A stretch of 64,000 bases of DNA, from assembly GCA_021776335.1 (NCBI GenBank), contig JAJFGB010000007.1:434001-498000 (forward strand), in the 5' to 3' direction. The notes under the pieces are model-generated. The model did not search any database, was not told where the DNA came from, and saw nothing but the letters and a program-made list of their open reading frames with translations. Positions 1 through 64,000 of this stretch are shown here, in pieces. Position numbers and translations under genes: made by a program. Each line of letters starts with the position of its first letter. The stretch's first letter is position 1. This stretch comes from Hyphococcus sp. Lineage in GTDB: Bacteria > Pseudomonadota > Alphaproteobacteria > Caulobacterales > Parvularculaceae.

Positions 1-1911
1 CTGAGCGGCGCCGCGATTACAGTTTATGGCGATGGCAGCCAGACCAGATCATTTTGTTACGTCGACGATATGATTGAGGGCCTGGTTCGCTTGATGAACG
101 TTCCGGGTGGGCGTCACGGCCCTGTCAATCTCGGCAACCCCTCCGAATTCACGGTCAGTGAACTGGCCGAGTTAATGATCGAAAAAACGGGCTCCACATC
201 CGAGCTCAGATTTGTGGATTTGCCTGAGGATGACCCGAAAATCAGGCAGCCCGATATCGATAAAGCAATACGCGTCCTGGAATGGGCGCCATCAGTTGAG
301 TTGTCAGAAGGTTTGGATCGAATGATAAAGTGGTACCGTTCAGATGCCGAGGGCGAGGCGACAAACGTCGCGTTCATGGCAGATCATGTCAAAGAAGTTT
401 CACCTGCGCCTGTTTCCACGGATATCGGGGAACATGACGCCAAGCCCATCCGTTTGAACCAGCGACCCGGTTCGAAAACGGTGGCGATTATTGGCGGCGG
501 GCCGGCTGGCCTTACTGCAGCGTATGAGCTGCAAAAGCACAGCACCGAACATGTGCCGGTCGTCCTGGAAGGCGGCGATCTGGTAGGCGGGATTGCGCGA
601 ACAGAAAGCTATAAAGGCTTTCGATTTGACATTGGCGGGCACCGGTTCTTCACCAAAGTGACGGAAGTCGAGAGCCTGTGGCGTGAAGTTCTTGGTGATG
701 ATTTCATCCGCAGACCACGCAAGAGTCGGATTTATTATCAGGGCCGGTATTACGATTACCCGCTCAAAATCTTTAATGCATTGGGCAATATGGGTCCCTT
801 TGAAGCGGTTCGTATTGGCCTCAGCTATCTCAAATGGCAAATCTTCCCGGGCAAGGTTGAGGACAATCTTGAACAATGGGTGACGAACCGTTTTGGCGGC
901 CGTTTGTTCCTTCATTTCTTCAAGACCTATACGGAAAAAGTATGGGGCTTGCCTTGCACGGAAATTCGGGCCGATTGGGCAGCACAACGCATCAAGAACC
1001 TGTCGCTGACCAAGGCTGTTTGGCACGCGCTTACCGGCGCCAATGATACGACGAGCCTGATTGAGGAATTTGAGTATCCAAGGCTTGGTCCTGGCATGAT
1101 GTGGGAAAAATTCCGTGAGGCCATCCGGTCAAATGGCGGCACCGTAAGAATGCGGAGCATGGTTCAGCGGGTTTTCCGAGAAGGTAATAGAATTACCGAA
1201 ATTGAGGTGCGTCAGTCGCTGAATGATCAGGATGATACTTATCGCCTGAAAGCGGATGATTTCATCTCGACAATGCCGATCAATGAATTGGTTGCCTGTA
1301 TGGAACCCGCGCCGCCGGCCGAAGTGGTCGAAGCTGCGAAAAAACTGAAATATCGTGACTTCCTGATCGTGACGCTCATCCTCGATCACGCCGATCCATT
1401 TGACGATAACTGGATTTATATCCACAGCCCGGACGTTCAGGTTGGACGGATTCAAAACTTCCGCGCCTGGTCCCCGGAGATGGTGCCGGCGCCTGACAAA
1501 GCCAGCATCGGCATGGAATATTTTTGCCATGAGGGCGATGGCCTTTGGGAGAGCAACGACGACGATCTGATCAAGCAAGCCGCTGCGGAACTTGAAAAGC
1601 TGGGTCTTGCCGATGCTGCGACTGTCATCGACGGCGCCGTTATCCGCCAGCGCAAAGCCTATCCTGTCTATGATGGCGAATATCAAGCAGCGCTCGACGT
1701 GATCAAGGAATGGGTCCTTAGTCTTGAAAATTTCCAGACCGTCGGACGCAATGGCATGCATCGTTACAATAATCAGGATCATTCGATGCTGACGGCGATG
1801 CTGGCAACGCGCAATATTCTCGGCGAAGATCACGACATCTGGAATGTCAATGTTGAGCGGTCGTATCACGAAGAATTCACGACTGAAAAGAAAACAATCG
1901 AAGCCGCCTAG
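1..1911 (+). CDS. Epimerase (C-terminal part) fused to FAD-dependent oxidoreductase, 5'-partial
   Basis: The frame is open from the first base, so the gene begins outside the window. Codons 1-120 read as the C-terminal part of a UDP-glucuronate decarboxylase-type SDR (SFCYVDDMIEGL, then VNLGNP). After a linker, codons 163-636 form an FAD oxidoreductase with the dinucleotide motif GGGPAG at 165-170 and the GGHRFF motif seen in protoporphyrinogen-oxidase or UDP-galactopyranose-mutase-like proteins of polysaccharide loci. No stop separates the two parts, so this is a real fusion. The following glycosyltransferase supports a role in sugar-nucleotide or exopolysaccharide synthesis. An internal ATG at 376 could give a separate oxidoreductase. 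The substrate is unknown. Confidence 0.8.
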   Translation: MSGAAITVYGDGSQTRSFCYVDDMIEGLVRLMNVPGGRHGPVNLGNPSEFTVSELAELMIEKTGSTSELRFVDLPEDDPKIRQPDIDKAIRVLEWAPSVELSEGLDRMIKWYRSDAEGEATNVAFMADHVKEVSPAPVSTDIGEHDAKPIRLNQRPGSKTVAIIGGGPAGLTAAYELQKHSTEHVPVVLEGGDLVGGIARTESYKGFRFDIGGHRFFTKVTEVESLWREVLGDDFIRRPRKSRIYYQGRYYDYPLKIFNALGNMGPFEAVRIGLSYLKWQIFPGKVEDNLEQWVTNRFGGRLFLHFFKTYTEKVWGLPCTEIRADWAAQRIKNLSLTKAVWHALTGANDTTSLIEEFEYPRLGPGMMWEKFREAIRSNGGTVRMRSMVQRVFREGNRITEIEVRQSLNDQDDTYRLKADDFISTMPINELVACMEPAPPAEVVEAAKKLKYRDFLIVTLILDHADPFDDNWIYIHSPDVQVGRIQNFRAWSPEMVPAPDKASIGMEYFCHEGDGLWESNDDDLIKQAAAELEKLGLADAATVIDGAVIRQRKAYPVYDGEYQAALDVIKEWVLSLENFQTVGRNGMHRYNNQDHSMLTAMLATRNILGEDHDIWNVNVERSYHEEFTTEKKTIEAA

Positions 1912-1933
1912 GCGCGGCGCGGACGCTCAAAGC

Positions 1934-2971
1934 ATGAACAGTCAACAAAGACTCGCCGTCGTCATACCGGCATATAATGCCGGGACGACGCTCGAAGATT
2001 GCCTTTCCGGTATTGCGGCGTCAGACCGCAAGCCGGACGAGATTATTCTCTATAATGACGGCTCTACAGATAACACCGTCGACATTGCCAATCGCTACGG
2101 CGTTAAAGTCATTACCAATGACGGCGCGCCGAAAGGTCCGGCTGCAGGTCGTAACATTTGCGCTGAAAATACCGATGCGGAATTGTTGGTATTTATCGAT
2201 GCAGACGTGCAGGTGCATCAAAATTCCATTGGCGACCTGGAAACAGCGCTGTTGAGCGCGCCGGATATAGCTGCAGCTTTTGGTTCTTACGACGATGCGC
2301 CTCGGTCGCGGCGCATGGCGGCGCTATACGCTAATCTCCGGCACCATTTTTACCACCAGCACAGCGAGCGCGAAGCATCGACTTTCTGGTCCGGTTTTGG
2401 CGCCATAAAGCGTGATATTTTTCTGGCGCAAGAAGGTTACGACACGCGCTTTGTGCAGCCCAGCATAGAAGATGTCGAATTTGGTGTCCGTCTGCGCAAT
2501 GCCGGATATCGCATCCTGCTGACGCCCGAAGCCCAAGCAAAGCACTGTAAGGACTGGGGTCTCGTTCAACTGTGGCGGACCGACATTTTGATGCGCGCTT
2601 TGCCCTGGTCGAAGCTTATCGTGTCAGGAGAAACTGCGGGCGCTGATTTGAACGCATCAGCGCGTGAACGCATCACTGTCATATTCGCTCATTTGCTGTT
2701 GCTATCGGGGCTGCTGTCGATTTTTGCGCCGGTGTTGCTGTGGGTATTCCTCGCAAGCGCTGCAGTTTATACAGCGTTGAATCTGAGATTTTACAAATTA
2801 TTAGCGCGATGCGGTGGTGTTCGGCTTCTGCTGAGCGGGATAATGCTGCACTGGCTTTATCATATGTATGCATGCTCAGTTTTTGTTTTTGTCTTTCTGA
2901 CGCATCGCGGCGCCGGGAAAAAAGCCTCTGTTGTTGTGCAGAGCACGAAAACAGAGAGCCAGGCCAGCTAG
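1934..2971 (+). CDS. Family 2 glycosyltransferase with C-terminal membrane segment
   Basis: This 345-residue protein has the GT-A fold signatures of family 2: VVIPAYNAG at the N-terminus, DGSTDNT, the DxD motif in FIDADVQV and the acidic pair in SIEDVEFG. About 60 hydrophobic residues near the C-terminus suggest two or three membrane helices. It probably transfers a sugar from a nucleotide donor to a lipid-linked or cell-surface acceptor on the cytoplasmic face. The frame is open upstream to 1844, but that start would overlap the previous gene by 68 bases, so the ATG at 1934, 22 bases after the preceding stop, is preferred. It is likely co-transcribed with the epimerase-oxidoreductase fusion. 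Confidence 0.85.
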   Translation: MNSQQRLAVVIPAYNAGTTLEDCLSGIAASDRKPDEIILYNDGSTDNTVDIANRYGVKVITNDGAPKGPAAGRNICAENTDAELLVFIDADVQVHQNSIGDLETALLSAPDIAAAFGSYDDAPRSRRMAALYANLRHHFYHQHSEREASTFWSGFGAIKRDIFLAQEGYDTRFVQPSIEDVEFGVRLRNAGYRILLTPEAQAKHCKDWGLVQLWRTDILMRALPWSKLIVSGETAGADLNASARERITVIFAHLLLLSGLLSIFAPVLLWVFLASAAVYTALNLRFYKLLARCGGVRLLLSGIMLHWLYHMYACSVFVFVFLTHRGAGKKASVVVQSTKTESQAS

Positions 2972-3080
2972 GTCACGCGCTAATCCTCGAAAAATGTGAT
3001 TAGTCATATAACGCCGGTTTGCTTCATAAGAGGCGACCAAACCCGGCGCGATATCGCATTGCTGACCATGAGGCCTGGCC

Positions 3081-4325
3081 ATGATTACTGAACCCCTCAT
3101 TGTAATTGCACTTTGCATAGTTTTTTACGGCGCCTTTTCCGGGTGGCTGGCAAAAACGGTTATCTCGGCGCCGATGATTTTCATGCTGGCGGGCCTGGTC
3201 GCTGGCCAGGCCGGATTGGGCCTGTTTGAAATCTCCATCGAAAACGAAGTGCTGGAAGGGTTTGGTGAGTTAACGCTTGGATTCATCCTGTTTGCTGATG
3301 CGGCCGCCACCAACAGTCGCAAGCTTTTGAAAGAAAGTCGGATCCCGCAACGGCTGTTGCTCGTCTCTCTGCCGCTAACAATATTTTTTGGAACAGCCGT
3401 CGCGATCGGATTGTTTCCAAATCTTTCCTGGCAGGAATGTGCACTCATTGCAGCGATCCTTGCACCAACGGATGCAGCGCTTGGCTATGCGGTAGTGACC
3501 AGCAAAGATGTTCCGGAGCGCATTCGTCAGGGCATTCTTGTGGAATCCGGCTTAAATGACGGCCTGGCGCTGCCGGCGGTGCTGTTATTCGCCGCACTGG
3601 CGTTCAGCGCCATGTCCGAACAAGCGCACGGTCTCGGCTATTGGCTTGGCTTTGCTGCAAAACAAATAAGTATCGGTGCGATCGTCGGCATCATAACGGG
3701 CGGCGTTCTTGGCAAGCTCATTCATCACGCAGATGGAAAAGGCTGGATCAGTCATGATTTCCGCAACCTGACCTGTATTGGCGTGGCGATATTGACCCTG
3801 TTGCTCGCCGACCTTGTTGGCGGTAACGGATTTATAGCGGCCTTTGTTGGCGGGCTGGTGTTTGGCAGTTTTTGTCAACGGCGCGCGGGCTCTTTGACGA
3901 GTTTTGTTGAAGAAGAAGGCCAGCTTTTCAGTCTCATCATCTTTTTCTTCTTTGGCGCCGTCCTTTTGCCGGCCGCACTCGAACATTTCACGGGCTTTTG
4001 CGTTCTTTACGCACTTTCGAGCCTGACCGTTATCCGTATGGCGCCGACGGCAATTTCGTTGATCGGCCTTAATTTGAAACTGCCATCTCAATTATTCATG
4101 GGATGGTTCGGTCCCCGCGGACTTGCGTCGATTTTGTTCCTCCTGATTGCAGTAGAACATGATGATGTTGGGCGTTTGTCAGAAATTGAGGCGGTGGTTT
4201 ACGTCACGGTATTTTTAAGCGTCATTTTACATGGCGCTACGGCGTCGCCACTGTCACGGCTTTATGGCAAAAGCGCCGCTGCGAAAGCCGACAGCGTCGC
4301 TACCGCGGCGCCCAAAGCTGCTTAG
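3081..4325 (+). CDS. Cation:proton antiporter (CPA1/NhaP type)
   Basis: This is a polytopic membrane protein of 414 residues with about 11-12 hydrophobic segments. It carries the CPA1 hallmarks APTDAALG and ESGLNDGLALP, whose Asp residues take part in ion exchange. It should swap Na+ or K+ for protons across the inner membrane and so serve pH or salt homeostasis. The start ATG follows a 109-base gap after the glycosyltransferase, so it may have its own promoter. Its stop overlaps the stop of the convergent gene on the other strand by four bases. Ion specificity cannot be read from the sequence. Confidence 0.85.
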   Translation: MITEPLIVIALCIVFYGAFSGWLAKTVISAPMIFMLAGLVAGQAGLGLFEISIENEVLEGFGELTLGFILFADAAATNSRKLLKESRIPQRLLLVSLPLTIFFGTAVAIGLFPNLSWQECALIAAILAPTDAALGYAVVTSKDVPERIRQGILVESGLNDGLALPAVLLFAALAFSAMSEQAHGLGYWLGFAAKQISIGAIVGIITGGVLGKLIHHADGKGWISHDFRNLTCIGVAILTLLLADLVGGNGFIAAFVGGLVFGSFCQRRAGSLTSFVEEEGQLFSLIIFFFFGAVLLPAALEHFTGFCVLYALSSLTVIRMAPTAISLIGLNLKLPSQLFMGWFGPRGLASILFLLIAVEHDDVGRLSEIEAVVYVTVFLSVILHGATASPLSRLYGKSAAAKADSVATAAPKAA

Positions 4326-5125
4326 ATGCGTTGATAGTCGCCTGGATCGGCGCGGAACTGCAAGATATCGCCAACCCGGACGATCTCGCCTTGCGCAGTC
4401 ACTGGATCGGCGACGAGAGGCAGAATATCCATCGGCATCGGTCCCCCCTGTGCATCCGTCATCAGCAGCACTGATTCCCGTCCGTCACGTGTGCGCGCCC
4501 AGAAACTAGGCGGAATGCCGCCACGGATGCAAAGGCTTGCGCAGGCTTTATGAGTTTTGCCCAGGCTCGGCTTCATCACGCCAAAAAAGCACTTCGAGTC
4601 CATGATGGTTCCAGCGAGTTGCGCCTGGCCAAGGGACTCTGTTTCAGGCGCGCTTAGGGCTTGCGCATTTTCAACATTGGCGTCCAGAACTGAAAGCCAG
4701 TCGCCAAGGAAGAGCGGCACTTCAAGCATCTGCCGCTCTTTACGTTGAACAAGAACGCCGGATGCTTTCACAATCTGCCCTGTAACCTCACTGAGTGTCA
4801 GATCGGATGTACATTTTCCCTGGGCGACAACAAGAACCGTGCGCATGCCGAAAGGCGCCTTTGGATCCGCAAGCCGGATCATCGGATAGGGATGGTTTGC
4901 CAAAACACCCGTCACCTGATGCGTTGCATTGGTGAGCCAGGCGCCAGCGCCGGGGTCGTCAAGTTCGTTTGCGATCAGCCAGCTGGCGCCTGCGCTTGCC
5001 GCCAATCCGGCGGGCAGCGCCGCAAGCAGGAAACGCCTGTCGACGGACGGCGCTGGCGCCCAGCCGATAAACATCTCATCCGGATTTTTCTTTTGCGGAT
5101 CAATAATGCCGTTTGAAGCGGTCAT
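4322..5125 (-). CDS. Cysteine-motif protein with Tat-like signal, last gene of the Rieske operon
   Basis: This 267-residue protein is of unknown function. Residues about 26-52 hold a twin-arginine followed by a hydrophobic stretch (DRRFLLAALPAGLAASAG), suggesting Tat export or membrane anchoring after an unusually long cytoplasmic leader. The most conserved-looking block is DSKCFFGVMKP followed by KACASLCIRGGIPP, giving three cysteines spaced C-x13-C-x3-C that could bind metal, heme or a cluster. The ATG overlaps the stop of the Rieske-cytochrome gene (ATGA), so the two are translationally coupled. It may be a partner on the outer face of the membrane reductase; that is inference. Confidence 0.75.
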   Translation of the reverse strand: MTASNGIIDPQKKNPDEMFIGWAPAPSVDRRFLLAALPAGLAASAGASWLIANELDDPGAGAWLTNATHQVTGVLANHPYPMIRLADPKAPFGMRTVLVVAQGKCTSDLTLSEVTGQIVKASGVLVQRKERQMLEVPLFLGDWLSVLDANVENAQALSAPETESLGQAQLAGTIMDSKCFFGVMKPSLGKTHKACASLCIRGGIPPSFWARTRDGRESVLLMTDAQGGPMPMDILPLVADPVTAQGEIVRVGDILQFRADPGDYQRI

Positions 5126-6189
5126 CCCGATGGTGTTCCTTCCATGGATATGATCGCAGGGCTTGTCCGCGTTCCCGGTGGGTTAGGTTTTGGGTCAACG
5201 AAGACACGGTCGTTTTCTATTTTTACGTTGTAGGTAGCAATTTTTTCCGTAAAAGGCGGCGGCGATATGCCGTCATCAGGTCGATATTGCCAACCATGCC
5301 AGGGGCAGGTGATGCACCCGTCAATCACGCGTCCTTCTCCGAGGGGTCCGTTTTGATGACGACAGGCATTCGTCACCGCAGATATTTTATCGCCATAACG
5401 AAAGACTGCGACGCGATCGCCCTTGGGCAGCGGCGCGATGACGGCGCGCATATCGGGAATGTCCATCGGTGCACAAATATCGATCCAGCCCTTTGCTTTG
5501 AACAATTTCATGCCGTTATCGGCGCGCCATTCGCGAAGCCCGGCATAAAGATGCAGCCCGGACACCATGAGAAAGGCGCCGCCAGTCATAACTGGGTAGA
5601 GCATCGACTTTTCAGTCATCAACGCGCCGAGCACGATGTGCATCACAAGCAGCGCATAGGCGGGGTAAACCAGCATATGCAGCGCCTTCCAGACTGGCGC
5701 TGACAAATTGTTGAGCCAGAAATCATGACTTGTCGCCGCCATCACAAACAGAATGAGGAAAGCGACGAAACCCAGCGACTCAAATGGAAAGCCGGGAATG
5801 GAATCGTAAAGCGGATTGCTGATGAACAGGGAAACAAACGGGTTGAGTGGTCCACTTGAATGATACCACACAAGCGCCAGGCCGAAATGTGCTGATGCGA
5901 CGAGGAATGTCGTTACGCCGAGATGGCGCCGGTTATAGAGCACCGGCAACAAGCGCGGACTAAGACGCGCGAGCGGTCCGATGGCCAATATGATTGTCAG
6001 CATCGCGAATGCAGTGACGCCGAGTGCGCGAATAAGTAAAATGACAGGGTCGGCGACATGTCCGCTTGCCTGCGTCTGCAAGCCGATGGCCATAAAGACG
6101 GTGATGAAAACACCGACTGCCGCGACCGTGTAAAGATCATAGGCAATCTTGTTGCCGTTCCACTGGACCGCTTTGTATTGATGTCCCAT
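5122..6189 (-). CDS. Ferric-reductase-like membrane cytochrome fused to a Rieske [2Fe-2S] domain
   Basis: The first about 220 of 355 residues form six or so membrane helices of the ferric-reductase/MsrQ type. Histidines H101, H171 and H184 are candidate b-heme ligands, the last two with the typical 13-residue spacing. The C-terminal 120 residues are a Rieske domain with C276-x-H278 and C295-x2-H298, in CRHQNGPLGEG and CPWHGW. The protein can therefore move electrons between membrane heme and a [2Fe-2S] centre, probably linked to the quinone pool. The ATG overlaps the preceding stop by one base and the stop overlaps the next ATG. Direction of electron flow and partner are unknown. Confidence 0.85.
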   Translation of the reverse strand: MGHQYKAVQWNGNKIAYDLYTVAAVGVFITVFMAIGLQTQASGHVADPVILLIRALGVTAFAMLTIILAIGPLARLSPRLLPVLYNRRHLGVTTFLVASAHFGLALVWYHSSGPLNPFVSLFISNPLYDSIPGFPFESLGFVAFLILFVMAATSHDFWLNNLSAPVWKALHMLVYPAYALLVMHIVLGALMTEKSMLYPVMTGGAFLMVSGLHLYAGLREWRADNGMKLFKAKGWIDICAPMDIPDMRAVIAPLPKGDRVAVFRYGDKISAVTNACRHQNGPLGEGRVIDGCITCPWHGWQYRPDDGISPPPFTEKIATYNVKIENDRVFVDPKPNPPGTRTSPAIISMEGTPSG

Positions 6190-6362
6190 CAGTGCGCTTC
6201 CGATGCATCGCGCAACGTCTCAGAGACTGCCTCAACACCCGGCGGCAATTCCGTGAAGGGTGTTGCTGGGCGCATTTGCCAAAATACGAAGCCGACGACC
6301 GCAGTTATGGGCGCAATCAGCAGCCAAATAAGGAAATGAACCCTGCGATGCGGCCGTTTCAT
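6189..6362 (-). CDS. Small single-span membrane protein in the Rieske operon
   Basis: Translation from the ATG at 6362 gives 57 residues, MKRPHRRVHF onward, with one hydrophobic helix at about 9-30 (FLIWLLIAPITAVVGFVF) and an acidic tail of about 27 residues. The basic N-terminus suggests the tail lies in the periplasm. It overlaps both neighbours: its ATG overlaps the previous stop and its stop shares a base with the ATG of the Rieske-cytochrome gene, which strongly supports translation. It resembles the small accessory subunits found with membrane oxidoreductases. I do not recognise the family. Confidence 0.7.
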   Translation of the reverse strand: MKRPHRRVHFLIWLLIAPITAVVGFVFWQMRPATPFTELPPGVEAVSETLRDASEAH

Positions 6363-6604
6363 TTCGTTTCCTCAGTCGGCTGGTTTATTTTCTTTAGAGA
6401 AGCAAAACGCAAGATGATGAACGGCCATAAAGCGAGGCAGCCGAGAAAAATCATCGGCCGGAAAAAAGGGCTTGCGCCATTGGCGGCTTCGTCGATACGT
6501 GACACGCCAAAAGCGAGGAACAAAATGGCGACGATGGCGCCGATACCGAAATAAGCAGCAAGGAAAAATAGGAGCGTTTCGGTGATCGCTGTCACATCAG
6601 CCAT
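6359..6604 (-). CDS. Small two-helix membrane protein in the Rieske operon
   Basis: This protein has 81 residues from the ATG at 6604 (MADVTAITET); a longer start at 6631 would overlap the upstream gene by more and is less likely. It has two hydrophobic helices, about 8-32 and 52-68, and a basic C-terminus. It overlaps the Rieske-glutamate-synthase gene by eight bases and its stop overlaps the next ATG (ATGA). Together with the 57-residue neighbour it is probably an assembly or anchoring subunit for the Rieske redox proteins. No known family is recognised. Confidence 0.75.
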   Translation of the reverse strand: MADVTAITETLLFFLAAYFGIGAIVAILFLAFGVSRIDEAANGASPFFRPMIFLGCLALWPFIILRFASLKKINQPTEETK

Positions 6605-8222
6605 GGGATCCGCCCACGCCGCCGTAAGCAATGCCAGTCAGGGTCGCCATATCGGGTTTGAATGTCGTTAAATCGTCAGCAGTGAAATCGGCAAGTCGGT
6701 TATGACCGCAGGCGCGTGCGAGGATTTTCATCAGCTCTGTCGACGCGTCAAAGAAATTAGCAAGCTGTCGGGCTGATGCTTCTATTTTCAGGCGGGCGCG
6801 AAGGTTTTCTTTTTGTGTTGCGATGCCAACCGGGCAGTTATCGGTATGACAGGCGCGCATGCCGAGACAACCGATGGCTTGCATCGGCGCATTGGAAAGC
6901 GCGACAGCATCAGCACCGAGCGCCAGCGCTTTGGCGAAATCGGCGGGCTTGCGCAAACCGCCGGTTGCGATCAGCGAAACATTCCTCGCACCGCTCGCAT
7001 CAAGGTGCCGGCGTGCGCGCGCCAGCGCCGGGATTGTCGGCACAGAAATGTTATCCCGAAAAATCAGCGGCGCTGCGCCGGTGCCACCGCCGCGCCCATC
7101 AAGAATGATGTAATCAACGCCCAATTCCAGCGCGGCGTCGATATCCTTTTCGATGTGCTGCGCTGATAGTTTAAATCCGATAGGGATGCCGCCGGTGCGC
7201 TCGCGCACTTCGGTAGCGAAGTCGCGATATTGCGACACTTCCGTCCAGTCGGGAAAGCGCGCCGGTGAGATCGCGTCTTGACCCGGTTTGAGACCGCGCA
7301 CCTTGGCGATCTCATCTTTGACTTTCTTGCCCGGTAAATGGCCGCCGGTGCCGGTTTTCGCGCCTTGGCCGCCCTTGAAGTGAAATGCCGCAGATTCGCC
7401 TACCTTGTCCCACGAAAAGCCGAAACGGGCGGACGCCAGCTCATAGAAATAGCGGCTATTGGCGTGGCGCTCTTCATCAAGGGAACCGCCTTCACCGGCG
7501 CAGATGCCAGTACCGGCCATTTCCGCGCCTTTAGCGAGCGCGATTTTTGCTTCGCGTGAAAGGGCGCCAAAGCTCATGTCAGAAACAAACAGGGGAATTT
7601 TCAAGTGTAACGGTTTTCGGGCGCCGGGTCCGATCGTCACTCCCGTTTCAACCGGATCATCGTCAAGCAGCGGCACGCGATGAAGCTGCGCAGTCACAAA
7701 TTGAATATCGTCCCATGTGGGCACCTGGTCGCGCGGCACGCCCATGGCGTCTACGACACCATGGTGACCGGTTTTCGAAAGGCCGTCGCGGGCATAACCC
7801 TGGATCAGACCGACAAAAGGTTCCTCTGGCGCCGGATGCGTATCCGCATAAAGACCTTGATAGGCGTCGCGATTAAACGGTTGTGGATGATCAACCGCCC
7901 AGGCTTTCACTTCGTCTTTATCGACAAAGACTTTTCCGCCTTTTACTTGAGACGAAAATTTTTGAAGCGCTTCGCTGTTGTTATATTCGCTGACGCCCGT
8001 ATCGAGGCGGTAATCCCAATTGTGCACGCCGCAAATAAGGTTGTCTCCGTCAACATGACCATCGGCCAACAAGGCGCCGCGATGCAGGCACCGGCCATAT
8101 AAGACCGTGGCCTCTTTGCCGAAGCGCACAACAACAAGATCAACATCCGCAACCAGCGCATAGGCTGGTTTGCGGTCTTCAAGCTCCGCCCATTTGGCGA
8201 CGGCAACCCAGTTTCGCCCCAA
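6597..8222 (-). CDS. Rieske domain fused to FMN-binding glutamate-synthase domain
   Basis: The 541 residues begin with a Rieske domain (C45-x-H47 in CLHRG and C64-x2-H67 in ICGVHNW). From about 165 on they match the FMN-binding alpha-subunit domain of glutamate synthase, with GxGG-rich barrel loops and a Cx5Cx4C [3Fe-4S] motif at about 446-458 (CHTDNCPVG). The glutaminase domain of true GltB is absent. The enzyme is probably a flavin oxidoreductase fed by the Rieske centre, with an unknown substrate. The start is a TTG at 8222, supported by a GGGGAC ribosome site six bases upstream; no later start keeps the Rieske domain. It is the first gene of a five-gene overlapping operon. Confidence 0.88.
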   Translation of the reverse strand: MGRNWVAVAKWAELEDRKPAYALVADVDLVVVRFGKEATVLYGRCLHRGALLADGHVDGDNLICGVHNWDYRLDTGVSEYNNSEALQKFSSQVKGGKVFVDKDEVKAWAVDHPQPFNRDAYQGLYADTHPAPEEPFVGLIQGYARDGLSKTGHHGVVDAMGVPRDQVPTWDDIQFVTAQLHRVPLLDDDPVETGVTIGPGARKPLHLKIPLFVSDMSFGALSREAKIALAKGAEMAGTGICAGEGGSLDEERHANSRYFYELASARFGFSWDKVGESAAFHFKGGQGAKTGTGGHLPGKKVKDEIAKVRGLKPGQDAISPARFPDWTEVSQYRDFATEVRERTGGIPIGFKLSAQHIEKDIDAALELGVDYIILDGRGGGTGAAPLIFRDNISVPTIPALARARRHLDASGARNVSLIATGGLRKPADFAKALALGADAVALSNAPMQAIGCLGMRACHTDNCPVGIATQKENLRARLKIEASARQLANFFDASTELMKILARACGHNRLADFTADDLTTFKPDMATLTGIAYGGVGGSHG

Positions 8223-8439
8223 TTTTTGTCCCCTTACCCTGTCACTCGTTCCTATGGCCTAATCCACAGGTCGGAAAAGTGATTTGCGTGATTTTACTCA
8301 GCCCGCTCTAAACTGAAAAACACAAGTTCTAACATAGGCGTGATTGGGTAGCGTGATGAAATCACTTTTTTCAAGGCTGTTTGGCGGTAAGACAATCGCT
8401 CATAATAGCGGAAATCCTAATCTGACAGGGGAACCTAGC
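8223..8439. promoter_or_regulatory. Shared divergent promoter region of the Rieske cluster
   Basis: These 217 bases separate the two divergently transcribed Rieske-fusion genes and must hold both promoters. The stretch is AT-richer than the genes. A CCTATG/CATAGG pair about 80 bases apart is too short to call an operator. The ribosome site AGGGGA at 8427-8432 sits seven bases before the ATG at 8440. No clear -35/-10 pair could be fixed by eye. Confidence 0.5.
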
Positions 8440-10431
8440 ATGAATCATTCAGCTTCTAAGCGCGCTCTTGAATGGCATCGCGTAGCGAGCGCCGATCAGG
8501 CGCCGGAAGGCCGCGTGATCACGGTGACCGCGGGTCGGAAGACGCTGGCTCTGGTCCATTTCAACGGCCAATACGCAGCCATGGATAATCGTTGCCCCCA
8601 TCAAGGCGGGCCATTGGGCGAAGGGTCCATTGAAAAGGACGCTGACGGCGAATGCTGGCTGCGCTGCCCGTGGCATGGCTGGGATTTTGACCCGCTCACC
8701 GGCAAGCCGCCAGGCGGGCACGAGGATTCCGGTCAGGAGATGTTTCCGGTCGAGACCCGCAGCGATGGTATATATGTGGGCGTACCGGCGGAACCGGCGC
8801 ATGTTCGGACCGCTACAGATGTGGTTGCCGAGACCATGGTCAATTGGGGCCTGAAACGCGTTTTTGGCATGGTTGGCCATTCCAATCTCGGGCTCGCTGA
8901 TGCGTTTCGCCTGCAGGAAGAGGCGGGAAAGATTTCATATATTGGCATCCGCCATGAGGGCGCCGCATCTTTTGCCTGCTCTGGATATGCAAAACTGACC
9001 GGAAAGCCGGCAGCATGTCTGTCGATTGCCGGACCCGGCGCGACCAATATGATGACCGGTCTTTGGGATGCAAAAGTTGACCGCGCGCCAGTGGTCGCCT
9101 GCGCCGGCCAGGTTCAGGTGCAGGTATTTTCTCCCTTCGCGTTTCAAGATATTGACCTTCACGGCGCCTTTGCGCCGGTGGCGAAATTCAATCAGCTTGT
9201 TCTGCATGCGTCTGATTATGGCAATGTGGCGTCTCTGGCGATGAAGTCCGCACTGATTGAGCGCGATGTTTCTGTATTGATTTTTCCCGACGACGCCCAA
9301 ACCCTGCCGGCGCCGGATGCGAAAGCCGGCGGACCGGAGGGGCGGATCGTTGGTCCCCGCATGGCGCCGCCGGATGATGTGATCGAAGCGGCGGTAAAAA
9401 AAATACATGGCGCCAAACGTCCGGTGATCATTGTCGGTTATGGCGCGCGCGAGTCGATGTCAGAGGTGAACGCTTTGGCCGAGGATCTGAAATGTCCGGT
9501 GCTCACAACTTTTAAAGCGAAAGGGCAAATCCCGGATACGCACCCCCATGCCGGCGGCGTGCTGGGGCGGTCAGGAACGCCTATCGCATCATGGTTCATG
9601 AATGAGTGTGATCTGATTATCGCGATCGGCGCATCGTTTTCCCATCATACCGGCATCGAACCCTCGAAGCCGATTGTGCAGATCGACTTTGACCGTATGC
9701 ATCTCGGCAAAAACCATGCTGTGGCGTTGCCGGTCTGGGGTGAGATTGGTGAAACCCTGCGTTTGATGAAAAACGCACATCCGTCGCATAGCGCTGGCAT
9801 TGATCAAACGAAGGAGATTGCAGAGCGCTGGGCGATTTGGCGACGTGAAAAGACCCGTCGCCTTGACGACAATCGCGGCAATGGCATCAACGCGGCCTCA
9901 CTTTTCGCCGCGATGACGAAAGTCGTGCCGGGCGACGCGATCATGCCGGTGGATGTCGGTAACAACACTTATTCTTTTGGCCGGTATTTTGAACCATGCG
10001 GCCAACGGGTTTTGATGTCCGGCTATCTCGGGTCGATCGGATTTGGTTTCCCAGCGGCCATGGGCGCCTGGGCGGCGACGCAGGATTTTGAGGAATATCG
10101 CGGCCGAAAAGTCGTTTCTATTTCCGGTGATGGCGGCTTTGGTCAGTACGCCATGGAATTTACGACGGCTGTAAAATATGACATGGATATCACCCATGTG
10201 CTGATGAATAACGGCCAGCTGGGAAAGATCACCAAGGAGCAGAGAGCGGGCGAGTGGCCTGTTTGGCAGACATCCCTGAGCAATCCGAGTTTTGCGGATT
10301 TTGCAAATTCCTGCGGCGGTAAGGGTGTTCGCGTAACAGACAAAGCCGACCTTGAAGAGGTCATTCGAACGGCGATTGCCCATAAAGGGCCGGTGCTCGT
10401 TGAAGTGATGACCGATGCGGAACTCGTCTAG
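8440..10431 (+). CDS. Rieske domain fused to thiamine-diphosphate (acetolactate-synthase-like) enzyme
   Basis: Residues 1-110 of 663 form a Rieske domain (C52-x-H54 in RCPHQGG, C76-x2-H79 in CPWHGW). The rest has the three-domain layout of acetolactate synthase/benzoylformate decarboxylase-type enzymes: the catalytic glutamate in RHEGAA at 173, IAGPGATNM, and the cofactor motif GDGG at about 563 ending in NN near 590. An iron-sulfur cluster joined to a ThDP site suggests oxidative decarboxylation or carboligation with electron transfer. The ATG at 8440 is chosen for its AGGGGA site; an in-frame ATG at 8356 would add 28 residues but lacks a good site. It is divergent from the Rieske-GltS operon. 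Substrate unknown. Confidence 0.87.
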   Translation: MNHSASKRALEWHRVASADQAPEGRVITVTAGRKTLALVHFNGQYAAMDNRCPHQGGPLGEGSIEKDADGECWLRCPWHGWDFDPLTGKPPGGHEDSGQEMFPVETRSDGIYVGVPAEPAHVRTATDVVAETMVNWGLKRVFGMVGHSNLGLADAFRLQEEAGKISYIGIRHEGAASFACSGYAKLTGKPAACLSIAGPGATNMMTGLWDAKVDRAPVVACAGQVQVQVFSPFAFQDIDLHGAFAPVAKFNQLVLHASDYGNVASLAMKSALIERDVSVLIFPDDAQTLPAPDAKAGGPEGRIVGPRMAPPDDVIEAAVKKIHGAKRPVIIVGYGARESMSEVNALAEDLKCPVLTTFKAKGQIPDTHPHAGGVLGRSGTPIASWFMNECDLIIAIGASFSHHTGIEPSKPIVQIDFDRMHLGKNHAVALPVWGEIGETLRLMKNAHPSHSAGIDQTKEIAERWAIWRREKTRRLDDNRGNGINAASLFAAMTKVVPGDAIMPVDVGNNTYSFGRYFEPCGQRVLMSGYLGSIGFGFPAAMGAWAATQDFEEYRGRKVVSISGDGGFGQYAMEFTTAVKYDMDITHVLMNNGQLGKITKEQRAGEWPVWQTSLSNPSFADFANSCGGKGVRVTDKADLEEVIRTAIAHKGPVLVEVMTDAELV

Positions 10432-10444
10432 CGTTGAGTATCAG

Positions 10445-10464
10445 GCTGCTTAATTTCAAGCAGC
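10445..10464. terminator. Candidate terminator hairpin between convergent genes
   Basis: GCTGCTT and AAGCAGC form a perfect seven-base stem around a six-base loop (AATTTC). It lies 14 bases after the ThDP-enzyme stop and overlaps the last codons of the convergent HPt gene. There is no clean T run on the plus strand, so termination is only possible. Confidence 0.35.
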
Positions 10465-10812
10465 GCGCTCTTCATTCATGGCAGCGGTGCAGAACTTTAT
10501 AAGGCTATCCGTTAGCGCCAAAAAACCGTCATCACTCCTGGGATCGTTTCCAATGATCAAACGTTCCAATGTCCCTGCGGTCTCAGTGAGTTCCGGATAA
10601 AGATAGGATGCGGCCGTACCGCGCAGCGCATGCACCGTGGGCCGCATCGCCTGCCGCGATTCGGCATCGATCTCATTGGCGGCGATTTGTTCCCGGTGAC
10701 TTTTCAGCTCGTTGAGCTGGGTTTCCAGAGAGGAAAAAAAACTTGGTTTCACGCCTTCTATACAGTTATCTGCTGGTACGTCCGGCTGTCGAGAATTTGA
10801 TGTTCGAGGCAT
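10456..10812 (-). CDS. HPt-domain histidine phosphotransfer protein
   Basis: This 118-residue cytoplasmic protein has the HPt signature HALRGTAASY, where the histidine (about residue 61) accepts phosphate in multistep phosphorelays. The helices before and after are amphipathic, as expected for the four-helix bundle. No kinase or regulator gene adjoins it, so it is an orphan; the hybrid kinase at 40851-42683 has no HPt domain of its own and is one conceivable partner, but that is speculation. It lies convergent to the Rieske-ThDP gene and upstream of neither redox gene. Confidence 0.75.
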   Translation of the reverse strand: MPRTSNSRQPDVPADNCIEGVKPSFFSSLETQLNELKSHREQIAANEIDAESRQAMRPTVHALRGTAASYLYPELTETAGTLERLIIGNDPRSDDGFLALTDSLIKFCTAAMNEERAA

Positions 10813-10942
10813 GGCGGGTGTAACCTTGTGGCCAATTTTACCGCAAATACTGCCCGTTGCGTGTTAAAAATATGACAAACCTATGATTGCATTTTGATGA
10901 TTGGATTTATCAAAAGCGCAGCAAAGTCGTTTGTCCACGACG

Positions 10943-13900
10943 TTAAAAATCACGCTTCCAGTTTGCAGATACGGTCTGATCACCATCCTGTTTGATTTCT
11001 GTTTCAATCGTCAGATTTTCGATCACTTCATACTCGACGCGTACCGATCCGGTCTGACCCTGGATGTCCTGCGTTGCAGACACAAAAAAACCGTCCGCAA
11101 CATATTTTCCAACAGTGAGCGAACCGCCGCCATTTTCCGGGTCAATATCGAAGTTCAAAAGATCAAGGCCGACCGCCTGGCGCAACGCGCCTGTGATGCC
11201 TTCACCGCCAAACGGGCCGATGCCGCCAAGTGCGGCGAGTGCCTGGGCCGTTTGAAGTGATTCAACCGCGCTCAATTCTTCTGCAGGTTTTCCAAAAAGG
11301 ACAAGCGCCATTACGTTTTCAGAGGGCATGGCGGGCGTTGACAGCAGTTCCACGGTTGGTTCGTCGGCTCGACCCGAGACGGCAATAATGGCTGTAAGGC
11401 CGTCATTTGTTTTGTATTCCGCGCGGATATCAAGGCGCGGGTTGTTTGCGGAAAAACGATCAAACGCGATGACGCCGCGTACAATGTCAAATCGTCGACC
11501 GGAAAAATCGAGCGCTCCGCGTTGCAAATTCATGTCACCAATGATCAGTGGGCCGCTGCGCGTATTGACGGCTGTTACATTGGCGGACCATTCGCTTTCC
11601 AGACCACGACCACGGATAAATATCCGGTCATCTGCGGCAATAGTGATTTCAAAGTCGGTCAATACTTTTCGCGTTTGCGCGACGATTGCGTCAGGTGGCG
11701 CGGCGCCGTCATAGGCGATCACCTCAATGTCGACGAGGCCGGTGCTTTCAGGCGTGATGATTTCGGCATCCAGCTCTTCCACAGTGATCGCGCCTGTCGC
11801 GTTAATCTCATCGAGCGACCCGACTATGTCGATGCGTCCATTGAGCCGTGCGCTGGTAACCGGGGCGGCGGACAATTCGGCATCATTTAGAAGGACGGCA
11901 AGGTTGAGCGAAGATTGGCCGCCCATCGCGAGACTTCCACTCAAGGCGACGGTATCGCCCTGCGACTGGCCGGCGCCGTGGGCGCCGCCGGTAAATTGAA
12001 TGGCGCTGCTCTCCCCATCATGGCGCGCCGTTGCTTCCACATGCAGTCCTGTCAGCGAAAATCCGGATTGAAGTTCGGTAAATTTGCCGTCGGAAAAATT
12101 TGCCTCGCCAGACAATTCTGGTGCTGCCGTGAGCCCACTGAGCGTGAAGTCAGCGCTTAGTGCACCCTCAAGGGATTGCAGCGTATGCGGCAGGTACGGC
12201 GCCATCGCTCTGATGTCGCCATTATAGCGGATGTAACCATCGAGTGCGCCGCCAGTGTCAATATTGAGGGAAGGAGACTTAAGCAGGCGCGCCGGAACAA
12301 TAATTTCCATGTCGATGGCATCGCTATCTTCGGCGCTCGCGACGCGCAAGGATTGGCCATTCCAGATAAGCACGCCGCCAATAGTCGCCTCGCGGCCAGC
12401 GGTTAAAAGTGAGCGCAATTGAAAATCACCATTTGCCATAGTGGTGGCGTCGGTATCGAGATCAAGATTAAGGGTCACCGTTCCGTCCGCATGGGGGATA
12501 TTCACTTCGCTTAGACCAGCTGTTGCTTGCCAGCGGGTCTGAGAAAAGGCGCCGTCTATCGCGATTGTGCCGTGGCCGCCGTCGGCAAGGCGGAAGTTTT
12601 CAATCATGACGCCATTGCTAAAATCTATTTTGGCCGGCGCCGTCAGGTGGGCGCGACTGCCGCCAATGACACCCTCAAGCGCTGTGAGGTTGATCATTGT
12701 CGCCTCGGCAAGGTCTGCGACGGCAGCGGCGCTGAATTGAGTGATTGGCCCCGTCTGTTTTGTTGATAGAGCGCCGCTGTTGATCGAAACGCGTAAAGCG
12801 TTTAGTGGGCCATCCGCGTTCAGGGAAAGCGTGCGGGCGGAGAGTTCTCCCGACTGCAGATTATTTGAAACTGCTGTCAGTTTGCTTTCCGCCGGTGAAA
12901 CGGTCCCGTCTATTTTTATATCACCCGAAAGTGCGAAACCGGGCCAGGGGTGGGCGGTTCCATCGCCCGCATAAATGAGATTGATGTCGCCGGCGTGGGC
13001 GCCCGGGTCATAGCTGGCGGCGCCGTCCAGTTGAAACCCTGCGCCCTGATAGGCAATGACCGGCAAAGAAATACGCCCGTTTTGCGAAGACCGAAGCTGG
13101 GTTGCAAATGACCCGCTCAAATTTTTGTTGGCGGTGCGCGCATTTATCTCGCCGGTGGGCAGGCTCGGCAATCCGGCAAGCGCTATATTGATCGTTAATG
13201 GCGGCACGGCCTGCTCGCCGTTCTGAAACGTGGGCGTTTCGATTACTGAATGCAGTGTCAGTTGATCGAGTGTGCCGGAAAGATCGATCTCTGCGGTGAC
13301 ATCGCCAGTCGCGCTGAATGACGGCGCGATCTTCGAAATTGCCGCTGGCGTTGCTGCGGCGTCAGCAGTGAGAGCAATTGAATTTCTGTCAAAAGAATAA
13401 TGCGCTGTTCCATGGGCGCTGGAACCATCCTCAAGCTCGATGGATAAGGCTTCGAACGCCAAATCTTGATCAAGATCTGCGTTCAACCGCGCCGTTAAAT
13501 CGAAACGCTGCGTAAGGGGCGTCTGCAAGCCTTCAATGGGGAACAAAGTAAACGAGATATCGCCCGAGAGTTTCTTGCGGAGATCGGTTTCACCATTGGC
13601 GATACTAAAAGCGCCGCCCTCGCCTGCCAGAGTTGCGCCAACACCATAGCGCGCACCCTTGCGATCCAGTTGCCCGGTCATGGAAAACTGCGATCCAGCC
13701 GTCTCTTGGAGCTCAGGGCGATAGTCAGTCGCGAAGACTGCTGACAACTCAACATTCATCTGATTGACGAAACTGCCCTTATTGCGCCACGCAAGCGCGC
13801 CGGAAATTTCGCCAGCAGATAAAGTCATTGTGTCGATGGTGAGGGCGCCGCCCTTGTTGTGATTTTCCAGCCGCATTTTCGCAGCGATGACGCCAGCGAG

Positions 13901-14749
13901 CTCGGGCGTTTCTGCAAATTTCCCGCCGGGCGATATATTTACGTTGATGTCGATAGTGCTGGAATCCATCCGACCATTGGTCAGCGTTCCTTCGAGTGCG
14001 CCATAGTCGCCGAGTTGCCCGGCGAACTTCACATCAAGGGTGCTCAACGGATCGTCGTTGTTTGCCGTAAATGAGAGATCACCATCCAGTCCCGCTAGCG
14101 CAGCGATAGCGCCCTCAGCACGGGCTTCAAGTGTTGCGTCGATGATCAGCTTGTCCATTCCGGGATCAAGATCGATGGAAATATCAATCACATCGCGGTC
14201 GTTTGTGCTGACGAGTTCAATATTAGCTTTTACCCTTCGGGCCTTCATTTGCAGCGCGCCTGTGCCGCTGATGCGTTCCGTCTCACCATTGATATCGGTC
14301 GAAATATTTGAAAGCGTCATATTAGTGATGTTGACCGACGGTAAATCGTCGCTCAACTTGATCAAAAATGGTCCCTCATCGTCTTCGGGTTCTTCGGTAT
14401 CAGGCGGGCGGCGAAAAAGATGTGCCCCGTCAATGGTGAGGCGGTCAATTTCAATTTTCTTTGCAAGATAGGCGAGGGGTCGCCAGCGTAACTCTATGCG
14501 TTTGACGGTTAGCCATTGGCCGTCAGGGCCGGCAAGCGAGATGTCATTAAGAATTATTCTGCCAGGAGGGGCGCCGGTCATCGACGCGATTTCAACATCG
14601 CTGGCAAGTGCATCGCCGACGTAACTTTCAATTTGTGTCGTAATGATTTGACGGCCGGGCGTGGTATTAAACAAAATCACGGTGCTGATCATCGTGATAG
14701 CGATGAATACGCCAATCACGCCGACAGTTATGATCAGAAAACGGCGCAT
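10943..14749 (-). CDS. tamB: TamB, inner-membrane subunit of the translocation and assembly module
   Basis: This is a very long protein of 1268 residues. It has one N-terminal membrane helix (FLIITVGVIGVFIAITMIS) followed by an extended beta-rich region, ending in the conserved DUF490/TamB domain (SGRRFDIVRGVIAFD, then the last residues with a terminal phenylalanine). Such proteins form a hydrophobic groove spanning the periplasm and act with TamA in outer-membrane protein insertion or phospholipid transport. The ATG at 14749 overlaps the TamA stop by one base, so the pair is translationally coupled. Length and domain order are normal for the family. Confidence 0.92.
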   Translation of the reverse strand: MRRFLIITVGVIGVFIAITMISTVILFNTTPGRQIITTQIESYVGDALASDVEIASMTGAPPGRIILNDISLAGPDGQWLTVKRIELRWRPLAYLAKKIEIDRLTIDGAHLFRRPPDTEEPEDDEGPFLIKLSDDLPSVNITNMTLSNISTDINGETERISGTGALQMKARRVKANIELVSTNDRDVIDISIDLDPGMDKLIIDATLEARAEGAIAALAGLDGDLSFTANNDDPLSTLDVKFAGQLGDYGALEGTLTNGRMDSSTIDINVNISPGGKFAETPELAGVIAAKMRLENHNKGGALTIDTMTLSAGEISGALAWRNKGSFVNQMNVELSAVFATDYRPELQETAGSQFSMTGQLDRKGARYGVGATLAGEGGAFSIANGETDLRKKLSGDISFTLFPIEGLQTPLTQRFDLTARLNADLDQDLAFEALSIELEDGSSAHGTAHYSFDRNSIALTADAAATPAAISKIAPSFSATGDVTAEIDLSGTLDQLTLHSVIETPTFQNGEQAVPPLTINIALAGLPSLPTGEINARTANKNLSGSFATQLRSSQNGRISLPVIAYQGAGFQLDGAASYDPGAHAGDINLIYAGDGTAHPWPGFALSGDIKIDGTVSPAESKLTAVSNNLQSGELSARTLSLNADGPLNALRVSINSGALSTKQTGPITQFSAAAVADLAEATMINLTALEGVIGGSRAHLTAPAKIDFSNGVMIENFRLADGGHGTIAIDGAFSQTRWQATAGLSEVNIPHADGTVTLNLDLDTDATTMANGDFQLRSLLTAGREATIGGVLIWNGQSLRVASAEDSDAIDMEIIVPARLLKSPSLNIDTGGALDGYIRYNGDIRAMAPYLPHTLQSLEGALSADFTLSGLTAAPELSGEANFSDGKFTELQSGFSLTGLHVEATARHDGESSAIQFTGGAHGAGQSQGDTVALSGSLAMGGQSSLNLAVLLNDAELSAAPVTSARLNGRIDIVGSLDEINATGAITVEELDAEIITPESTGLVDIEVIAYDGAAPPDAIVAQTRKVLTDFEITIAADDRIFIRGRGLESEWSANVTAVNTRSGPLIIGDMNLQRGALDFSGRRFDIVRGVIAFDRFSANNPRLDIRAEYKTNDGLTAIIAVSGRADEPTVELLSTPAMPSENVMALVLFGKPAEELSAVESLQTAQALAALGGIGPFGGEGITGALRQAVGLDLLNFDIDPENGGGSLTVGKYVADGFFVSATQDIQGQTGSVRVEYEVIENLTIETEIKQDGDQTVSANWKRDF

Positions 14750-16521
14750 CAAAAAGCTTGTCCCAGGGCGATGAAAATTTGGTAGCTTCGGTCACTTGGG
14801 CGTTGGTCAAGCGGAAAGGCCACATCGACGCGGATTGGTCCAATTGGCGTGAAATAGCGCAACCCGCCGCCATATCCGATGAAGAAGGTGTCATTAAAGT
14901 TCGGCAGCGTGGAAGAAGAAACCGAACCAGCGTCAATAAACCCTGCCAGCTGAATATTTTGTGATATTTTCGCCCGCGCTTCGATGGCGCCTTCGATAAG
15001 CGAGCGCCCGCCGATTGGGTTGTTTTCAGCATCAAGTGGTCCAGCTTCCTGAAAACCAAAGCCGCGCACCGATCCGCCGCCGCCAGCATAAAACCGTTTA
15101 TTGGCGGGCAAGTCATCAAGCGCGATGCCGAATGTGGCGCCGATTGCACCGCGCGCTGCGAGCGTAAAGCGCTTTTGCTTGCCGAAAATGATACGGCTGC
15201 GTGCGATGACTTCACTTTGGGTGAAGCCGTCCGTGCCAACATAGGGCGCTACTGTCCATGACGCTTGAATGCCTTTCGTAGGATTTAGCAGGTCGTCTTC
15301 CGAATTCCACACAACGGACAGCGGTGTTGAGACGAAAAAAGTGCGTTCTTCGACGCCATTGGTTTCGACATCCGATGTTTCGAGCGTGATCGCAGCTGTG
15401 GTCTTGAGTTTCTCATCACGCCAATCTTTGGAAATCCCACCGGTCACGGAAAACGAACGAGCGTCGAAGGCATCGGTTGTTTCATTGGAAAACTCGATAT
15501 TGCTGATGGCTTGGCCGGGCAGGCGGGGCAGGGGTTTTGCAATATCGAAATTGATCGCCTGCTTAAATTGCGAACCGCTGAGTTCAATACGAAAATTTTC
15601 AGCACGCCCAAAGATGTTGCGATTTTCAAAAAAAATGCGCCCGCCGGGGCCCTCAGATGTTGAAAATGATGCGCCTACGCCAATAGTGCGGCGCTTTCGT
15701 TCGGTTAGATTGATCAAGACGGGCGCAGCACCGGTATCGTCCGGGGCGCCGGGGGTTACATCTATAGTCGAAAAGAGGCCCGTTTTTGCCAATTTATCGC
15801 GATAGGAAACCAGTTCCGAGCGTTCGAATTCGTCGCCCTCCCGCCACTCGACGAGTTTGTGCAGATAAGAAGGCTTTGTTTTGACGGCCCCAGTTATTTT
15901 GGCGCTGCCAAAGCGCGCTTTCGGACCGCTTTTAAAAACAAACACAGCGTGAGCGGTTCCCGCTTCCAGATTTGCGATGGCGCGGCGAGAAATTATCTCT
16001 GCTGACGGATATCCGTTTTCCCAAAGAACGTGACGAAATGCCCGCTGTGTGTCACGCAGGGCTGCGCCGGCGGCGGACTTATCACCGGCTATGCCGGCGT
16101 CCGACATGGTCGCTGGGCGGTCGTCGCCTTCATCTTCATAAAGGATTTCATAATCTGAAATTGTAAAGGCCGTGCCGGATTCAATTGTGAATGCGATGCG
16201 AGATGGATCGCCATCCACACCTGGTGTCACATCAGCATTCACTGAACCGGCATAAAACCCTGCAGCTTTCAACGCGTCTTCAAAGGCTGCAGCATCCTGA
16301 AGCGCCGCGCGGCGGAGCGCTGCTGTGGTTGGATATTCGCGCTGGCTTTTTTTTAGCCGGGAAATAGTCTCAAGCTTTTCTTTGAGATCGCCTGGGGCGT
16401 TGTCGATTGATATCTCGTAGCTTTCCTGCGCCGATGCAAAAACCGGAGCCAGGCCAAGCATTGCGCTCAACAGGACGCGTTGGAAAAATACTGGCCGCCA
16501 AACTCGCAATGCCGCTCTCAC
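14749..16521 (-). CDS. tamA: TamA, outer-membrane Omp85-family assembly protein
   Basis: The protein has 590 residues with a GTG start at 16521. A signal peptide (LLSAMLGLAPVFASAQ) precedes POTRA domains over about residues 35-260 and a 16-stranded Omp85 barrel, with the family motif GGGSVRGF and a terminal aromatic residue (GQAF). It works with TamB in outer-membrane assembly or lipid transport. The tamA-tamB order with overlapping ends is standard. The start codon has only a weak ribosome site, but no later start retains the signal peptide. Confidence 0.92.
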   Translation of the reverse strand: MRAALRVWRPVFFQRVLLSAMLGLAPVFASAQESYEISIDNAPGDLKEKLETISRLKKSQREYPTTAALRRAALQDAAAFEDALKAAGFYAGSVNADVTPGVDGDPSRIAFTIESGTAFTISDYEILYEDEGDDRPATMSDAGIAGDKSAAGAALRDTQRAFRHVLWENGYPSAEIISRRAIANLEAGTAHAVFVFKSGPKARFGSAKITGAVKTKPSYLHKLVEWREGDEFERSELVSYRDKLAKTGLFSTIDVTPGAPDDTGAAPVLINLTERKRRTIGVGASFSTSEGPGGRIFFENRNIFGRAENFRIELSGSQFKQAINFDIAKPLPRLPGQAISNIEFSNETTDAFDARSFSVTGGISKDWRDEKLKTTAAITLETSDVETNGVEERTFFVSTPLSVVWNSEDDLLNPTKGIQASWTVAPYVGTDGFTQSEVIARSRIIFGKQKRFTLAARGAIGATFGIALDDLPANKRFYAGGGGSVRGFGFQEAGPLDAENNPIGGRSLIEGAIEARAKISQNIQLAGFIDAGSVSSSTLPNFNDTFFIGYGGGLRYFTPIGPIRVDVAFPLDQRPSDRSYQIFIALGQAF

Positions 16522-16754
16522 TCAAGTTACGCATGTCAATTCGCGGGGACTGCCCTGCGCCGGAGGGGCCAGCAAGCGCCGCCGGGTTAATATCTCGCTC
16601 ACCATCTCAAGGCTTGGTTAAACATAAGCAGGGAAATGGCTTTTTTTAGGCGCTTTGCCGGAATATATAGGCGTTCGGTCGCATGGCGTTCTGGAAATGC
16701 GCAAATGTCTGCGCTACACCCCCGCGCAGATCAGCAACAGGATTTGGAAAATAT

Positions 16755-17879
16755 ATGGCGCATCCTCTGAGCGGGGCAAATATCGGCACGCTGGCGACGG
16801 TCACGGGGCGCTCAGGTTTGCCGAGCAATCCTCTTGAGACTGCGGCCATAGCGGGGGCCGCACTGGCGCGCTGGCCGTTTTCCACCGCCGAGGGCTTGGT
16901 GATGGAAAGCCGCCTGCCAAAGACTGAGGATATGCCGGCGCCGGTGTTTATTCTCGGTCACTGGCGATCCGGCACCACGCATCTCTATAATATCATGTGT
17001 CAAAGCGGCGCCTGGGGATACGTGCCGCCCATAGCGACCGGGCTCCCTTGGGACCTATTTGGACTGGCCAGCGTCTTCAGAACGGTTTTGGAGAGAGCGT
17101 TACCGGAGCGTCGTTTTATCGATAATATCCCCGTTCACCCAGACAGCCCGCAAGAAGATGAATTTGCTATTGCAAACATGTCTGAGCTTTCATTCTTTCA
17201 CGGCATTTATTTTCCGCGCGCTTTTGCTGAAAATGTTCAGCGCGGACTGTTTTTTGATGGTTGCTCAACGGCAGATATTCGAGGTTGGCAAAAACAATTC
17301 ACTTATTTCCTGCGCAAACTCTATCTCCATCAAGGCGAGAAACCGCTGTTGATTAAAAATCCGGTTTATACCGGACGCTTGGCGATGTTGCGGGAAATGT
17401 ACCCGAGCGCAAAATTTATCCATATTCACCGCAATCCCTATGATGTTTTTGTTTCGATGCAGAATTTCTATAAAAAACTCCTGAAACAATTTTCGCTGCA
17501 GAACTACGACCATGTAGATATCGATGAGACGATCCTGACGGTTTATGACCGGATGATGCGCGCCTATGAGCGTGATGTCGCACATGTCAGCGCTGAGCAA
17601 TTGGTAGAGCTGCGCTATGACGAGCTTGATGCTGCGCCGTTGACGGCTGTGGAAAAATGCTATGAAAACCTTGGAATTCAAGGGTTTGCGGCGGCTAAGG
17701 AGCCATTTGAACGCTACCTTGCATCTGTCGCCAGCTTCAAGAAAAATAGCTTTGACTATTCCGATGAGGCGGCCGCAAAAGTTGAATCACGCTTGGGCTA
17801 TTTCATTGAGAAATGGGGATATGAACGGCCGGGGGTTGGCTCGGGCGAGGGGGCGCGACATGGGGACCATGCGACCTGA
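16755..17879 (+). CDS. PAPS-dependent sulfotransferase
   Basis: This sulfotransferase has about 374 residues. The 5'-phosphosulfate loop is GHWRSGTTHL and the 3'-phosphate site is IHRNPYDVFVS, both expected for enzymes moving sulfate from PAPS to an alcohol or amine. The ATG at 16755 (MAHPLSGAN) is preferred because related proteins begin near an HPL motif and GGA lies seven bases before it; an ATG at 16683 would add 24 residues. It overlaps the next gene by 20 bases, and that gene overlaps hpnA, which suggests the acceptor may be a lipid or a hopanoid-linked sugar. The substrate is not deducible. Confidence 0.82.
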   Translation: MAHPLSGANIGTLATVTGRSGLPSNPLETAAIAGAALARWPFSTAEGLVMESRLPKTEDMPAPVFILGHWRSGTTHLYNIMCQSGAWGYVPPIATGLPWDLFGLASVFRTVLERALPERRFIDNIPVHPDSPQEDEFAIANMSELSFFHGIYFPRAFAENVQRGLFFDGCSTADIRGWQKQFTYFLRKLYLHQGEKPLLIKNPVYTGRLAMLREMYPSAKFIHIHRNPYDVFVSMQNFYKKLLKQFSLQNYDHVDIDETILTVYDRMMRAYERDVAHVSAEQLVELRYDELDAAPLTAVEKCYENLGIQGFAAAKEPFERYLASVASFKKNSFDYSDEAAAKVESRLGYFIEKWGYERPGVGSGEGARHGDHAT

Positions 17880-18939
17880 CATTTTGAGCGCTGCTGCGCT
17901 TTTGTTACTTGGCGCTTGCGCTAAAGAGGAAATCGGTGAGGCGCGCTATGCGGTCGCCCAATGTCAACGGTTAGAGGTCACCGACGCTGTAACCGGCGCG
18001 GCTATTCGCGGCGCTGAAGATTTTGTGCTCGATAGCAGCGGCCAATTTTTGTTCATTTCAGCCTATGACCGACGTATGGTTGAAAAGGCCGCAAAGCGGC
18101 GAGACAAGATAGTTCCCAGCGGCGGGGTTTATAGCGCTTCTCTGATGGACGTTTTCAGTACTGACGCTACGTCGGTCACCGCAACACCGTTGACAGCGCC
18201 GGCCGATTTCGTGGGCGGGTTGCGGCCGCACGGTATCGCGTATGATGCAATCAACAACGAGCTTGTCTTTATTAACCGCACTTATCAGCGGCAAAAAAAT
18301 AGATGGAAGATGACACCGCGGCTCCAGCGCATCGGCGCCAATGGCGAAATGTTTGTCGGGGCGTATGCGGATGCGCCATGCGCCGCCAATGATGTTCTGG
18401 TAACAGGGCAGCAGACTTTCACCAGTTTTGATCACAGCGCATGTAACTGGCGTGCGGGTTTTGAAGATGTTTTCAATTTGAAACGCAGCGGGTTGGCGCT
18501 TGGTCAGGAAGGCCGGGTTTTTGACCAGGCTGCATTTGCGAACGGGCTTGCACAAACAGACACGGGCGCGATCGTGATGTCAGCGACGCGCGAAAAATCC
18601 CTGATCGTGATGAAAGAACGCACCGGCGCTGTCGAAGAGACCGTGCGGATCAAAGTGCCGGGCGGGCCGGACAATTTGTCGATCGCCAGTGATGGCGACG
18701 TAGTGGCGGCGGTGCATCCGTCGCTTTGGCGGCTGGGGCTCAACCGAAAAATGGGTATCGGCAAAGCGCCATCACGGATTGTGAAAGTGGATCCGGAATC
18801 CGGCGCCGTTGAATTATTGTTTGATGATCCTTCGGGCCGGATATTCAGCGCGGCGACGATTGCGATTGAAACAATGGATGGTCTTGTCGCCGGCTCGGTC
18901 ACCGATGAGGGCTTTCTTATCTGCCGTGAGGCGCTGTGA
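17860..18939 (+). CDS. Paraoxonase/SMP-30-like beta-propeller lipoprotein
   Basis: The protein has 359 residues from the ATG at 17860; upstream in-frame starts lie deep inside the sulfotransferase. It begins with a short lipoprotein signal whose lipobox is LLGAC, so it should be a lipid-anchored envelope protein. The body resembles six-bladed propeller lactonases and arylesterases: PHGIAYD, an asparagine-aspartate pair in AANDVLVTG and GGPDNLSI match the calcium-binding blades of serum paraoxonase. A lactone or ester hydrolase is plausible. It overlaps the sulfotransferase (20 bases) and hpnA (4 bases), so the three are co-expressed. Confidence 0.72.
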   Translation: MGTMRPDILSAAALLLLGACAKEEIGEARYAVAQCQRLEVTDAVTGAAIRGAEDFVLDSSGQFLFISAYDRRMVEKAAKRRDKIVPSGGVYSASLMDVFSTDATSVTATPLTAPADFVGGLRPHGIAYDAINNELVFINRTYQRQKNRWKMTPRLQRIGANGEMFVGAYADAPCAANDVLVTGQQTFTSFDHSACNWRAGFEDVFNLKRSGLALGQEGRVFDQAAFANGLAQTDTGAIVMSATREKSLIVMKERTGAVEETVRIKVPGGPDNLSIASDGDVVAAVHPSLWRLGLNRKMGIGKAPSRIVKVDPESGAVELLFDDPSGRIFSAATIAIETMDGLVAGSVTDEGFLICREAL

Positions 18940-19919
18940 GCGATGTAACGCTCGTCACTGGCGGCGCAGGATTTGTGGGCAAGCATTTAGTGGCGCAGCT
19001 CCGCAGCAGCGGCGTCCGCACGCGCAGTTTTGATCTGGCGGCGCCGTCCCATGATGATGATGTTCAGGGCTCGGTCACAGACCCCGATGGCGTGGCGCGC
19101 GCCATGGAAAATGTTACGGACGTTTTCCACCTGGCGGGATATGCCCAACTCTGGGCGCGTGATCCGTCGCGCTTTGATGAGGTGAACCGAAGAGGTACGC
19201 AGATTGCCATTGATGCGGCAAAGGGAGCGGGGATCCGCCGTTTTGTTTATTGCTCAAGCCTGACAACTCTTGTCGGCAGAAAAACGCGGATTGGCTCTTC
19301 GACAGCGGATGAAACTTTGCGTCTGGAACCTGACGACATGCTTGGCGCCTATCCGCGATCAAAATTGCTGGCGGAACGGATTGTTGAGGACGCGGCGCGC
19401 GACGGAATAGATGCGGTTATCGCCATGCCGACAGAGCCACTCGGGCCCGGTGATGACAGTTTAACGCCGCCGACACAAATGATCCTCGATTTCGCCAATG
19501 GAAAAACGCCTGCCTATATCGACTGCACTTTAAATTTTGTGCCCGTGGACAGTCTGGCGGAGGGGCTGATCGCATTGCGCGACAAGGGTCGTACTGGTGA
19601 GCGTTATCTTCTCGGCGGTGATAACGTGCCGATGAAAAAGCTTCTGGCGATGATCAGTGAGGCCACCGGGCGCGTAACGCCGAAAACCAGATTGCCATAC
19701 TTGGTCGCACTTGCTGCCGGTGTTGTGGATACGAAAATTGCAGCGGCGATCACCGGCAATCCACCTAAAGCGCCATTGACAGGCGTGCGCCTTGCGGGTC
19801 GTCAAGTGTCGTTCTCCAGCGAAAAAGCGAAACGGGAATTGGGCTGGGAGGCCGACCCCGTTCTGACGGCGTTGGAAAAAACAGTTGCGTGGTTTGAAAC
19901 GCAGGGTTTAGTGAAGTAA
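18936..19919 (+). CDS. hpnA: Hopanoid-associated sugar epimerase HpnA
   Basis: This extended SDR of 327 residues has the NAD motif VTGGAGFVG, the catalytic YxxxK in YPRSK and the HpnA-like stretches LDFANGKTPAYID and NFVPVDSLAEG. HpnA is thought to act in hopanoid side-chain assembly, probably on the sugar-derived part. The GTG start overlaps the preceding stop (GTGA). It heads the hopanoid region although hpnB and hpnC follow only after two unrelated genes. Confidence 0.85.
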   Translation: MSDVTLVTGGAGFVGKHLVAQLRSSGVRTRSFDLAAPSHDDDVQGSVTDPDGVARAMENVTDVFHLAGYAQLWARDPSRFDEVNRRGTQIAIDAAKGAGIRRFVYCSSLTTLVGRKTRIGSSTADETLRLEPDDMLGAYPRSKLLAERIVEDAARDGIDAVIAMPTEPLGPGDDSLTPPTQMILDFANGKTPAYIDCTLNFVPVDSLAEGLIALRDKGRTGERYLLGGDNVPMKKLLAMISEATGRVTPKTRLPYLVALAAGVVDTKIAAAITGNPPKAPLTGVRLAGRQVSFSSEKAKRELGWEADPVLTALEKTVAWFETQGLVK

Positions 19920-20004
19920 ACTCAGTTCGCGGCGCTATGCCTCATCCTTACGCAGTTCGGCCATTCCTACATGTAAGCAACGAAGTGAATGAAGGAGAGC
20001 GTTC

Positions 20005-20484
20005 ATGCAATTTAGAAGCATTATCGCGGCCATTGATATCGATGATGATTTGGCCATCGGCGTTTTAAAAGCAGCGCAAGGATTGGCGCAAAAAGACGGC
20101 GCCGGTCTGCAAGTTGTTTCCGTCTGGCCTTCGGTCAGCGCGGTGACGCCAACCTTTTCAGCTGAAATTTCGGCAAGCTCGTCGGTGCTCAGTCAGGCCA
20201 CGATTGAGCAACACCGCATCGGACGTGAAAACTGCGAGAATCGGCTAGCGGAAGTTGCCGCAAAACATGCGCCAGGCGCCATGGCGATCGTACTCGACGG
20301 CGATCCTGCTGACGCCACTGCGGAATATGCTGCGGAAAACGGCGCCGATCTTATTGTTACTGGCTCGCATCAGCGCAATTTCTGGAACACCCTGTTTCAG
20401 GGCAGCGCCTCTCGAGAGCTTGTACGCGAGGCTCCATGCGCTGTTTTTCTGGTGACCAAGGCTTTTGCATCAACGCTGGCGTGA
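20005..20484 (+). CDS. Universal stress protein (UspA family)
   Basis: This 159-residue single-domain UspA fold protein has an N-terminal strand (IIAAIDIDDD) and the C-terminal nucleotide loop. The classic G-x2-G-x9-G-S/T motif reads G-S-H-Q then nine residues then G-S, so the second glycine is replaced by glutamine and ATP binding may be altered. Such proteins are cytoplasmic and linked to stress survival. It stands alone, with a GGAG site shortly before its ATG. Confidence 0.82.
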   Translation: MQFRSIIAAIDIDDDLAIGVLKAAQGLAQKDGAGLQVVSVWPSVSAVTPTFSAEISASSSVLSQATIEQHRIGRENCENRLAEVAAKHAPGAMAIVLDGDPADATAEYAAENGADLIVTGSHQRNFWNTLFQGSASRELVREAPCAVFLVTKAFASTLA

Positions 20485-20554
20485 TGAGCATTGCTTGATG
20501 TCAATAATCATTTGAATCCTGTCCGGCCTGCGCGACAATGGCGTCAGGAGGAAA

Positions 20555-21433
20555 ATGATGGCGGATTGCGAGCAACAGAAGCAACAAATTGATTTGGGTG
20601 GCTGGCTTGACGGTCGGTCTTTTGATGAATGGCGCACGCAGTTTGATCGTGACGGCTATATCATTTTGAGAGATATCTTACACCAAGAGGAATTGATCAA
20701 AATCCGCGAGACGTTGGCGCCGTATCTTGAAGCGGATGTCACCGGCCGCAACGATTTTGAAGGACTGAAATCAAACCGCGTATACGCGATGCTGGCGAAA
20801 TCGCCTGTGTTCGCGGATCTTGTTAGTCATCCTCTGGCGCTCGCCTTTGTTGAGGCGGATCTTGGGCCGGGCTGTCTCTTGTCGGCGTGCCTCGCGATTA
20901 ATCTCCATCCAGGCGAGACTGCTCAGCCCTGGCATTTCGACGACAGTCATTTCCAATGGCCGCGCCCGCGCCCATCGCTTGGTATCAGCACGTTCTGGGC
21001 CATCGACGATATGACCGAGAACAACGGCGCGACGGAGATTTTACCGGGGAGCCATCTGTGGCCGGATGATATGATTGATGGCGCTGTTGGCGAAGCGAGC
21101 TTCAATGACAGATCTGTGCGCGATGTCAGCAGCGACCCTGGCGCACGAAGCGACGCATTGAAAGTCACCATGCCCGCCGGATCGCTCATGCTCGCCAAGG
21201 GAACCATGTGGCATCGCGGCGGCGCCAATAAATCAGACAAGCCGCGATTGATTATCACCCCGCAATATTGTCCGGGCTGGACGCGGCAGCTGGAGAATAT
21301 GGCGCTTGCCGTGCCGCCGGCGATTGCGCGCAATCTGCCGCGCCGTGCGCAGGAATTGATCGGTTATTCCATTCACCCGCCTTTTATGGGTTATGTGGAT
21401 GGCGTTCATCCACGCAAACTGCTCGATCAGTAG
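20555..21433 (+). CDS. Phytanoyl-CoA dioxygenase (PhyH) family protein
   Basis: The protein has 292 residues with the iron triad of Fe(II)/2-oxoglutarate oxygenases: H-x-D in WHFDDSHFQW and a distal histidine in MWHRGGANKS, followed by an arginine in KPRLIITPQY that would bind 2-oxoglutarate. PhyH enzymes hydroxylate lipids, small acids or secondary metabolites. A perfect AGGAGG lies four bases before the ATG. The stop overlaps that of the convergent hpnB by seven bases. It is one of four 2OG oxygenases in the window; a lipid substrate is suggested only by the neighbourhood. Confidence 0.85.
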   Translation: MMADCEQQKQQIDLGGWLDGRSFDEWRTQFDRDGYIILRDILHQEELIKIRETLAPYLEADVTGRNDFEGLKSNRVYAMLAKSPVFADLVSHPLALAFVEADLGPGCLLSACLAINLHPGETAQPWHFDDSHFQWPRPRPSLGISTFWAIDDMTENNGATEILPGSHLWPDDMIDGAVGEASFNDRSVRDVSSDPGARSDALKVTMPAGSLMLAKGTMWHRGGANKSDKPRLIITPQYCPGWTRQLENMALAVPPAIARNLPRRAQELIGYSIHPPFMGYVDGVHPRKLLDQ

Positions 21434-22596
21434 GTTCGGCCTTTCCATTGGCCGCCTAGCCCCTGCCGATGGCGATAGGCAGAGGAAATCATCATTGCGG
21501 TATAGAGCGTTGCCGCGGCCGGCAGGAACGCCGCCTCCCAGGGTGGCCGATCATAGAGTTTCAGGGTCGGCCAATAAGTATAGGCCATCAGCCCCCACGC
21601 CATCAGCGCATATAAAACTGCTGTCATCGACCAGTGCGATCCAATCGTCAGAATAATCAGTGGCGGCGCCAGATAGATCAGCGCCATACCAATCACAGCG
21701 CCCGCCAGCAGCAGCGGCGAATGCCCCAGCTGGGCGTATGCTGTGCGCGCCACCATGGTCCAGATAGATGCAAGTGAGGAATTATCGCGCAGACTTGCAG
21801 CCTCGTCCTCTGCGAGACCAAGCCATATTCTTGTGGACGGTGTTATGTCTTTTATGCGTCTCGCCAGGGCGCAATCGTCAATCAGCTCGTTTTTAATGGC
21901 TTCAATACCCCCGATGTCATGCAATGCATCACTGCGTACAAGCATGCAGCCGCCGGCGGCGCCGGCAGTGTTTTCCGACGAATCATTGATGCGCGGAAAG
22001 GGGTAAAGTTTCTGGAAGAAGTAGATAAATGCAGGAATAAGCAGCGCGCCCCATTGGCCTTTGGCTTGAAGGCGCGCCATCAGGGATGCGAGCGCGAGGT
22101 TGTCGCGCTCGGCTTTGGCAACGAGGCGCCGCAAGGTATCGCTGGCGAGCACAATATCCGCGTCAGCAAGCAGACAATATTTGGCGTCGGACGCGATCTC
22201 CTTTGCCTTTCCAAGGCCGTGGTGAACTGCCCATAACTTTCCGGTCCAGCCCGGCTGCAGATCAGGCGCCGCGATAATCTCGAAGGACCGATCTTTTCCT
22301 TCTGTGGTTTTTCCCTTTGCGGCCTGTCGCGCGATGCCTGCGGTGCTGTCGGTCGACCCGTCATCAACAAGAATGATGGAAAAAGTTCCCGGATAATCGT
22401 TTCCCATATGCGCCGCGATCACTGCGCTAATCGTCGCGGCTTCATCGCGCGCCGGGATTACTGCAACAATCTCCGGCCAGTGGCTCGGTGCGGGCGCATC
22501 GTTTAGCCGTTCTGAGGCCCGCCAGAATTGCCCGCGAAAAAGCGCCAGATAGAGCCAGGCGCCGAGGGCCGCCGCCGCAATCAATGTAAGGTCCAT
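21427..22596 (-). CDS. hpnB: Hopene-associated glycosyltransferase HpnB
   Basis: This family 2 glycosyltransferase has 389 residues from the ATG at 22596, which puts a membrane helix at the very N-terminus as usual for HpnB; an ATG at 22632 is also in frame. Motifs are IPARDEA, DDGSTDST, LADADIV and IDDCALARRI, followed by three or four C-terminal membrane helices. It probably adds a sugar on the hopanoid pathway. It is divergent from hpnC, with 95 bases between start codons. Confidence 0.82.
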   Translation of the reverse strand: MDLTLIAAAALGAWLYLALFRGQFWRASERLNDAPAPSHWPEIVAVIPARDEAATISAVIAAHMGNDYPGTFSIILVDDGSTDSTAGIARQAAKGKTTEGKDRSFEIIAAPDLQPGWTGKLWAVHHGLGKAKEIASDAKYCLLADADIVLASDTLRRLVAKAERDNLALASLMARLQAKGQWGALLIPAFIYFFQKLYPFPRINDSSENTAGAAGGCMLVRSDALHDIGGIEAIKNELIDDCALARRIKDITPSTRIWLGLAEDEAASLRDNSSLASIWTMVARTAYAQLGHSPLLLAGAVIGMALIYLAPPLIILTIGSHWSMTAVLYALMAWGLMAYTYWPTLKLYDRPPWEAAFLPAAATLYTAMMISSAYRHRQGLGGQWKGRTY

Positions 22597-22691
22597 CTGC
22601 GACCATTTACGCGGGAATGCGTCCTCCGCCAAGGCGGGATTTGAGGCCTCCTGCGCTTGGATTGGCGAAGAAAATCCGTAAGGTGCGCTCC

Positions 22692-23585
22692 ATGTCAGCG
22701 ACCCTCAATGATGCCGATGTCACAACGCCCGCGGCGCCTGAAACCCCGTCGGGCAAGGGCGCCAAAGACGAGAATTTCCCTGTCGGCTCTTTTCTGTTGC
22801 CCAAACGCCTTCGGCCTCATGTGGCGATCTATTATGCGTTCGCCCGCGCCATTGACGATATTGCGGATAATCCGGATTTGAAGCCGGAGGAGAAGATATC
22901 GCGGTTACGCAGTTTTGATGCGGCGTTAAAAGGCGAGGCGGGGTTCGATGACGGATATGACAAAGCACACGCATTGCGCGCCAGCCTGAAGGCGACCGGA
23001 GTCACGACCAAACATGGGTCTGATCTTGTCGCCGCCTTTGTGCAGGATGCTGAAAAGACCCGCTACGCGACGTGGGGTGAATTATTGGGATATTGCACAT
23101 TGTCGGCAAATCCGGTTGGGCGTTATCTCCTTGACCTGCATGGCGAGGACAAAGCCGGATATCGCTATTCGGACGCGCTTTGCACCGTCTTGCAGATCGT
23201 CAACCATTTACAGGATTGCGGCGAGGATAAACATGACCTTGACCGGGTCTATGTCATTGGCGACTGGTTGACGGAAGAGGGCGGCAGCATTGACGATATT
23301 GACCGCGCAGCGATGATGCCGGCTTTGCGCAAGGTTGCGGATCGGATGCTTGATGGCTGTGATGCGCTGATGATAGATGCGCGTGCGCTGCCGGCAGCGT
23401 TAACATCGAAAAGCCTCGCTATGGAATCGGCGGTCATCGTCAATCTTGCAGATCGGCTGATTAAATTGTTGCGCAAGGGCGATCCTTTAGCGTCGCGTGT
23501 GGCCCTTTCGAAAATCGACTTTGCGTCAGCGGGTTTGCGTGGCGCTGTGGGTGGTTTTCTTGCTGCTGGCCGGGGCGCTCGATGA
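22692..23585 (+). CDS. hpnC: Squalene synthase component HpnC (hydroxysqualene synthase)
   Basis: This trans-isoprenyl diphosphate synthase-type protein of 297 residues has the aspartate motif AIDDIADNPD and the second motif in LQDCGED. HpnC converts presqualene diphosphate to hydroxysqualene in the three-enzyme bacterial squalene route. The ATG at 22692 is chosen because the longer frame to 22617 is proline- and arginine-rich and would overlap the hpnB start. It overlaps hpnD by four bases. Confidence 0.9.
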   Translation: MSATLNDADVTTPAAPETPSGKGAKDENFPVGSFLLPKRLRPHVAIYYAFARAIDDIADNPDLKPEEKISRLRSFDAALKGEAGFDDGYDKAHALRASLKATGVTTKHGSDLVAAFVQDAEKTRYATWGELLGYCTLSANPVGRYLLDLHGEDKAGYRYSDALCTVLQIVNHLQDCGEDKHDLDRVYVIGDWLTEEGGSIDDIDRAAMMPALRKVADRMLDGCDALMIDARALPAALTSKSLAMESAVIVNLADRLIKLLRKGDPLASRVALSKIDFASAGLRGAVGGFLAAGRGAR

Positions 23586-24457
23586 CACAGGCAGCGCCGA
23601 CCTTGTCATCTGCTGCTGCGCGTCGTCATGCGTATGAAACGGTGAAACGCTCGGGGACATCTTTCGGCGCTGGTATGCGCATCCTTGCGAAAGAGCGCCG
23701 TGAAGCCATGTATGCGATCTACGCCTTTTGCCGCGAGGTTGACGACATCGCCGACGAGGAGGGGGCGCTGAGCGAAAAGCGCGCGGGCCTTAATGCCTGG
23801 CGTCAGGAGATTGAAAACATTTATCGCGGCGCGCCCGGCTGTCCGACCGGCGTCGCGTTGCTCGATCATGTCAAACATTTTGATCTTCCCAAAGAAGAAT
23901 TCATCCTGGTGATTGAGGGGATGGAAATGGATGCTGAAGGCCCCATTGTGGCGCCGACATTTGACGGGCTTTTTGCTTATACGCGCCGCGCCGCTGGCGC
24001 GGTCGGCATGTTGTCGATGCCGGCCTTCGGCGCGCCGCGCACGAAAGCGGCTGAAGATTTTGCATTGTCCCTTGGCGACGCCCTGCAACTGACTAATATT
24101 TTGCGCGACGTTGAGGAAGATGCAGGCGAAGGCCGGCTCTATCTGCCGGCAGAGCTTTTACAAAAACATGACTGTCCGCTGACGCCAGCGGATGTTTTAA
24201 ATGCGCCTGGTCTGCCTGCTGTGCGCGAAGAATTAGCGATGATCGCGCGCAAGAGGTTTGAGAATGCGCGCCGGGCATCAGCCGACCTCGACTGGAAGAT
24301 ACTAAGACCGGCGCTGTTGATGATGGGTGTTTACGAGCGCTATCTCGACAAAATGACAAAGCGGGGCTGGGCAAATGGTCAGCCGAAAATTGAACTCTCA
24401 AAGCTGGAGAAACTGGCAATTGCTGCGCGTTGGTTTGTGGCGCCGAAACTAAACTGA
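23582..24457 (+). CDS. hpnD: Presqualene diphosphate synthase HpnD
   Basis: The 291-residue protein has both aspartate-rich motifs of squalene/phytoene synthases: VDDIADEEG and NILRDVEEDAGEGR, with tyrosine-rich helices between. HpnD condenses two farnesyl diphosphates to presqualene diphosphate. The ATG overlaps the hpnC stop, so expression is coupled. Downstream, 12 bases away, begins the first of two 2OG oxygenase genes rather than hpnE, which is unusual. Confidence 0.92.
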   Translation: MTQAAPTLSSAAARRHAYETVKRSGTSFGAGMRILAKERREAMYAIYAFCREVDDIADEEGALSEKRAGLNAWRQEIENIYRGAPGCPTGVALLDHVKHFDLPKEEFILVIEGMEMDAEGPIVAPTFDGLFAYTRRAAGAVGMLSMPAFGAPRTKAAEDFALSLGDALQLTNILRDVEEDAGEGRLYLPAELLQKHDCPLTPADVLNAPGLPAVREELAMIARKRFENARRASADLDWKILRPALLMMGVYERYLDKMTKRGWANGQPKIELSKLEKLAIAARWFVAPKLN

Positions 24458-24469
24458 TGGAGCAACCCT

Positions 24470-25183
24470 GTGTTTTATGACAAATATGGCTATTTCGCTC
24501 AACGGCCGGTAACGCCAGATAAGTGGGAAACGGTTGTTCCCGAAATGCCGCCCGGTCGACTTATTACCAATCACACCATTCCGCCCGGCATGCTGGTGAT
24601 CGAAAATTTCCTTGACCCCAATTGGGCGGAAAGGCTCCTGCGTGAATGTGAGGCTGCGAAGGGCGTGCCGCATGGTATCGGCGCTGAGGGCGCGCGTGTG
24701 TCTGTCGAGAGCGATGTGCGGCACTCCGAGCATGTTGATACGCGGTCGCTGGAGACTGACGTTAATGCTGTCATCAGGCATATTTTTAAGAACATCGTTG
24801 CACCGCATTTCAAGGTGGAAATTGAATGGTATGAACGACCGGAAATTCTCCGATATCGGGACGGCGGCAAATATGTACCTCACGCTGATTCCGAAAACTG
24901 GATTGATACTGAGCGAAGATGGAAGCGCGTCATCAATCGTGATCTGTCGATTCTCATCTATTTGAACGATGAATTCGAAGGCGGTGAAATCAGTTTTTCA
25001 AACTTTGGTTTTGATCTTAAGCCAAGTTCCGGCCTTCTGGTGGCGTTTCCATCTGACCACCGATACCTTCACGAGGCTCAGCTTGTGAAGTCGGGTGTGC
25101 GTTACGCTATTGTCTCTTGGGCGGCGACAATTGGAGGGCCGCGTGTTGAGGCTGCGCTGACACCAAATATTGTCAGAATGTAA
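24470..25183 (+). CDS. 2OG-Fe(II) oxygenase (prolyl-4-hydroxylase type), first of a tandem pair
   Basis: The protein has 237 residues with a GTG start preceded by GGAG. The double-stranded beta-helix core carries iron ligands H138 and D140 (PHADSENW) and H201 (YLHEA), with R211 as the likely 2-oxoglutarate anchor. The N-terminal third (RPVTPDKWETVVPEMPPG) is shared with the next gene and is not part of the core fold. It belongs to the P4Hc group and should hydroxylate or otherwise oxidise a substrate in the cytoplasm. It lies between hpnD and hpnE, in the same direction with a 12-base gap, so a squalene- or hopanoid-related substrate is possible but unproven. Confidence 0.82.
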   Translation: MFYDKYGYFAQRPVTPDKWETVVPEMPPGRLITNHTIPPGMLVIENFLDPNWAERLLRECEAAKGVPHGIGAEGARVSVESDVRHSEHVDTRSLETDVNAVIRHIFKNIVAPHFKVEIEWYERPEILRYRDGGKYVPHADSENWIDTERRWKRVINRDLSILIYLNDEFEGGEISFSNFGFDLKPSSGLLVAFPSDHRYLHEAQLVKSGVRYAIVSWAATIGGPRVEAALTPNIVRM

Positions 25184-25237
25184 AACAGAAACTCGGTTGG
25201 CGTCTCTTCGATGCTACAACCAAAACAGTGATGCGAC

Positions 25238-25957
25238 ATGAAGAACTTTGACGAGAATGGGTACATCGCAGACGGACCGATAAGAGCTGATCGGTGGCGC
25301 TCTGTTGTTCCGGAAATGCCTGCAGGCCTCATCATGACGCATAATACGGTGCCGCCGGGTATTCTTCTTGTGCAGAATTTTCTGGATGCCGGGCTTTGCG
25401 ATGCGATTGTAAACGAGTGCGATCAGCAGGCAGGCGCCGATCACACGGTCGCCGCTCCAGGCGAGGGACTGACGTCAGTCAAAAAACAGGGCAGAATTTC
25501 CGAGTTCATCGATATCCGCGCGCTGAAGACCGATATTTTCAGCATTGTGCGCGACACCTATTCAAAAACGATCGCGCCGCATTTTCAGGCCCAGATGGAC
25601 TGGTTCGAATTGCCGGAAATCCTGCGTTACAAACCGGGCGGAGAATATAAACCCCATGCAGACGCCGATAACTGGTTCTCTGAAGAGAAGAGCTGGAAGC
25701 GCGTCATTGATCGAGATCTTTCAATCCTGATCTATCTGAACGAGGGCTATCAAGGCGGTGAAATTACTTTTCCGAATTTTGGATTTGGCCTGCCGCCGAA
25801 GAAAGGCCTTTTGATCGCTTTTCCTTCGGACTACCGCTATGTGCATGAGGCGCGGCCAGTACAATCCGGCACACGCTATGCGCTGGTATCGTGGGCGGCG
25901 GTCAAAGGCAGCGAGCGCGTTCACAGCGAACCGCGCGAACACTCGACCCGATTGTAA
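25238..25957 (+). CDS. 2OG-Fe(II) oxygenase (prolyl-4-hydroxylase type), second of a tandem pair
   Basis: This 239-residue paralogue of the preceding protein has the same architecture: iron ligands H140 and D142 (PHADADNW), H203 (YVHEA) and R213. Large blocks are shared (RDLSILIYLN, FPSD.RY.HEA, RYA.VSWAA), so the pair arose by tandem duplication and then diverged, especially over residues 60-110. hpnE starts six bases after its stop, placing it inside the squalene operon. Two retained, divergent copies suggest two different oxidation steps or substrates. Confidence 0.82.
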   Translation: MKNFDENGYIADGPIRADRWRSVVPEMPAGLIMTHNTVPPGILLVQNFLDAGLCDAIVNECDQQAGADHTVAAPGEGLTSVKKQGRISEFIDIRALKTDIFSIVRDTYSKTIAPHFQAQMDWFELPEILRYKPGGEYKPHADADNWFSEEKSWKRVIDRDLSILIYLNEGYQGGEITFPNFGFGLPPKKGLLIAFPSDYRYVHEARPVQSGTRYALVSWAAVKGSERVHSEPREHSTRL

Positions 25958-25963
25958 ACAACA

Positions 25964-27232
25964 ATGACACGCACCCACATTATTGGCGCGGGGCTATCGG
26001 GTCTTGCCGCCGCTGTTAAACTGGTTGAGCGCGGTCACGCGGTCACTCTTTATGACAGCGCCGGGCAAGCCGGCGGTCGTTGCCGCTCGTTTTACGACAA
26101 GCATCTCGAACGTGATATCGATAACGGTAATCACCTGATCATGTCGGGCAACCAGTCCGCATTGTCCTATCTTGAGCGGATTGGTTCAGTTGATCCGCTC
26201 ACCGGCCCACCCTTTGCCCTATATCCTTTTGTTGATGTCGCCACCGGCCAGCGCTGGACCGTACGTATCAATGAAGGACCAATTCCATTTTGGGTATTTG
26301 ATAGGCAATGGCGCGTGCCGGACACTGGCGTTATGGATTACGTCAAGGCGGGGGTGATCGCTTTGGCGGGAGACAATAAAACCGTCGCAGACATCGTTGA
26401 TGAAAAGAGCGTGCTTTATAAGCGGTTCTGGGAACCTCTAACGCTTGCAGTATTGAACACCACGCCAGCGCGCGGTCAGGCAAAACTGTTGTGGCGCGTT
26501 ATTCGTGAAACCTTCCTGCTCGGCGGGCAGGCTTCAACGCCGCTCGTTGCCAGAAAGGGGCTGGGCCCCGCCTTTATTGATCCGGCTATCGCCTTTATCA
26601 AAAAAAATGGCGGCGTGGTGAGGTTGAACGCACGGTTGCGCAACACCTCGATGGAAGGCGGCGCGGTGACAAGCCTGGATTTTACCAACGAGAGTGTGAC
26701 ACTCGAAGAAGGCGACCATGTTATTTTTGCGCTGCCGCCGTCGCGCTTGAAACAGATTATGCCGGATGTCGATCCTCCGGCGGATGATGCGAGCATTCTC
26801 AATGTGCACTACCGCTTGGGCGCCCCGGTTCCGACGGAGGCGCTTGGTGAAGGTCCGTTTATCGGTATGGTTTCCAGTGACGGGCAGTGGGCGTTCGTGC
26901 GCGATGATGTGATCTCGATCACAACCTCGGCGGCAAATGCGATCGGCGCCGATGATGTTCCCAATGCAGAGATTGTTGAAAAAATATGGCGTGAGACGCA
27001 AGTGGCCCTTGATCTGGGGCCGGCGCCCTATGAGCGTGTGCGGGTTATTCGTGAAAAACGTGCGACCCCCGATCAGTCGCCGGCCGGCGCGCGCAAGCGC
27101 CTGAAAGCTGAAACCGCCTGTCGCAATCTTTTCCTTGCCGGGGATCATACGGATACCGGCGTGCCGGCAACGATCGAAGGGTCGATCAGGTCGGGTGAGA
27201 GGGCTGCAGATCTGATTTTGTCCGGTATTTAG
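25964..27232 (+). CDS. hpnE: Hydroxysqualene dehydroxylase HpnE
   Basis: The protein has 422 residues, an FAD/NAD(P)-binding motif at the N-terminus (HIIGAGLSGLAAAVKL) and a carotenoid-desaturase-like C-terminus (AGDHTDTGVPATIEGSIRSG). HpnE reduces hydroxysqualene to squalene, completing the HpnCDE route. It follows the second oxygenase by six bases. In many genomes the squalene-hopene cyclase gene comes next; here hpnG follows after 115 bases. Confidence 0.9.
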   Translation: MTRTHIIGAGLSGLAAAVKLVERGHAVTLYDSAGQAGGRCRSFYDKHLERDIDNGNHLIMSGNQSALSYLERIGSVDPLTGPPFALYPFVDVATGQRWTVRINEGPIPFWVFDRQWRVPDTGVMDYVKAGVIALAGDNKTVADIVDEKSVLYKRFWEPLTLAVLNTTPARGQAKLLWRVIRETFLLGGQASTPLVARKGLGPAFIDPAIAFIKKNGGVVRLNARLRNTSMEGGAVTSLDFTNESVTLEEGDHVIFALPPSRLKQIMPDVDPPADDASILNVHYRLGAPVPTEALGEGPFIGMVSSDGQWAFVRDDVISITTSAANAIGADDVPNAEIVEKIWRETQVALDLGPAPYERVRVIREKRATPDQSPAGARKRLKAETACRNLFLAGDHTDTGVPATIEGSIRSGERAADLILSGI

Positions 27233-27347
27233 ATCAAAACTGTTCGCGGAATTTGCGACGAATTGATCTTATTTGGAAATGAGTTGTTTATAGAACCGCA
27301 AGCCTCTAGGGCTCAATCTAATATCGTAACCGCAACCATTTGTGCCT

Positions 27348-28046
27348 ATGCCGCATAGTTTTATTGGCGTTATTTGTGGACTTAAATCCGAGGCGGCCGC
27401 CGTGCGCGATGCAGTCCGGGATAAGCGCCTGCGCATTGGTGTTTCCGGCGCCAACGCGATGCGCGCTGAAACAATTGCCTTGGATTTTTGCCGCGACGGC
27501 GCACATCTCATCGTCAGCATCGGCGTTTCCGGCGGGCTCGATCCCGCGCTGACGCCTGGTGATTTGATCATTGGCAACGAAATCATCGCCGATGACGGCG
27601 CAGTTTGGGAATGTCACGCCTATCTCAATGGCGCCATTCGCGACGCTGCGTTGGCGGCGGGCGGAAAAATTGGCGCGCTGTTCGGTTCCGATGAGATCAT
27701 TGAAAATACCAGCAAGAAATCAGCGCTCTTTCACAATCATGGCGCACTGGCTGTTGATATGGAAAGTCATGGCGCAGCAAGGGCGGCTGCAGGCGTTGGT
27801 GTGCCGTTTCTGGCGATCCGCGCGATTGCCGATCCGGCGGGCAGGGCTCTGCCGCCTGCGGCGCTCAATGCTGTGGCGCAGGATGGATCGACGCGCACGC
27901 TCGCGACGCTGGGCGCTGCGCTGCGCGATCCAAAACAGTTCCCGGCGCTGTTGAAACTCGGTAAGGATTCCGAGGAGGCGTTGAAAACCTTACGCCGCGA
28001 CCTCGGCCCGCTCTTTAGCCGTCTTTTTCTCAGCCTCGATCTTTGA
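27348..28046 (+). CDS. hpnG: Hopanoid-associated phosphorylase HpnG
   Basis: This nucleoside-phosphorylase-fold protein has 232 residues with VSIGVSGGLDPAL and the active-site-like AVDMESHGAA. HpnG removes adenine from adenosylhopane to give ribosylhopane. A GTG at 27342 is two codons upstream of the ATG at 27348. Its 3' end overlaps the convergent hpnH by 57 bases, so the last 19 codons of each gene share DNA. Confidence 0.85.
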   Translation: MPHSFIGVICGLKSEAAAVRDAVRDKRLRIGVSGANAMRAETIALDFCRDGAHLIVSIGVSGGLDPALTPGDLIIGNEIIADDGAVWECHAYLNGAIRDAALAAGGKIGALFGSDEIIENTSKKSALFHNHGALAVDMESHGAARAAAGVGVPFLAIRAIADPAGRALPPAALNAVAQDGSTRTLATLGAALRDPKQFPALLKLGKDSEEALKTLRRDLGPLFSRLFLSLDL

Positions 28047-29144
28047 CATCTCGGTCGCGACGAGTTTTTCGTGGACGTCTTCAGCAGGCCGCGCATTAGA
28101 GAGATTAATTTCCGGCGCCATGGGGCCTTCGGTTTTAATCTTGAAGATATTGCTCAGCTTAAAGAGTTTCAGTGGGTTTTTCACCGCGTCCATGGCAGCT
28201 GTTGGCTCGTAACCGCAATGGGCCATGCAGTTTGAGCATTTTTCATATTTGCCCGTGCCGTATTTTTCCCACTCGGTTGTTTCCATCAGTTCCTTGAATG
28301 ACGAAACATAGCCTTCACCGAGAAGGTAACAGGGTTTCTGCCAGCCAAAGACATTGCGGGTCGGTGAACCCCAAGGCGTGCATTGATATTCCTGATTACC
28401 TGCGAGGAAATCGAGGAAGAGGGTTGAATGGGAGAGGTTCCATTTGCGTTGACGGTCTTTACCGAGCTTGAAGATGTCGCGGAAAAGCTGTTTTGTTTTT
28501 GCGCGTGACAGGAAATGATCCTTGTCTTCGGCGCGCTCATACGCATAGCCCGGTGAGATTGAAATATTGACGCCAAGATCCGTCGTGAAGTCGAGATAGT
28601 CGGCAACCTGTTTCGCACTCATATTGTCAAAGATGGTCGCGTTGACGTTGACCTGAAAGCCCCGCGCCTGAGCCGCCTTGATTGCTTTGACGGCAATCTG
28701 GAAAGTGCCTTTTTGATCTACCGCTTTGTCGTGTTCTTCTTCCAGGCCGTCGAGATGGACAGAGAAAAACAAAAATGGAGACGGTTTGAACAGGTCGAGT
28801 TTCTTTTCCAGCAACAGTGCGTTGGTGCACAGTGAGACAAACTTCTTGCGCGCTACAATGCCTTCGACAATCTCGCCGATTTCCTTGTGAATCAGCGGTT
28901 CGCCGCCAGGCAGCGCCACAACAGGCGCGCCACATTCATCAACAGCGTCTAGGCATTCCTGAACGGTAAGGCGCTTATTGAGAATTGGCGCCGGGTAATC
29001 GATCTTGCCGCAACCGGGACATGCGAGATTGCAACGGAATAATGGTTCCAAAAACAATACTAACGGATATTTTTCGCGGCGCAGCAGGGTTTGTGTAGCG
29101 ACATAGGCGCCGATGCGAATTTGCTGGTGAAGGGATACTGACAT
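27990..29144 (-). CDS. hpnH: Adenosyl-hopene transferase HpnH (radical SAM)
   Basis: This 384-residue radical SAM enzyme has the cluster motif Cx4Cx2C in FRCNLACPGCGK, and further cysteines at the C-terminal end (CSNCMAHCGYEP) of the SPASM/HpnH-type extension. It joins a 5'-deoxyadenosyl group to diploptene, the first step of extended hopanoid synthesis. It follows ispH on the minus strand by 39 bases. The lysine- and glutamate-rich tail overlaps hpnG. Confidence 0.93.
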   Translation of the reverse strand: MSVSLHQQIRIGAYVATQTLLRREKYPLVLFLEPLFRCNLACPGCGKIDYPAPILNKRLTVQECLDAVDECGAPVVALPGGEPLIHKEIGEIVEGIVARKKFVSLCTNALLLEKKLDLFKPSPFLFFSVHLDGLEEEHDKAVDQKGTFQIAVKAIKAAQARGFQVNVNATIFDNMSAKQVADYLDFTTDLGVNISISPGYAYERAEDKDHFLSRAKTKQLFRDIFKLGKDRQRKWNLSHSTLFLDFLAGNQEYQCTPWGSPTRNVFGWQKPCYLLGEGYVSSFKELMETTEWEKYGTGKYEKCSNCMAHCGYEPTAAMDAVKNPLKLFKLSNIFKIKTEGPMAPEINLSNARPAEDVHEKLVATEMSKIEAEKKTAKERAEVAA

Positions 29145-29183
29145 GTTGGTCTCCGGACGTTTCTTGTTATTTCGTGTTTTCGA

Positions 29184-30173
29184 TTAGCTGTTGCCGACGG
29201 CCCAGGCTTCCATAGCGTCTTTTGGGCGCGGCACATCAGCGAGTTCTTTGGGCAATTTGAAATGGACGTTTTCTTCAACACCGTCGAGTGTGTTTACCTC
29301 GACGTTACGATAGTCGCGCAGGCGTGCGATGGTTTCCTGAACCAGTGTTTCGGGCGCTGAGGCGCCGGCCGTGACGCCAACCGTACCGACATTGTCGAGC
29401 CAGGTGGGGTCGAACATAGAAGCATCTTCGATCAAATAGCTCGGCACGCCGAAATTCTCGCCGATCTCGCGCAAGCGATTTGAGTTTGAGCTGTTATGAG
29501 CGCCGACAACCAGCAATAAATCGACCTGCTTTGCCAAAGCGATAACTGCGGTTTGACGGTTTTGCGTGGCGTAGCAAATATCGCGCGTATCCGGGCCTAC
29601 AATTTTGGGAAACCGCTTTTTCAGCGCGGCGATGACATCTTTCGTGTCGTTCACTGATAATGTTGTTTGAGTCACGAAGGCGACACGATCGGGATCGGTA
29701 ACTTCGAGATTGTCGACTTCATCAATTTCTGAAAGCACGTGCACTGCGCCTGGAATTTGGCCCAGCGTTCCTTCAACCTCCGGATGGCCGATGTGGCCGA
29801 TCAGGACAATGTCATAGCCTTTTTCGGAATAACGGCGGCCTTCCTTATGGACTTTGGTGACCAGCGGGCAGGTTGCGTCAATGACATCAAGCTCGCGCAC
29901 CAGAGCGCCGTTTTCAACTTTACGGGCAACGCCGTGGGCGGAAAACACTGTGACCGCGCCCTCCGGGATTTCGTCGATTTCCTCAACGAATACCGCTCCC
30001 CGTTCACGCAGGGTTTCAACGACAAATTTATTGTGGACAATTTCGTGGCGGACATAGACCGGCGCGCCGTAACGCTTCAATGCGCGCTCGACGATATCGA
30101 TGGCCCGTTCAACGCCAGCGCAAAACCCGCGTGGCTGTGCCAGAACGACTTTCAACTCTTCGGTCGCCGCCAT
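29184..30173 (-). CDS. ispH: 4-hydroxy-3-methylbut-2-enyl diphosphate reductase IspH
   Basis: The protein has 329 residues with the three cluster cysteines in [19 protein letters not shown] and [10 protein letters not shown], and the active-site serine-asparagine segment HNSSNSNRL. It performs the last step of the MEP pathway, giving IPP and DMAPP, with a [4Fe-4S] cluster in the cytoplasm. The position next to hpnH and near farnesyl diphosphate synthase fits supply of C5 units to squalene and hopanoids. Confidence 0.95.
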
Positions 30174-30413
30174 TGCGCCACCCCTCCCACGTTGATCAAC
30201 TTACCACCAAAAAAGCCTTATTCCATGGGCCAGCAACCGCGGCAACCATGAACCGGCATCACAATTTGTGAAGCACTATAGCGGGTTATGCTGCGGCGCA
30301 ACATAGCCGCGCTTCACCTTTTCGAGATTTTCCCCATTTTATAGGTCTGGCTTGGCGCTGGCGAACCTCTCGTGTAGCGTGACCGACGGGGTTTTGTTCC
30401 AATAGGGGTGTTC

Positions 30414-31097
30414 ATGTTGAAGATGTTTTCGGGCGGCGGCGGCGATGAGTCGTGGCCGCTATCCAAGATTGTGTCGGCGCTAAAGAGTCAATACGGGACT
30501 GCTGATGCGCTGGGTGAAGATGGGCCTTTGAAGGTCTATGGGGTCCAGGAAAATGGGGTGAATTTTGTCGTCGCGCTTGTGCAGTCGGCGCCGAAATCCG
30601 GAAAGGTTGTGGAACTCGGCTTTCTGGCGCGGTTTGTCGGTTTTCCGGCCGATGCGCGGACGATCGAAGGCCTTAATCGCAATTTGAATATCAGTTTTGT
30701 ATCCCTCGAGGGGGCCGATCTTTTCCTGATGGCAGGCTTGCAGGTCACTGGCGCATTCGACCAGAAGCAGTTTTCCTTGATCATGGATGCTTGGCGGGGC
30801 GATTTGATGGTCACGGTCCAAGGGCTTTCCGGCGATCAATCCTCTATGACCGCAGCTATGTCTGCTGCATTTCCAGTAACAAAACTGGCTGCGGCGCGTG
30901 ATTTTGCAGCAAATCGGGCGCCGACCCCGGAACTTGCCGGTGATCAGCCGATCGATGTGCTGTCGAGCTTTCTCGGCGCCAAAGCCGCCACCCATGTTTT
31001 CTGTGGCGAGTGCAACGGGCGCGGCAAGCGCGGCTTTATCACGCGCAGTTGTGATGAATGTGAAGGCGTCGGCTTCGTAAAGCAGGCCGCACGATAA
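30414..31097 (+). CDS. YbjN-like domain protein with C-terminal CxxCxGxG zinc ribbon
   Basis: The protein has 227 residues from the ATG at 30414, preceded by GGGG. Residues about 10-150 resemble the YbjN/type III chaperone-like fold. The last 35 carry a single pair of DnaJ-type motifs, CGECNGRG and CDECEGVGF, which should hold one zinc ion. The fusion suggests a chaperone-like or scaffold role in the cytoplasm. A strong hairpin terminator follows 32 bases after the stop. The YbjN assignment is tentative. Confidence 0.65.
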   Translation: MLKMFSGGGGDESWPLSKIVSALKSQYGTADALGEDGPLKVYGVQENGVNFVVALVQSAPKSGKVVELGFLARFVGFPADARTIEGLNRNLNISFVSLEGADLFLMAGLQVTGAFDQKQFSLIMDAWRGDLMVTVQGLSGDQSSMTAAMSAAFPVTKLAAARDFAANRAPTPELAGDQPIDVLSSFLGAKAATHVFCGECNGRGKRGFITRSCDECEGVGFVKQAAR

Positions 31098-31129
31098 AAA
31101 ACCGGCGGGCGGCGTTGAGCCAATCGGGT

Positions 31130-31156
31130 GAGCGCGCTAACAAGCGCGCTCATTTT
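31130..31156 (+). terminator. Intrinsic terminator after the YbjN-like gene
   Basis: GAGCGCGCT and AGCGCGCTC form a perfect nine-base stem around a four-base loop (AACA), followed by ATTTTG. It separates the YbjN-like gene from ispA, whose ATG lies 18 bases beyond, so ispA transcription may also be attenuated here. Confidence 0.7.
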
Positions 31157-31173
31157 GCTGTTGAGGGCGCGCC

Positions 31174-32061
31174 ATGTCGGCATTTAGCGAGACGATCAAG
31201 GAAACTGCCGGGCTGGTTGAGGCTGCGCTCGACACACATCTGCCGATGCGGGAAGGGCCGCTTGGCCGGGTTGCCGGCGCCATGCGATGGGGCGCCCTTG
31301 ATGGCGGCAAAAGACTACGCCCATTCCTGGCGATAGCCGCCGCCGATATGTTTGATGTGCCGCGTAATCGTTCGGTGCGCGTCGGCTGTGCGGTGGAGAT
31401 GATCCATTGCTACAGCCTCATTCATGACGACCTTCCCGCCATGGACGATAGCGACCTCAGACGCGGTCGCCCATCGGTGCACAAGAAATATGATGATGCG
31501 ACCGCAATCCTCGCCGGCGACGCGCTGCTAACGCAAGCGTTTGAAATTTTGGCGGCAGAAGAGACCCACCCTGACGGCGCCGTTCGATGCGCCATCGCGC
31601 TGGAGCTTGCGCGCGCCTCAGGCAAGGCAGGCATGGTTGGCGGTCAGATGATCGACATTTACGCGGAGCAAAAAGATTTTGATCTGGCGGGTGTTACTGA
31701 ACTGCAAAGACTAAAGACTGGCGCACTGATCCGGTTTTCCGCGGTTGCCGGCGGCATTGTCGGCGAAGGGTCAAAAGACGATATCGCAGCGCTGGCGGCT
31801 TATTCAGAAGATCTGGGGCTCGCTTTTCAGATCGTGGACGACATCCTCGACGCTACGAGCGATGCGGAAGCGCTCGGCAAGCCGGCTGGTCAGGACGCTG
31901 AAATGGATAAGGCGACGTTTATCAAATTGCTTGGCATGGATGCCGCGAAGTCAAAGGCGGCCGAGCTGGTGACAAGCTGCAAAGCGCATCTTGAGCGGTT
32001 TGGTGACAAAGCGGCGCCGCTTAAAGGCGCCGCTGATTTTGTGTTTGAGCGGAAGAACTAA
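31174..32061 (+). CDS. ispA: Farnesyl diphosphate synthase (polyprenyl synthetase)
   Basis: This 295-residue all-helical prenyltransferase has the first aspartate motif HDDLPAMDDSD and the second DDILDAT. The short spacing inside the first motif, with bulky residues before it, fits an FPP-length product. It supplies farnesyl diphosphate for HpnD and other pathways. Its stop overlaps the convergent hpnM stop by four bases. Geranylgeranyl specificity cannot be excluded. Confidence 0.9.
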   Translation: MSAFSETIKETAGLVEAALDTHLPMREGPLGRVAGAMRWGALDGGKRLRPFLAIAAADMFDVPRNRSVRVGCAVEMIHCYSLIHDDLPAMDDSDLRRGRPSVHKKYDDATAILAGDALLTQAFEILAAEETHPDGAVRCAIALELARASGKAGMVGGQMIDIYAEQKDFDLAGVTELQRLKTGALIRFSAVAGGIVGEGSKDDIAALAAYSEDLGLAFQIVDDILDATSDAEALGKPAGQDAEMDKATFIKLLGMDAAKSKAAELVTSCKAHLERFGDKAAPLKGAADFVFERKN

Positions 32062-32690
32062 ATCCCGGCTTCAGCCGCCAGCCTGTCCAGCAGCGCATCA
32101 ACGCCATTGGCTGCAACGAAGGCGGAAAATTCCTCGCGTTTGACCAGCATGATCGAGACGCCGGAAACAATGATATCGATCGCTTTGCGTTCGCCCGAAC
32201 GTAGCTGACGGACACGCCAGTCAACCATAATCGGTGCGCCTTCCTTGCGATCGAATTGCGTGCGCACAATAACGTCGCGGGCGCCGATGGATTTGGCCTC
32301 AATGACCTCTAGCGGCTTGCCGACAATTTCTTGAAACTGTTCGGCGTAAAGCTGCGTTATATATTGCGGAAAAACTTCATTGTAGCGCGCCGTCTGGTTG
32401 TCACTCATGGTTTTGCGGGCTTCGCCAATCACGAATTTGCCGATCAGATTGAGCGCCATACCGTCCGCCAGCACGACGCGGAAATTTTCCAGCTTGTCGG
32501 CGTCACTCGCGGTCTCATCGGTTAAAGCCGTCGTCGCATCGGCGGTCAGCTTTGTGGCAAAGGCGACAGCGTCAGCGACGCCGTCTTTTTCCTCTTCGGC
32601 GGCCGGCGCCGGGACTTCCTGTGCGGCGACGGGCGCAGCTGACGCAGCAGCAATCAGGGCTGCAAATATACGGACGCGGGACATAAACAT
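32058..32690 (-). CDS. hpnM: HpnM, MlaC/Ttg2D-like periplasmic lipid-binding protein
   Basis: This 210-residue exported protein has the signal peptide FAALIAAASAAPVAAQE, an acidic linker and the ABC-transporter auxiliary (MlaC/Tol-tolerance) fold with VDWRVRQLRSGERKAIDIIVSGVS segments typical of the family (shown in parts: VDWRVRQ, KAIDI). It is thought to shuttle hopanoid or phospholipid in the periplasm with the HpnN exporter. hpnN follows in the same orientation 146 bases or more upstream on the chromosome, so the two may be separately transcribed. Confidence 0.83.
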   Translation of the reverse strand: MFMSRVRIFAALIAAASAAPVAAQEVPAPAAEEEKDGVADAVAFATKLTADATTALTDETASDADKLENFRVVLADGMALNLIGKFVIGEARKTMSDNQTARYNEVFPQYITQLYAEQFQEIVGKPLEVIEAKSIGARDVIVRTQFDRKEGAPIMVDWRVRQLRSGERKAIDIIVSGVSIMLVKREEFSAFVAANGVDALLDRLAAEAGI

Positions 32691-32911
32691 CTTCGGATTT
32701 CCCTCTCACGACTGGCCCAGGGCGTAAATACGCCGGAATTACCTAGTGTCGGCACAATATGGGACGATTGCGGCAAATTTCCAGCACTGGCCGGCCAAAC
32801 AATCGCCCCATAGGTTAAAAACTCGAAACTTCAGCCAGAGCGTGTATGCGCCTGACGTTTTCGCAACAGTGATGTGGCGCTCAATGTTTTATGAAGCAGG
32901 ATCGGCCGGAA

Positions 32912-35503
32912 TCAGCCTTTTGCAGCCGCCTTGCGATGCCGGTTTTCCTGAAACTGGAAAGCAGCGGGCAAGACAATAAGCGTGCAGATGAGCGTAAACG
33001 CGATGGCGATGGACAAAAGCGCGCCCATGCTTGCGGTGCCGCGATGGGGTGACAGCATCAAACTGCCAAAGGAAGCCACTGTCGTCATCGCGGAGAACAA
33101 GATGGCGCGCGGGGTCGAGGTTCCATAAATGCCTTCGCCGGCGGCGACTTGATCGTGACGCATCACCAGATGGATGGAGCTGTCTACGCCGATGCCGATG
33201 AGTAATGGCAATACGATGACATTGGCGTAGTTGAACGGGATACCCAGAAGGACGCCTGTTGCTGACGTCAAAACTGCAGCGAGGATGAGTGGAAACAGCA
33301 TCAACAGGACCATTTGCAACCGGCGCACGAGCAGCCAGAGGAAAACGGCGATGACGCTAAGTGCAATTGATGTCGCTTGCAGCATGGCCGCGGAAATTGT
33401 TTCACCAGCTTTTTTGGACTGATAGGCGCCGCCAGTAAGATCCGGATAAAGGGCTTCAACCTCTGCAACAAATTTGTCCAGCGCGCGCGGATCGCGCACA
33501 TCGGCTTCGGGAAGAATGTCGACGCGCCAGCGCCCATCGCTTGCCAGATATCTGTCGCGCAATGCAGATGGCAGGGCTTCATAATCTATATAGTCTGCAT
33601 TCATCTGCGTACGCAGGAGGTCGATCAGCGGCGGCCAGAAGGTGAATATATTTTCCTGAAGCCGTGCTGAAGCGTCGTCAGATAATTGGTTATCTTTGAG
33701 AAGGCCCGCAAGGCGCGCGCCGGCGCCATCGCTATAGGCTTCATCGAGGCGCGCTGCGAGGGCGGCAATGCCCTCTGCATCAGGCGGGCCGTCAATGGAA
33801 CCGGGTTCAGCGTTCAACGCGAAAACAAGTGTACCGGCGCCAAAATCAATCAGCTCGAGTTTTTCTTCCTGGTCGCCGGGGATGAAGTCAGGCAGGGATC
33901 GCACGCTGCCAACAGTTTCAAAACCGCCCGCGCTCGCCGCAGTGTCGATTGCCTCTTTCTCGGTCCCGACAAGGCGTGTCAGCCGGTAGGGCACAGTGTT
34001 GGGCTCATCGAACAAAAGATTGAAGCCCTTCACGGATTGAGCATCCGGGTTGCGCAGTGACATCTGGTCTGCGTCAAAGCGCACCTGCGGCATCAAGAAA
34101 AGCGCGAAAACGCCTAGCGTGATTGTCACAAAAGCAATGGGCTGCGAGATTTTTGAGATGGCGCCAAACACAGCGCGTACACGGCCACTCGTCTGTCGCG
34201 GTTTGCGGGCCGGAAACATCGAAAGAACTGCAGGGAGAAACGTGACAGACACCAAAAAAGCAATCATGACGCCAATGCCAGCAATAATCCCAAGCTGGGC
34301 GATACCGTCGAATTTTGTTGGTACGAAAGACAAAAACGCGAGTGCTGTTGTTGGCGCCGCGAGCGCCATGGCGGGGCCCACTTCGTGGAGCGCGCCTTTA
34401 AGGGCGTCTGCGGTGGTTTGGCCACCGGCGCGCCGCTCTTCGATGTGCAAAAGAAGGTGAATTGCAAAATCGAGCCCAAGTCCGACCAGAAGAACGGTAA
34501 ACGCAACAGAGACGAGATTTAGTTCACCGATGAAAGCCGCCGCAAAGGCTGACGTCGTGGCCAGCGTAATGAGCAATCCAATCAGCGTGATGATCGCGAT
34601 GGGCAAGGACCGGTAGGCCGTGATCAGCAAAAAGCTGACAAGTATGAACGACAACAAAAACGAAAGACCAATGCCCGTTGTTACAGCTTCGAGTTCTTCG
34701 ACGCGAAGGGCGGGGTCACCCGTCACATAGGCGTCTACGCGACCGCCATATTTCCCGTTGAGTTTTTCAATTTCTGCGCGGAGTGCTCTTATGCCGGGCT
34801 TTGCCGGTTGCAGCCGCGTGAAATCGAGCACCGGCGTGGCGTAGAGGAGGCGGGTGTGGGCCTTCTTTTCCACTGTCTCTGCGTCGAGCGCGCCCATCCA
34901 GGAAAACGGCCGATGCTGACCCTGCATGCTTGCTTCGACGACATCACCGAGTTCAGCATAGATCGCTTGCAGCGTCCCAGACCCCAGTTCCGAGCGTGCA
35001 GCGAGTTCGTCATTTTCTGCGAGCGTGGTGAAAAGCGTGCCGGTGGTTGGGCTTTGAATAAGTGTTTCGATCAGGCTCGAGGCCTTCGACATTTGTGTCA
35101 GGCGGCTTTCGAGTTCGCTTTCGCTTAGATATAAAAGGCCGTTGGTTTTGAAAAACGGCTCCTGCGCGGGTGCGAAGATGGAGGTGAACCCTTCAGGATT
35201 TTCAAGCAGGACCGCGCGCAATTCGGCAATATAAGCGTCCGCCTCATCCAGTGTCGGCGCCCGCGCGATAACAATGATGTCGTTTTTGATTTGCGGAAAA
35301 GCATCTCGTAGCGCTGCTGCACGTTGCTGAAACGGAAGGTCGGGATCCAGCATGGCGCTCGTGTCGGTGTTCACCTTGAGATGGACGGCCGCATAATAGC
35401 CTGCAGCGAGGCCGCCAAGGGCAATGGCGATCGCCAGAACCGCGCCAAGACGGCGCGCTGTCTCGGCCCAGGCAATCAGCAGCTTTTCAATGAGTTTCAG
35501 CAT
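32912..35503 (-). CDS. hpnN: HpnN, hopanoid RND-family transporter
   Basis: The protein has 863 residues in the MMPL/RND layout: one N-terminal helix, a periplasmic domain, a helix bundle (SFLLSFILVSFLLITAYRS, cut here), a second periplasmic domain and a second bundle. The helix segment with GVDSSIHLVMRHD and its paralogous GLDFAIHLLLHIEE hold the proton-relay aspartates. HpnN moves hopanoids to the outer membrane in alphaproteobacteria. It begins at the ATG at 35503 and is transcribed toward hpnM. Confidence 0.9.
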   Translation of the reverse strand: MLKLIEKLLIAWAETARRLGAVLAIAIALGGLAAGYYAAVHLKVNTDTSAMLDPDLPFQQRAAALRDAFPQIKNDIIVIARAPTLDEADAYIAELRAVLLENPEGFTSIFAPAQEPFFKTNGLLYLSESELESRLTQMSKASSLIETLIQSPTTGTLFTTLAENDELAARSELGSGTLQAIYAELGDVVEASMQGQHRPFSWMGALDAETVEKKAHTRLLYATPVLDFTRLQPAKPGIRALRAEIEKLNGKYGGRVDAYVTGDPALRVEELEAVTTGIGLSFLLSFILVSFLLITAYRSLPIAIITLIGLLITLATTSAFAAAFIGELNLVSVAFTVLLVGLGLDFAIHLLLHIEERRAGGQTTADALKGALHEVGPAMALAAPTTALAFLSFVPTKFDGIAQLGIIAGIGVMIAFLVSVTFLPAVLSMFPARKPRQTSGRVRAVFGAISKISQPIAFVTITLGVFALFLMPQVRFDADQMSLRNPDAQSVKGFNLLFDEPNTVPYRLTRLVGTEKEAIDTAASAGGFETVGSVRSLPDFIPGDQEEKLELIDFGAGTLVFALNAEPGSIDGPPDAEGIAALAARLDEAYSDGAGARLAGLLKDNQLSDDASARLQENIFTFWPPLIDLLRTQMNADYIDYEALPSALRDRYLASDGRWRVDILPEADVRDPRALDKFVAEVEALYPDLTGGAYQSKKAGETISAAMLQATSIALSVIAVFLWLLVRRLQMVLLMLFPLILAAVLTSATGVLLGIPFNYANVIVLPLLIGIGVDSSIHLVMRHDQVAAGEGIYGTSTPRAILFSAMTTVASFGSLMLSPHRGTASMGALLSIAIAFTLICTLIVLPAAFQFQENRHRKAAAKG

Positions 35504-35656
35504 GAAATATGCCCGTTAAGACCCTTTATGCGATGAAAATGCCCCTGCAATCTCAACTATATCCATAGGCGCATTCGCAGTGCTAGGGAAACACCCAACT
35601 TTGGCCGCCAGGCGTCCCTTGCGGGGGATCGCGCCCTTCGCTAGTCCTTGTCGTCA

Positions 35657-36907
35657 ATGACCGAAAACAACAACTTCGCTTCCGATCTTGCCTTTCTGGA
35701 TGACAAGCGTGAACCTATGTTCGCGACCTTGCAGGATTGGTGCGCCATCAATTCCGGCAGCAGCAATCTTGATGGTTTAAGAACGATGCATGCGGCGCTG
35801 AGCGAAGCTTTCGCTGTGCTCGACGTTGAAATCGAAACCGTTGCGTCGAAACCGCACCCTGTGGTCACGGCAGCCGGTGAAAAAATCGAAATGGCCGTGG
35901 GCGATATGTTGCGTATCGTCAAGCGTCCCCAGGCGCCCGTGCGGGTTTTGTTTTCGGGCCATATGGACACGGTGTTCGCCGTGGACCACCCGTTTCAAAG
36001 CGGAAAATTACTGGATGATGATACGCTGAATGCACCGGGCGCCGCTGATATGAAGGGCGGCCTTCTCGTGATGCTTTATGCGCTTCAGGCGGTGGAAAAT
36101 TCCGCCATGGCCGATCAGATTGGGTATGAAGTGCTGATCAATGCCGATGAAGAAATCGGTTCCCACGGATCAGCGCATATGCTGACACAAGCTGCAAAGC
36201 GCGCGCAGTTTGCCTGCATATATGAGCCGGCGCTGGCTGACGGAACGCTCGCTGGCGCGCGAAAAGGCAGCGGTAATTTCGCGGCGATCATTAAGGGTAA
36301 AAGCGCCCATGCTGGCCGGGAACATCATTTAGGGCGCAACGCGCTCGTCGCAGCGGCGGAGTTTGTTGCCGGTATCGACAAATTATCTGGCGGTCGCGAA
36401 GGGCTGACCGTGAACATTGCCCGCGTTGATGGCGGCGGGCCAAACAATGTGGTGCCAGACCTTGCTGTTGTGCGCTTCAATGTACGTGTTGCTGAGCATG
36501 ATGATGCTGACTGGTTGCTCGAACGAGCAGGCGCACTGATCACCAACATAAATGCGCATGACGGGATCACCGCTGAACTGACCGGCGGTTTTACGAGGCC
36601 GCCCAAGCCGATGACCCCGAAACTCCTTGCCTTTTTCAATGCGCTGAAAGCTGCAGGTGAAGATTTGGGCCTGGCCATTGACTGGAAACCCACTGGCGGC
36701 TGTTGCGACGGCAACAACATCGCTGCGGCGGGCATTCCCGTGATTGATACGCTGGGGGTTCGCGGCGCCAATATTCATTCCACTCAGGAATATGCAAAGC
36801 TCGACAGCCTTGTGGAGCGTGCAAAGCTCTCGGCGCTGCTACTGTTAAAAATAGCGGCGGGCGATATCCCTAATCCCGGCGCCATAGAAACAATGGAGAC
36901 CGTTTGA
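35657..36907 (+). CDS. M20-family metallohydrolase in the arginine succinyltransferase operon
   Basis: This 416-residue protein has complete M20 di-zinc ligands: H102 in GHMDT, D131 in AADMKGG, catalytic E165 and ligand E166 in ADEEIGS, and a C-terminal histidine in NIHSTQE. Such enzymes cleave N-acyl amino acids or short peptides. It overlaps astA by one base and starts an operon with astA, astD and astB. The pathway ends with removal of succinate from N-succinylglutamate, and no AstE is present, so this enzyme may do that job; this is inference. The ATG at 35657 is preferred to the TTG at 35648. Confidence 0.82.
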   Translation: MTENNNFASDLAFLDDKREPMFATLQDWCAINSGSSNLDGLRTMHAALSEAFAVLDVEIETVASKPHPVVTAAGEKIEMAVGDMLRIVKRPQAPVRVLFSGHMDTVFAVDHPFQSGKLLDDDTLNAPGAADMKGGLLVMLYALQAVENSAMADQIGYEVLINADEEIGSHGSAHMLTQAAKRAQFACIYEPALADGTLAGARKGSGNFAAIIKGKSAHAGREHHLGRNALVAAAEFVAGIDKLSGGREGLTVNIARVDGGGPNNVVPDLAVVRFNVRVAEHDDADWLLERAGALITNINAHDGITAELTGGFTRPPKPMTPKLLAFFNALKAAGEDLGLAIDWKPTGGCCDGNNIAAAGIPVIDTLGVRGANIHSTQEYAKLDSLVERAKLSALLLLKIAAGDIPNPGAIETMETV

Positions 36908-37932
36908 TGCCGTTGGCATTCATGCGTCCGGTGCGGCGCGAAGATTTTGATGAGATTTTGGCGCTCGCCAAGCAATCGGGCGGCGGCATGACAAACCTGC
37001 CCCCGGAGCCGGATGCATTGCGCGCGCGTATCAATTTCGCATGCGAGAGTTTTGAATCAGACGCGACGGAGCCCGGCGGCGAAGTCTATATGATGGTGCT
37101 TGAAGATGACGGCCGCGTTATGGGAACGTCAGCGGTGTTTTCCGCTGTCGGTCTCGAGAACGGTTTTGTAAACTATCGTATTAACAAAACCGTTCATGCG
37201 TCAAAGCAGTTGAAAAAACGCATCGAACGCAGGCTTCTCGTGCCGACCCACGATTTTACTGGCTGCGGCGAAGTTGGTTCGCTCTTTTTGTCGCCGGAAG
37301 CGCGCGGCGGCGGGTTCGGTAAATATCTTGCGCGCGCGCGTTATCTTTTTATTGCACAACACAGGGATCTGATTGCAGATCCCGTCTGCGCGGAACTGCG
37401 CGGCTGGCGCGGCCCGAATGGAGAGCAGCCATTTTGGGAAGCGCTTGGCAAACCGTTTTTTGACATGGAGTTCGAGGCGGCAGATTTGACTAATGCGGCC
37501 ACCGGCAACCAGTTCATCGCTGATCTCATGCCGCGTCATCCGATTTACGTAGCGCTATTGCCCAAAGCAGCCCGAGAGATTTTGGGTAAACCCCATGACA
37601 ACGCCGCCCCGGCCTTTAATATGCTTTTGAAAGAAGGTTTTTCTTTCCGCGGCTATATTGATGTTTTCGACGGTGGTCCGCTGGTCGATGCACAAATCGA
37701 CGACATCAAAACCGTCCAGGACAGCAAGAGCTATAAGATCGCTGACATTGCCGAGATTGCAGACGCCGGTGAAGCCCCTGTCATGCTGATGGCGGCCGGA
37801 AGATTATCGGGTTTTCGTGTCGTGCGCGCCCGGGTGCAGGCAGTGAATGACGACAATGTTATAATCGAAAAGGAAGCGGCGGCGACCTTGGGCGTCAAAA
37901 AAGGCGACGCTATTCGCGCCGTGATTTGGTGA
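36907..37932 (+). CDS. astA: Arginine N-succinyltransferase AstA
   Basis: The 341-residue acyltransferase has the family segments MRPVRREDFDEI, LFLSPEARGGGFGKYLARAR (split over the GNAT-like loop) and LLKEGFSFRGYIDVFDGGP. It transfers succinyl from succinyl-CoA to arginine, the first step of ammonia-producing arginine breakdown. The ATG overlaps the M20 hydrolase stop. The order M20-astA-astD-astB is compact, with gaps of 4 and 27 bases. Confidence 0.92.
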   Translation: MPLAFMRPVRREDFDEILALAKQSGGGMTNLPPEPDALRARINFACESFESDATEPGGEVYMMVLEDDGRVMGTSAVFSAVGLENGFVNYRINKTVHASKQLKKRIERRLLVPTHDFTGCGEVGSLFLSPEARGGGFGKYLARARYLFIAQHRDLIADPVCAELRGWRGPNGEQPFWEALGKPFFDMEFEAADLTNAATGNQFIADLMPRHPIYVALLPKAAREILGKPHDNAAPAFNMLLKEGFSFRGYIDVFDGGPLVDAQIDDIKTVQDSKSYKIADIAEIADAGEAPVMLMAAGRLSGFRVVRARVQAVNDDNVIIEKEAAATLGVKKGDAIRAVIW

Positions 37933-37936
37933 AGCG

Positions 37937-39403
37937 ATGACTGAAAAAATTCTGATTGATGGCGTATGGCGCGCTGGCCGCGGCGCGGCGTTTGAAAGTG
38001 TCGATCCGGCAACGGGCGAGACCATTTGGTCTGGCGCGGCGGCGACCGGAAATGATGTCGCAGATGCAGTAAAGGCGGCGCAGACCGCGTTCGAGCCCTG
38101 GGCGCTGACCTCTGTGAGAGATCGCATTGATATCGTTGAACGCTATCGCGATATCATCAAACGGGATGGCGAGGATTTGGCGCGGTTGATTTCGCGAGAA
38201 ACCGGCAAACCGTTTTGGGAAACCAAGACTGAAGCCGCGACGGTCGCCGGCAAAGTTGATATTTCAATCAACGCTTATCACGAGCGCACCGGCGAGCGTG
38301 AAAACGCAACCCACCTGACCCGTGCTGTGTTGCGCCATAAGCCGCATGGCGTGATGGCCGTATTGGGGCCTTATAATTTCCCGGCGCATTTGCCGAACGG
38401 TCACATCATTCCCGCGCTGATTGCCGGTAATACCGTTGTGTTTAAACCATCGGAGCTGGCGCCCGGCCCCGGCGCATTCATTGTCGAGCGTATGGTTGAA
38501 GCGGGCGTTCCCGAAGGCGTTGTTAATATGGTGCAGGGTGGGCGTGAAACCGGCGAGGCGCTTACCGGCGCAGACGGGATCAACGGCGTTCTCTTTACCG
38601 GCGGCGCAAAAACCGGTCTTGCGATCCACAAAATGTTCGCTGATCGCCTTGATGTTATTTTGGCGCTGGAACTAGGCGGCAATAACCCGCTGATCTGGTG
38701 GGATACGGACGATGTCGATGCGGCGGCCTTTGCCGTGGTGCAATCGGCGTTTTTGACCGCCGGACAGCGCTGCACCTGCGCGCGGCGGTTGATCATTCCT
38801 GAAGGCGCAGCAGGTGATAAGGCGATTGATGCGCTGACAAAACTCACGGACCGTCTGATTATTGGCGCGCCTTTTGACCAGCCACAGCCATTCCTCGGCC
38901 CGGTGATTTCGCCGAAAATCGCTCAAAGCCTCGAGCGGGCTTTTGATCAGCGCGTCGAAATGGGCGGCGAAGCCATTCGTAATTTATCTGTTCGCGATGA
39001 AGGCAGCGCCTTTGTGACACCCGGTATCGTCGATGTTACTGGCGCCAGCGCCATTCCCGATGAGGAGCATTTCGGGCCGATGCTGCAAGTTTGGCGCGTC
39101 AAGGATTTTGGCGCCGCCATCGCACGCGCCAACGCAACCAAATTTGGCCTTTCCGCCGGGCTGTTGTCTGACGATGCGGCGAAATGGGAAAAGTTTTTAA
39201 TGCTCAGCAAGGCGGGCGTCGTCAACTGGAACCGCCAGACTACAGGCGCCTCGGGCGCAGCGCCCTTTGGCGGCATTGGTTTTTCCGGCAATCATCGCCC
39301 CAGCGCTTATTATGCCGCGGATTATTGCGCCTATCCCGTCGCGTCCATGGAGGGCGATGGGCTGTTATCGCTCCCGGATGATCAGGTTGGGGTGAAGGTT
39401 TAG
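37937..39403 (+). CDS. astD: Succinylglutamate-semialdehyde dehydrogenase AstD
   Basis: This 488-residue aldehyde dehydrogenase has the nucleotide-binding FTGGAKTG, the general-base glutamate in LELGGNNP and the nucleophilic cysteine in AGQRCTCARRL. It oxidises N-succinylglutamate semialdehyde to N-succinylglutamate with NAD+. The gene starts four bases after astA. Length and motifs are normal. Confidence 0.92.
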   Translation: MTEKILIDGVWRAGRGAAFESVDPATGETIWSGAAATGNDVADAVKAAQTAFEPWALTSVRDRIDIVERYRDIIKRDGEDLARLISRETGKPFWETKTEAATVAGKVDISINAYHERTGERENATHLTRAVLRHKPHGVMAVLGPYNFPAHLPNGHIIPALIAGNTVVFKPSELAPGPGAFIVERMVEAGVPEGVVNMVQGGRETGEALTGADGINGVLFTGGAKTGLAIHKMFADRLDVILALELGGNNPLIWWDTDDVDAAAFAVVQSAFLTAGQRCTCARRLIIPEGAAGDKAIDALTKLTDRLIIGAPFDQPQPFLGPVISPKIAQSLERAFDQRVEMGGEAIRNLSVRDEGSAFVTPGIVDVTGASAIPDEEHFGPMLQVWRVKDFGAAIARANATKFGLSAGLLSDDAAKWEKFLMLSKAGVVNWNRQTTGASGAAPFGGIGFSGNHRPSAYYAADYCAYPVASMEGDGLLSLPDDQVGVKV

Positions 39404-39430
39404 TCTAATGCCAAGCGAATATTTTGATAA

Positions 39431-40738
39431 ATGACCCACACAGAATATAATTTCGACGGCCTGATCGGCCCGACCCATAATTATGCGGGGCTCTCTTTCG
39501 GCAATCTCGCCTCGGCGACCAATAAGGGCGCGGCGTCAAACCCGCGCGAGGCGGCGTTGCAGGGGCTTGCCAAGATGCGTGCGGCCATGGAGCTGGGATT
39601 GGGCCAGGGCTTCCTGCCGCCCCAGGATCGGCCGCATCTGAAAACCCTGCGCGCGCTTGGTTTTTCCGGAACTGACCGGCAGATGATTGAACATGCCATT
39701 AGCGATGCGCCGGAACTTCTCGCCAATTGCTATGCGGCATCCACAATGTGGACGGCCAATGCCGGGACTGTCGCGCCATCGCCGGATACGGCTGATGGGC
39801 GTGTGCATTTCACGCCAGCCAATCTTGCAGCGAATTTTCACCGCGCCATTGAGGGTGAAACGACGGCGCGCGTGCTCGCGCATATCTTTGATCATGACAA
39901 GCATTTCGCGCACCACCCGCTATTGCCCGGCGGCGTTCATTTCAGCGATGAGGGCGCTGCCAATCATGGGCGCCTTGCAGAAGGTCATGGGTCGCCCGGC
40001 GTTCATTTGTTCGTTTACGGCAAGGACGGCGATCGCTTTCCGGCGCGCCAGCGAAAGCGGGCGAGCGAAGCGGTGGCGCGTGGACATTTACTTGACCCGG
40101 AAAAAACGATCTTCATTGAACAATCAAAAGCAGCCCTTGATGCCGGCGCCTTCCATAATGATGTTGTTGGCGTCGCCAATGGAACAGTTCTTTTTCTGCA
40201 TGAACAAAGTTTTGCAGATCCTGAGGCTGCTTACGCAGCGATCCGCGATGCCGCGCCTTTTGTTGAAATCGTCGAAGCTTCTGCGGCGAAAATATCGCTC
40301 GAAGATGCAGTTAAATCCTACCTCTTTAATTCTCAGCTGGTGACGCTGCCGGGTGGCGAGATGGCGCTGATCCTGCCGAAGGAGTCCGAGGAAAACCCGC
40401 GTGTCAAAGGTTTCCTTGAAGAAACCCTTGCCAAAAATAACCCAATTAATCGGTTGGTCTTTAAAGACGTTCGCGAAAGCATGAGGAATGGTGGTGGGCC
40501 TGCCTGCCTGCGCCTGCGCGTTGTTATGTCGGAGGCAGAATCTGCTGCTGCCAATCAGAATTTCATGCTTGATGCAGCAAAAATCTCAAGGCTTGAAGAC
40601 TGGGTCCGCGCTCATTACCGCGACCGGCTGGCGGCAGATGATCTCAAAGATCCTGAATTTATGACAGAAAGTCTCGCCGCCATGCAGGCATTGACAGATA
40701 TCCTCTACATGGGCGCTTTTTATGACTTCCAGAAGTGA
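39431..40738 (+). CDS. astB: N-succinylarginine dihydrolase AstB
   Basis: The 435-residue amidinotransferase-fold enzyme has GLIGPTHNYAG at the N-terminus, TANAGTV, the catalytic histidine in FHNDVVGVANG and the catalytic cysteine in GGGPACLRLRV. It converts N-succinylarginine to N-succinylornithine, CO2 and ammonia. The next enzyme, the transaminase AstC, is not in the window. A general acetylornithine aminotransferase elsewhere may serve. Confidence 0.93.
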   Translation: MTHTEYNFDGLIGPTHNYAGLSFGNLASATNKGAASNPREAALQGLAKMRAAMELGLGQGFLPPQDRPHLKTLRALGFSGTDRQMIEHAISDAPELLANCYAASTMWTANAGTVAPSPDTADGRVHFTPANLAANFHRAIEGETTARVLAHIFDHDKHFAHHPLLPGGVHFSDEGAANHGRLAEGHGSPGVHLFVYGKDGDRFPARQRKRASEAVARGHLLDPEKTIFIEQSKAALDAGAFHNDVVGVANGTVLFLHEQSFADPEAAYAAIRDAAPFVEIVEASAAKISLEDAVKSYLFNSQLVTLPGGEMALILPKESEENPRVKGFLEETLAKNNPINRLVFKDVRESMRNGGGPACLRLRVVMSEAESAAANQNFMLDAAKISRLEDWVRAHYRDRLAADDLKDPEFMTESLAAMQALTDILYMGAFYDFQK

Positions 40739-40850
40739 TGTCACAATTGCGCATATGTATAGTTTTGGGACATAGAAAGCTGCAACAGTAGCTGTCGCTT
40801 AAGGTTTAACGCCTAAGCTTCCCGAATTGCCTTACTTCGGGGAGCGTGGA

Positions 40851-42683
40851 TTGGCAAAGTTTCCGACTGGTGATCAACAGAGCGGCGCAAGCGCGGCGTC
40901 ATTGCGCCTGTCTGGTCTGCTTGCGACAGCAGCAGCGCGCGCTAACCAGCTTAAAACGCGGTTTGTCATTGCCGGTGTAGGCGCAGCAATCATGTGGACT
41001 GCGATCAGTCACGTTTGGGCCATTTTCTGGTTCGTGGCGGTTGTCTTAAGCCAGACTGCTGACATGTATTTCTGGAAGCCATTTCGTGATCCTGCGCGGC
41101 GCGCTTTGCCGACAAGGGAGGAGTGGTTTGCGGTGTGCGCATCCTCCATGCAGGCGACATTTGTTTATTCCTTTTTTACTGTGTTGCTTTGGTTTTTTTG
41201 GGATGGCCAGGGCAAGATATTCGCAATGATGTGGCTTTGCGGCGCTCTGCTGCATATCACAATGCACATGCATCATGAGCGGCGGACATTTCTCGCCGCC
41301 GTCACGCCGCATTTGTTGTATTTCTTCGCCTTACCGCTCTACTCGCTTGTCACCGGCCAAGACCCTGGCCGTGTTGGCGCGGCGGCGATTATGGCAGCGG
41401 GGCTTTTATACGCCGGTCATCTGGTTGTTGCGCTTCGCGAATATCAGGTGACCAGCGCGACCATGCGGGCAGCGCGGGAACATGCGCTTCAACGTCAGGC
41501 GACCGCAGAACAAGCGAACAACGCCAAGTCTACATTTTTGGCCAATATGAGTCATGAAATCCGCACGCCCATGAATGGTATTCTCGGTATGGCGGCGACG
41601 CTGGAGACGAGCGGTCTTAAGCCTGAGCAACTGCAGCAATTGAAAGTCATCAGCGATTCTGGTGACTTGTTGATGACTGTGCTTAACGATCTTCTCGATT
41701 TTTCAAAAATTGAAGCTAATCGCATCGAATTTGAGCAGGCGCCGTTTCGCCCCTGCGACATCGCGAGAAAAGTTGAAAGCCTCCATGGATTGAAAGCGCA
41801 GGAAAAAGGCCTCGATTTCAACATCGACTGCAACCACGACAGTGACATGTTGTTGCTTGGTGATGCCCATCGTATCGTGCAAATCCTCCATAACCTCGTC
41901 AACAATGCAATCAAATTCACTGAGGCAGGCGCAGTTACCTTAAAGGTTGGGGTGTCGATGCAAAAAGCGTCTTTTCGGTTGTTGACGATTGAGGTTGTTG
42001 ACACCGGCATTGGCGTTGACGGTGAGCAGGCGTCGCGGATTTTCGAGCCGTTCACGCAAGCTGATACTGCGACCACGCGCAAATATGGTGGTACAGGTCT
42101 GGGACTGTCCATCGTCAAGGGATTGATCGACGCCATGGGCGGGAGAATTTCCATGGAATCAGAAACCGGTAAGGGGACGCGTGTTTTGATTGAGCTATCG
42201 TTGCTCGCGGCGCCTAGTGAACAAAGCAGTGATGCGCCGACAACGACCTTCGACGCCAATGATGTTGTGAAAGGGCTTCGAATTCTGGCGGCGGAAGACA
42301 ATATCGTTAACCAGGCCGTCCTTCGAACATTTTTGGAGCAACGCAATCATGACACCCATTTCGCCGCCGATGGCCTTGTGGCGGTGGACATGTTCAAGCG
42401 GGATGAATTTGACCTGGTGCTGATGGATATATCCATGCCAGTGCTGGATGGGGGGGAGGCCATGCGCCAGATACGGTTTCTCGAACGTGAAAGCAATTCT
42501 GCCAAATCCGTTCCAATGATTGCTGTTTCAGCCCACGCCATGCTTCAGCAAGTTGAAGAATATCTCGCAATGGGTTTTGCCGGATACCTCACCAAGCCGC
42601 TGCGCGCCGAAGACCTTCATGCAGAAATTGATCGGGTCATGGCAGAGAAAAATTCGGCGGTCGACGCAGTAAAAACTGCCTGA
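40851..42683 (+). CDS. Membrane hybrid histidine kinase/response regulator
   Basis: The protein has about 610 residues, beginning with four to six membrane helices up to about residue 190. Then come a HisKA dimerisation helix with the phospho-accepting histidine in [11 protein letters not shown], a HATPase domain (N box [23 protein letters not shown]) and a receiver domain ([18 protein letters not shown] with the phospho-Asp, KPL). There is no HPt domain. A TTG start at 40851 has GGGGAG seven bases upstream and is chosen over the TTG at 40827. The signal and partner are unknown. Confidence 0.85.
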
Positions 42684-42746
42684 CCGGGCAGGCTGTCTTG
42701 CATTAAATCATTTTTCAGCGGCATCGAAGCCATCGCTATTCGTGAA

Positions 42747-43247
42747 TCAGCGCGCGCCCATTGGCTTAGGCAACGGCATCACGATTTTGCGCGTTACCTC
42801 GCGCAGGGTGAAGCTCGATTCCACAGTGGCGATATTTGGCATGCGCAGGATCGTTTCAGACAGGAATGCTTCATAGGCTGACAATGTCGGAATCAAGACG
42901 CGGATGAAATAGTCGAACTTGCCTGTGACGAGATAGCATTCCATCACTTCTTCGCGGTCTTTGATTGCGTTTTCAAATTCACGAAGCGTTTTGTCGTCTT
43001 CGCGTTCCAGCTTGACCAGAATGATGACAGTGACATTGACGCCGAGCGCTTCCCGGTTAACCTCCGTGTGGTAACCTTTGATGATGCCGTCATTTTCAAG
43101 CCGCCGCAGCCGCCGCAGGCAGGGGGTTGGCGAGAGGCCGACCTTGTCAGCAAGTTCCGCATTGGTGATTCGCGCGTTTTCCTGCAGATGCTTCAAAATC
43201 TTGTGGTCGATATGGTCGAGTTTCATCGATTGCATTTCCCGGGACAT
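42747..43247 (-). CDS. Lrp/AsnC-family transcriptional regulator
   Basis: The protein has 166 residues with the winged helix-turn-helix at about 10-60 (LDHIDHKILKHLQENARI, SPTPCLRRLRRLE) and the RAM ligand-binding domain (VMECYLVTGKFDYFIRV). It is divergent from a leucine-type dehydrogenase and probably controls it in response to an amino acid. The start could be 43247, 43235 or 43226 (MKLDHID, the usual family start). The upstream region carries a palindrome that also occurs before the dehydrogenase. Confidence 0.88.
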   Translation of the reverse strand: MSREMQSMKLDHIDHKILKHLQENARITNAELADKVGLSPTPCLRRLRRLENDGIIKGYHTEVNREALGVNVTVIILVKLEREDDKTLREFENAIKDREEVMECYLVTGKFDYFIRVLIPTLSAYEAFLSETILRMPNIATVESSFTLREVTRKIVMPLPKPMGAR

Positions 43248-43277
43248 CTCATGCGTTTCATGGGATGCCCTATCTAT

Positions 43278-43294
43278 TTAGCGTTATCTGCTAA
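43278..43294. promoter_or_regulatory. Candidate Lrp-type operator, copy A (lrp side)
   Basis: TTAGC and GCTAA arms flank a seven-base centre, 31 bases before the lrp ATG. The 54 bases beginning here match the region of copy B without gaps at 37 positions, including a shared CTTGATTTGG 35 bases in. The site likely mediates autoregulation. Confidence 0.55.
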
Positions 43295-43448
43295 TGGTCA
43301 AGCTTAAAAGTGCTTGATTTGGCAGAAACGTATCGAAAATTTCGACTTTTGCTTATGCGTGCGGGCAAATTTCTAGCCGCACGCTCGGAATCTCTGTTTG
43401 AGGGCCCTCCGGATTCTCAAGGGGAAAACCCTAGGATAGCTTACTTGT

Positions 43449-43465
43449 TTAGCATCATATGCTAA
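43449..43465. promoter_or_regulatory. Candidate Lrp-type operator, copy B (dehydrogenase side)
   Basis: TTAGCAT, three bases, ATGCTAA form a perfect 17-base palindrome 132 bases before the dehydrogenase ATG and 171 bases from copy A. The copied block includes CTTGATTTGG, possibly a promoter element. The rest of the 350-base gap between the two genes holds a GAGGGCCCTC palindrome at 43400-43409 and no gene. Confidence 0.6.
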
Positions 43466-43597
43466 TGACCAAGCGCCGTCAGCCTTGATTTGGTGGGAAC
43501 GTCTTCACGTTTTCGGCTACTGCTGGCGCGCGCTGGCGAACCTGCTATAGCCCGCGCGGAATACCCTGTCGGACCCCCAATTTTTGAGGAGAATCTA

Positions 43598-44650
43598 ATG
43601 ATGGAAAGCCGCGTATTGCCGGTCGATGGCTGGCAAAAGGTTGTGCATTTCATTGACGAAAGCGCTGGTCTCAATGCGCTGATCGCCGTTCATGACGCAA
43701 CGCTGGGGCCAGGCTGTGGTGGGTGCCGAATTTACCCCTATGCCGATTTCGAAGCGGGTCTCACAGATGTCCAAAATCTGTCGCGCGGTATGACGTTCAA
43801 AAACGCGCTGGGCGGCATTCCGTTTGGCGGCGGCAAGGCGGTGATTTTCGCTGACCCGAGGAAAGACAAATCCCCGGCATTGCTGAAGGCTTTTGGCGCT
43901 GCCGTCGAAAGTCTCGAAGGGCTTTATTACACAGCAGAAGACTCCGGCGTCACTGAAGATGATTTGAAAACCATCCGATCTGTCACCAATTACGCCGCCG
44001 GTCTTGCCCATGACGGCGTCGGCGGCAACCCGTCACCCTTCACGGCGCGCGGCGTCTGGCGTGGCATGCAGGCGGCTGCACGGCACCATTATGGCGCCGC
44101 GAGCCTTCAAGGGCTGCGTGTTTCAATCCTTGGTGTGGGCGCTGTCGGCATGGAGCTGGCGCGCTTGATCCATGAAGAGGGCGGCAAACTTGTCGTCGCG
44201 GATGTTAATGACGCAGCAGTAAAGGAAGCGCGCGACAGGTTTGGCGCTGAAATTGTTTCCAAAGATGACGCAGTCGCAGCCGATGTCGATATTTTTGCGC
44301 CTTGTGCGCTGGGCGGCGCGATCAACGTGGATACGATCGGTCGGCTGCAGGCAAAGATCGTCGCCGGCGCGGCCAATAACCAGCTTGCGAGCCCCGATAT
44401 GGGTGCGGCGCTTTCTGAGCGCGGCATACTTTACTGTCCCGATTATGTCATCAATGCCGCCGGCGTGATCAGTGTGGGTCTTGAAATCCTCGGGAACTGG
44501 ACCAACAAAGAGATGACTGCGCGTATCGACAAGATCGGCGATACGCTAACCGAAATATTTAAACGCGCCGAAGCGGAAAATCGGCCTACCGGAGCGGTCG
44601 CTGACGAGCTGGCGCTTGAAGTCATCGCGCGCGGTCGTGAAGCTGCGTAA
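43598..44650 (+). CDS. Leucine/phenylalanine/valine dehydrogenase
   Basis: This 350-residue amino-acid dehydrogenase has the catalytic lysines in MTFKNALGGIPFGGGKA and the NAD motif LGVGAVGMELA. It reversibly deaminates a branched-chain or aromatic amino acid to the 2-oxo acid. The ATG at 43598 has a GAGGAG site; the frame is open to 43490, but that extension covers promoter-like DNA. The divergent Lrp regulator and downstream thiolase place it in amino-acid catabolism. The exact substrate cannot be fixed. Confidence 0.88.
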   Translation: MMESRVLPVDGWQKVVHFIDESAGLNALIAVHDATLGPGCGGCRIYPYADFEAGLTDVQNLSRGMTFKNALGGIPFGGGKAVIFADPRKDKSPALLKAFGAAVESLEGLYYTAEDSGVTEDDLKTIRSVTNYAAGLAHDGVGGNPSPFTARGVWRGMQAAARHHYGAASLQGLRVSILGVGAVGMELARLIHEEGGKLVVADVNDAAVKEARDRFGAEIVSKDDAVAADVDIFAPCALGGAINVDTIGRLQAKIVAGAANNQLASPDMGAALSERGILYCPDYVINAAGVISVGLEILGNWTNKEMTARIDKIGDTLTEIFKRAEAENRPTGAVADELALEVIARGREAA

Positions 44651-44721
44651 GTTTGAAACAGGTGTGTGAAAAGCAGCCTTGAAAATTTACGTCAGCCAGG
44701 AAGTTTGCAAAGGAAAACCTC

Positions 44722-45909
44722 ATGAGCAACAAAGATCCCATTGTCATCGCCGGCATGGCGCGGACACCAATTGGCAATTTTCTCGGCGCCTTTACCGGCT
44801 TGCCGTCAACGGAGTTGGGCGCGCGCGCCATCGAAGCGGCGCTGTCCCGTGGCGGCGTCAATGCCGATGATGTGGATGAAGTGTTGATGGGGTGCGTGTT
44901 GCCGGCGGGCCTTGGCCAGGCGCCTGCGCGGCAGGCATCGCTTGGCGCCGGCATTCCAAAATCAGCCGGTTGTACGACGGTGAATAAAATGTGCGGCTCC
45001 GGCATGAAAACGGTGATGCAGGGCCATGACGCCATTCTTGCGGGAACCAGCGAAATTGTTGTCGCCGGCGGCATGGAAGCGATGACCAATGCGCCGCATC
45101 TTTTGCCCACAGGCAGGACCGGCATCAAATACGGTCAGGGTGCTGTCCTTGATCATATGGCAGTGGACGGCCTTGAGGACGCTTATGACAAGGGCCGCGC
45201 TATGGGCGTTTTCGCAGAAAAATGCGCGCGCGAATGGCAGTTTTCCCGTGAAGAGCAGGATGAATATTCGATGCGCTCGGTAACGCGCGCGCAGGCAGCC
45301 ATCAAAGACGGATCGTTCAAGGATGAAATTATTCCCGTTGAAGTTAAATCCCGCAAAGGCGCGATTACCGTCAGCGACGATGAAAAACCGGGCGTCGTTG
45401 ATGCGGCAAAAATCCCTAAGCTGAGGGCGGCGTTTGAAAAAGACGGTACGGTGACGGCTGGCAATGCGTCGGCGATTTCCGATGGCGCCGCAGCGCTGGT
45501 GTTGATGCGTCAATCCACGGCGGACGCAAAAGGCGCCAAACCGGTTGCACGGATAATCGCTCACTCGACCCATGCCCAGGAGCCGGAATGGTTTACGACG
45601 GCGCCGGTAGAATCGATCCGCACGGTGCTTGAAAAAGCCGGCTGGTCGGCGGACGAGGTTGATCTTTACGAGATCAACGAAGCATTTTCTGTGGTCCCGC
45701 TGGCGGCCATGCGCGAACACAAGCTGCCCGCCGAAAAGGTCAACATTCATGGCGGCGCCATCGCCCTTGGCCATCCGATTGGCGCTTCGGGCGCCCGTAT
45801 TCTGGTGACGCTGATCAATGCGCTCAAGCAAAACGGCGGCAAAAAAGGGGTGGCGAGCCTCTGCATTGGCGGCGGTGAGGCGACATCTGTGGCGCTGGAG
45901 TTGGTTTAG
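44722..45909 (+). CDS. Acetyl-CoA acetyltransferase (thiolase)
   Basis: The 395-residue thiolase has the nucleophilic cysteine in VNKMCGSGMK, histidine in GGAIALGHPIGASG and the second cysteine in SLCIGGGEA. It condenses or cleaves acetoacetyl-CoA or longer 3-ketoacyl-CoA. An AAGGA site precedes the ATG. It follows the dehydrogenase by 71 bases and may be co-transcribed, serving breakdown of branched-chain or ketogenic amino acids. Confidence 0.92.
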   Translation: MSNKDPIVIAGMARTPIGNFLGAFTGLPSTELGARAIEAALSRGGVNADDVDEVLMGCVLPAGLGQAPARQASLGAGIPKSAGCTTVNKMCGSGMKTVMQGHDAILAGTSEIVVAGGMEAMTNAPHLLPTGRTGIKYGQGAVLDHMAVDGLEDAYDKGRAMGVFAEKCAREWQFSREEQDEYSMRSVTRAQAAIKDGSFKDEIIPVEVKSRKGAITVSDDEKPGVVDAAKIPKLRAAFEKDGTVTAGNASAISDGAAALVLMRQSTADAKGAKPVARIIAHSTHAQEPEWFTTAPVESIRTVLEKAGWSADEVDLYEINEAFSVVPLAAMREHKLPAEKVNIHGGAIALGHPIGASGARILVTLINALKQNGGKKGVASLCIGGGEATSVALELV

Positions 45910-46138
45910 AAAACCTGTTGCCCGGCGCGTCTGCCACCAGCGTAGACTCGCTTGTTTTCGTCAAATTCGGCCGCAGGCGACAACTGCTCCGTCAGCTTAG
46001 CTTAGCATTCACGTGGCTGAATTTTCAAAAAACGATTAATGTTAGAAATTATATTGCCGAACTTGAGTGGTGGAAAAGTATAGGGCATGGTGATGCCAAT
46101 CACGGGCAAAAGTCCCGAGATTGGGGACGGGGGTCACC

Positions 46139-47149
46139 ATGGGGTCACAGACAGCACAGCCAAACCAACAGCGTGGGCGAGATCCACAACCGGGCGATAG
46201 CCCGGCAGCTGGCAATTGGACATGTTGTCCAGCCGAGTTCTGGTCGGGGTTTAGCATCAGACGCCTGTGGCTGGTGCGTTTTGCGTTCCCAGCTTTGGTG
46301 ATCTGGGGCGCGTGGGCATTAAATTATTTTGTTCTTTACACTGATCTATTCGGCGGATTTCCGAAAGTTATCTCTTTCGTTATTTTGTATTTGGTGGTGT
46401 TCGCACTAACCTTTGTGTTTACATCGCGATCGCTCGTCAAGAGCGATTCCGCCAAGTTCCATGTCACAGTCAAACTCCATGGCGATGAATTCAATACGAT
46501 TGTCGGGGGCGTGATAAACTCGGCAACCGAATTAAAAAACAACTTTCGAACGCCTGATACAGATAATCCGCATCCATTCTCCAGCAATTCAAATGCAGCG
46601 GTGGCGTTTCAAAATGTGTTGCCGCGATTATATCGACTGCAGCACGCAGTTGATGGGGTGCATGGACTTCTCAAAATTAGTGAGAGTAGCGGCGTTTGGA
46701 AATTCAGCTGTCAAAGAGGTCCGGTTAGGCGCTGCTTATCTGGCGCACTAGTATGGGTAATCATCCCGATCACATTACTTAGCGCCATCACTATAGTATT
46801 CGATGGACAATCGGTTTTTGGATTTGAACCCTTAGCCATTTCTGCCAAAATAGCGGCGGGCATAATAATTTTCCCGAGTTTCATATTCTTCCAATATTTG
46901 AGGCACAGGCACACTTTATCTGGCCGTCTTTATCTTGAAATAAAATCAAGACAGGGCGAAAACAATGAAATCGTCGACGTTGAATGGACGGACTATCTTG
47001 GCTGGCAATGCGATATCCACAACCAGTGGGCTGCGTTTGGAAGCGCTGAATGTCTCATGGAGTTTTGCCGTCGGGCAGCGATAATGAGTAAAGAAGTGCG
47101 CTTGACGGAAATTAAGGTTGATGCGGAACCGCGGTCCCATGAAGGGTGA
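46139..47149 (+). CDS. Unrecognised membrane protein with two helix pairs
   Basis: The protein has 336 residues with membrane helices at about 44-62 and 70-90 and a second pair near 195-250; the loop between and the C-terminal tail are soluble. The tail ends in a tryptophan-rich segment (VEWTDYLGWQCDIHNQW). No known domain is recognised. The gene is visibly AT-richer than its neighbours and neither it nor its flanks contain GGCGCC, so recent acquisition is likely. The ATG at 46139, after a G-rich stretch, is preferred to the TTG at 46121. Confidence 0.65.
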   Translation: MGSQTAQPNQQRGRDPQPGDSPAAGNWTCCPAEFWSGFSIRRLWLVRFAFPALVIWGAWALNYFVLYTDLFGGFPKVISFVILYLVVFALTFVFTSRSLVKSDSAKFHVTVKLHGDEFNTIVGGVINSATELKNNFRTPDTDNPHPFSSNSNAAVAFQNVLPRLYRLQHAVDGVHGLLKISESSGVWKFSCQRGPVRRCLSGALVWVIIPITLLSAITIVFDGQSVFGFEPLAISAKIAAGIIIFPSFIFFQYLRHRHTLSGRLYLEIKSRQGENNEIVDVEWTDYLGWQCDIHNQWAAFGSAECLMEFCRRAAIMSKEVRLTEIKVDAEPRSHEG

Positions 47150-47283
47150 AGCGTTGTCTGTTGGACCGCGTTTGATTTAGGTGTTGGCGAACCATACTTT
47201 GAGGTCAGGTAAGACATCCTGTCGCGATGGGATTAGGGTGTATTTTGCACCGGACTTGAACTAACAAACACATCATCTCTCAT

Positions 47284-47316
47284 CCTGAGGTGTTTCCTGG
47301 GGCTTTAATCCTCAGG
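47284..47316. repeat. REP-like inverted repeat, degenerate
   Basis: CCTGAGG and CCTCAGG bracket a 19-base centre in the gap before the acyl-CoA dehydrogenase gene. The ends (CTCATCCTGAGG) resemble the dispersed repeat common in alphaproteobacterial intergenic DNA, but only one degenerate copy is visible, so the call is weak. Confidence 0.3.
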
Positions 47317-47360
47317 GGCGAGCCTTGATGGATGGCCGTAAAAGCAAGTGATTGAACATT

Positions 47361-48539
47361 ATGACCACCAAACAGACCTTCGACTGGCAGGACCCGCTCT
47401 CGATTGAGACCCAGCTTTCCGATGAAGAGCGGATGATCCGCGATGCCGCGCGGGGCTATGCCCAGGATAAGCTGATGCCGCGGGTGATTTCGGCGAACCG
47501 TGAAGAGCGCTTTGACCGCGAGATTATGACCGAGCTTGGCGAGCAGGGCCTCCTCGGCGCGACGGTGGCGGAGGAATATGGCGGCGGCGGCGCTGGTCAT
47601 GTTGCTTATGGGCTGATCGCCCGCGAGGTCGAGCGTGTCGATTCAGGCTATCGTTCTGCGATGTCAGTGCAGTCGTCTCTGGTGATGTATCCGATTGAGG
47701 CTTTTGGCACCGAGGAACAAAAGAAGAAGTTTCTGCCGAAATTGGCGAGCGGTGAATGGATCGGCTGTTTCGGCCTCACCGAACCCGATGGCGGATCTGA
47801 TCCGGGCGCCATGCGCACCAAAGCCGAAAAAGTGCAGGGCGGCTTTGTGTTGAATGGTTCCAAAATGTGGATCACCAATTCGCCGATCGCTGACCTTGCG
47901 ATCGTCTGGGCAAAACTCGATGGCGAGATTCGCGGTTTTATCGTTGAACGTGGAACTGACGGTTTCACAACGCCAAAAATTGATGGCAAGCTTTCCTTGC
48001 GCGCGTCGATCACCGGTGAGATAGCACTGGCTGACGCACATATCCCGGAAGAAAACCTGTTGCCTAATGTTAAAGGTCTCAAAGGACCGTTTTCATGTCT
48101 CAACAAGGCGCGTTACGGCATTAGTTGGGGCGCTATGGGCGCAGCGGAATTTTGCTGGATTGCCTCACGCGATTACGCCATGGAGCGGGTCGTGTTCAAC
48201 AAACCCATCGCCGGTACGCAACTCGTGCAGAAAAAACTCGCCGACATGCAAACTGATATTGCGTTGGGACTCCAGGGCGCGTTGCAATTGGGTCGGCTCC
48301 TCGATAATGGCGCCTTCGTGCCGGAAGCGATTTCCATGATGAAGCGTAATAATTGCGGTAAAGCTCTTGAGATCGCCCGCATCGCACGAGATATTCATGG
48401 CGGGAACGGTATCTCGGAAGAATATCACGTATTGCGTCACGCCATGAACCTTGAAACAGTCAACACCTATGAGGGAACGCATGATGTGCACGCGCTCATT
48501 CTTGGCCGCGCCATGACGGGTCTTCAGGCGTTTTATTAG
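47361..48539 (+). CDS. gcdH: Glutaryl-CoA dehydrogenase
   Basis: This 392-residue acyl-CoA dehydrogenase is of the GcdH type: [37 protein letters not shown] and the catalytic glutamate region [17 protein letters not shown]. It decarboxylates glutaryl-CoA to crotonyl-CoA using FAD and passes electrons to ETF, in lysine and tryptophan catabolism. The ATG at 47361 is preferred to a TTG three codons earlier. The following oxygenase starts 14 bases after its stop. Confidence 0.9.
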
Positions 48540-48553
48540 GGCAGGGTGTAGCA

Positions 48554-49309
48554 ATGGCCACGCCGGTGGAGCTTTTTCTTAATCCGGATATCGACCTGCC
48601 AAAATATGCGAGCGCGTATCATCAGCGCGGCATTGTTCAGATTCCGAACATATTTGAACCGGCCTCAGCCGAAGCCATTCATAACATGCTGCGCGTTGGA
48701 ATGCCGTGGCGGCATTTATTGACGGATGTAAATGACAAGCCGGTTCATTTCTCGCAAGAGGAGTGGGCTGCGCTGGATCAGCACCAACGGGCTGAGCTGA
48801 TGCGTGATGCATTGGCGCGTGCGGGCGAAAATCGCGGCTTTCACTATTTTACCTATCCAATGATTGAGGCATATTTACGCAAGTGGGACGAAGGCCACTC
48901 CATTCATCAGGCTACAGAGCTTATCAACAGTCCCACTTTTCTTGATCTTGGCCGCATGGTCACCGGCGTTGACGGCATTAACAAGGCTGACGCCCATGCG
49001 TGTCAGTATGGGCCGGGTCACTATCTCACCCGCCATGTCGATGAAGGCGAAGACCGTGAGCGCCGTGCCGCTTATGTGCTTGGTTTTACCAGAGGCTGGC
49101 AGCCCGACTGGGGCGGGTTGCTGTTATTTTTGAAAGATAACCAGGATGTCGATCACGGATTCTTGCCGCGCTTTAACAATCTGACGATCTTCGACATCAA
49201 ATATCTTCACACAGTGACACAGATTTCGACATTCGCGGCGGCGCCGCGCTTGACGATCACCGGTTGGTTCCGCGATGACGCTATTCCGGGCAAGGGAGGC
49301 GCGGGTTGA
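48554..49309 (+). CDS. 2OG-Fe(II) oxygenase (Ofd1/prolyl-hydroxylase type)
   Basis: The protein has 251 residues with iron ligands in RHVDEGED (H-x-D) and KYLHTVTQ, and a 2-oxoglutarate arginine in PRLTITGWF. It differs clearly from the tandem oxygenases of the hopanoid region. The stop overlaps the next TTG start by four bases, so it is translationally coupled with a PrnB-like heme protein. This coupling suggests both act on the same molecule. Known relatives hydroxylate proteins or modify small molecules; the substrate is unknown. Confidence 0.82.
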   Translation: MATPVELFLNPDIDLPKYASAYHQRGIVQIPNIFEPASAEAIHNMLRVGMPWRHLLTDVNDKPVHFSQEEWAALDQHQRAELMRDALARAGENRGFHYFTYPMIEAYLRKWDEGHSIHQATELINSPTFLDLGRMVTGVDGINKADAHACQYGPGHYLTRHVDEGEDRERRAAYVLGFTRGWQPDWGGLLLFLKDNQDVDHGFLPRFNNLTIFDIKYLHTVTQISTFAAAPRLTITGWFRDDAIPGKGGAG

Positions 49310-50481
49310 GCAAATATTCACATGACTTTGACGGCTGGATTCGAACATCCTTCGTTGAAATGAATACCGCGCTTGAGGAAGCCTATTTTGCGCGTGCTGA
49401 TCGCGCCGATGTCGAGGCCGTTGGCGAAGATGTCAAAAAACAGATCTGCGATGAAGGGCGCGCCCATATCGTCAAACTCGTCGACGAGGGCAACACAGAC
49501 GAAGGCTTTGACAGCGCGTTCAATCTGCTTGGCAATCTCGGCCTCTATATGGCGTCGTTGCGGCGCCACGAACTGACAAACCCAGCACGCGAAGAAAAAT
49601 CCCCGCACAAGGAAGCGTCAGCGCTCGGCATGCACATCGCGACCTCAATCGGGGTTGTGCCGCGTTTTGCAACGGCGCATCTCGCGACGCATAATATGGC
49701 GGTAAACGGGCGTCAGAAAAGTTTCACAACACTTGCCGATGAATTTCTGTTTCTTGACTATAATACGCGCGGCATTCTGGCGTTTAAGCGCGCCGCTGAC
49801 GCCTTAAAACGGATTTTGCCTTTGGGTGTTTCGCACCCTGTGACCGAAACACTTCTTGAAGACGCCGCTCAGGCATTGCGTGACGTCATGTGCTTTAACG
49901 ACGTATTGTTTGAAAAGCTCAATGTTGATCGCTTTTTTTACAGTGTGCGACCATATTATAAGCCATATCGGGTGGGGCGCCATGAATATCGCGGCGCTAA
50001 TGCGGGCGATTTTTCGGGCATCAACGAGATTGATATGTTGCTCGGCCTTTGCCACGCCAATGATCCTTATTATTCGCAGCTGCTCGTTGATAAAATGCTG
50101 TTCTTGATGCCCGAAGATCAGGCAAGCCTGCGCGACTGTATGCGTCGGCGCGATCTTTTGACGGAATTTGTCCTTGCCGGAGAAAACGCATCGAAGGTGC
50201 AATGGTTTCGAACGAATGCCGCCGCGTTCTTGGCGGTGTGCCATCTGCATGGTGAAATCGCAGCGCAACATCACAATCAACTGGTGAACAGTTTTATTGC
50301 AAAACCCTCTGAGGCGCTCGAAGAGCGAAATTTGAAACAGGTAACCGCAAGTGGTCCACCCTTGCCGGTGTTGTTGCGATCGCTCGAGGTTTTGCGTGAT
50401 ATGCGCCTTGCCGCCCACCGCGCTGATATTCCTACAAGCTTTGCAGAGATTGATACTCTAAAGAAAATGATTGGCGCATAA
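49306..50481 (+). CDS. PrnB-like heme protein (IDO/TDO superfamily)
   Basis: This 391-residue, mostly helical protein has segments that match what I recall of the monodechloroaminopyrrolnitrin synthase PrnB family: NLGLYMASLRRHE, FFYSVRPYYKPYRVG with EYRGANAGDF, and a helix with AVCHLHGEIAAQHH whose first histidine may be the axial heme ligand. PrnB rearranges chlorotryptophan; relatives are related to tryptophan dioxygenases. The TTG start overlaps the oxygenase stop. No halogenase or other prn gene is here, so pyrrolnitrin is not implied; an indole or amino-acid substrate is possible. Family assignment is from memory. Confidence 0.65.
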   Translation: MSKYSHDFDGWIRTSFVEMNTALEEAYFARADRADVEAVGEDVKKQICDEGRAHIVKLVDEGNTDEGFDSAFNLLGNLGLYMASLRRHELTNPAREEKSPHKEASALGMHIATSIGVVPRFATAHLATHNMAVNGRQKSFTTLADEFLFLDYNTRGILAFKRAADALKRILPLGVSHPVTETLLEDAAQALRDVMCFNDVLFEKLNVDRFFYSVRPYYKPYRVGRHEYRGANAGDFSGINEIDMLLGLCHANDPYYSQLLVDKMLFLMPEDQASLRDCMRRRDLLTEFVLAGENASKVQWFRTNAAAFLAVCHLHGEIAAQHHNQLVNSFIAKPSEALEERNLKQVTASGPPLPVLLRSLEVLRDMRLAAHRADIPTSFAEIDTLKKMIGA

Positions 50482-50579
50482 GCGTCGCGGCAATTTGCAA
50501 CCTGGCGATGATTGTTGTCAGTTCCCGCATCGTCAGTGCAATATCGGATCAAGATTGATGTTTGGGGTTGGAAACACCA

Positions 50580-51791
50580 GTGAAATCTAAAGTGCTACGG
50601 TCAAAAAAAAGCGATGCGCGCTTATGGTGGATCGTGCATCAATGGGTCGGATTGAAGCTTTCCATTTTGATGAGCTTCGTCATGCTGACCGGTACGCTTG
50701 CTGTCTTTGGAAATGAAATCGATTGGCTGATGAATGCCGATATGCGCGTCAAACCGTCGACGGTAGAACGCGATGTTAACTGGCCTGGCGTTGCGATGGC
50801 CGCAGCACAATATGCGCCTGATTCAAAACTTGTGGCGCTCAGCGCCCCAGTTGGCAGAGGCTTTGCGGCGACCGCAACTATTGTGACGTCGGATGGCGTG
50901 CAGCGCCGACTCTATGTTCATCCGACGAGTGGTGAAGTGCGCGGCGAGGCCAGTGGCCTGAACGCTCAGCGAATCCTGCGCTGGATTCACCGGAGCTTGA
51001 TATTGCAGACCAAGATCGGGGTTCCCATTGTATCGTCGATGTCAGTGGTGCTGGCAATTTCGCTGGTGACGTCGTTCGTCGTTTACAAAAAATGGTGGCG
51101 CGGTTTTTTTAAGCCGCTGCGATGGCGCAACGCGCGGACCTTGTTCGGTGACTTTCATCGCCTGGCCGGTCTCTGGAGCCTTTGGTTTGTTATTTTGATG
51201 ATCCTGACCGGAACGTGGTATCTGGTTGAAATCCTTGGCGCCGGGGCTCCGCGAAGTCCGCGAGTTTGGAGAACGGGTGTCGCGACGACGGCGGAACAAA
51301 GCGCAGCAGCGCTTCCGTCAATTCTTAGCGCTGCGCGGGAAGCGCAACCGGCGCTACGCATAAAACATATATCGTTTGCAGGGGAAAACGCCGCGGCTTT
51401 TACAGTGTCCGGTCAGCACAAAGCGATATTGGTGCGCGTGCGCGCCAATGCCGTTTGGGTGGAAGCAGAGACCGGTGAGGCTATTCTTGTCAACGATGCC
51501 CGCGATCTGAATGTTCATCAACGGATCGCTGAAATGGCTGATCCATTACATTTTGGGGATTTCGGTGGTGTCTGGACGAAGATCATCTGGTTTATATTCG
51601 GGATACTCCTGACTTTGCTGTCGCTGTCAGGCGTCGCTATTTATGTGCTCCGTCTATTAAAGGGCGAGCACAAATCGCCGACCGCCATGGCGACAACCGT
51701 CGCTTTTCTGCGCGGGGTTGGAATTTATATCGTGCCAACATTGGGGCTTGTTGTGCTGAGCTTCATTTTGCTGTTTCGCGCGCTTTTTTGA
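50580..51791 (+). CDS. PepSY-associated membrane protein
   Basis: The protein has about 403 residues with four membrane helices: after WIVHQWVGLKLS, near SMSVVLAISLVTSFV, GLWSLWFVILMILTG, and close to the C-terminus, plus a last hydrophobic tail. A histidine-rich first helix and periplasmic PepSY-type domains match the family often found with siderophore receptors, where it may reduce ferric siderophores. No receptor adjoins it here. Start candidates are GTG at 50580 and TTG at 50568 or 50562. Confidence 0.72.
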   Translation: MKSKVLRSKKSDARLWWIVHQWVGLKLSILMSFVMLTGTLAVFGNEIDWLMNADMRVKPSTVERDVNWPGVAMAAAQYAPDSKLVALSAPVGRGFAATATIVTSDGVQRRLYVHPTSGEVRGEASGLNAQRILRWIHRSLILQTKIGVPIVSSMSVVLAISLVTSFVVYKKWWRGFFKPLRWRNARTLFGDFHRLAGLWSLWFVILMILTGTWYLVEILGAGAPRSPRVWRTGVATTAEQSAAALPSILSAAREAQPALRIKHISFAGENAAAFTVSGQHKAILVRVRANAVWVEAETGEAILVNDARDLNVHQRIAEMADPLHFGDFGGVWTKIIWFIFGILLTLLSLSGVAIYVLRLLKGEHKSPTAMATTVAFLRGVGIYIVPTLGLVVLSFILLFRALF

Positions 51792-51871
51792 TTACGGGCA
51801 GGCAATTTCGCTGCGCTTGTGTTTCGAGGCGCCACGCCGCGCGCTGTTTACAGGGTTGAGCGCTGGTTTTG

Positions 51872-51898
51872 AATATTGTCAACATGCTTGACAATATT
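51872..51898. promoter_or_regulatory. Candidate MarR operator before the NTF2-VOC gene
   Basis: An 11-base perfect inverted repeat, AATATTGTCAA and TTGACAATATT around CATGC, lies 28 bases before the ATG at 51926. Its right arm contains a perfect -35 TTGACA, so a bound repressor would block the promoter; a -10-like TGCTAAAT lies 15-18 bases on. The same motif occurs before the marR gene. Confidence 0.65.
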
Positions 51899-51925
51899 AT
51901 CTGTGGCCTGCTAAATCCTTTTGTG

Positions 51926-52909
51926 ATGACCAGGACGGGCCGTAATCGACTTGCAATGGTAGTGTTGATTGCGCTTTCGACTTGTCCGAGCGCCAATGGC
52001 GCTGTCGGCGCGCGCATCGCACAGAGCGCGCAACATGTAAATAAGGCCGAAACCCAGATACAGCGCCATGAGCCCGCAGCAATTGTAAAAGAGCTTGACG
52101 CTAAGCCGGGAATTCAGGGGGATCCGCAGATGTATGACGAAGACCGAATTGAAGAATGGCTTGAGAAATACAAGCAAGCCTGGGAAAATCAGGACGCCGA
52201 ACTCGTTGCGACGCTCTTTACCGAAAACGCGCGCTATGCCGTCAATCCGCTGGAAAATGTTCTCAACACACGGCAGGCGATAAAAGCCTATTGGAGCGCA
52301 GGCGCTGCAGGCGCGCAAAAAGACATTAAGTTCGACCATGAATTGTGGTCTGCAGCAAATGAGATGGTGATCGTCCATTGGACGGCCAGTTTTGTCAGAG
52401 CTGCGACCGAAGAGCGTGTGAATATGGATGGGGTATTTCGCCTCGGCTTTGTTCATGGAGAGGGTGGCGGTCTTGTTTGCTCACTGTTGGAAGAGTGGTG
52501 GTTTTTGGCAGCCGATTTGCAGTCACGGGATGTGCCCGTAAAAACCGCGCCGTTTTCATTGAAAACGAAAATCAGCACGCCGCGATATGATGAAACAATA
52601 GACTATTATAAGGGCGCGTTTGGCATGGCGTTGGCTGAGGCGTGGGATAAGCCCGATGATCGTGGCGCGATTTTGGTTTTTGACAATGGCCGGGATGAAG
52701 CGCTTTTTGAAATATATTACAGTGACGAAATCCATGACTTTTCCGGCCTAAGCCTTCAGTTTCGCGTGCGTGATTTGAACGCATTTCTTGAAAAGCTACC
52801 GGGTCAATATGAATATGAAGGGCCAAAACCGCGCCCATGGGGGGCTACCTATCTTTATCTTCGCGATCCAAACGGCATTCTCATCATTGTCTATGAAGGT
52901 GGTATGTGA
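51926..52909 (+). CDS. Exported NTF2/SnoaL-like and VOC (glyoxalase) fusion protein
   Basis: The protein has 327 residues. A signal peptide (MVVLIALSTCPSANGA) precedes an SnoaL/NTF2-like cone domain at about 65-180 (WENQDAELVATLFTENARY, AIKAYWSAG) and a vicinal-oxygen-chelate domain at about 205-325 (YDETIDYYKGAFGMAL, YLRDPNGILIIVYEG). Both fold types bind or convert small hydrophobic molecules. The frame is open to 51869, but that stretch holds the operator, so the ATG at 51926 is preferred. It is convergent with marR. Periplasmic detoxification is a guess. Confidence 0.68.
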   Translation: MTRTGRNRLAMVVLIALSTCPSANGAVGARIAQSAQHVNKAETQIQRHEPAAIVKELDAKPGIQGDPQMYDEDRIEEWLEKYKQAWENQDAELVATLFTENARYAVNPLENVLNTRQAIKAYWSAGAAGAQKDIKFDHELWSAANEMVIVHWTASFVRAATEERVNMDGVFRLGFVHGEGGGLVCSLLEEWWFLAADLQSRDVPVKTAPFSLKTKISTPRYDETIDYYKGAFGMALAEAWDKPDDRGAILVFDNGRDEALFEIYYSDEIHDFSGLSLQFRVRDLNAFLEKLPGQYEYEGPKPRPWGATYLYLRDPNGILIIVYEGGM

Positions 52910-52938
52910 CTCGGATTTCCCTTCTGACACTGATCGCT

Positions 52939-53370
52939 CTAACCTAGGTTGGCCTGTAGAAAACGTTTCACATCGGCCAGGTTTTTTTTGCCGTGCTTCC
53001 TGGCGATTTTAGCTTCCAGTTGGTTCAGCACTTTGAACGCGCGCTGGACAGCAATTCTTCCCTGTTTTGTCATCGTGATTAATTTGGCGCTTTTCTTGGC
53101 AGGATCCGTCACCATTGTTAAAATCCCTTCCTTTTCAAGCTCCCTGACTGTGAGGCTGACAGCCTGTCGTGAAAGGCCCATTCTTGTGCCGAGTGTTTGA
53201 ACATGATCCTTTCCGTCCTCAAGATAGAAGAGCGTGATTATTTGCGCTCGTGTCAGTCTGTCGTCGCCGGATGTCTCGAGCGTTGTATTTAACTCCTGCA
53301 CAAACCAGCTGTAGGAACGTATCAAGAGCTCAATGAGAAAGGGCTCAGGCTGTTTTTCCGATTCATTCAT
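52939..53370 (-). CDS. MarR-family transcriptional regulator
   Basis: The protein has 143 residues with a winged helix-turn-helix (TLGTRMGLSRQAVSLTVREL, split at the turn) flanked by dimerisation helices. The ATG at 53370 has a GCGGGG site; earlier in-frame starts are weaker. It has no obvious sensing cysteine. The inverted repeat before its own promoter also lies before the NTF2-VOC gene, so it probably represses both until a small hydrophobic inducer binds. Confidence 0.85.
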   Translation of the reverse strand: MNESEKQPEPFLIELLIRSYSWFVQELNTTLETSGDDRLTRAQIITLFYLEDGKDHVQTLGTRMGLSRQAVSLTVRELEKEGILTMVTDPAKKSAKLITMTKQGRIAVQRAFKVLNQLEAKIARKHGKKNLADVKRFLQANLG

Positions 53371-53469
53371 ATTTCCCCGCTTCATCAAGTTTCAACCTCG
53401 CTGGTTTCCGTGGGTTTCGGCCCCTGAAACGAACCATCGAGTTTCAAGAGGCGCAGATGCAGGCGACAG

Positions 53470-53490
53470 TTTGTCAATATACTTGACGAA
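53470..53490. promoter_or_regulatory. Candidate MarR operator before marR
   Basis: TTTGTCAA, TATAC and TTGACGAA form an inverted repeat with one mismatch and the same five-base centre size as the site at 51872-51898. It lies 100 bases upstream of the marR ATG and about 97 bases before the divergent arsR gene. Confidence 0.55.
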
Positions 53491-53552
53491 CACATTATTG
53501 CAAACAAACGGGCTGTGTGGGAAGGGAGCGTCCGCCATAGAGGCATCCGTAG

Positions 53553-53580
53553 TTGACAATTCATTTGTATACTGTAATGT
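53553..53580 (+). promoter_or_regulatory. Candidate promoter giving a leaderless arsR transcript
   Basis: A perfect TTGACA (53553-53558) and TAATGT (53575-53580) are 16 bases apart. Transcription would begin about seven bases later, at the A of the ATG at 53587, so the message would have no leader. The TTGACAAT is also one half of the neighbouring MarR-type repeat. Confidence 0.45.
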
Positions 53581-53586
53581 CACTGT

Positions 53587-53922
53587 ATGGTGACACAATA
53601 TTCTGCGGCTGAGGATGAGGTTTGGAAGGCGATTGCTGACGGCAAACGCCGGAAGATAGTGGATGCTTTGGCGAATGGACGAAAATCAACGGGTGAAATC
53701 GTTGATCTGTTTCCCTCTGCTGCTCGAACGGGCATTCTCAAACATATCGGCATTCTTGAAAAAGCAGATTTGATTGTGGTTATGCGTGAGGGGCGCGTCC
53801 GCTGGAACTATTTGAATCCGGCGCCGTTAAAACGCGCCTGCAATCCGTGGGTGCGCAAGCATGTCGAGGGTATCTCATCGTCAGTTGCGCGCCTGAAAAA
53901 GCTAGCTGAATTTGGCGCATAG
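53587..53922 (+). CDS. ArsR-family transcriptional regulator
   Basis: This 111-residue winged-helix protein has the recognition region TGEIVDLFPSAARTGILKHI and wing VMREGRVRWNYLNPAPL (given in parts). It lacks the metal-binding cysteines of ArsR itself. The gene pair arsR-AHSA1 is common, the regulator controlling its SRPBCC partner, which follows after 22 bases. No ribosome site precedes the ATG, which fits a leaderless start. Confidence 0.82.
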   Translation: MVTQYSAAEDEVWKAIADGKRRKIVDALANGRKSTGEIVDLFPSAARTGILKHIGILEKADLIVVMREGRVRWNYLNPAPLKRACNPWVRKHVEGISSSVARLKKLAEFGA

Positions 53923-53944
53923 GCCATATTGCCGGGAGGAAACC

Positions 53945-54406
53945 ATGTCTGTTGAAGATTATCCTGCAGCTCGAATCTATAAGTACTCTTTTGACGTTCC
54001 GATTAAATGCCCGATTGGCAAACTCTGGTCGTTGATGACTGATGAGATCAACAGCTGGTGGATGAATGATTTTCGTGTGCTTGGTAAAAGTTCAACCGTG
54101 TCCCTCGAAGCGAAAACTGGCGGCCTTCTTGTTGAGCAAAATGAAGATGGAGAGACCCTCGAATGGTATCGCGTTCAGATGTGCCAGCCTGAAAAGGCAC
54201 TCTATCTCAATGGTTATATGGCGCCGGATTGGGGCGGGCCGACCATTTCAATGTTGAAGCTGGCGCTTGAGGCGCAGCAAGACACCAGTATCCTCACTGT
54301 GTCGGATGCATTGATGGGCAATGTCACAGAAAAATCCGGCGCATCACTGGAGTCCGGGTGGCAGACGCTGTTTCGTGATGGGTTGGGCCGCTTCGCCGAA
54401 AGCTGA
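53945..54406 (+). CDS. SRPBCC/AHSA1-type ligand-binding protein
   Basis: The protein has 153 residues with the START-like fold: opening strand SFDVPIKCPIGKLWSLM, a WW pair at the substrate loop (NSWWMNDF) and a long final helix (SGWQTLFRDGLGRF). Such proteins bind hydrophobic ligands. The ATG at 53945 has a GGGAGGA site. It is the partner of the preceding ArsR gene. Ligand unknown. Confidence 0.8.
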   Translation: MSVEDYPAARIYKYSFDVPIKCPIGKLWSLMTDEINSWWMNDFRVLGKSSTVSLEAKTGGLLVEQNEDGETLEWYRVQMCQPEKALYLNGYMAPDWGGPTISMLKLALEAQQDTSILTVSDALMGNVTEKSGASLESGWQTLFRDGLGRFAES

Positions 54407-54623
54407 GCCATGTAGCTGACGGGGCAATCCGCGCTATCAGCATCCATCGCATGGTGCGCGCGCCGGAGCGGTTTGTGTTTGAGCCTTTGGCATAGCAAAG
54501 CGCACTAATCCTCATAATCTATCTTGCATTTACAGCATATGGGCGCAAAATCCTGAGCCAGGGTGTTTCCGAAACAAGATGGCTCTCGGTTTATCGTTCG
54601 AAGGCGCCCCAAAATAGCAGCTA

Positions 54624-54645
54624 AGCGCATTTCAGGAAATGCGCT
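54624..54645. other. Perfect hairpin before the HTTM gene
   Basis: AGCGCATTT and AAATGCGCT form a nine-base stem with a four-base loop (CAGG), ending 24 bases before the HTTM ATG. No T run follows, so it may be a leader structure or an operator rather than a terminator. Confidence 0.4.
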
Positions 54646-54669
54646 GGGTTTGATGCGGGGGCGAGATCA

Positions 54670-56100
54670 ATGTTGGTGAACTTGCGACAGTTCCTCTTCA
54701 GGCCCGTTGACATCGCATCGCTGGTTTTCTTTCGGATCGCCTTTGGCTTGATCATGATGATTGAGGTGTGGCGCTATTTCGACCATGGCTGGATCGATCG
54801 ATATTACATCGATCCGGATTTTCATTTCAAATATGCAGGGTTTGAGTGGATCACACCATGGGCGGGCGACGGTATGTATTGGCATTTTGCGCTGCTTGGT
54901 GTTCTCGCTGCATGCATCATGACGGGCGCTTTTTATCGGATTGCGACGGTCCTGTTTTTCTTCGCGTTCAGTTATGTTTTCCTGCTCGATCAAACGCAAT
55001 ATCTCAATCATTTCTATTTGGTGATTATCGTTTCATTTCTGTTGTGCTTCGTGCCTGCGCATCGAAGTCTTTCGGTGGATGCGCAGCTCTGGCCAAAGCT
55101 TCGCTCCCGGACGATACCGGCCTGGGCGGTCTGGCTGCTGGTCGCGCAGTTCGAGATCATGTTTCTTTATGCCGGTTTCGTAAAAATCAATCCGGACTGG
55201 CTGCAACTGGAGCCGCTCGGAACGTGGCTGGCGCGCCGGTCCGACCAGATCGTGTTTGGTTTCCTGTTCAACAAACCCTGGGCGGTTGCCATTGGCGCCT
55301 ATGGGATCATTTTTCTGCATTTGTTCGGCGCGCCGCTGCTTTTATGGCGGCGTACGCGGCTTACTGTTTTCTGGATTTATGCGGCGTTTCATTTGACCAA
55401 CCACTTTGTTTTTCAGATCGGGATTTTTCCGTGGCTCACTTTGGCGGCGACGTTGATGTTTCTTGATCCTGATTGGCCGCGTCAATTGGCGCGACGGCTG
55501 TTGCGGCCGCTTGCGCGCCTGGCGGATATGCCGCCGCCGGAAATTTCACTGCAGCCAGAGCGCGTGCCGGAAAGCGATGTGGCGACACCAGTTGGCCGAC
55601 CGGCCCGCATTCGCCAATCCGTCATTATGGCGGCAATCGCGAGTTGGATCGTGTTTCAGATCGGCATGCCGTTACGGCATTTCTCTTTGCCCGGTGATGT
55701 CGCCTGGAACGAGGACGGCCATCGCTTTTCCTGGCGCATGAAGCTGCGCAGTAAACGTGGTGAAGCGGAATTTGTTGTCTGGGACCCCGGCGAGGAGGTC
55801 GAATATGTCATTGACCCGAGAGATTATCTGACGCGCAGGCAGGTGGGCAAAATGATTACCCGGCCAGATATGATCCTTCAGTTTGCGCATTATCTGGGCG
55901 AGATCTATGGCAGTGAGAAAGGCGTTACATCGCCTGCGGTCAGAGCAGATATTCAGGTTTCCCTGAACTATCGACCGCCTGCGCAGTTCACTGATCCGGA
56001 AATGGATCTTACACAAATCAAACGCAGTGATCGCAATGCCACATGGATTGTACCGCTGGCAACACCACTGCCGAAAACGCGGGCATGGGCGGAACCGTGA
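54670..56100 (+). CDS. HTTM-domain membrane protein (vitamin K gamma-carboxylase-like)
   Basis: This 476-residue protein has about eight helices matching the HTTM family: an N-terminal RPVDIASLVFFRIAFG, the lumenal-type motif LLDQTQYLNHFYL, and LYAGFVKINPDWL. The C-terminal about 150 residues are soluble. In animals this fold carboxylates glutamate with reduced vitamin K; bacterial members have unknown function. The gene for a DCC-family thiol oxidoreductase overlaps its end, a frequent partner. Confidence 0.82.
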   Translation: MLVNLRQFLFRPVDIASLVFFRIAFGLIMMIEVWRYFDHGWIDRYYIDPDFHFKYAGFEWITPWAGDGMYWHFALLGVLAACIMTGAFYRIATVLFFFAFSYVFLLDQTQYLNHFYLVIIVSFLLCFVPAHRSLSVDAQLWPKLRSRTIPAWAVWLLVAQFEIMFLYAGFVKINPDWLQLEPLGTWLARRSDQIVFGFLFNKPWAVAIGAYGIIFLHLFGAPLLLWRRTRLTVFWIYAAFHLTNHFVFQIGIFPWLTLAATLMFLDPDWPRQLARRLLRPLARLADMPPPEISLQPERVPESDVATPVGRPARIRQSVIMAAIASWIVFQIGMPLRHFSLPGDVAWNEDGHRFSWRMKLRSKRGEAEFVVWDPGEEVEYVIDPRDYLTRRQVGKMITRPDMILQFAHYLGEIYGSEKGVTSPAVRADIQVSLNYRPPAQFTDPEMDLTQIKRSDRNATWIVPLATPLPKTRAWAEP

Positions 56101-56537
56101 TGACGCATGCCGACACAGACACGCTGTCGCCAGACTTGCTGCAGGGGCCTATTTTGCTCTTCGATGGCGTCTGTAATCTTTGTCAGGCCAGTGTCCAGTT
56201 TGTTCTAAAGCGCGATGCGCGGCGCGCCTTTCGTTTTGCTTCACTTCAATCACCGATTGGCGTCGAGCTGGCAGCGCGTTTCGCTGTGGACGCAGATTGC
56301 CTTTCCAGCGTGGTCCTCATTCTTGACGGCAACGCTTACACGCGATCGACGGCGGCGCTGCGAACAGTAAAACTGTTGCGCACGCCGTGGCCCGCCATGG
56401 GTATTTTCCTGATCGTTCCCAAATTCATCCGTGACGCCGTCTATGATTTTATCGGTGACCGGCGATATCGTTGGTTCGGTAAAATGGACGTCTGCTGGGT
56501 CCCGGATGACGACATCAAGCAGCGATTTATTGATTAG
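56100..56537 (+). CDS. DCC-family thiol-disulfide oxidoreductase (DUF393)
   Basis: The protein has 145 residues with the defining motif FDGVCNLCQASV, a CxxC redox pair near the N-terminus, and RYRWFGKMDVCW near the C-terminus. The ATG overlaps the HTTM stop by one base. It probably supports redox chemistry of the HTTM partner. A terminator follows directly after the stop. Confidence 0.85.
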   Translation: MTHADTDTLSPDLLQGPILLFDGVCNLCQASVQFVLKRDARRAFRFASLQSPIGVELAARFAVDADCLSSVVLILDGNAYTRSTAALRTVKLLRTPWPAMGIFLIVPKFIRDAVYDFIGDRRYRWFGKMDVCWVPDDDIKQRFID

Positions 56538-56539
56538 GC

Positions 56540-56570
56540 GCCGCTCCGCGTACAACGCGTTGCGGCTTTT
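56540..56570 (+). terminator. Intrinsic terminator after the HTTM-DCC pair
   Basis: GCCGC and GCGGC plus CGCGT and ACGCG form a two-part stem, with a two-base internal loop and a three-base end loop, followed by TTTT. It begins two bases after the DCC stop. Confidence 0.65.
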
Positions 56571-56673
56571 GAGGTCGATGAATATCCAGAGCGGGATGCC
56601 TGATTGAGGCCAAATAGGCACTTGATTGGCGTCCCGATCCTGGATTTAGGAATTGCGGCTAGTGGAACAGCGC

Positions 56674-56913
56674 TTAGCTGCCGGTGAAGCTTTCTGACGC
56701 TGTTGTGTCGTCCGCCTCGTTGCTGGCGACAGCAAGCTTGGAGACACGCTCATCTGCTTTTGCAGTCACCAATTCATATGTTTGCGCCTGGGTGGTGTCG
56801 ATTTCAGAATTGATTTTGTCAACAAGCGTCGCATCGTCGGCGAACGCAGCGCCCGCGCTTACAAAAGCGGCGGCTATTACGGCGGCAGTGGTTTTGATTA
56901 AATTCGTTGTCAT
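56674..56913 (-). CDS. Small exported acidic protein
   Basis: The 79 residues begin with a clear signal peptide cut after AAFA (AVIAAAFVSAGAAFA), leaving about 53 residues rich in alanine, aspartate and threonine. The only pattern in the mature part is a helix-forming stretch (VDKINSEIDTTQAQTYELV). A GGAGAG site precedes the ATG. It stands alone on its strand. Function unknown; the signal and ribosome site make it a likely gene. Confidence 0.65.
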   Translation of the reverse strand: MTTNLIKTTAAVIAAAFVSAGAAFADDATLVDKINSEIDTTQAQTYELVTAKADERVSKLAVASNEADDTTASESFTGS

Positions 56914-57257
56914 TTCTCTCTCCAGTTTGGCTGTTATTTGGGGCTCTTCTTTTTTTGTCTTCTGACGAAGCCCTCTGGTCAGTGTTTACGCTACAGCTAG
57001 GCGTTTGTTGTTGGTTAGGATCGTTTGATCCCGGTACACTGAGGAAATGGGCGCGCGGGGACGAACTTTCCAGCCGGTTCGGCGCAGGACAAAGTCGGTT
57101 CGGCGAAAATGCTGTCACAGCGGCGTGATAGTTTATCACTGGCGCCGGGACGGGCAGTGTTCCCCTCCAAAAGCGCCACTGACGCGGGCTTATTTCATCA
57201 TATTCGTAACATATGTTAATGTGCGTTGAGCCTGTTAGATTACTGGAGGCCGCACCG
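56914..57257. other. Intergenic region with no gene
   Basis: These 344 bases lie between divergent genes and must hold two promoters. A 12-base palindrome TAACATATGTTA is at 57207-57218 (entered separately). A repeated GGTTCGGCG occurs at about 57076 and 57099. I see no other structure. Confidence 0.5.
57207..57218. promoter_or_regulatory. Candidate operator palindrome before the sterol-desaturase-type gene
   Basis: TAACATATGTTA is a perfect 12-base palindrome 40 bases before the ATG at 57258, in an AT-rich patch where a promoter is expected. The regulator is unknown. Confidence 0.4.
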
Positions 57258-58076
57258 ATGGAATTCTTTTCTCCGGAAGTCGCTGAGCGCTGGGTCTCCA
57301 GCGTCTTGCGCAACACTGGCCGTTACGCGGTCTTTTCGATCGCTGTCTGGCTTGTCTTGTGGGTGGCGCTGGACCGGGTTTTGAAGGGCCGGCGGGTTCG
57401 TGATACCCGGCCGGGCAATAGGCAACTGGCGCTGGAGTTTTTGATCTCGTTGCGATCGGCGGCGATTTTTTCCACTGTTGGCTTATCGATATTCTTCGTT
57501 CACCGGGCGGGATGGCTGCCTGGCCCTGATATCGCCGGTCAATGGGGCTCCGCCTATTGGTGGCTCAGTCTGGTGTTGATGATCGTCGCCCATGACGCGC
57601 ATTTTTACTGGACTCACAAATGGATGCACAATCCGCGTTTATTCAGGATTTTCCATCGCCGTCATCACAAGAGCCATAACCCGTCGCCCTTCACAGCCTA
57701 TAGTTTTGATCTTGCCGAGGCGGTGGTGCTGGCGTCGTTTGTGCCACTTTATCTTTTTATCGTGCCGACGCCATGGGGCGTGATCGGCGTCTTTATGTTG
57801 CACCAGATCTTTCGCAATACGCTGGGGCATTCCGGTATCGAGTTGATGCCGGCCCGCGGTGATGGCAGGCCGATGTTCGATTTTCTGACAACGACGACAC
57901 ACCATGATTTGCATCACGCGCAGGCAGGCTGGAATTTCGGGCTGTATTTTACCTGGTGGGATCGGCTCATGAGGACAGAACACCCTCGCTATCATGAAAA
58001 TTTCGCCCGCTCGGTCAGAAAACCGCTGCTCGTGAAAAGTAAAGCGGTGGCGGAAACTGGGCCAGGCGCTGGATAG
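57258..58076 (+). CDS. Fatty acid hydroxylase/sterol desaturase family protein
   Basis: The protein has 272 residues with a four-helix membrane core and the eight-histidine di-iron motifs HDAHFYWTHKWMH, HRRHHKSHNP and HHDLHHAQAGWN. Members hydroxylate or desaturate sterols, fatty acids or carotenoids using oxygen. The ATG at 57258 has a TGGAGG site; the frame is open upstream to 57213. In a hopanoid producer a lipid substrate is plausible but not shown. Confidence 0.88.
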   Translation: MEFFSPEVAERWVSSVLRNTGRYAVFSIAVWLVLWVALDRVLKGRRVRDTRPGNRQLALEFLISLRSAAIFSTVGLSIFFVHRAGWLPGPDIAGQWGSAYWWLSLVLMIVAHDAHFYWTHKWMHNPRLFRIFHRRHHKSHNPSPFTAYSFDLAEAVVLASFVPLYLFIVPTPWGVIGVFMLHQIFRNTLGHSGIELMPARGDGRPMFDFLTTTTHHDLHHAQAGWNFGLYFTWWDRLMRTEHPRYHENFARSVRKPLLVKSKAVAETGPGAG

Positions 58077-58131
58077 CAACACTTCCGCAAAAACCGCCAG
58101 ACTTTGGCGTCGAACGTAAAGGGGAAAACGC

Positions 58132-59811
58132 ATGAGGGTGATTTCTATCGCGGTCGCGGTTTGCGCTGCCGTTTTCACGCCGTTTACCGTCGTAGCGCAG
58201 TCGGGGTCGGTGGGTGCGCCGACCGGGACGGGGTCCTATGATGATCTTGTCGATGTCTTCGAGGATTTTCTGGCATTCAAGGCGCCGTCTGCATGGAACG
58301 CTAATTTCAACGATCCGAATGCGCCGGACCATGGCCTCATAGACTACTCCGGCGACGCTATCGCCAAGCGAGGACATGATCTGGCATCGTTGCGATCGCG
58401 CCTCGAGAATATGAATGTTGCGTCCTGGGCCCACGCTCATCAGGCGGAGTATCTAGCCGTCCGCGCGCAATTTGACGCCCAGGAATTCCGGTTGAAGGTT
58501 TCCCGGCCATGGGCGCGAGATCCGGGGTTTTATGTTGACCAGATGCTGCGCTTTACGTTCACAGAATTACCTGTTGCTGGAGAAGAAAAGGCAATGCTGG
58601 AACGCCAGCTCGCTGCGGTTCCAACCATCGTCGCTTCGGCAAAGCAAAATCTCGATGACGTCGCTGCAGACTACGCCACACTCGCCATTCACAACCTCAC
58701 GACGTCAGACGGCGTCGGCCACGGCCACCCCTATCGTGCGACGCCGCCAGCAGGGGTAATCGGCTGGTACAATGATTTGCTGGCCCGCGCGCGTGACGAG
58801 CAGCCGGCGCTTGCGCCGACGATAGAGGAAGCAACGTCAGCAGCAGAAGAATTCCTGTATTGGTTAAACGATAACTCGCCTCGCTTCACCGGCAGCGCAG
58901 GTGTCGGCGCCGAACAGTATGATTGGTACCTGAAACACGCCAAGCTCCTGCCATACACGAGCAATGACCTCATCTTGCTTGGCGACCAGGAATGGGACCG
59001 GCTTTATTCATTTTATGCGCTGGCGCGTCACCGCAATCGCGATCTGCCGGAACTGGAGCCTGCGAAAACGGCGAAAGAATACAAAAAACGCATCGAAAAA
59101 GCGGACCGCAATATTCGCAAATTTCTGGCGCGCGAAGAAATCATCACCATTCCGGACTATGTTGGCGCCCTGTCGACGAATGCGCCTTTTATCGAACGGC
59201 CGGGCGGGCTCAATTTTTGGGAGGCTGTGCAGTTTCGCGATCCGCATCCGGATCACTTGCATGCGGTGATCCCGGGTCATCGGTTTGATGGACTCGTTGA
59301 AGGCAACAATGACCACCCGATTCGCGGACGGATCAGCGATGGCGTCCGCGCGGAAGGGTGGGGCGTTTATCTGGAAGAAGCGATGATGCAGGCCGGGGTG
59401 CTCGAGGGTTACCCCCGCGTTGATGAGTTGATCTATCTCTTCGGGATATTTCGCGCAGCGCGGGTTCCCGCTGATGTTAGAATGCAACGCAATGAACAGA
59501 CGGTGCAGGACGCCATTGATTTTATGCGTGCGAAAACGCCGTGGCTTGACCAAAACGTTGCACGGGTTGACGCTGAAATTTATTTGCGGCGTCCGCCGGG
59601 TTATGGCGTTGGCTACACGATTGGCAATTTACAAATGCGCGGACTGCTGGCCGATCGCGCTGACCAGCTCGGCGATGATTTCGAGATGAAGGAATTTCAT
59701 GACGCATTCATGGCGTCCGGCCGGTTGCCGATTTCCCTGATACGTTGGGAAATGACCGGCCTCGACGATGAGGTTTCTGATTTTTGGCGCCGCGTGCCGA
59801 TACCGGAATAA
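58132..59811 (+). CDS. DUF885 family exported protein
   Basis: This 559-residue protein has a signal peptide (SIAVAVCAAVFTPFTVVAQ). Typical DUF885 features follow: helical repeats, EGWGVYLEEAMM near residue 410 and YGVGYTIGNLQM near 490. The EGW block resembles an HExxE-like metallopeptidase site, here EGWGVYLEE, but the activity of the family is little known. A GGGGAA site precedes the ATG. It is convergent with the RTX protease and followed by a bidirectional terminator. Confidence 0.82.
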   Translation: MRVISIAVAVCAAVFTPFTVVAQSGSVGAPTGTGSYDDLVDVFEDFLAFKAPSAWNANFNDPNAPDHGLIDYSGDAIAKRGHDLASLRSRLENMNVASWAHAHQAEYLAVRAQFDAQEFRLKVSRPWARDPGFYVDQMLRFTFTELPVAGEEKAMLERQLAAVPTIVASAKQNLDDVAADYATLAIHNLTTSDGVGHGHPYRATPPAGVIGWYNDLLARARDEQPALAPTIEEATSAAEEFLYWLNDNSPRFTGSAGVGAEQYDWYLKHAKLLPYTSNDLILLGDQEWDRLYSFYALARHRNRDLPELEPAKTAKEYKKRIEKADRNIRKFLAREEIITIPDYVGALSTNAPFIERPGGLNFWEAVQFRDPHPDHLHAVIPGHRFDGLVEGNNDHPIRGRISDGVRAEGWGVYLEEAMMQAGVLEGYPRVDELIYLFGIFRAARVPADVRMQRNEQTVQDAIDFMRAKTPWLDQNVARVDAEIYLRRPPGYGVGYTIGNLQMRGLLADRADQLGDDFEMKEFHDAFMASGRLPISLIRWEMTGLDDEVSDFWRRVPIPE

Positions 59812-59855
59812 GGGTCCACTGGCCGTATCAACGGCCCCGCCGCCTCGCGCCAGAT

Positions 59856-59895
59856 AGAAAAACGGCGCCCGTTTTACGGGGCGCCGTTCTTTATT
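59856..59895. terminator. Bidirectional terminator between convergent genes
   Basis: AACGGCGCCC and GGGCGCCGTT form a perfect ten-base stem around an eight-base loop, with an A run before and CTTTATT after, so it can stop transcription from both DUF885 and the RTX protease. A smaller GGCCGT/ACGGCC hairpin lies at 59821-59836. Confidence 0.75.
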
Positions 59896-59912
59896 CGGTG
59901 GTTGGAAGCCAA

Positions 59913-62900
59913 CTATACGAAAATAAAGTCGCTTTCCGACAGGAGGACATTTGTCTGTACAATAAAATCCTCAATGCCATCACCATCTGTGTCACCAGCG
60001 AAGTAATCGTTTCCACCGGCGCTGTAAGCGCGCAATTCGCCGGCAGTGCCGCTGAAAGCGCCGGACCCGATCCAATCGAAGGCGTCGATAGCGCCGCCGT
60101 CAATCGCATCCAGTCCGCTGACATCGACTTTGTCCTTGCCCGATCTAAAATCGAGGATTTGGTCGGCGCCGCCGGTTTCAGTAAAGGCAAATGTGTCATT
60201 GCCCCATCCGCCTTTCATTTTGTCATTGCCGGCGCCGCCGTTCAGCACGTCATTGCTGAAACCGCCGTCAAGCGAGTCATCGCCGTCGCCACCGTTCAAC
60301 ACATCATTGCTGAACCCGCCCTTAAGCGTGTCATTGCCTGCGCCGCCGTCAATTGTGTCATTGTTGAAGCCGCCATAAAGCCGGTCATCGCCGTCGCCGC
60401 CGTCAACCACGTCATCACCCAAGCCAGCGTAAACCGTATCATTACCAGCGCCGCCCAACACAGTGTCATCGCCGAAAGTGCTATATATCTTATCGTCGCC
60501 GTCAAAGCCGTCGATGTAGTTTGCGCCGAAATTGCCGGTTAATTTGTCGTCAAAGGCGCTGCCTTGAAGGCCTTCTATGCTGTGATAGTGGTCGCCTTTT
60601 GCGTCGCCTTTATTGGCCCAAGGCCAAAGAAGGGAGGCTTTAACGGCTGAAGCGGCATCTACATAGGATGCGATGTCTAAGCCGGCGCCGCCATATAGTT
60701 TATCGGCGCCCTCTCGACCGACCAGCGTATCGTCGCCGCCATTGCCTCTGATTACGTTATCAGCGGCGTTTCCGAGCAGTGCGTCATTGCCGTCGCCGCC
60801 GGTCGCATTTTCAATCACGACGCCTTCGGCGATGGTATAGCCGCCCCAGATGCCATCGACATAGGAGACAACGCCGCCGCCAGTCGGTGTGTAATCAATT
60901 GTTGCGGCGAACAGATCAATTACAGCGTCACTTGCGCCATCATATTGAATGGTGTCCTTGCCGCCTGTATCCCAGATCGTTTCGTAATAGGTGCCTTGTG
61001 CTTGCACGTCCTGCAGCGTGTAGACATCGTCGCCGGTCGCATAGGGATTGATCACGCCGTAACGCTCTTGAAGTGTTGCGATATCGAAAGCGCTCAGCGT
61101 TCCAGACCAACCATTGTCGATCCCGGCTGCGGTGAAGGGGGAGGGGCCGTCAGGGTGTGTTTCCCAGGCGTCATTGTAGGACATGACAGTGTAGACGCCC
61201 TGATTGAGATCGAATACGCCCAATGATCCTGTCGAGGACGTGACGCCGACCAGCACCTCAGAGCCGCCGCCCTGGTCATGCGGGTGTGCGACACCGTGGG
61301 CATGGCCGAATTCGTGCAGGATCACGGCGAAAGAAAAGCCGCCTTGCACCAGGCTTTGTTGCTGGTCGAAAGCCCAGCCGCCACTGTCAACATTGAAAAC
61401 GCCAATGCCCTGGGCGCTGCCAAATCCTGGATCCTGCGGATAGAAATACGCGCCATAATTATTCGACGAGGTTGTCGACAAGCGGAATGTCGCCTCGTTG
61501 ATGTCAGTGGTGATTTCATAATTGACGCCGAGAATTTTCTCGTACTCTTCGAGCGCCGCCATGACCTGGTCAATCTCGTGGGCGTTCCAGCCAAATGTGA
61601 CCATCGGGCTGACGCCGTCATCGGCCAGCTCGCCAAAATTTTCGCCCGCAGCGCCGAAATAGACATAGGCCGTGTTATTTGCATCGAATGGCACATTATC
61701 AGCGCTGGCCCAATTGAGCGCATCAACGGGATCGAGGTTCGCCAGGTCGATTTCCTGGGCTGTAATCGAGAACCCGCCGGTCCATGGTGCGTAAGAGACA
61801 ACGTCGAGGAAGTAAGTGCCGGTTTCTTCCGCCAGGAAGCTGACGCGCGAGCTGACATCGGATGGGAAGCTAATATCGTCGTTCTGTGTGACGAGAGATC
61901 CGTTTGAATCGTAGATCAAAGCGATCGTATCGAGTTCTCCGGCCGGAAGATTGAGGTAATCAGATGCGTAATCGGCGCCGCCAGCGACTTCGATTGTATA
62001 AATCATGCCGGCTTGTACGTTGAATGAATAGGTATCGACTTCGCCAGTGCCAGGGCCATAGGGACCAGGCGCTGCTGAATCGATAAAGCCGTAAGTTACG
62101 CCATTCATGGCGAGCGGCGCTGCGCCGCCGAGTGTGTCCGGCACGAAATCGATGCCCGGATCCAAAATAGCGTCAAGCGTATAGTCGCCCGTCAGCCCGG
62201 AATCGGGATAGGCGCCAACGCCAATATTATGTGTGCCGGTATAGGTGGCCGTATAGGTGATGAGGGAATTAACGCCCGCGCCGCCATCATCATCAAAATC
62301 CAGAAGGGCCAGCGTATCATCAATGACGTAAAGAAACGTATCGCCGAGCGCGTTCGCGCCGGATCCGTATACGGAAAACAGATAGGTTTCGCCTGCAACC
62401 AGATCGATGGAAAACAGGTCAATTTCGCCGCCGACGATATCGCCGTCTACCGCGATGTCAGAGGAGACGGAAATCGCGTCGAGTATGGGGACAGCGTTTG
62501 CGAAAGAGGGTGGAGAAAACAGCGCATTACCGCCCTTATAGGTGTGACCGTCCCATTCCGGATAGACGATGATTTCGCCTTGTTGCGGTTTGCCCAAAAA
62601 GCCTGCGACGTCGCTGCGATCAAGGCCAATCAACGAACTGGCGAGCGTGGTCGAACCGGACTGCGCCTCGCCAAGAATATTGAGCTGGCCATTATTTGCT
62701 TGTGAAGATTGGCTGTTGGAGAGGGCTGAAAATAAAAACCAGCCATCTTCGGCTGCGCTGTATCGGTTATCAAACGCGAAATCCGCCTTGCCTACCGAAT
62801 CAGCTTGCGCCTCGCCAAGAATACTGAGCTGTCCATCACTTGCTGGTGAAGACTGACGGTCGCTGAACGCATTGGAACGGCTGTTAGACAAGGAAGTACT

Positions 62901-62957
62901 TGAATACCAGCTGTCTCCGAGCGCTTTGTACCGGTTGTTAAATGAGAAATTCATCAT
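59913..62957 (-). CDS. Serralysin-like RTX metalloprotease (M10) with PPC domains
   Basis: The protein has 1014 residues from an ATG with a GGAGGG site; no Sec signal is present, as expected for type I secretion. Order: two imperfect N-terminal repeats (4-51 and 60-99), two PPC-like beta domains (about 145-270 and 280-420), the catalytic M10 domain with HEFGHAHGVAHPHD near 546, about 14 GGxGxD-type calcium repeats (about 725-925) and a C-terminal serralysin-type secretion domain. It should be a secreted, calcium-stabilised protease. No type I exporter genes lie in the window. Confidence 0.88.
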   Translation of the reverse strand: MMNFSFNNRYKALGDSWYSSTSLSNSRSNAFSDRQSSPASDGQLSILGEAQADSVGKADFAFDNRYSAAEDGWFLFSALSNSQSSQANNGQLNILGEAQSGSTTLASSLIGLDRSDVAGFLGKPQQGEIIVYPEWDGHTYKGGNALFSPPSFANAVPILDAISVSSDIAVDGDIVGGEIDLFSIDLVAGETYLFSVYGSGANALGDTFLYVIDDTLALLDFDDDGGAGVNSLITYTATYTGTHNIGVGAYPDSGLTGDYTLDAILDPGIDFVPDTLGGAAPLAMNGVTYGFIDSAAPGPYGPGTGEVDTYSFNVQAGMIYTIEVAGGADYASDYLNLPAGELDTIALIYDSNGSLVTQNDDISFPSDVSSRVSFLAEETGTYFLDVVSYAPWTGGFSITAQEIDLANLDPVDALNWASADNVPFDANNTAYVYFGAAGENFGELADDGVSPMVTFGWNAHEIDQVMAALEEYEKILGVNYEITTDINEATFRLSTTSSNNYGAYFYPQDPGFGSAQGIGVFNVDSGGWAFDQQQSLVQGGFSFAVILHEFGHAHGVAHPHDQGGGSEVLVGVTSSTGSLGVFDLNQGVYTVMSYNDAWETHPDGPSPFTAAGIDNGWSGTLSAFDIATLQERYGVINPYATGDDVYTLQDVQAQGTYYETIWDTGGKDTIQYDGASDAVIDLFAATIDYTPTGGGVVSYVDGIWGGYTIAEGVVIENATGGDGNDALLGNAADNVIRGNGGDDTLVGREGADKLYGGAGLDIASYVDAASAVKASLLWPWANKGDAKGDHYHSIEGLQGSAFDDKLTGNFGANYIDGFDGDDKIYSTFGDDTVLGGAGNDTVYAGLGDDVVDGGDGDDRLYGGFNNDTIDGGAGNDTLKGGFSNDVLNGGDGDDSLDGGFSNDVLNGGAGNDKMKGGWGNDTFAFTETGGADQILDFRSGKDKVDVSGLDAIDGGAIDAFDWIGSGAFSGTAGELRAYSAGGNDYFAGDTDGDGIEDFIVQTNVLLSESDFIFV
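60190..60480 (-). repeat. Tandem RTX-coding repeats
   Basis: Inside the protease gene a unit of about 54 bases recurs with small changes, coding paired nonapeptides such as GGDGDDSLD and GGFSNDVLN. Two adjacent units are nearly identical (FSNDVLNGG twice), which suggests recent copy-number change by recombination. Confidence 0.65.
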
Positions 62958-63073
62958 GTCTTTCCCTCCGAGAATTTGAATAAATGGCAGTGTCAATTAA
63001 CCCTGTTGAAAGACATCACATTTTCGTGATATGAACAAGGCGCTTGAACAGATTGAACGCGGTTTTTTTAGTT

Positions 63074-63481
63074 ATGTACCGTACTCTACATGTAGTCGCT
63101 GCAGTCATTGGCGCCGGTTTTATTGGCGCCTGTTCTGGTGCGCAACACAATGAAACTCTTTCTGCGGAGCAAAATGCTGCGGAGCAAAATGCTGCAGGGC
63201 AAATGGGTGAAGACTCGAACGCCCTGCAACCAACCCGCGAGACGGCGATGGATCAGCCTGCAAATGATGGCGGCGTCGCCAATCTGCCATTCGCACGTGG
63301 CGAAATATTTTATTCCCTTGATGAGTATCTGGCGCATTTAGAAAAACTGAGTGCGCTCGATTTTCCCCATTGGCGGCAAATTAAACCCGGCGTCTATGAG
63401 CGTGTTACGAGCTTGCGGGAGGCCGAGCCTGAAATAGCAACGCGCGAAGAGCTCATGCAGCGCTTCGGTTTCGAACGCTGA
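63074..63481 (+). CDS. Small lipoprotein, function unknown
   Basis: The protein has 135 residues from the ATG at 63074. The signal ends in a lipobox-like GFIGAC, so the mature protein should be lipid-anchored. A low-complexity segment with repeated AEQNA follows, then a conserved-looking C-terminal half (EYLAHLEKLSALDFPHW, PGVYERVTSL). It is not recognised. The next gene, a TonB receptor, starts 24 bases after the stop, suggesting joint expression. Confidence 0.65.
   Translation: MYRTLHVVAAVIGAGFIGACSGAQHNETLSAEQNAAEQNAAGQMGEDSNALQPTRETAMDQPANDGGVANLPFARGEIFYSLDEYLAHLEKLSALDFPHWRQIKPGVYERVTSLREAEPEIATREELMQRFGFER
63162..63205 (+). repeat. 15-base tandem repeat in the lipoprotein gene
   Basis: CTGCGGAGCAAAATG occurs twice in perfect tandem (63162-63191) with a shorter degenerate third copy, coding the AEQNA repeats. 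The unit is a multiple of three, so copy-number change would keep the frame. Confidence 0.6.
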
Positions 63482-63505
63482 ATTCGGGCGGCGTATCAAT
63501 CAACC

Positions 63506-64000
63506 ATGACGGGCTTGTGTAAAGTATCGGGTTGTATCGGGCGCCCCAGGCGACGGCGGATATATGTTTCCTGTGCTTGTTTTTTGTCGTGCTTGTTCAC
63601 CGCGTCAGCAGGTTCCGCCCTTTCCGGCGTTCAAGCGGGTGGGCCCGGCGCCGCTGCGACGGAGGTAGGCGCCCAGGAAAGCAATCAGGCGCAATCCACA
63701 ATTATTTATGATGCCGCGTATTTTGCGCCTTATGCGCCGGTCACGCTCGAAGACATGATCCGCAATATTCCGGGCGGCGCTTCGCTTTTGAGTTCGTTGC
63801 GTTCTGGCGGCAATGACCGGGGATTTGGATCCAGCGGCGCGCCGCTTTTGATTAATGGGCGGCGCATGTCCGGCAAGTCAAACGACATCGCCACCCAGTT
63901 GGCGCGCATCCAAGCGTCGCAGGTCGAGCGCATAGAACTTATTCGTGGCAACGCAGAAGGATTGGACATTCGAAGCGAGGGGATTCTCTATAACGTCATC
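63506..64000 (+). CDS. TonB-dependent receptor, plug domain, 3'-partial
   Basis: The frame is open from the ATG at 63506 to the window end (165 codons). A signal-like hydrophobic stretch (VSCACFLSCLFTASAGSA) is followed by the plug-domain pattern: VTLEDMIRNIPGG, APLLINGRRMSGKSN and VERIELIRGNAEG. It should be an outer-membrane receptor for a siderophore or other nutrient. The long twin-arginine-like basic N-terminus (RPRRRR) is unusual. Its substrate cannot be told. Confidence 0.75.
   Translation, partial: MTGLCKVSGCIGRPRRRRIYVSCACFLSCLFTASAGSALSGVQAGGPGAAATEVGAQESNQAQSTIIYDAAYFAPYAPVTLEDMIRNIPGGASLLSSLRSGGNDRGFGSSGAPLLINGRRMSGKSNDIATQLARIQASQVERIELIRGNAEGLDIRSEGILYNVI

Follow-up and report, generated by a model that had tools for sequence, protein, structure and literature searches.

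MsrQ-like proteins, described as possessing six helices and two heme sites, form a part of transmembrane electron-transfer systems, and MsrQ itself is termed a quinone-binding subunit (PMC8238504). Type 5 CISD proteins consist of tandem CDGSH domains and a glutamate synthase FMN domain (PMC3174974). The locus of Hyphococcus sp. described here resembles both in its single parts, and a description of such a Rieske-fusion system was not found in the literature searched (open-licence PMC papers).

The window, i.e., the whole stretch of 64,000 nucleotides that was analysed, holds one cluster with three Rieske fusions (ThDP-Rieske, GltS-Rieske and cytochrome b-Rieske), the protein P267, two small proteins and an antiporter:

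3081..4325, plus strand: PF00999 Na+/H+ (CPA-type) antiporter, convergent (Pfam, neighbourhood count)
4322..5125, minus strand: P267, 267 aa, anchored in the membrane at its N-terminus, two OB folds predicted (alignments, model, fold search, neighbourhood)
5122..6189, minus strand: cytochrome b, ferric-reductase-like (MsrQ-type) and with six helices, carrying at its C-terminus a Rieske domain of the dioxygenase-ferredoxin type (aa 235-320), 355 aa (Pfam, alignment, model, fold search, PDB profile)
6189..6362, minus strand: protein of 57 aa, apparently with a single membrane helix (open reading frame, relatives)
6359..6631, minus strand: small membrane protein belonging to the cytochrome module, 90 aa, start uncertain (open reading frames, relatives)
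6597..8222, minus strand: Rieske domain (aa 4-85) and glutamate-synthase-like FMN/[3Fe-4S] domain, 541 aa, TTG start (Pfam, motifs)
8344..10431, plus strand: Rieske domain (aa 43-122) and pyruvate-oxidase-type ThDP enzyme, 695 aa, TTG start (Pfam, PDB sequence matches, alignment)

The five minus-strand genes overlap one another by 1 to 35 bases, and the ThDP-Rieske gene diverges from them across an intergenic gap of 121 bases; the open reading frames thus bear out the layout of five overlapping genes and a sixth divergent one given in the preliminary description. Its three Rieske fusions are equally real, as the C-x-H and C-x2-H ligands are intact in all three and Pfam matches above the gathering scores were obtained for Rieske and Ferric_reduct in the 355-aa protein, Rieske and Glu_synthase in the 541-aa protein, and Rieske and three TPP_enzyme domains in the 695-aa protein. 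Of the nine Rieske matches in the genome (4.18 Mb), three lie at this locus. Each fusion has many relatives and forms one clade in a tree of Rieske domains (114 of 170 domains, 6 false regex matches having been removed from 176), and hence the fusions are neither chance events nor frameshift artefacts. The three clades are not close relatives. That the three arose recently from a single Rieske domain by tandem duplication was considered and rejected, as the clades are separate with bootstrap values of 93, 99 and 99, which are rough given the few columns and a bootstrap that had not settled.

The cytochrome shares with MsrPQ and MsrQ-like systems (PF01794) a six-helix ferric-reductase-domain cytochrome b, conserved histidines and an anchored or exported partner. 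Six histidines outside the Rieske domain (H89, H101, H155, H171, H184 and H213) and the Rieske ligands C276, H278, C295 and H298 are invariant among the 54 aligned sequences (alignment A2, in which 53 of 80 cytochromes were used and mostly close kin omitted). The predicted structure displays long helices with a pLDDT of 88.5; among the best 50 of 290 fold-search matches only Rieske-fold proteins appear, which is uninformative on the membrane part. The locus differs from MsrPQ and MsrQ-like systems in that the fused Rieske domain replaces free Fre, quinone or a NAD-binding domain, and in that the partner is the double OB-fold P267, where those systems have a Mo enzyme or a flavinylated domain. 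The periplasmic molybdopterin enzyme MsrP was not found adjacent to the cytochrome by Pfam and fold search, and the gene adjoining it is that of P267.

The residues D176, C179, H192, C195 and C199 of P267 are invariant in the alignments (alignment A1 comprises 67 of the 73 available relatives, those omitted being mostly close kin), and its structure was predicted with a pLDDT of 89.4. Fold search of P267 returned generic OB folds only (SSB, RPA and LysRS; best E 9e-5, TM about 0.2), and hence no function is derivable from it. The window protein has no Pfam match, and a PDB sequence search up to E 1 brought up no relative. DUF5818 matches are weak and confined to 6 of 68 P267 members (best E 0.0008), and no mention of DUF5818 was found in the literature searched. 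We infer that P267 is a periplasmic acceptor, metal- or thiol-bearing. Full-length P267 occurs in 14 of 289 genomes of the class, every match lying within about 60 bases of a cytochrome match. P267 was not found in 5 of 80 named cytochrome loci (one at a contig end), in genome G216, or beside the second cytochrome copy of Hyphococcus sp., which is followed downstream by DUF4142 and cupredoxin genes. Two further genomes (G324 and G336, those of loci L117 and L130) hold the cytochrome and GltS-Rieske, that cytochrome being without an adjacent P267. The cytochrome and P267 are thus a near-constant pair across several phyla, and the other two fusions are add-ons to it. A partner nearly always lies adjacent and may correspond to the extracytosolic redox partner of PF01794 proteins in the broader MsrQ-like systems, its cofactor and membrane side being putative.

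GltS-Rieske resembles ferredoxin- or NADPH-dependent glutamate synthase in its FMN and [3Fe-4S] domain, with the cysteines of the cluster present (C-x5-C-x4-C), and differs in the absence of Pfam matches to the glutaminase (class II) and GXGXG domains and in the loop KPGEGGQLPG, which reads KTGTGGHLPG. It shares the latter motif and the synthase core (65-66% identity) with type 5 CISD, from which it differs in that its N-terminal 2Fe-2S module is Rieske and not tandem CDGSH (Pfam).

These observations suggest the cluster to be a variant of MsrQ-like transmembrane electron-export systems, in which Rieske-tagged cytosolic enzymes would feed heme b and, through it, a periplasmic acceptor, a reading for which the case is evenly balanced. 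It draws on the computed domains, ligands and linkage, the co-occurrence beyond linkage, the P267-cytochrome pairing and the match of iron-sulfur type with the cytochrome in a small sample. In the presumed direction, ThDP-Rieske would catalyse oxidative decarboxylation of pyruvate or another 2-oxoacid in the cytosol, while GltS-Rieske may oxidise an amino-acid-like substrate or interconvert electrons at its flavin. Each enzyme would release single electrons to the Rieske [2Fe-2S] centre fused to it, and these centres would then bind to the Rieske domain at the C-terminus of the cytochrome, or swap electrons with it, at the putative cytosolic side; since the three Rieske domains are not closely related to one another, a common docking surface is only a proposal. 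Through the b hemes the electrons would cross the membrane and reach the anchored P267, whose invariant site of three cysteines and one histidine may form either a metal centre or a group of redox-active thiols. Protons that stay behind in the cytosol as electrons exit would be compensated by the antiporter; such a charge-balancing role is known with NOX and NHE.

The preliminary description had proposed the opposite chain, from quinone or heme through [2Fe-2S] centres to flavin and ThDP chemistry. Reverse flow would bring electrons from a quinol or periplasmic reductant first into the cytochrome and then, via its Rieske domain, to GltS-Rieske (and ThDP-Rieske) for reductive amination or another cytosolic reduction. 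Glutamate synthase normally consumes electrons, and its FMN domain and 3Fe-4S cysteines are retained here; the designation of MsrQ as a quinone-binding subunit in PMC8238504 also fits this direction. However, pyruvate-oxidase-type enzymes release electrons, the anchored partner is nearly always beside the cytochrome, and the same genome has a separate GltB-like protein elsewhere (open frame of 1508 aa). Moreover, an alternative partner is a fusion of Rieske with an NADPH-type FMN reductase, encoded downstream of the cytochrome at loci L051 and L126 and, at L127, after P267 (assigned by Pfam in L051 and L127 and by 63% identity in L126), which points to a cytosolic reductant as the donor. Flow from the enzymes through heme and outward is therefore more likely, and the reverse is considered unlikely. 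The FMN-reductase fusion is also present in one genome without full-length cytochrome (G114).

In a small sample, the iron-sulfur type of both enzymes varies with whether the genome has the cytochrome. Among the class genomes, Rieske-GltS is accompanied by the cytochrome in 7 of 8 cases as compared to 0 of 4 for CDGSH-GltS (p 0.010), and Rieske-only ThDP in 7 of 8 as compared to 0 of 5 for CDGSH-bearing ThDP (p 0.005). At the level of families p is 0.048 for each swap, the samples being small, related genomes not independent and one family (f25) standing on both sides for GltS. The CDGSH-GltS forms were recognised by Pfam in G022 and by motif in G202, G287 and G211, all without full-length cytochrome; G003 has Rieske-only ThDP, and G074 (67% complete) Rieske-GltS, without the cytochrome. 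It is quite improbable, though compatible with the same enzymes carrying different 2Fe-2S domains and with the mutual distance of the Rieske lineages, that the Rieske or CDGSH domains are redox sensors or structural switches on the enzymes, with the cytochrome module a separate member of the same regulon. A general sensor would not need a swap that follows the cytochrome, and the Rieske ligands are invariant together with the catalytic motifs.

The latter is evident from the alignment of ThDP-Rieske (29 rows, the window protein being entered twice), in which C-x-H and C-x2-H are conserved alongside the catalytic motifs. PDB sequence matches and the alignment show residues that match pyruvate oxidase, not acetolactate synthase. 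Like pyruvate oxidase and PoxB (ThDP-FAD), the enzyme has three ThDP domains, an activating Glu, a Phe-Gln pair and a further Glu at the position of LpPOX E483, these residues presumably having the active-site roles of the POX type. Unlike them, it bears an N-terminal Rieske domain, which is likely to be the electron outlet, replacing O2 or direct quinone reduction. A possible amphipathic stretch lies at its N-terminus, that of PoxB being reportedly C-terminal. Look-alikes of the N-terminal stretch MKSLFSRLFGGK were seen by eye in several relatives, and the true start may perhaps be an ATG near 8440. Oxidative decarboxylation, one of the routes raised in the preliminary description, fits these residues; amination, the other, is without direct support.

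ThDP-Rieske is homologous to acetohydroxyacid synthase (AHAS) and its gene adjoins an apparent ilvD in G130 and G232 (judged from the start of the sequence, not by family search), as would be expected if it were an atypical acetolactate synthase that serves to make branched-chain amino acids and the cluster were biosynthetic. AHAS is marked by the Arg of GARFDDR and a Trp of the C-terminal domain. Both signatures are replaced in ThDP-Rieske, by GASFSHH and KITKEQ, and in all alignment rows covering them (29 and 28 rows, respectively), whereas a separate AHAS-like protein of the same genome (L173) retains both, which makes a biosynthetic role highly improbable.

All three fusions are present together in 7 of the 289 class genomes, belonging to 5 families, and they share one locus in a Bacteroidota genome (L120). 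Full-length cytochrome (a match over most of the query at >300 bits) was recorded in 15 of these 289, out of 170 with any match, GltS-Rieske in 8 and ThDP-Rieske in 13. One stop lies inside the matched stretch in the cytochrome of G154 and in GltS-Rieske of G227, G123 and G009, the last two having an open frame across nearly the whole protein. Hypergeometric p values, uncorrected for phylogeny, are 1.6e-9 for cytochrome and GltS, 3e-7 for cytochrome and ThDP and 4e-10 for GltS and ThDP. Among the seven genomes the genes are clustered in three, and in four lie on different contigs or at least about 17 kb apart, so that the association extends beyond neighbourhood. The order of the cluster genes differs between lineages. 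Among 50 cytochrome-bearing genomes picked from the named loci, GltS-Rieske is present in 11 and ThDP-Rieske in 3, all within the 11 (p 0.008); 39 and 47, respectively, lack them at the thresholds used, which counts against the export reading. A mobile metabolic island of three unrelated redox genes, to which the variable order and the genes lying apart in four genomes might point, is scarcely credible, as those four genomes still carry all three and the set recurs in Bacteroidota. The scatter named as a refutation in the preliminary description is thus seen in part. Of its proposal of an undescribed system, what stands is that the fusions exist and are found jointly in several families and in two phyla; one fixed pathway from this set is unsupported, as the cytochrome and P267 form a separate, much wider module and in 4 of the 7 class genomes the three genes are not neighbours.

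A wider reading extends electron export and is offered tentatively, being more apt to fail than to hold. Several cytosolic enzymes that act in carbon and nitrogen metabolism and are unrelated to one another (pyruvate-oxidase-type, glutamate-synthase-type and NADPH-FMN reductase) may each have acquired independently a Rieske domain as an iron-sulfur plug for one common Rieske cytochrome b. The cytochrome would then serve as a bus by which central metabolism exports electrons to periplasmic OB-fold acceptors of a new class, perhaps linked to copper, with CDGSH plugs on the same enzymes in lineages devoid of the bus. If so, pyruvate and amino-acid-type oxidations would feed a transmembrane heme conduit directly, without NADH or quinone, through an interchangeable iron-sulfur connector, and functions would be assigned to the uncharacterised families P267, Rieske-GltS, type 5 CISD, Rieske-ThDP and Rieske-FMN reductase.

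P267 as a regular neighbour of the cytochrome and the convergent PF00999 antiporter had been overlooked in the preliminary description. The antiporter (139.5 bits against a cut-off of 26.2) is a recurring neighbour of GltS-Rieske or ThDP-Rieske genes and follows these rather than the cytochrome; of 8 loci that have the cytochrome and GltS but lack ThDP, 7 showed no antiporter. The count was made with four queries, three of them the antiporters of L050, L120 and L162, which match by construction, and an antiporter accompanies the three fusions at 12 loci, of which 10 are close kin. A DUF5996-like protein lies near GltS, ThDP or P267 in L154, L162, L163, L114, L116 and L118, a grouping made partly by eye with one member below the Pfam cut-off and two others without a match; it is not counted into the system, as the Hyphococcus sp. 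copy sits on contig C6. Relatives of the 57-aa protein are found mainly in close kin, and those of the 90-aa protein, which has no Pfam match, lie upstream of the cytochrome in many loci.

The cluster as treated here comprises seven genes between positions 3081 and 10431 of the window:

3081-4325, plus strand: PF00999 antiporter, convergent
5125-4322, minus strand: P267, the double OB-fold partner of FR (267 aa), in the overlapping run
6189-5122, minus strand: FR, ferric-reductase-like (MsrQ-type) cytochrome b with a C-terminal Rieske domain (355 aa), in the overlapping run
minus strand, between FR and GltS-Rieske: small membrane protein of 57 aa, in the overlapping run
minus strand, between FR and GltS-Rieske: small membrane protein of 90 aa, in the overlapping run
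8222-6597, minus strand: GltS-Rieske, a fusion of Rieske and glutamate-synthase-like FMN/[3Fe-4S] domains, first of the overlapping genes
8344-10431, plus strand: ThDP-Rieske, a fusion of Rieske and a pyruvate-oxidase-like ThDP enzyme, divergent

A gene for an Hpt-domain phosphotransfer protein (10456-10812, minus strand) converges on the ThDP-Rieske gene.

The confident model of FR has long helices in its membrane part and a Rieske domain of the ferredoxin type; six histidines outside this domain and all the Rieske ligands are invariant in an alignment of 54 sequences. The positive-inside rule suggests that the Rieske domain is cytosolic. The excerpted text of PMC3591440 names a Rieske domain as one partner of the ferric reductase domain. 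P267 is predicted, from a structure model and a fold search, to consist of an anchor and two OB folds, and its D, C, H and C-x3-C residues are likewise unchanged in five shorter relatives that have a single domain (11-sequence alignment). Single-domain relatives of its C-terminal OB domain were recorded at nine loci (L190-L198), with a second small Cys-bearing protein alongside in all nine and SCO1/SenC in six (four confirmed by Pfam); these neighbours give a hint of copper.

FR and P267 form a near-constant module. A scan of named genomes yielded 99 FR relatives, with identities of up to 87% in Marinicaulis bins and other Parvularculaceae, a level that makes the host a probable member of this family. 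The best 80 of the 99 loci were retained; the record labels of FR loci include Alphaproteobacteria, Acidobacteria, Planctomycetes, Bacteroidetes-type groups, Balneolaceae and Opitutaceae, and P267 lies downstream of FR in 75 of the 80 (tblastn). At one locus (L059), a cluster of the Parvularculaceae type sits on a contig labelled Nitrosomonas, which probably reflects an error in binning. Among 289 alphaproteobacterial genomes (the class sample), full-length P267 is present in 14, adjoining FR every time, and the 15th FR genome (G216) carries a Rieske/FMN-reductase fusion in its place. Thus, P267 is not seen without FR in this sample, and FR occurs occasionally without P267. The genome of the window holds a second FR-Rieske copy (contig C9, L039, 7603-10158), where DUF4142 and then cupredoxin genes replace P267 downstream; this contig also carries conjugation-like genes, judged by reading without a family search.

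GltS-Rieske and ThDP-Rieske are add-ons to the FR-P267 module. When genes were counted anywhere in 50 FR genomes, chosen mostly outside Parvularculaceae, GltS-Rieske was recorded in 11 and ThDP-Rieske in 3, all within the 11. In the class sample, full-length FR, GltS-Rieske and ThDP-Rieske are present in 15, 8 and 13 genomes, respectively, and seven genomes of five families hold all three; an overlap by chance is very unlikely, though the genomes are related. The fusions are clustered in G000, G096 and G252; in G009 and G143 they are separated by about 17 kb or more, and in G123 and G227 they lie on different contigs. All three were also present in 13 of the 80 named loci, 12 of them Parvularculaceae-like and one from Bacteroidia (L120). 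In 12 of 15 three-fusion loci, ten of these 12 being close kin, the antiporter gene is no more than about 7.5 kb from the enzyme genes, and in three of five loci without FR it stands directly upstream of GltS-Rieske. No antiporter was seen in seven of eight loci with FR and GltS-Rieske only, and near FR alone it was recorded in 4 of 70, three of the four being cut contigs.

ThDP-Rieske retains the activating Glu and Phe-Gln in 29 of 29 aligned rows and the pyruvate-oxidase-type Glu in all 28 rows covering that position; the Arg and Trp of acetolactate synthase are missing, and both are carried by a separate acetolactate-synthase-like protein of the window's own genome. GltS-Rieske keeps the FMN domain and 3Fe-4S cysteines, with a loop altered to KTGTGGHLPG, and a separate GltB-like protein is encoded elsewhere in the window's genome. 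A third Glu_synthase-type protein of this genome (L172, contig C5, 221369; open frame of 545 aa) has an apparent N-terminal membrane helix and a sequence without Rieske or CDGSH.

The same enzyme cores also occur with CDGSH motifs. Two such motifs replace Rieske on the GltS core (65-66% identity) in G022, identified by Pfam, and in G202, G287 and G211, identified by motif; none of these four genomes has full-length FR. Two CDGSH motifs precede Rieske in the ThDP-Rieske of G001, G084, G130, G184 and G232 (L150-L153, L155; Pfam check for G001 and G130), again with full-length FR in none of the five. Four of these five proteins, which are multi-cluster pyruvate-oxidase-like fusions, additionally bear a Fer4_19-like motif. 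The Rieske-only forms accompany FR in seven of eight genomes each, the exceptions being G074 (GltS) and G003 (ThDP), and at the family level the swap is associated with FR presence at p = 0.048 for each enzyme. CDGSH-GltS is already known as type 5 CISD (PMC3174974), and CDGSH combinations with Fer4_19, Glu_synthase and Rieske_2 domains were noted earlier (PMC5859297); the excerpts of these two papers mention no cytochrome link of the CDGSH enzymes. A larger principle of exchangeable iron-sulfur plugs is possible.

The simplest account of the cluster is electron export. Cytosolic oxidations by the Rieske-tagged enzymes would supply electrons, which would pass from Rieske to Rieske onto FR, whose b hemes would then deliver them to P267. 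This donor role fits a fusion of Rieske and NADPH-dependent FMN reductase downstream of FR in L051 (6257-7384), L126 (10821-12149) and L127 (2761-3888, after P267); the same fusion in G114 (L026), a genome without full-length FR, does not fit it. MsrQ-like systems carry out transmembrane electron transfer with varied partners, according to the excerpts of PMC8238504 and PMC5676040. Searches of open-licence PMC papers brought up no description of these Rieske fusions as one system, and the cluster is classed as a variant of the MsrQ-like systems.

Contig C8 of the window's genome encodes two further C-terminal-Rieske proteins, L007 (375329) and L008 (430961), one of which apparently carries Rieske on a phytanoyl-CoA-dioxygenase-like protein, as judged by reading; a protein of the L008 type is also present close to the cluster in L054. 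A DUF5996-like protein also recurs near ThDP-Rieske, GltS-Rieske or P267 (L154, 10364-11107; L162, 7046-7894; L114, 11849-12640).
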